Source: Promethearchaeota archaeon
Lineage (GTDB): Archaea; Asgardarchaeota; Lokiarchaeia; Sigynarchaeales; SOKP01
Reading direction: 5' to 3'
DNA length: 15,585 nucleotides
Assembly: GCA_030668025.1 (NCBI GenBank)
Contig: DAOUUT010000054.1
Span: 1-15,585 of the forward strand
Shown here: positions 1 through 15,585 of the stretch, in pieces
How the letters are laid out: every line of letters begins with the position of its first letter
Position numbering within the stretch: position 1 is the first letter of the stretch
The notes under the pieces: generated by a model
Database searches by the model: none
What the model saw: the letters and a program-made list of their open reading frames with translations, nothing else
What the model was told of the DNA's origin: nothing
Made by a program: the position numbers and the translations under genes

Positions 1-10
1 AATTAATATC

Positions 11-32
11 TTTTAATATAAAAATATTAAAA
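11..32. repeat. AT-only inverted repeat (possible terminator hairpin)
   Basis: A perfect 9-bp inverted repeat (TTTTAATAT / ATATTAAAA) with a 4-nt A loop. It lies before the first gene and could end a transcript entering from the left. In such AT-rich DNA it could also be chance. No gene is visible in 1-159. Confidence 0.2.
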
Positions 33-159
33 TCAATAATTTATATTAATAAATCAGAGAAATAAGTGTAACTATTGGACTCCAATAAAATTTAATTACA
101 AATACAATATCATTTTAATATATCCTTATTTTAAAACAAACCGAGAAGTGAGAAGTTAA

Positions 160-1035
160 ATGGCTAAATATTGTGTATATTGTGGTAATCCGTTGAAAGC
201 TGAAGATAAATTCTGTATAATCTGTGGGAAGCCAGTTCTAGCAGGCGTAAAAAAGCCTGAAAAAACCGCGGTCGAGAAAGCTAAAGACTTGATTAAAGAC
301 AAAAAAAAACTTAGGGAAGAACCAGCTGAGGAAATTATTATAGAAGAAGAAATCGAAGAGTTATCTGAAAAACCAGAATTAATTGGCAAAAAGAAAAAGG
401 GAAAAAAAGCCGAAAAAGAAATTGTAGAGAAACCTCTACCTTTTGAAGTTAAGGAACAAATGATCTTGAACATAGAATATAACGATACTCAATTAAATAA
501 GCAAATATTGATTGAAAAACTAAAAGAACTTCAAAAATCTGTAAAAAATCCGAGATACGATGTAGATCCAGAATATAAAAAAACTGTTAATATAAAACTC
601 GAAGCGATTAAAACTTTAATAACTGAATTAAAACAAAAAGAAGGCGATTTAGAGGAAAAAATGGAGAAACCATTTATTGTTCAGAGAATTCAAAACGATA
701 TTGAAAAGAAAATCTTTCAATTAAAAAATCTGTCAAAAGAATTTAAATTACACAAAGTCGATAAAGAATCGTTTGAAAATCTACGAGGAAAGTACAACCA
801 AGAAAAAAAGGACTTCGAAACGGAGAAAAAAGATTTGACTGAAGGAATGAAACTTTGGATTAAGGAATTAAAAATGGAAAAAGCTGAACTCCAATCGGAG
901 AGAAACTTAAATAAAGGACGATTTTCAGCAAAAGAAATTTCTGAAGACGATTATAAAGCTAAAAGCAAAGCTTTTGATTTAAAACTTAAAAAAATTAACA
1001 TAAAAATCAAGACTCTAGAAAATCTTACTAAATAA
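160..1035 (+). CDS. Zinc-ribbon plus coiled-coil protein
   Basis: The 291-residue product opens with a double-CxxC zinc ribbon (Cys5, Cys8, Cys19, Cys22, with the CGN and CGK knuckles typical of the family). A Lys/Glu-rich low-complexity linker follows (about residues 35-95), then a long, highly charged helical segment (about 95-290) with the look of a coiled coil. No signal peptide or membrane segment is seen, so it is probably cytoplasmic. Zinc ribbons of this type usually mediate protein or nucleic-acid contacts; nothing here shows a catalytic function. The ATG start is preceded by a purine-rich GAGAAGTGAGAAG stretch at 143-155 that can serve as ribosome binding site. No partner is evident next to it. 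The same modular design, an N-terminal zinc ribbon joined to an unrelated body, recurs at 11198. Function unknown. Confidence 0.8.
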   Translation: MAKYCVYCGNPLKAEDKFCIICGKPVLAGVKKPEKTAVEKAKDLIKDKKKLREEPAEEIIIEEEIEELSEKPELIGKKKKGKKAEKEIVEKPLPFEVKEQMILNIEYNDTQLNKQILIEKLKELQKSVKNPRYDVDPEYKKTVNIKLEAIKTLITELKQKEGDLEEKMEKPFIVQRIQNDIEKKIFQLKNLSKEFKLHKVDKESFENLRGKYNQEKKDFETEKKDLTEGMKLWIKELKMEKAELQSERNLNKGRFSAKEISEDDYKAKSKAFDLKLKKINIKIKTLENLTK

Positions 1036-1085
1036 CATAAACCTAAATTTTTAATTTATTTCAAATATTATAATTTTTGATTAAT

Positions 1086-1211
1086 ATGAGAAAAAAATTA
1101 ATTGGTCTTATAATTTTTATAATTGCTTTGTCTTTCTTGACAGTTGGGATAATCAATAGTGATTATCTTAGCATTAATGCTCTTTATGAACAAATGAATA
1201 TTATTACATAA
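1086..1211 (+). CDS. Putative 41-residue membrane or exported peptide
   Basis: A short ATG-to-TAA frame encodes a peptide with a basic start (MRKK), an uninterrupted hydrophobic stretch of about 18-20 residues (roughly 5-23) and a short polar tail. This is the pattern of a single membrane anchor or uncleaved signal sequence. It lies between the zinc-ribbon gene and the convergent Cys/His gene. Short hydrophobic frames arise easily in AT-rich DNA and no clear ribosome binding site is seen, so confidence is low. No function is assigned. Confidence 0.35.
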   Translation: MRKKLIGLIIFIIALSFLTVGIINSDYLSINALYEQMNIIT

Positions 1212-1230
1212 TACATAAAAACAGTTTAGG

Positions 1231-1548
1231 TTAAGTTAATTCGTAGCGTTTTCCTTTACCTGAAGCAGCGGAATTTTCTAAAAAACCCTTCTTCTGGTAT
1301 ACCTTTTCTTGCGATTTTCTATATTTATTCGCGTCTTTATAATGATCTTTACAGAGGAAAATTTTATGTTGCTTGTTTTCATAAATTTTTAAATTTGCTT
1401 TCTCAACGTAAGTTTTCCATTTATTTTCTGAAAGCGATCTTATAGCGATCTCTCCACAGTCTTTTACTGAACAGTTTTTTCCCTTACTTGCTGTAGCGCT
1501 AAGGTCTCCTTTCTCTCTAAGTTCTTTAGGTAACTTCAATTTTAACAC
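1231..1548 (-). CDS. Small basic Cys/His protein, possible zinc finger
   Basis: A 105-residue Lys-rich product with four possible metal ligands: Cys26, Cys31, Cys66 and His69 (C-x4-C, about 34 residues, then C-x2-H in CKDH). The spacing resembles a small treble-clef-like or gapped zinc finger, but I do not recognise a named family. The start is a GTG (CAC at 1546-1548 on the plus strand); no ATG is available upstream in frame. It is the only protein gene on the minus strand in the left half of the window and is divergent from the first Nudix gene. The basic composition and metal ligands would suit nucleic-acid binding. That is inference only. Confidence 0.6.
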   Translation of the reverse strand: MLKLKLPKELREKGDLSATASKGKNCSVKDCGEIAIRSLSENKWKTYVEKANLKIYENKQHKIFLCKDHYKDANKYRKSQEKVYQKKGFLENSAASGKGKRYELT

Positions 1549-1622
1549 TTACTAAAAATTTTATTAGGATTGAATATTATTCTCTTAAATTAATTACCAT
1601 CTTAAAATTTTTCCTAAAATTC

Positions 1623-2333
1623 ATGGATTCTTTGAATTTAATTTTCGACGAAAATCTTAATAAGAGCAAACTTTATGACTGCGATTCACCTTTGAGAATA
1701 TTTCTTAAAGACGATTTTTTTACACGTTCAGCAGTGCTTTTTTCTATCGTTCCATACAAAGAAAAACCCTACGAATTAATACTAATACATCGTTCAAATA
1801 GAGGAACAAGCCATAGAGGGGAAATGTCGTTTCCAGGAGGTAAATTCGATGCTAATAACGATAAATCCTTAAAAGACACTGCTTTAAGGGAAACTGAAGA
1901 AGAAATTGGCGTACCAAGGAAAAATATTAAAATTCTTGGTTGTCTTGACGATTTTCCTACAATGACGAAGTATATAATAACTCCTTTTGTAGCAATCATT
2001 GATCAAAATCAAAAATTAATTAAAGAGGATAGAGAAGTTCAGAAAATATTAAAAATTCCTGTCGATTTTTTCTTAAACAAAAGTAATTTTCGAGAACAAG
2101 CTATAGACATTGATGGCAATAAGTTCCCAATATTTTACTTTAATTACATCAATAAAGAAAATGGTAAAAAATATACTATTTGGGGTGCAACGGCTTATAT
2201 GATTGTAACTTTTCTAGAAGAATTATATGGATTTACTCTTTCAAACTTAGGATTGGAGCGATTTAAACTTGATAAAATAAAAGATTTAAAAGAGTATATC
2301 AAATATCGAAACCAAATAACTAAGAAATTTTAA
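1623..2333 (+). CDS. Nudix hydrolase, CoA pyrophosphatase type (copy 1)
   Basis: A 236-residue Nudix protein. The segment around residues 53-73 carries the CoA-specific signature seen in NudL/PCD1-type enzymes: a hydrophobic strand with HRS, then HRGEMSFPGG. The Nudix box follows, with core RETEEEIG at about 89-96 holding the metal-binding glutamates. Family members split CoA or acyl-CoA into 3',5'-ADP and 4'-phosphopantetheine, or act on related nucleoside diphosphate derivatives. The ATG start fits the paralogue, which begins with a near-identical N-terminus (LIFDEN in both). A second copy starts 33 nt downstream, so the pair is probably co-transcribed after a tandem duplication. Substrate assignment rests on motif recognition alone. 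Confidence 0.85.
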   Translation: MDSLNLIFDENLNKSKLYDCDSPLRIFLKDDFFTRSAVLFSIVPYKEKPYELILIHRSNRGTSHRGEMSFPGGKFDANNDKSLKDTALRETEEEIGVPRKNIKILGCLDDFPTMTKYIITPFVAIIDQNQKLIKEDREVQKILKIPVDFFLNKSNFREQAIDIDGNKFPIFYFNYINKENGKKYTIWGATAYMIVTFLEELYGFTLSNLGLERFKLDKIKDLKEYIKYRNQITKKF

Positions 2334-2366
2334 TAATTTAATACAATATCTATAATACTGATACCT

Positions 2367-3035
2367 ATGGATTTAATTTTTGATGAGAACTTTATTAGAA
2401 AGAAGCTTAAAGATTTTAATTCTCCAGATCGACTGGTTATGTCGCACGAAAATTTTACTAATTCTGCCATCGTTTTTCTAATTCTTCCTTACAAGGATAA
2501 ACCGTATGATTTAGTTTTAATTAGAAGAACCAAAAGTAAAACAGATAAGCATTCGGGAGAAATGGCATTTCCCGGAGGTAAATTCGACCCAATGCTTGAT
2601 AAAACTTATTTAGAAACGGCGTTAAGAGAACTCGAAGAAGAACTAGGTGTTTCTAAAACAAGTGTCAATGTTTTAGGCTCTATTGACGACCATCTTACAC
2701 CTAAAGGATTTATTATTACCGCTTTTGTAGCTTATATCAACCAAGATACAAGAATTGTAAAAGAAGAAAACGAAGTAAAAGAAGTTGTAAAAATACCAAT
2801 AGCTTTTTTTGCAAATAAAAAAAACTACAAAGAAAGGGCTTACGATCTTAAAGGAGATCTAATTGGAGTTGGTAAATTTAAATATAAATCCGCAGAAAAT
2901 GAAAAATATGTCATATTTGGTGCGACATCCCATATTATAGTCAACTTTGTTGACAGAATCTATAATATTGGATTAATGTCACCTGGATGTCGACGAATAA
3001 ATTGTGAAGACATTAAAGATAGAATAGTTAGATAA
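2367..3035 (+). CDS. Nudix hydrolase, CoA pyrophosphatase type (copy 2)
   Basis: A 222-residue paralogue of the preceding gene. It shares the N-terminal LIFDEN segment, the CoA-type motif (KHSGEMAFPGG, about 61-71), the Nudix core RELEEELG (about 87-94), and a C-terminal region with an FGAT motif where copy 1 has WGAT. The two differ at many positions, so the duplication is not recent. It is expected to hydrolyse CoA derivatives or related dinucleotide-like pyrophosphates in the cytoplasm. Two copies side by side may have split substrates, for example oxidised or acyl-CoA against free CoA, but the sequence does not show this. The tRNA-Sec gene begins 84 nt after its stop. Confidence 0.85.
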   Translation: MDLIFDENFIRKKLKDFNSPDRLVMSHENFTNSAIVFLILPYKDKPYDLVLIRRTKSKTDKHSGEMAFPGGKFDPMLDKTYLETALRELEEELGVSKTSVNVLGSIDDHLTPKGFIITAFVAYINQDTRIVKEENEVKEVVKIPIAFFANKKNYKERAYDLKGDLIGVGKFKYKSAENEKYVIFGATSHIIVNFVDRIYNIGLMSPGCRRINCEDIKDRIVR

Positions 3036-3074
3036 TATCGAAAATTTAAAATAAACATAAAATTCATTTAAATC

Positions 3075-3083
3075 TATAAATAT
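3075..3083 (+). promoter_or_regulatory. Candidate TATA box for tRNA-Sec
   Basis: TATAAATAT lies about 37-45 nt before the first base of tRNA-Sec. With the usual archaeal TATA-to-start distance this would give a short leader to be removed by RNase P. AT-rich context makes such matches common. Confidence 0.3.
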
Positions 3084-3136
3084 TAAGTATTAACAGTAAA
3101 TCTCTATAATAAATAATTTGGCCCCCGGCGGTCGGA

Positions 3137-3169
3137 ATTTGATTTGATCATTTCGATCTCATACGATAA
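3137..3169 (+). other. Predicted BHB intron in the D stem of tRNA-Sec (33 nt)
   Basis: The pairing around the borders fits a relaxed BHB: central helix GTCG (3131-3134) with CGAT (3164-3167, one G-U), 3-nt bulges GAA (3135-3137) and AAG (3168-3170), and an inner hairpin that includes TGA/TCA and GATC/GATC around loop ATTTC. Cutting after the second base of each bulge joins GTCGGA to GTGGTCTCTGAC, which restores a 7-bp D stem with a 4-nt loop. The outer helix is weak (about 2 bp), so the motif is imperfect. Confidence 0.75.
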
Positions 3170-3227
3170 GTGGTCTCTGACGCTGGGCTTCAAACCCAGT
3201 TATCCTGCGGAGGGATAGGGGTTCGAT

Positions 3228-3257
3228 ATGAAAAGAAATTTGTTCTTTTCGAGAAAA
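3228..3257 (+). other. Predicted BHB intron in the T loop of tRNA-Sec (30 nt)
   Basis: Outer helix is the T stem GGGG/CCCC. The central helix is TTCG (3222-3225) with AGAA (3252-3255), three Watson-Crick pairs plus one G-A. The 3-nt bulges are ATA (3226-3228) and AAT (3256-3258). The inner helix TGAAAAGAA / TTCTTTTCG is 9 bp with a 5-nt loop. Cleavage after the second bulge base gives T loop TTCGATT, exactly 7 nt, with the intron between positions 59 and 60. Confidence 0.82.
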
Positions 3258-3308
3258 TCCCCCTGGGGGCCGCCAAATTAAAGATTTAAGTAATTTCAAG
3301 GGAAATTT

Positions 3309-4676
3309 ATGTTTGACTTTAATAAAATTATTGAATATTTTAAGAACACATCAATTCCACAAAATATATTAGATAGAGGGCAGTTAGTTTTAACTAATTT
3401 CTTAAAACCAATGAAAACGCTATTTGAGCAGAGAAATGTCCCTCAAAAGCCTTGGGGTGACGGTCAAATAGAGTTTTTACTTCAAACGCTTTCAAATATG
3501 GATACCGATAAAGATGGAAAAGCTTCTCGAGTAGGGGAGCGTGAAGCAAGAATTGCATCGAGTTTACACTTAAAAACTTCAAGTGGTTTTTGTCATGGGA
3601 TAGGACGAAGTGGATTCTTAACAGCACCACAACCAAAAGCTCCTGGAGGTTCTATAATGTATGAACTCAGTAATTATTTAGCTCTTAATTTCCTTAGAAA
3701 ATTTGGATTGCCAAATATAAAAAAAGCAATAGTCGTCCCTCAATGCACTGGAATGTCTTTAGCTTTATGTTTAGGGGCTCTCAGACCTAATTGGAATAAA
3801 AAAAACTTAATTAATAAAAGAACTGTAATTGTCCCTCAAATTGACCACAAATCTCTAATAAAAGCAATTAATTTAATGGGAATGAGAATAAAAACAGTTG
3901 AAGGGAAAATTTTTGGGGATGCAGTTAGAATACCAATCGAAGACATTGAAGCTAGTTTAGATAGTGATTGTTTTGCTGTAATCTCTTTAACAAGCTTCTT
4001 TCCTCCTCGAGAACACGACGATATTAAAGAGATTAGCAAATTTACTAAAAAAAACGATCTAGTTCATATAGTTATTAACGCCTATGGTATACAAAGTCCA
4101 GAATGGATGAAATTAATCCGGGTTGGTATAGACGCTGGAAGAGTGGATGCAATTATTCAATCAACTGATAAAAATATTCTTACTCCTGTTGGTGGAGCTA
4201 TAATAGCCTCTCCAAGCGAAGAAATTATAACCAAAATCAGCCAAGCATACGCAGGTCGGGCTTCTGCTGCTCCAATTGTGAATTTTCTTATATCAATGTT
4301 ATCTTTAGGAATAGAGGGGTACCAACAACTCTTAAGAGAACAACAACATAATCGAAAATTGCTAGAAAGCAAATTAAAAAGAGTTGCTGAAAAAATCAAT
4401 GAAAAAGTTCTCGAAGTATTTAATCCAGTAGCTGTTGCCGTGTCTTTAAATAACTTAAAAAAAGAACAGTTGTTTGCGTTAGGGGGGGCTTTATATAACT
4501 TAAGAGTCACTGGTCCACGAGTATATAATCCTGAAGAAAGCGTATTTGGGACTTGTAGTACTGAATATATAACTCCATATATCGTAATGAACGCCGCTAT
4601 TGGGGCAACATCAAAAGATATTATTTCTGCTGTTGAGAGATTTGAAAAAGCCTACGATCAAATAACTCAAAAATAA
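3309..4676 (+). CDS. sepsecS: O-phosphoseryl-tRNA(Sec) selenium transferase (SepSecS)
   Basis: A PLP enzyme that converts O-phosphoseryl-tRNA(Sec) to selenocysteinyl-tRNA(Sec) using selenophosphate; it is the archaeal/eukaryal counterpart of bacterial SelA. The 455-residue length is near the family norm. Family blocks in order: SRVGEREARIAS (about 73-84); HGIGRSG with QPKAPGGS (96-115), which forms the phosphate/PLP-contacting loop; CTGMSLALCLGALR (146-159); NAYGIQS (257-263); QSTDKNILTPVGGAIIA (284-300), where Lys288 is the expected Schiff-base lysine; and AGRASAAP followed by ISMLSLG. These match the human enzyme closely from memory. The ATG has an AAGGG ribosome binding site about 7 nt upstream. 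It sits just after tRNA-Sec, its direct substrate, a clear functional pairing. PSTK and SelD are not in the window. Confidence 0.96.
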   Translation: MFDFNKIIEYFKNTSIPQNILDRGQLVLTNFLKPMKTLFEQRNVPQKPWGDGQIEFLLQTLSNMDTDKDGKASRVGEREARIASSLHLKTSSGFCHGIGRSGFLTAPQPKAPGGSIMYELSNYLALNFLRKFGLPNIKKAIVVPQCTGMSLALCLGALRPNWNKKNLINKRTVIVPQIDHKSLIKAINLMGMRIKTVEGKIFGDAVRIPIEDIEASLDSDCFAVISLTSFFPPREHDDIKEISKFTKKNDLVHIVINAYGIQSPEWMKLIRVGIDAGRVDAIIQSTDKNILTPVGGAIIASPSEEIITKISQAYAGRASAAPIVNFLISMLSLGIEGYQQLLREQQHNRKLLESKLKRVAEKINEKVLEVFNPVAVAVSLNNLKKEQLFALGGALYNLRVTGPRVYNPEESVFGTCSTEYITPYIVMNAAIGATSKDIISAVERFEKAYDQITQK

Positions 4677-4818
4677 TAATTTTCTAATATTATTTCAATT
4701 TTAATCATAATTCCACTTTTAATTATAAATTATGATGACAAAATAAGTATTCAATACTAAATAATAAAAACTAGAAGAACAATATTATACTAAATATTTA
4801 GGGTTATAAAAAAAAATC

Positions 4819-5499
4819 ATGGAAAAAGTACTCTTAAATCAATTTAATAGTGTAATATCAACTCAATGGCCTTTTAAACAAATCGAAGAAAACAATGGAC
4901 CATTGTCTTCACGGGAATTATTTGAATTATCGTATCATACAAGTAATTCCATTGCAATGCGAAATATTTTTATAAAACTCTCTACCTCGGAAAATACAGG
5001 CGGTTCTCAGGCTATACTATATTCAAACACTAAGAAATTTATAAAGATCGAGACTTTTGAGAATTCTTTGAGAATTACAAAATACTTCCTTGAAGGAAGT
5101 ACTGGGGATAAGTTAATCACCAATATTCAACCTAAACTAAAGAATAGAAAAGAAAAATATATAACGAAAGATAGTTCTACGAAAACTGACATCCTTAAAA
5201 CTATTCTAGTTGAAAGGAAACTAGATGAATGCGTAAACTTTGTTATGTTAAAAGACATTAATAGAAAAGTCTATTTTGCCATTGGAGACGCCCGGGAAAG
5301 CGCTGCAGTCGTACCTATGTTCATGGAAGCAGAAGGGGCTAGTTTGGTTCAATTAGCTTTAAATAAGTGGATGAGCACAGTTCAAACTCTCGACCAAGAA
5401 AAACCTTTTCCAGATAATCTTGTAGCGGGCTTACTTAAAAATATAATGCAAATTAAAAAGTGGGTTCTGAATCTATTATCCATTAACTTAGATAAATAG
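4819..5499 (+). CDS. Protein of unknown function (226 aa)
   Basis: I do not recognise this family. The product is mixed alpha/beta and soluble-looking, with no membrane segment, no signal peptide and no obvious metal-binding Cys/His cluster. A Ser/Thr/Gly-rich stretch near residues 52-65 looks like a loop. The middle third (about 105-130) is basic and polar. The C-terminal third includes an alternating hydrophobic segment ending in IGDARESAAVVPMFMEAEG, then an amphipathic helix. It stands alone: 142 nt after sepsecS and more than 200 nt before the opposing tRNA-Ile gene. Codon and base use match the neighbours, so it looks native. The steady frame and conserved-looking hydrophobic pattern support a real gene. 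Confidence 0.7.
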   Translation: MEKVLLNQFNSVISTQWPFKQIEENNGPLSSRELFELSYHTSNSIAMRNIFIKLSTSENTGGSQAILYSNTKKFIKIETFENSLRITKYFLEGSTGDKLITNIQPKLKNRKEKYITKDSSTKTDILKTILVERKLDECVNFVMLKDINRKVYFAIGDARESAAVVPMFMEAEGASLVQLALNKWMSTVQTLDQEKPFPDNLVAGLLKNIMQIKKWVLNLLSINLDK

Positions 5500-5600
5500 T
5501 TTTTGGCTCTAAAATTATTAAAACTTGTTTAGTTTATGTAAGTCTTGTTATTTTTCAAAAAATATAACATTTTTATGCAAATAATGGTACAACGAAAATC

Positions 5601-5632
5601 CTGATATAGGATATATAACTTCTAAATATCAG
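5601..5632. repeat. Inverted repeat downstream of the unknown gene
   Basis: CTGATAT at 5601-5607 pairs with ATATCAG at 5626-5632 (7 bp, 18-nt loop). It lies in the 228-nt gap between the unknown gene and the 3' end of tRNA-Ile, where no frame or RNA gene is otherwise seen. It has no T-run after it and no SECIS-like core. Role unknown. Confidence 0.2.
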
Positions 5633-5741
5633 AAACTTTTACTCCTAATTCGACAATTCAAACTAAAGAAAACATGTTAGGTTTTATTAAATAATTTGTT
5701 CTTGAAATAAAGAAAAAAGGAAAAGAGTGGGCCATCGGGGA

Positions 5742-5772
5742 ATTTCATATTTAAGTTATTTACTTAAGTTAT
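5742..5772 (-). other. Predicted BHB intron in the T loop of tRNA-Ile (31 nt)
   Basis: Outer helix is the T stem CGGGG/CCCCG. The central helix TTCA (5778-5775) pairs perfectly with TGAA (5747-5744). The bulges are AAA (5774-5772) and ATT (5743-5741). The inner part has TA/TA and TTAAGT/ACTTAA. Cutting after the second base of each bulge gives T loop TTCAAAT, the textbook sequence and length, with the intron between positions 59 and 60, the same site as in tRNA-Sec. Confidence 0.85.
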
Positions 5773-5793
5773 TTTGAACCCCGGCTCTCAGGC

Positions 5794-5841
5794 ATCTACT
5801 GTCACGATCAATTTTATAACCTTTGTTTGATCGTGAGTCAA
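5794..5841 (-). other. Predicted anticodon-loop intron of tRNA-Ile (48 nt)
   Basis: The intron contains a 10-bp perfect stem (TCACGATCAA / TTGATCGTGA). The border shown (38/39) allows a central helix TTAT/GTAG (two Watson-Crick and two G-U pairs) with 3-nt bulges AAT and ATG, and gives mature loop CTTATAA. The usual 37/38 border, one base over (5795-5842), gives loop CTTATAT and has the canonical position but poorer pairing. Both leave anticodon UAU. Confidence 0.65.
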
Positions 5842-5858
5842 TTATAAGACCTGCGCTT

Positions 5859-5885
5859 GTTGGCCAAGCTTGCTCTAAATGCCGT
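5859..5885 (-). other. Predicted D-loop intron of tRNA-Ile (27 nt)
   Basis: The central helix TGGT (5891-5888) pairs with GCCA (5864-5861, one G-U). The bulges are TAA (5887-5885) and ACA (5860-5858). Removal leaves D loop AGCCTGGTTA, with A14, G15, G18, G19 and A21 all in place, and 3' strand AAGC. The inner and outer helices are weak, so the BHB is relaxed. The main support is that the resulting loop and total length are exactly canonical. Confidence 0.65.
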
Positions 5886-5975
5886 TAACCAGGCTGAGCT
5901 AATGGCCCAGTGCTTAATTTATATTCTGTTTTTTTTTAATACTTTTTTTATTTTACTTATATTATAAAGTCAAAA

Positions 5976-6011
5976 AGCACAAAATAATAAAAATTTTTTT
6001 ATTGGTGTGCT
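5976..6011. repeat. Hairpin between divergent tRNA-Ile and the long operon
   Basis: AGCACA (5976-5981) pairs with TGTGCT (6006-6011), and inside it AATAAAAA pairs with TTTTTATT, separated by a small internal loop. About 14 bp of pairing lies between two divergent transcription units. It could be a dyad operator or an RNA hairpin; nothing decides which. Confidence 0.35.
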
Positions 6012-6078
6012 CTAATTAAATATATAATTAAAATCAAAAAATAATATTATAAATAATATTAGAAAAAAAAAATCAAAT

Positions 6079-6084
6079 GGGTGA
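6079..6084 (+). promoter_or_regulatory. Shine-Dalgarno GGGTGA of the first coiled-coil gene
   Basis: GGGTGA matches the archaeal anti-SD. It lies 7 nt before an ATC codon at 6092 but 16 nt before the first in-frame ATG at 6101, so it argues for initiation at 6092. See the CDS at 6101. Confidence 0.5.
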
Positions 6085-6100
6085 ATAAATCATCGCAGAA

Positions 6101-6496
6101 ATGTTACAAGACCTTCTGGACTCAATCTACAAAAGAATTGCCCAACTTGGTCAATCAATTCAAGGATTGAAAACATCTTTAGATGGGCTAAATCAAAATA
6201 TTGACAAAAAAATTTCTAATCTAGATGAAAAGTTAAAAGAATTTTCAGAGGAAATTGTAGTAACGAAGGACAAACACATTGAAGTTTTGAAAGATATTGG
6301 AGGGAGTACAAAACTTGAATTGATGAAAATTCAGGAAGGACTAGGATTAGATGCTCTTTCAACGCTCGTAAAAAATTTAGAAGAATTCTCAAAATTGTCT
6401 GCAGAAGTACTTAACCAAGATACAGTTAATTTAATTCTTTCTGAAGCAATTAGTTCGGTAAAATCCATGAAAGATATATCTCAAAATAATGTATAG
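6101..6496 (+). CDS. Coiled-coil protein, first of a paralogous pair
   Basis: A mostly helical 131-residue protein with heptad-like spacing of hydrophobics at about 5-60 (LLDSIYKRIAQLG onward). It has no Cys/His cluster and no membrane segment. It resembles its downstream neighbour in size and in its opening: here IAEMLQDLLD when read from 6092, there MAEELLDDM. This suggests a duplicated pair of coiled-coil subunits. The coordinates use the first in-frame ATG, but the ribosome binding site spacing and the paralogue point to an upstream start at 6092, where the codon is ATC. It heads a plus-strand operon with short gaps. Function is unknown; a structural or adaptor role paired with the next gene is a guess. 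Confidence 0.72.
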   Translation: MLQDLLDSIYKRIAQLGQSIQGLKTSLDGLNQNIDKKISNLDEKLKEFSEEIVVTKDKHIEVLKDIGGSTKLELMKIQEGLGLDALSTLVKNLEEFSKLSAEVLNQDTVNLILSEAISSVKSMKDISQNNV

Positions 6497-6536
6497 TATA
6501 AATAATGAAATTTAATTGTAATGAGTTGATAAAAAA

Positions 6537-6968
6537 ATGGCAGAAGAATTATTAGATGATATGATAACCAAAATAAATCAGATTACAAGTTCGCTAGATG
6601 GTACAATCGCTCAAATCACTCAAATGAGCACCGCAATTCAAAACATGTCGCAAAAATTTTCTGAAGAAACAATTTCTGTTAACGAGAATATCCGACTTAT
6701 AGTAGAAGTACTTAAACAATTTCGCATGAAATCTAGTGAAAACATGCAAGAGATTTCAGATGATTTTAACAATAGGATAAAAGAGCTATACGAAAAAAAA
6801 TTAATTGAATCTATCACTGAGGAAGAAAAGAAAGCTATTGAAATAATAAGACAAGCTGCTAAAGCTGTTTCTAATAACCTCTATTACGCTCAATTATTAA
6901 ATATCATTCAATCTATAAGAGAAGAAACTAATAGGATTATTAGCTTTAAAGAACCGCAAAGCATCTAG
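6537..6968 (+). CDS. Coiled-coil protein, second of a paralogous pair
   Basis: A 143-residue, almost wholly helical protein with a Gln/Ser/Met-rich N-terminal half (about 10-45, IAQITQMSTAIQNMSQ) and a charged C-terminal half. It lies 40 nt after the preceding coiled-coil gene and 59 nt before the TPR-like gene, so the three probably form one transcript. It begins MAEELLDDM, parallel to the start region of its neighbour. The length, lack of catalytic motifs and repeated heptads suggest an oligomerising or hetero-coiled-coil subunit. I do not recognise a named family; the pair looks lineage-specific. Confidence 0.75.
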   Translation: MAEELLDDMITKINQITSSLDGTIAQITQMSTAIQNMSQKFSEETISVNENIRLIVEVLKQFRMKSSENMQEISDDFNNRIKELYEKKLIESITEEEKKAIEIIRQAAKAVSNNLYYAQLLNIIQSIREETNRIISFKEPQSI

Positions 6969-7027
6969 TTTTTTTATGATAAAACTTTATTCATATCATC
7001 AATAAAGAAAATAAGGAGTTATAAAAA

Positions 7028-7930
7028 ATGCCAACGGGCAGCTTTGTAATATTATTACCTTTGGACGCCGATTACAGAATTTTAGGTTATTATTTTAAAG
7101 AGGGAAAATATAATTTTGAAATAACAAACGATTTATTTCTAAGGCTTAATTTAGATCATTCTAAAAACGAGTACAACTTGTTGAAATTAAAAGAAAATCA
7201 AGTATTTTCTTATGTTTATAAATTTAAAGGAAAAATAGCTCGAAAGGCTTCTGGGATTATTATTGGATTATTGTTAAATGAAAACGATAAACCTGAGAAA
7301 TTCAGATCTGCGCTTAAAGAAGGAGCTGAAGCAATCGAAGTTTTAGGGTTAAACTTTTTAAAAATGAATTCAGAAGAATTTGAACCGCTCTTAAAAGATA
7401 TTTATTTAAAACACCTCGAACCATTAATCGATATCCTAAAACCAGATGCTTTAAAAGATAGTGTTATAACTATAACTAAATTTATGTTGAGCGGTGGGAA
7501 ACAAGAAAGAAAAATTGCTCAAGAATTATTAAAAAAAATTGAAGACGGAGAACACGAAAAAATCTCAGAGTATTATAATACGGCAGATAATGCCTTGAAG
7601 GCTTTAGATTACGAAAAAGCTGCGAAATTCTTCAAAAAATCTGCTGAAATTGCTGAAGAATTATATGTAATTGACATTGCTGAATCTTTAAAGGAGAAAG
7701 CTACTTTTTCGGAAGATGTTCCAGATGTATCAAAAGCAAGGGACAAACTTGTTCAAGAGGCAAGAAATTTTCTCAGGAACGAAAATTTTCATTCAGCGTA
7801 TATTTCTTATAAAAAAGCAAGCGAACTTTCTAAGAAATTAGTGGAATTTAATAAAGAAGAAGAGTATCGTTTGAAGTCAAAAGCCCTTGAGGAATTTTAT
7901 AAAATTGATGAGGAATATAAGAAAAAATGA
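7028..7930 (+). CDS. Alpha/beta N-terminal domain with TPR-like C-terminus
   Basis: A 300-residue soluble protein. Residues 1-95 look like a compact alpha/beta fold (strands FVILLPLD, RILGYYF, VFSYVYKFKG and GIIIGLLL), vaguely like a longin or roadblock type platform, but I cannot assign it. Residues about 95-180 are helical. From about 181 the sequence has TPR-like helical hairpins: a YNTADNALKALDYEKAAKFF unit and a second ARNFLRNENFHSAYISYKKA unit, the standard A-x3-A packing pattern of tetratricopeptide repeats. TPRs bind peptide partners, so the two upstream coiled-coil proteins are natural candidates. The ATG is preceded by AAGGAG (7012-7017), a strong ribosome binding site at good spacing. 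The next gene begins 40 nt after its stop. Confidence 0.78.
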   Translation: MPTGSFVILLPLDADYRILGYYFKEGKYNFEITNDLFLRLNLDHSKNEYNLLKLKENQVFSYVYKFKGKIARKASGIIIGLLLNENDKPEKFRSALKEGAEAIEVLGLNFLKMNSEEFEPLLKDIYLKHLEPLIDILKPDALKDSVITITKFMLSGGKQERKIAQELLKKIEDGEHEKISEYYNTADNALKALDYEKAAKFFKKSAEIAEELYVIDIAESLKEKATFSEDVPDVSKARDKLVQEARNFLRNENFHSAYISYKKASELSKKLVEFNKEEEYRLKSKALEEFYKIDEEYKKK

Positions 7931-7970
7931 TTTAATCGTTTTTCAATTTCTTCACTAAAGTTTCTATATA

Positions 7971-8804
7971 ATGGCAAAATTGGATAGTAAGATTATTGGA
8001 TTAATTACAGATTTTGGAGCAAAAGGGCTCCATTATGTAGCTAGTATGAAAGGAATAATATTAAAAATTAATCCTAAAATAAAAATTATTGACATTTCTC
8101 ATAATATCACTCCATTTTCAATTATAGAAACATCTTATGTTGTAAAAACAACTCATAAATATTATCCTGAAGATACTGTTTTTATCTGTGTAGTCGATCC
8201 GGGAGTCGGAGGTTCCCGAAAGATTGTAGCAATTAAAACTGCTAATAATCAATATTTTGTCGGTCCGGATAATGGCATATTTAGTAATGTATTTTCTCCA
8301 GACGATATTGTTGAATGTGTAGCTGTTGAAAATCAAAATTATTTCTTTAAACCACTCTCAAAAATATTTCACGGCAGAGACATAATGGCACCAGTCGGAG
8401 CGTACATAACTAAAAATATCCCATTGAATAATTTTGGTCCTTCTTGTAATCCGTCAAAATTTGTGAAATATCCTCTTAAGTACGAAGTTTCTCCAAAAAA
8501 TAAAAAAATAACTTGTGTTATTCAATATATAGACACTTTTGGTAATTTAACAACAAACATGTCCTTACAAGAAAATAGAATATTGGGAACTTCAATAGTT
8601 TTAGAGCACGGTAAAGAAATTGTCATGTTTTATAAAAATCAAGAATATCGTGGGAAATTTACATCCCATTACGAATCGGTGCCACCAAAACCAATACTAT
8701 TCGTTAAAGGCTCATCCGGTAACCTCGAAGTTTCAATAAATCTAGGGAACGCAGCTAAAGAAATAGGAATTGAATTGGGAGACGAAATTTCATTTAGTTT
8801 TTAA
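7971..8804 (+). CDS. SAM hydroxide adenosyltransferase (DUF62)
   Basis: Hydrolyses S-adenosylmethionine to adenosine and methionine with hydroxide as nucleophile. This is the widespread relative of the fluorinase and chlorinase enzymes. The 277-residue length is typical. Visible motifs: ITDFG (12-16), DISHNITPF (41-49), VVDPGVGGSR (74-83), VGPDNG (97-102) and FHGRDIMAPVGA (133-144). Asp76, Arg83 and His134 fit the Asp-Arg-His triad that marks the hydroxide-using enzymes rather than the halogenases. It lies 14 nt before the Nudix-NMNAT gene, and the two are very likely co-transcribed. The physiological purpose of the reaction in archaea is unsettled; grouping with NAD synthesis suggests adenosine nucleotide or cofactor homeostasis, which is inference. 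Confidence 0.93.
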   Translation: MAKLDSKIIGLITDFGAKGLHYVASMKGIILKINPKIKIIDISHNITPFSIIETSYVVKTTHKYYPEDTVFICVVDPGVGGSRKIVAIKTANNQYFVGPDNGIFSNVFSPDDIVECVAVENQNYFFKPLSKIFHGRDIMAPVGAYITKNIPLNNFGPSCNPSKFVKYPLKYEVSPKNKKITCVIQYIDTFGNLTTNMSLQENRILGTSIVLEHGKEIVMFYKNQEYRGKFTSHYESVPPKPILFVKGSSGNLEVSINLGNAAKEIGIELGDEISFSF

Positions 8805-8818
8805 AAAAGGCTTTGAAT

Positions 8819-9964
8819 ATGGAAAAAGAAATCTTGGCATGTATCGCGGATAATAATATTAGATTTTTGCACTCAGGACAATTCGTAAAATACATCTTTC
8901 CCGTGGAAAGGGAAGAGGCTCACGAAAAGAAAATTAGTCATTTAATAACACGCCTTTTTGTAGTTTCTCTTACTCCTGAAAAAAAAATACTCTATCTTGT
9001 TCAAAAACGTGGTAAAAATAAAAGGGCTTTTCCCGAATATTTTACAGACTCAGCCTCGGGGCATGTTGTGTATAAAAGAAATTTAACTATGAGAAATATT
9101 GAAGAGGAAGCAAAGAGAGAGCTTGAAGAAGAGTTTGGTATACCTCCGATAGCGATTGACAAGCTATTATTTTACGATTTAAATACAGAGGAAAATAAGA
9201 ATACAACTGAAATTGCGTATGTATTTTTAGGACTAGTTAAAAATATTGTTCAGCTAAAACCCAATCCAAACGAATTACAAATCAGCGAAAGTCGTTTCTA
9301 CACTCAATCTGAATTGACTAAGCTCTTACAGAATGAAAAAACAATTGATTATGCAAAAACGATATGGAAAAAACTACTTAACACGGACTTAGTTACAAAA
9401 TTTAAAGTCAACAGTAATCACACTAAATTAACGGGTTCGAAAAGAAATGTTGCGTTATTTATTGGAAGGTTTCAACCATTACATCACGGTCATATTTATG
9501 TGCTCAATAAAATATTTAAAAGTTATAAAAAAATTAAAATCGGAATAGGAAGTTCTCAATTATCTAAAACTAAAACAGATCCCTTTACTAGTGAAGAAAG
9601 AGTAAGTTTCATAAATTCTGCCTTAAAAGAGAGAAATATTAAACCAGATAGATTCGAAATATTTGCAATTCCCGATATTTTTAACGCAAACAAATGGGTG
9701 GACCATGTTATTTCAATAGTAGGCGATTTTGATACAGTGTATTCCAATAGTGAATGGGTTCGACAACTTTTTCAAAATAACGGATTTATTGTAGGAGAGA
9801 AATTAGAAATTTTTAAGAAAAAATATAACGCGACAAATGTAAGAAAATTAATAAGCAAAGAAAACAGAAATTGGACGGTGTTAGTACCTAAGGAAGTCGT
9901 AAATTTAATAAAAGGTTACGATGGTATCCAACGTATAAAATCCTTATATGAAAAAGGAGATTAA
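8819..9964 (+). CDS. Fused Nudix hydrolase and NMN adenylyltransferase
   Basis: A two-domain enzyme of 381 residues. Residues about 39-190 are a Nudix domain of the IPP-isomerase-like subtype: SASGHV at 78-83 lies where isomerases have a catalytic Cys-Ser/Gly-His, but Cys is replaced by Ser80, and the helix AKRELEEEFG (98-107) carries the metal-binding glutamates, so a hydrolase is more likely. Residues about 209-381 are an archaeal NadM-type NMN adenylyltransferase with GRFQPLHHGH (216-225) and the C-terminal NATNVRKLI (337-345). The C-terminal domain makes NAD from NMN and ATP; the Nudix domain may cleave ADP-ribose or a damaged dinucleotide. ATG 8819 is chosen because AAAGG ends 8 nt before it; a TTG six bases upstream is too close. 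It follows the SAM enzyme by 14 nt and precedes rtcA by 2 nt. Confidence 0.92.
   Translation: MEKEILACIADNNIRFLHSGQFVKYIFPVEREEAHEKKISHLITRLFVVSLTPEKKILYLVQKRGKNKRAFPEYFTDSASGHVVYKRNLTMRNIEEEAKRELEEEFGIPPIAIDKLLFYDLNTEENKNTTEIAYVFLGLVKNIVQLKPNPNELQISESRFYTQSELTKLLQNEKTIDYAKTIWKKLLNTDLVTKFKVNSNHTKLTGSKRNVALFIGRFQPLHHGHIYVLNKIFKSYKKIKIGIGSSQLSKTKTDPFTSEERVSFINSALKERNIKPDRFEIFAIPDIFNANKWVDHVISIVGDFDTVYSNSEWVRQLFQNNGFIVGEKLEIFKKKYNATNVRKLISKENRNWTVLVPKEVVNLIKGYDGIQRIKSLYEKGD
9956..9959 (+). promoter_or_regulatory. Shine-Dalgarno GGAG of rtcA
   Basis: GGAG lies inside the end of the preceding gene, 7 nt before TTG 9967. It fixes a TTG start; the nearby ATG at 9971 is in another frame. Confidence 0.75.
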
Positions 9965-9966
9965 TT

Positions 9967-11034
9967 TTGAATGAAAGCGACTTTTTAGAAATCGATGGTT
10001 CTTTTGGAGAAGGAGGAGGAGCAATCCTACGTCTTAGCGCGGGATATTCGATTCTATTTAACAAACCACTGAGAATAAAAAATATCCGAGCTAATCGTCC
10101 TAAACCTGGTTTAAGATTACAACACTTACTCGGTCTTAAAGCTCTTGCTAATCTAACCAATAGTAAATTAAGCAATTGCAATATTGGAACTGAAGAAATT
10201 ACTTTTATTCCTAATATTAAATCTTTAAAAAGTAAAATACATGTAAAAATCAATACGGCAGCAAGCATAGGATTATTACTCCAACCAATTCAAATTGCGT
10301 GTTTAAGGCTAGTTCAACAGGATAAAATTAATATTATACTCGAAGGTGGAGGTACTTTTGGTAAATGGGCACCTAGCTTAAATTATCTTACTAATGTTAT
10401 CTATCAAATATTTAAAAGATCTGGATTGACAATTAATATAGAAATTAAAAAATTTGGATTTTATCCTAAGGGAGGTGCTCAGACTAATTGTACGATAATT
10501 CCTCCAAAAAATAACCTTAAACCTATTAATCTTACTAATTTAGGTGATGTAGATCTAATCAAAGGGGAAATAGTTTTGACAAATCATCTAAAACGTAATG
10601 GAAACAACATTGCGAATCGAATTAAGAAATCTATTAATATGGAAATAAAGAAAACTTTAGGAATCGAGACAGATATCAAAGATGTTTGGGTAAATTCATT
10701 GAGTCCTGGAGTTGGCCTTTGTTTGTGGGCTTATTCGAACACTGGAGCAATAATATCAACAGGCACTATTTTAGGGGAAAAAAGACTTTCTTCAGAAAAA
10801 TTAGGTAATATTGCTGCTAAAGAAATGATTAAATACATTCAAAACGAAATTCCTGTTGATAAATATCTTAGCGATCAATTAATTCCATTAATGGCTTATG
10901 TTAAAACCCCATCAAGTATAAAAGTATTTGAAATTACGAGTCACACACGAACTAATTTAGAATTAATTAAACTATTTACAGATAAAAGTTATAAAATTTT
11001 AAAATATGATAACCATTATTTAATTGAATACTAA
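9967..11034 (+). CDS. rtcA: RNA 3'-terminal phosphate cyclase
   Basis: Converts RNA 3'-phosphate ends to 2',3'-cyclic phosphates using ATP through an adenylylated-histidine intermediate. The 355-residue length is normal. Family features: the opening IDGSFGEGGGAILRLS (9-24), RPKPGLRLQHLLGLKAL (44-60), the INTAASIGLLLQ block, EGGGTFGKWAP, the KFGFYPKGGA segment, and a C-terminal TSHTRTNLELI in which His326 fits the catalytic histidine. The start is TTG with a GGAG site 7 nt upstream. It ends the run of closely spaced genes, only 2 nt after the Nudix-NMNAT stop. Cyclic phosphate ends are the substrate of RtcB-type ligases that seal tRNA exons in archaea. With six predicted tRNA introns in this window a link to RNA repair or splicing is attractive but unproven. 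Confidence 0.94.
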   Translation: MNESDFLEIDGSFGEGGGAILRLSAGYSILFNKPLRIKNIRANRPKPGLRLQHLLGLKALANLTNSKLSNCNIGTEEITFIPNIKSLKSKIHVKINTAASIGLLLQPIQIACLRLVQQDKINIILEGGGTFGKWAPSLNYLTNVIYQIFKRSGLTINIEIKKFGFYPKGGAQTNCTIIPPKNNLKPINLTNLGDVDLIKGEIVLTNHLKRNGNNIANRIKKSINMEIKKTLGIETDIKDVWVNSLSPGVGLCLWAYSNTGAIISTGTILGEKRLSSEKLGNIAAKEMIKYIQNEIPVDKYLSDQLIPLMAYVKTPSSIKVFEITSHTRTNLELIKLFTDKSYKILKYDNHYLIEY

Positions 11035-11197
11035 TCAGATTTGTATTCTGTATTTGTACTTATACGAAATTCTATAAATTTTAAGTTAATATTAATTTTT
11101 TAATACCTTTAAATTCAAAAAAAAGCACTCATTAAAGAAATTTTTAAATGATTACAATTATATGATAAATATAAAAATTAGTAAGTCCTAAATAACC

Positions 11198-12106
11198 ATG
11201 TCAACTAACGTATCTAATAGATGTCCTAGATGTGGCAATTATAATCGAACCGACTCTTTCGTGTGTGCTTTTTGTGGTAAACGACTTAGAAGTGAAAGGA
11301 TAGAAAATTTTTCTATATTTAAACGTATAGAAGAAGAATTCATTTCTCCTGCCCCTTGGTATATTACAATACTTTGGCTGTTTACTAAACCAAATAGGGC
11401 TTTTTGGGACATAAATCATAAGAGGAAAGCCGCTCCAGGATATAAAATTTTATTATTTAATTCGCTCATTTATGGACTCATGGGTTTAGCCTTTTTTTCA
11501 CATATTAATATTCAATCGATACCGCCTTTTAGCTTTGCAATGTTTTTTATAGATTTAGCCGTTTTTATAGCTTTTTTTGCGTTTGGATTTATGTTTTATT
11601 TAATTTTTGGGCTAATATTGATATGGCTTTTTACTAAAGGGGCAAATACTGCAGTTGATTTTTCAGAAAGGTTAGAAGCGCGTTTTGGAGAAAAGAAAGA
11701 AGGAAAAGAAAAATACAGTCAAGCTGAGATGAGCCCTTTCAGCATTTATAAAGGAGGAACTTTGCACCAACAGCAAGCGTCAAAATTTAAAATGATGTTG
11801 TGTGCATTTGCACCCTTTTTATTAATAAACAGTATTGAGATTTTAATAATTTTAATTTTAATCCCGAATATTACTATTCCTGATCTCTTATCGTTTGATC
11901 TCAATCCGATATTTGCATCCCGAGCTTGGACGGTACTCCATCTTATTGATGCTTTAACGATTGCCGTGTGGGTTCCCATATTAATTACTCTTGCTATCAG
12001 AGAATTATCCAACTCATCCACGTTTCGCGTACTTATCTCGTCATTAGCAATTGGGATAATATTTGCAATATTTTATTATTTCTTACGCCCTACATTTATA
12101 TTATAG
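11198..12106 (+). CDS. Zinc-ribbon Yip1-family-like membrane protein
   Basis: A 302-residue protein. An N-terminal zinc ribbon (Cys9, Cys12, Cys23, Cys26; RCPRCG and CAFCGKRL) is followed by a polytopic membrane domain. The segment ITILWLFTKPNRAFWDI (about 55-71) is the kind of amphipathic entry with a conserved Pro that precedes the first helix in Yip1-type domains. About five hydrophobic helices then follow (roughly 85-105, 112-150, 205-225, 245-265, 275-300) with a cytoplasmic, charged insert at 160-195. Yip1-family proteins in eukaryotes bind Rab GTPases in membrane traffic; in archaea and bacteria their role is not known. Gene context adds nothing: it stands after a 163-nt gap and 24 nt before a small helical gene. 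Confidence 0.8.
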   Translation: MSTNVSNRCPRCGNYNRTDSFVCAFCGKRLRSERIENFSIFKRIEEEFISPAPWYITILWLFTKPNRAFWDINHKRKAAPGYKILLFNSLIYGLMGLAFFSHINIQSIPPFSFAMFFIDLAVFIAFFAFGFMFYLIFGLILIWLFTKGANTAVDFSERLEARFGEKKEGKEKYSQAEMSPFSIYKGGTLHQQQASKFKMMLCAFAPFLLINSIEILIILILIPNITIPDLLSFDLNPIFASRAWTVLHLIDALTIAVWVPILITLAIRELSNSSTFRVLISSLAIGIIFAIFYYFLRPTFIL

Positions 12107-12130
12107 CATTACATTACTAGCCTTAGAGAA

Positions 12131-12598
12131 ATGACAAATCGCATAAAAAACTCTAAATCTGAGCTTGAATCTGAAATATTTGCAACAATAAATACAATAC
12201 TTAACTTAAATCAAAAATATCAAAAAGGTATTTTAAAAGAATCATTTTTTCAAAGATCGATAAAGAGTGCTACGAACGATTTATTGGAGCTTAACTTATC
12301 GTTAAATAAGCATAATATTGTCCTTTCAAAACTATTGAATCACATGAATTTTGCTGAAGATTATTATAAAGCTATTAACATTATCAACAAAATTTCTTCT
12401 CTTAACTTTTCTACTAACCAATTCTCAAAATCACTTAGTTCTTCTATTCTTGATCTTCCAGGGATTACTTCGGAAATTACAGCCTCTTTTATAACGCTAA
12501 TAGACGCGCTAAAATTAGATGGTTTTGATAATATCGAGCTAATTTTTGAATTTTTTAAAGATTTGAAGAAAAATTTTGATAGATTTCCTGGTTTATAA
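12131..12598 (+). CDS. Helical protein of unknown function, possibly truncated
   Basis: A 155-residue, nearly all-helical protein rich in Leu, Asn, Lys and Ser, with heptad-like patterns throughout and no recognisable motif, membrane segment or metal site. It starts 24 nt after the Yip1-like gene, so co-transcription is likely. The frame ends in TAA at 12596-12598, but the same frame stays open for another 49 codons to a TAG at 12746-12748, and the extension reads as amphipathic helix of the same kind. The gene may therefore be a truncated version of a protein of about 204 residues, or be followed by a separate small frame. Confidence 0.65.
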   Translation: MTNRIKNSKSELESEIFATINTILNLNQKYQKGILKESFFQRSIKSATNDLLELNLSLNKHNIVLSKLLNHMNFAEDYYKAINIINKISSLNFSTNQFSKSLSSSILDLPGITSEITASFITLIDALKLDGFDNIELIFEFFKDLKKNFDRFPGL

Positions 12599-12748
12599 TT
12601 AGAAAAGATAAAGTTGCAAAAAATCTTCGAAGAAATCTTACAAAACGAAGAAAAAATTGTTAACAATAAAAATTATAGAGATTCTATAGCAGACAAATTG
12701 TATATAGTGTTCAAAGGATTCAAAAAAAAATTGAATATAGGGAAGTAG
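12599..12748 (+). pseudogene. In-frame open extension after the TAA, or separate small ORF
   Basis: Directly after the stop at 12596-12598, 49 sense codons follow in the same frame, ending in TAG. They encode a charged amphipathic helical stretch (LEKIKLQKIFEEILQNEEKI and on). A TTG at 12614 could start a 44-residue peptide, but no clear ribosome binding site is seen. A chance open run of this length is uncommon in such AT-rich DNA. The extension may be the disabled C-terminus of the upstream gene or a separate small protein. Confidence 0.45.
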
Positions 12749-12833
12749 CTAAATAATAAAATTAATTAAGTTTATTGATTTATATCAATAAAAGCTTCAA
12801 ATTGAATTAATTGAAAAACTAAAGGTAATCTTC

Positions 12834-13109
12834 TTGCCAAGACCGGGTCTAAGATCAAAAGCTCAAAAACGAAAAAAGCTGAAAACTCCTGGAAATCAGA
12901 TTGTTTCTCATTATTGGAGAAAAAAACCTAGTAAGGCTCAATGTGCCATTTGTAAAAAATCGCTTCAAGCTGTACCAAGATTAAGACCAGCGAAAATGAA
13001 AAAAACAAATAATGTTTCCAGAAGAGCAAATAGACCTGAAAGCGGAAGGTACTGTGCTAAATGTTTACAAACTTTACTAAAAGAATCTGTGTGGCAAACA
13101 GAAGTTTAA
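12834..13109 (+). CDS. rpl34e: Large-subunit ribosomal protein eL34
   Basis: A component of the archaeal/eukaryal 50S/60S subunit. The 91-residue length and basic composition are normal. The opening MPRPGLRSKAQKRKK, the YWRKKPSKA segment and two CxxC knuckles (Cys37/Cys40 and Cys74/Cys77) forming a zinc ribbon identify the family. The start codon is TTG (12834-12836), needed to include the conserved PRPGLRS opening; AAAGGT lies roughly 8 nt upstream. It begins a eL34-cmk-eL14 block on the plus strand, an order conserved in many archaea. Confidence 0.95.
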   Translation: MPRPGLRSKAQKRKKLKTPGNQIVSHYWRKKPSKAQCAICKKSLQAVPRLRPAKMKKTNNVSRRANRPESGRYCAKCLQTLLKESVWQTEV

Positions 13110-13193
13110 TCCGATCTTGGAATTTCAAAAATATTAAATAATTTCTGGTTTTAATTTCTTTTATAGCTAAATTCAATTTTGAGAAATATAAAA

Positions 13194-13730
13194 ATGATAA
13201 TTTCGATATCTGGGTTACATGGAACAGGCAAATCAACGATTGCTAAACTAATAGCAAAGCACCTCGGAATAGTCTACTACTCAACGGGACAAATGTTCCG
13301 AGATCTTGCAAAAGAAAAGGACATGTCTTTAGAAGAATTTACGAATTATGTTGAAGTCCATCCTGACATTGACAAGATTTTAGATAAAAAAGTCGTTAAC
13401 ATGGCAAAGAAAGGCAATATTATTATTGATAGCCAATTAAGCGGATATATTCTCAAATCCATAGCAAACTTTAGAATACACTTAACTTGTCCATTAGAAT
13501 TACGTGTTAAAAGAATGTCAGAGAGGGATCAAACATCATTCGAAGAAAAATTAAAAGAAACATCTTTAAGGGAAAAATCTGAATTGGAACGCTTCAAAAA
13601 ACTCTATGATATTGATTTAAGCGATAAAAACTCGATTAACGAATTTATTGATTTAATTATTAATACAGAAAATTTTTCTATCGAAGAAGTGTTAGATAAA
13701 ATCCTATCTGAGTTAAAAATTTTTTATTAA
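13194..13730 (+). CDS. cmk: Cytidylate kinase, archaeal type
   Basis: Phosphorylates CMP and dCMP with ATP in pyrimidine nucleotide supply. From ATG 13194 the 178-residue protein begins MIISISG and runs straight into the P-loop GLHGTGKST (7-15), as archaeal Cmk proteins do. YYSTGQMFRDLA (about 28-39) is the NMP-binding segment. RVKRMSERDQ is the LID-type region with phosphate-contacting arginines, and a DGQ-like position is represented by IIDSQLSG. A TTG five codons upstream would add RNIK but has no better ribosome binding site, so the ATG is preferred. It lies between eL34 and eL14, the standard archaeal neighbourhood, and is probably co-transcribed with them. Confidence 0.94.
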   Translation: MIISISGLHGTGKSTIAKLIAKHLGIVYYSTGQMFRDLAKEKDMSLEEFTNYVEVHPDIDKILDKKVVNMAKKGNIIIDSQLSGYILKSIANFRIHLTCPLELRVKRMSERDQTSFEEKLKETSLREKSELERFKKLYDIDLSDKNSINEFIDLIINTENFSIEEVLDKILSELKIFY

Positions 13731-13853
13731 TCTTTTTCTAATTAAAAATCATAAAAAATTTATAATTGAAATTATTCCTTAATTTACGATAAATCATTTA
13801 TCTTTTCTGAAAATTAAAAAATTCAGTAATGATAAATTTATTGAAAATAATTT

Positions 13854-13858
13854 GGTGA
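13854..13858 (+). promoter_or_regulatory. Shine-Dalgarno GGTGA of eL14
   Basis: GGTGA lies 8 nt before ATG 13867 and decides between that ATG and the TTG/GTG codons at 13852 and 13855, which overlap the site itself. Confidence 0.7.
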
Positions 13859-13866
13859 CAAATTAT

Positions 13867-14139
13867 ATGAGCGTATACGATATTGGAAGAATTTGTGTTA
13901 AAACTATGGGAAGGGAAGCGGGAAAATATTGCGTTGTTGTCGATATTATCGATAAAAATTATATTTTAGTTGATGGTTTGGGAATTCGCCGAAGAAGGGT
14001 TAACTACAGGCATATAGAACCGATAACAGACACGATTGAAATCAAGAAAGGTGCTTCACATGAAAATGTCGAAACTGCGATTAAAAAAGCAAAATTAGAA
14101 AAAAAAATGAAAGAAACAGTTTCCATTCCTACAAAATAA
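13867..14139 (+). CDS. rpl14e: Large-subunit ribosomal protein eL14
   Basis: A 90-residue ribosomal protein with the family's KOW-like beta barrel: YDIGRICVKTMGREAGKYCV, DKNYILVDG and RRRRVNYRHIEP, followed by a charged helical tail (KKGASHENVETAIKKAK). The ATG at 13867 is chosen because a GGTGA site ends 8 nt upstream and archaeal homologues start just before the IGR motif. It is the last gene of the eL34-cmk-eL14 block. In many archaea the next gene is cbf5; here a hairpin with a T-run and tRNA-Ser follow instead. Confidence 0.95.
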   Translation: MSVYDIGRICVKTMGREAGKYCVVVDIIDKNYILVDGLGIRRRRVNYRHIEPITDTIEIKKGASHENVETAIKKAKLEKKMKETVSIPTK

Positions 14140-14177
14140 TTATTTAACTTTTAAAAAACCATAAAAATAGAAATACT

Positions 14178-14219
14178 GCTGAGCGTCGCCATCGTGCGTC
14201 GTTAGCGCTAATTTTTTTT
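14178..14219 (+). terminator. GC-rich hairpin followed by T8, between eL14 and tRNA-Ser
   Basis: GCTGAGCG (14178-14185) pairs with CGTTAGC (14200-14206) with one bulged base and one G-U, closing a GC-rich loop. A run of eight T ends at 14219, directly before tRNA-Ser. It looks like an intrinsic-type terminator for the ribosomal operon. In a region this AT-rich, the GC-rich block of about 30 nt is conspicuous and could instead be a small structured RNA. Confidence 0.4.
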
Positions 14220-14322
14220 GCAGACATTGCCTAGCCTGGTACGGCGCCGGCTTGGAGCGGAAATATGGTCCCAGAAAGCCGGTGTGTGAAAGCATTCGGG
14301 GGTTCGAATCCCTCTGTCTGCG
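14220..14322 (+). tRNA. tRNA-Ser (anticodon GGA), class II, one intron
   Basis: Acceptor GCAGACA (14220-14226) pairs with TGTCTGC (14315-14321), with G73 at 14322 as expected for Ser; CCA is not encoded. The D arm is GCC-TAGCCTGGTAC-GGC. The anticodon stem CCGGC/GCCGG holds loop TTGGAG...A with anticodon GGA at 14254-14256 (reads UCC/UCU). The long variable arm GTGT-GAAA-GCAT is the class II mark of tRNA-Ser. T arm is GGGGG-TTCGAAT-CCCTC. A 19-nt insert at the canonical 37/38 site is predicted to be an intron. Confidence 0.93.
14258..14276 (+). other. Predicted canonical 37/38 intron of tRNA-Ser (19 nt)
   Basis: Outer helix is the anticodon stem. The central helix TTGG (14252-14255) pairs with CCAG (14271-14274, one G-U). 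The bulges are AGC (14256-14258) and AAA (14275-14277). Cleavage after the second base of each bulge gives loop TTGGAGA. The inner helix is short and weak. Confidence 0.8.
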
Positions 14323-14379
14323 CTTAATTACTTATAGAAATAAGGAAAGTAATAGAATCAAAAAATCTCTTTTATTAAT

Positions 14380-15054
14380 TTAAACTTTAGGAAATTCCAA
14401 AGATTTAGCTTTCCCACCACCCATCATCTGCCCCATTCCTCCCGATGCTTGTGTTTGTAATTTAAAAATTCTTTGAATAAGCGTGCTCACACCAAAACTA
14501 CATAGAAAATACCAAGCAGTAAAATTTATCCAGCCAGCTTCTAATCTAATAGTTCTGGCAATGCCGTACACAAGGGCAGTCCATGGATATACCGTAGACC
14601 CTGTATTACCTGCCATCATGTTGCCTATGAGTATTACATCGTTAGCATTCATTGGAGACAACGCAACGGGGTTATTCTCGAAAACACCTCTTACCAAGGT
14701 AAATAGGATTATCATTGGCAGGAATGTTATGCAACTGGGCAACATGCGCCTCATAGCCATTTTCTGCTGTGATTGTTTTAACATCGAATCCAATCTTTCC
14801 CACCTCTTTCTTAACTTGTTATATTTTTCTGGATCCGTTTCAGATAATTCAATGATTTTGGCTTTTTCTTCATCGTGAGCCTTTGATATGACTTGTTTTC
14901 TATTTATTTCATTAGTATCAATTAACCATTTAGTTAGTCCAGTACTAATTAATGACGATATAGAAGCCATTAATAATATAAAAATCATGGACCCAGGCGG
15001 GAAGCTAATCCAATCAGAAAAAGCATTTGAATCTTGTAATAATAAGAAAAGCAT
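14380..15054 (-). CDS. Oxa1-superfamily membrane insertase, EMC3/TMCO1 type (DUF106)
   Basis: A 224-residue polytopic membrane protein of the archaeal DUF106 family, related to eukaryotic EMC3 and TMCO1/GET1 and to bacterial YidC. It is expected to help insert proteins into the membrane with ribosomes or SecY. Hydrophobic segments: about 20-42, 107-127, 137-147 (partly) and 165-195. Between the first two lies the typical charged cytoplasmic coiled coil (about 48-103; KLRKRWERLDSMLKQSQQKMA). The C-terminal tail after 198 is Gly/Met-rich (GGMGQMMGGG). Its gene starts 97 nt after the secY stop on the same strand, the classical archaeal neighbourhood, but without adk in between. The minus orientation opposes the eL34-cmk-eL14 block. 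Confidence 0.9.
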   Translation of the reverse strand: MLFLLLQDSNAFSDWISFPPGSMIFILLMASISSLISTGLTKWLIDTNEINRKQVISKAHDEEKAKIIELSETDPEKYNKLRKRWERLDSMLKQSQQKMAMRRMLPSCITFLPMIILFTLVRGVFENNPVALSPMNANDVILIGNMMAGNTGSTVYPWTALVYGIARTIRLEAGWINFTAWYFLCSFGVSTLIQRIFKLQTQASGGMGQMMGGGKAKSLEFPKV

Positions 15055-15151
15055 AGTTATATTGAAGTAATCTTAATAATTTTTTAAACTTTTCAGATTA
15101 AAATTTTATATTAAAAAAATGTGCTACCCTTTCTTTTGGAGAAGATTCTCA

Positions 15152-15585
15152 TCAATCCATACCTAAGAAAGCGCGCATGCCTGGATATTGCTGTGCTGCC
15201 ATTTCTTTTGCAATTTGCTCAGAATATTGATGCACGATACCAATTGCTATCAAAAGTCCAGTGCCAGAAGTCAAAGCACCTAGTGAATCGGCGAAGAAAC
15301 TCATTACAGCAATTATAATGCCGTTTAGAATGATCAAAGTAGGGATATACCGCTTTAAAATCCTCTCAATAATTCTATCTGAACTTCTAAACCCCGGAAT
15401 TTGCATTCCAGAATCTAGGATTTGCTGAGCTATATCTCGTGGGGCAAGTCCTGAGACTTCAACCCAAATCCGCCCGAGCATAATGCACAGAAATATAAAT
15501 ATCACTAGATATATCATTGCTCTGATGGGATCAGCTACTAACTGCTCCAATCCTTGAGGTGGGGTAAGGTAATAAAGTAGACACC
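15152..15585 (-). CDS. secY: Preprotein translocase SecY, C-terminal part (runs off the window)
   Basis: The frame stays open to the right edge, so about 143 C-terminal residues are visible and the start is outside. It is the channel subunit of the Sec translocon. Recognisable parts: YYLTPPQG at the left of the visible sequence, a transmembrane helix with the next DPIRAMIYLVIFIFLCI stretch, the GLAPRDIAQQ region leading to the cytosolic loop with IPGFRSSDRIIERILKRYIP, then helices rich in small residues (ADSLGALTSGTGLLIAIGI) and a cytosolic C-terminus ending FLGMD. The stop is TGA followed at once by a second TGA, which makes readthrough at this codon unlikely in an organism that reads some UGA as selenocysteine. 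Confidence 0.95.
   Translation of the reverse strand, partial: CLLYYLTPPQGLEQLVADPIRAMIYLVIFIFLCIMLGRIWVEVSGLAPRDIAQQILDSGMQIPGFRSSDRIIERILKRYIPTLIILNGIIIAVMSFFADSLGALTSGTGLLIAIGIVHQYSEQIAKEMAAQQYPGMRAFLGMD

Follow-up and report, generated by a model that had tools for sequence, protein, structure and literature searches.

In the portions of the literature consulted, an intron-bearing archaeal tRNA-Sec is described once, in a Lokiarchaeota, with an intron of 31 nt in the T arm (PMC5330540 and PMC9499178, citing Mariotti et al. 2016). The gene analysed here, from a window of 15,585 nt (the whole stretch of DNA under study), resembles it in being the same tRNA from the same lineage, with a 7-bp D stem and an intron in the T arm. 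The published gene has one intron as cited, however, whereas the gene in the window also has one in the D stem, and its relatives add forms with a D intron only, a T intron only, an anticodon intron only, or anticodon and T introns together to the single form of that report. The tRNA-Sec genes of Daphnia pulex are also intron-bearing, in the anticodon loop, but they are eukaryotic and, in the part of PMC5330540 covered, have just one intron, located canonically, 3′ of the anticodon.

Several non-canonical introns within one tRNA, as found here, are reported for Thermoproteales and for Atabeyarchaeia and Freyarchaeia (PMC4090602, PMC11291895). The passages covered concern tRNAs in general, and the T-loop site of the window gene matches position 59/60 of these multi-intron tRNAs. 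The D site falls between the sixth and seventh pairs of a D stem of 7 bp. The section of PMC4090602 consulted does not name it among its examples (20/21, 22/23, 25/26 and others), which form an open list; such a site would require a D arm of the tRNA-Sec type. A eukaryotic tRNA with three introns, not a tRNA-Sec, shares with the window gene introns in both D and T arms. Elsewhere in the Asgard archaea, introns occur in 92 to 95% of the tRNAs of three other genomes (PMC11291895, in part), and the tRNA-Sec of some Lokiarchaeia has unusual insertions and deletions, not termed introns in the part of PMC9723677 consulted. The word ‘intron’ is absent from the main texts of PMC11227280 and PMC13188914.

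A D-stem intron in tRNA-Sec was not found in the article listings and portions of articles searched. As far as searched, what is new is the intron in the D stem, the occurrence of two introns in one gene and the frequent change of intron state; the T-loop intron was already known. The first-pass annotation of the window had described introns at both positions as not known for tRNA-Sec; as far as searched, this holds for the D-stem intron and for the combination, but a T-arm intron was published in 2016.

The tRNA-Sec gene beside SepSecS

The tRNA-Sec gene lies at positions 3120-3275 of the window, on the + strand, and is 156 nt long including an encoded CCA. It stands directly upstream of the gene for SepSecS, the enzyme that completes Sec on tRNA-Sec, with 33 bases between the end of the one and the start of the other. 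The features are as follows.

3120..3136, + strand: exon 1 (5′ strand of the acceptor at 3120-3128, the linker CG, and D-stem bases one to six)
3137..3169, + strand: predicted D-stem intron, 33 nt, with a relaxed BHB; absent from relatives
3131-3134 (GTCG, exon) and 3164-3167 (CGAT, intron), + strand: central helix of the D intron, bulges GA^A and AA^G
3170..3227, + strand: exon 2 (end of the D stem, D loop TGGT, anticodon arm with TCA, variable arm, T stem 5′ strand, TTCGAT of the T loop)
3228..3257, + strand: predicted T-loop intron, 30 nt, outer helix GGGG/CCCC; absent from relatives
3222-3225 (TTC(G)) and 3252-3255 ((A)GAA), + strand: central helix of the T intron, bulges AT^A and AA^T
3258..3275, + strand: exon 3 (final base of the T loop, 3′ strands of T stem and acceptor, discriminator G at 3272, CCA at 3273-3275)
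3309..4676, + strand: SepSecS (O-phosphoseryl-tRNA(Sec) selenium transferase; TIGR03531 479 bits, PF05889 390 bits)

Removal of both inserts leaves a body of 90 nt plus CCA, in which all 32 cloverleaf pairs are standard. The acceptor has 9 bp and the T stem 4 bp with loop TTCGATT, and the D arm has a 7-bp stem with a 4-nt loop (GTCGGAG TGGT CTCTGAC). The anticodon stem is 6 bp, with loop CTTCAAA and anticodon TCA, the variable stem is also 6 bp, and the discriminator is G. The 9+4 fold, the D arm, the TCA anticodon, the long variable arm and the discriminator G are all as in archaeal tRNA-Sec. RNAfold returned exactly this cloverleaf for the spliced molecule (−52.1 kcal/mol). The first-pass annotation had proposed the coordinates and length of the gene and the lengths of both inserts, and had held that the two removals restore a 7-bp D stem with loop TGGT and a 7-nt T loop in a 9+4 tRNA-Sec; RNAfold and the pair count bore this out.

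As it stands, the gene is missed by both ARAGORN and Rfam. ARAGORN found no tRNA in the unspliced window, and the Rfam tRNA-Sec model scored 28 bits against a cut-off of 47, over 3155-3271 and with the 5′ end wrong. The intronless tRNA-Sec of genome G016, which has 82 of 90 bases in common with the spliced window gene, scored 62.1 bits.

A CCA is likewise encoded 3′ of the parsed tRNA-Sec genes of relatives, except in G043 (TTT) and G046 (ATC); archaeal tRNA-Sec genes are said to be without an encoded CCA in the part of PMC9499178 consulted. Elsewhere in the window, an RtcA-type RNA 3′-terminal phosphate cyclase (9967-11034, TIGR03399 273 bits) lies roughly 5 kb downstream of the SepSecS gene. 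The window has one more interrupted tRNA gene, at 14220-14322; read by eye as a putative tRNA-Ser(GGA), it has a 19-nt intron at the canonical 37/38 position (14258-14276); it was missed by ARAGORN and scored 40.9 bits with the Rfam tRNA model.

Intron states and their turnover in Lokiarchaeia

A SepSecS search identified 26 loci, the MAGs concerned being titled Candidatus Lokiarchaeota or Lokiarchaeia, with a best identity of 94%. The comparison set comprised the 83 genomes of the Lokiarchaeia class to which the nearest genome, G001, belongs. A tRNA-Sec core pattern matched in 55 of the 83 (G054 is counted, though matched at the wrong place; its actual gene came from the Rfam matches); core pattern, Rfam matches and stretches upstream of SepSecS together assigned a tRNA-Sec in 75 and found none in the other eight (G007, G017, G039, G048, G050, G052, G063 and G084). 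The cut genes of G001, G036 and G074 were read by eye and left out of the computed intron, register and spliced-body tables. The assigned states were:

D and T introns: 22 genomes (in G001 the contig ends within the T intron)
D intron only: 7 genomes
D intron, T end cut off: 1 genome (G074)
T intron only: 2 genomes (G036 was read from two contig ends)
Anticodon intron only: 4 genomes (G046, G054, G059, G061; the lone anticodon-loop insert was judged by eye)
Anticodon and T introns: 8 genomes
Uninterrupted tRNA-Sec: 31 genomes (G041 and G045 from 87-nt Rfam matches)

In total, 30 of the 83 genomes have a D intron and at least 32 a T intron, and no gene in the 75 assigned genomes combined a D with an anticodon intron. 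Among the uninterrupted genes, 28 of 31 share the 90-nt length of the spliced window gene. Because close relatives have the gene with either insert, both or neither, we read the inserts as removable introns. On the same basis a tRNA-Sec with two introns, as first annotated, is the right reading; the alignment of related tRNA-Sec genes that had been proposed as a check found the inserts absent from the uninterrupted genes of 31 of the 83 genomes.

The exons are strongly conserved where the introns are not. The spliced body is identical at 90/90 positions between the window and five congeners (G005, G011, G012, G015 and G023), but their T introns differ from that of the window and among themselves. 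The 30 D-intron genes with a full parse, a number that counts the window and takes G077 twice, all gave 7/7 D-stem pairs and 32/32 cloverleaf pairs on splicing. Intron sequences vary widely outside the hairpin and the BHB register. Assembly error was rejected as a source of the inserts, as the same arrangement occurs in the five congeners, which were matched to five differently named isolates (HM4_B22, 33X4, ABR02, Loki_b31 and CSMAG_2743).

Beyond the class, pattern matches were fetched from 37 genomes and 35 were parsed, with spurious-looking matches left out; the pattern used here is blind to genes with an anticodon intron. In another Asgard family, f27, all 3 parsed tRNA-Sec genes are interrupted at the T-loop site used in the window, and in a further one, f8, none of 32 has a D or T intron. 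Family f1 of the Lokiarchaeia class was the only one in which a D-stem intron was seen. The f27 introns, which lie outside that class, are 30-32 nt long (L266-L268, from G177-G179). Two of the uninterrupted genes within the class (L002 in G041, L005 in G045) exceed the Rfam cut-off, at 66.1 and 64.3 bits, and have a D arm without the usual TGGT loop. A two-intron tRNA-Sec of the anticodon-plus-T-loop type occurs in G018 (L077/L149), matched to isolate bin41; the bin41 MAG has the largest known archaeal selenoproteome, with 19 genes, according to the part of PMC13188914 consulted.

Inserts at the same site are found in other tRNAs. In G015, tRNA-Lys(UUU) and tRNA-Lys(CUU) carry 30-nt T-loop inserts at the tRNA-Sec site (L308, L313), where TTCG/CGAA can pair. 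Among the five congeners, the tRNA read in G015 as Lys(UUU) has a 30-nt T-loop insert at this site in 5/5 and that read in G015 as Lys(CUU) in 3/5. Twelve of the 30 tRNA-family matches in G011 are at least 94 nt long, above the usual size.

To place the intron states on a phylogeny, a SepSecS tree was built with FastTree and rooted at the midpoint, from 70 proteins (69 of the 83 genomes plus the window); it is a gene tree rather than a species tree. The SepSecS of the other 14 genomes was missing, in pieces or not fetched. Pruning of three tips whose intron state was unclear left 67 for the Fitch count. Intron states are scattered on the tree: G024 (D and T) stands beside G016 (none), G083 (D and T) beside G067 (none), and G027 (D and T) neighbours G064 (D). 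The Fitch changes numbered 11 for the D, 13 for the T and 4 for the anticodon intron, against minima of 16, 14 and 8 in 500 label shuffles. As the counts lie under all 500 shuffles, intron states are inherited but labile.

The pair G027 and G064 illustrates how such a change may have arisen. Their flanks, compared over some 300 bases, are identical at 97.6% of positions upstream and 97.3% downstream. Within the gene, the 31-nt T intron and a single T-stem pair are the sole differences, the stem being GGAG/CTCC with the intron and GGGG/CCCC without. In family f1, 14 of 31 genes with a T intron have the GGAG/CTCC stem and 0 of 29 without one do, though these are related genes and not independent; outside f1, one intronless gene (G043) has it. 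This suggests allele replacement rather than plain deletion, the alternative for the pair being a selected double substitution. Extending this, we tentatively propose, as a possibility somewhat short of an even chance, that the introns are exchangeable cassettes, whose state would switch together with the flanking exon bases by recombination between the tRNA-Sec alleles of related species.

The introns may instead persist because of a positive function, for example as a modification guide, in protecting the 3′ half from integrating elements, or as a splicing checkpoint before PSTK. Their frequency in the class is compatible with such a role, and there are precedents in the H. volcanii tRNA-Trp intron, a 2′-O-methylation guide, and in attB disruption (PMC4090602, in part). 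Each intron is missing from close relatives, however, including G016, whose SelD has a TGA; state changes are numerous over the 67 tips, and intron sequence is little constrained apart from hairpin and BHB register. We therefore regard a positive function as unlikely. Since the introns are dispensable, are repeatedly switched on and off in related species, and have same-site counterparts in other tRNAs, they most likely have no essential job.

Splice motifs, folding and processing enzymes

The D intron has a 4-bp exon-intron central helix, GTCG/CGAT with one G-U pair, and 3-nt bulges at both cuts, which makes it a BHB. It is not of the strict hBHBh′ form, as the outer exon-exon helix has 2 bp only; because no more than these 2 bp are available, the motif is classed as relaxed. 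The T-loop motif has the outer helix GGGG/CCCC and both bulges, with a central helix of 3 bp (TTC/GAA) plus a G-A, and appears near-canonical. The annotated 3-nt bulges and 4-bp central helix at both borders thus hold for the D stem, if the G-U is counted, and fall one pair short in the T loop, and the fit implied for the D stem was cleaner than its short outer helix allows.

Comparison across distinct introns was used to examine whether these helices keep their register. With the D central helix placed exactly 2 nt ahead of the 3′ cut, 20 of the 24 distinct introns had 4/4 pairs, against 4 of 24 at the best other register. Exceptions were G077, out of register, and G085 and G086, with 3/4 pairs; in G068 a compensated change has converted GTCG/CGAT to GTTG/CAAT. 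The count of 20 represents few independent events, because most D introns share GTCG/CGAT by descent, and the signal lies in the 4-of-4 count, because 18 of 24 introns pair at least 3/4 at a register 5 nt before the cut. When the D intron was shuffled, 1.7% of the shuffles had a 4-bp helix in the correct register, a figure that is suggestive only. For the T introns, the central helix at the same register had at least 3/4 pairs in 29/29 distinct introns and 4/4 in 13/29; the best other register gave four pairs in 6/29.

Folding energies gave a different picture. The energy model folds the full precursor with the 5′ strand of the D helix joined to its mature partner, and there the D helix had P ≤ 0.10 in all 24 distinct D introns (0.00 in G005). 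In the nascent form it reached P of 0.64 to 0.78 in 5 of the 24 cases, but 0.03 for the D region of the window, which has the G005 sequence. Forcing the D-stem helix costs 4.8 kcal/mol (−57.8 vs −62.6). The T central helix had P of at least 0.66 in the full precursor for 12 of 29 distinct T introns, with a value of 0.04 for the window gene. Folding energy alone, then, predicts neither splice motif in the window gene. We keep the two-intron reading on comparative grounds, against the folding energies.

The energy model would also allow the inserts to be retained in the mature molecule as extra hairpins, giving an expanded tRNA-Sec, as six D-stem pairs can form with the D insert looped out and the T-loop insert folds as a stable hairpin. 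The 7-nt T loop and the 4-nt D loop would then vanish. The inserts drift in sequence and are absent from near-identical genes, while exon pairing is conserved in the BHB register, and the relatives have an EndA with broad-specificity features, described below. Retention is accordingly highly improbable in our judgement, and removal of both inserts is preferred.

EndA domains were found in 82 of the 83 genomes, as two copies in 67, one in 14 and three in 1, with none in the remaining genome. The best match of one G015 protein is A. pernix EndA (3p1z, E 2.8e-34); Tyr, His and Lys are in place, and its KPR loop aligns with the A. pernix loop that bears the broad-specificity lysine. In A. pernix EndA this loop lysine gives broad specificity (PMC6379350, in part). 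Of 20 EndA loci scanned, the motif filter returned 14 alphas, all with Tyr, His and a KPR or KPK loop, and two betas, both without His; the four loci of G043 and G055 gave no row. The pattern for the catalytic Lys matched no EndA, this residue being seen solely where G015 was aligned with 3p1z. Residues and copy number together predict that the enzyme is probably an (alpha-beta)2 heterotetramer of broad specificity. RtcB was found in 54 of 58 genomes.

With high confidence, we consider that the window gene would be the organism's working tRNA-Sec, its two introns removed by cis-splicing through EndA and RtcB. A precursor of at least 156 nt would be transcribed. EndA, probably as the (alpha-beta)2 form, would cut out the 33-nt D intron at the relaxed BHB (GTCG/CGAT, 3-nt bulges) and the 30-nt T-loop intron at the near-canonical BHB, for which the T stem serves as outer helix, and RtcB would ligate the exons. 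Only then would the complete 7-bp D stem and 7-nt T loop exist, and the product would be a 9+4 tRNA-Sec for SerRS, PSTK, SepSecS and EFSec. We infer the cleavage positions, their order and the ligation from sequence. The D intron had also been thought to break an identity element contacted by PSTK; for archaeal PSTK the D stem is described as a minor rather than a major determinant (PMC7609411, in part), and splicing would restore the stem.

Selenocysteine decoding and the role of the interrupted gene

Relatives were searched for the remaining Sec machinery. SelD over the cut-off, with an in-frame TGA, was found in 12/12. In G015 the TGA is read within KIHGUSCK, and the frame has one further TGA, before the likely ATG start. 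EFSec-like matches were present in 12/12, with 2/12 over the curated cut-off, though the model matches other translation factors in all 14 controls; in G005, G008, G011, G012, G015, G023, G031 and G071 the EFSec-like gene is on the tRNA-Sec contig. PSTK-like matches were found in 11/12, all below the curated cut-off, in a 12-genome set with G018 replacing G001. Because of the SelD genes with in-frame TGA, these relatives very probably decode Sec. Two SelD-like genes lie in tandem on the minus strand of L265 (G015, 1357-3829), with one TGA each inside the match, and such tandem pairs also occur in G003, G005, G008, G011, G012, G023, G031 and G071.

These findings bear on whether the window gene is a decayed or interrupted pseudogene, with another, intact tRNA-Sec doing the work. 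The search for second copies covered the genomes of relatives, which leaves this explanation some room. No tRNA-Sec over the Rfam cut-off was found in the 15 genomes with D and T introns among 58 searched (strict filters, 60 candidates per genome), and the five congeners each gave one core-pattern match. Together with the invariant exon body in those congeners, the retention of the gene beside SepSecS, and SelD with TGA in every genome searched, this makes a pseudogene very unlikely. Since relatives in which no intact second copy was seen nevertheless have SelD with TGA, the interrupted gene is very probably the working tRNA-Sec.

Apparent second copies in G036 and G068 were rejected, the double pattern matches being contig ends that overlap one gene. 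Extra matches in G064 (L062) and G054 (L032) had no parse and that in G070 had a spurious one; none is a tRNA-Sec. Only the single-contig genome G077 has two tRNA-Sec genes (L058, L064). Each has a 32-nt D intron, the two introns differing in sequence, and one of the genes adjoins a fragment matching SepSecS residues 1-89.

Since ARAGORN and Rfam both miss the window gene, surveys of Asgard archaea that rely on tRNAs may report too little Sec use. The D intron interrupts the arm that distinguishes tRNA-Sec, so a weak motif should have to be spliced accurately for these organisms to make their selenoproteins, and the same genome set bears on how the Asgard splicing endonuclease recognizes relaxed motifs. 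Close relatives with both, one or no intron form an unusually clean set for studying gain and loss of archaeal tRNA introns, and we regard the gene as a natural experiment in tRNA intron turnover. If the introns are indeed exchanged as cassettes, the gene for a recoding tRNA, found once in almost all genomes, would be a hot spot for the turnover of introns.
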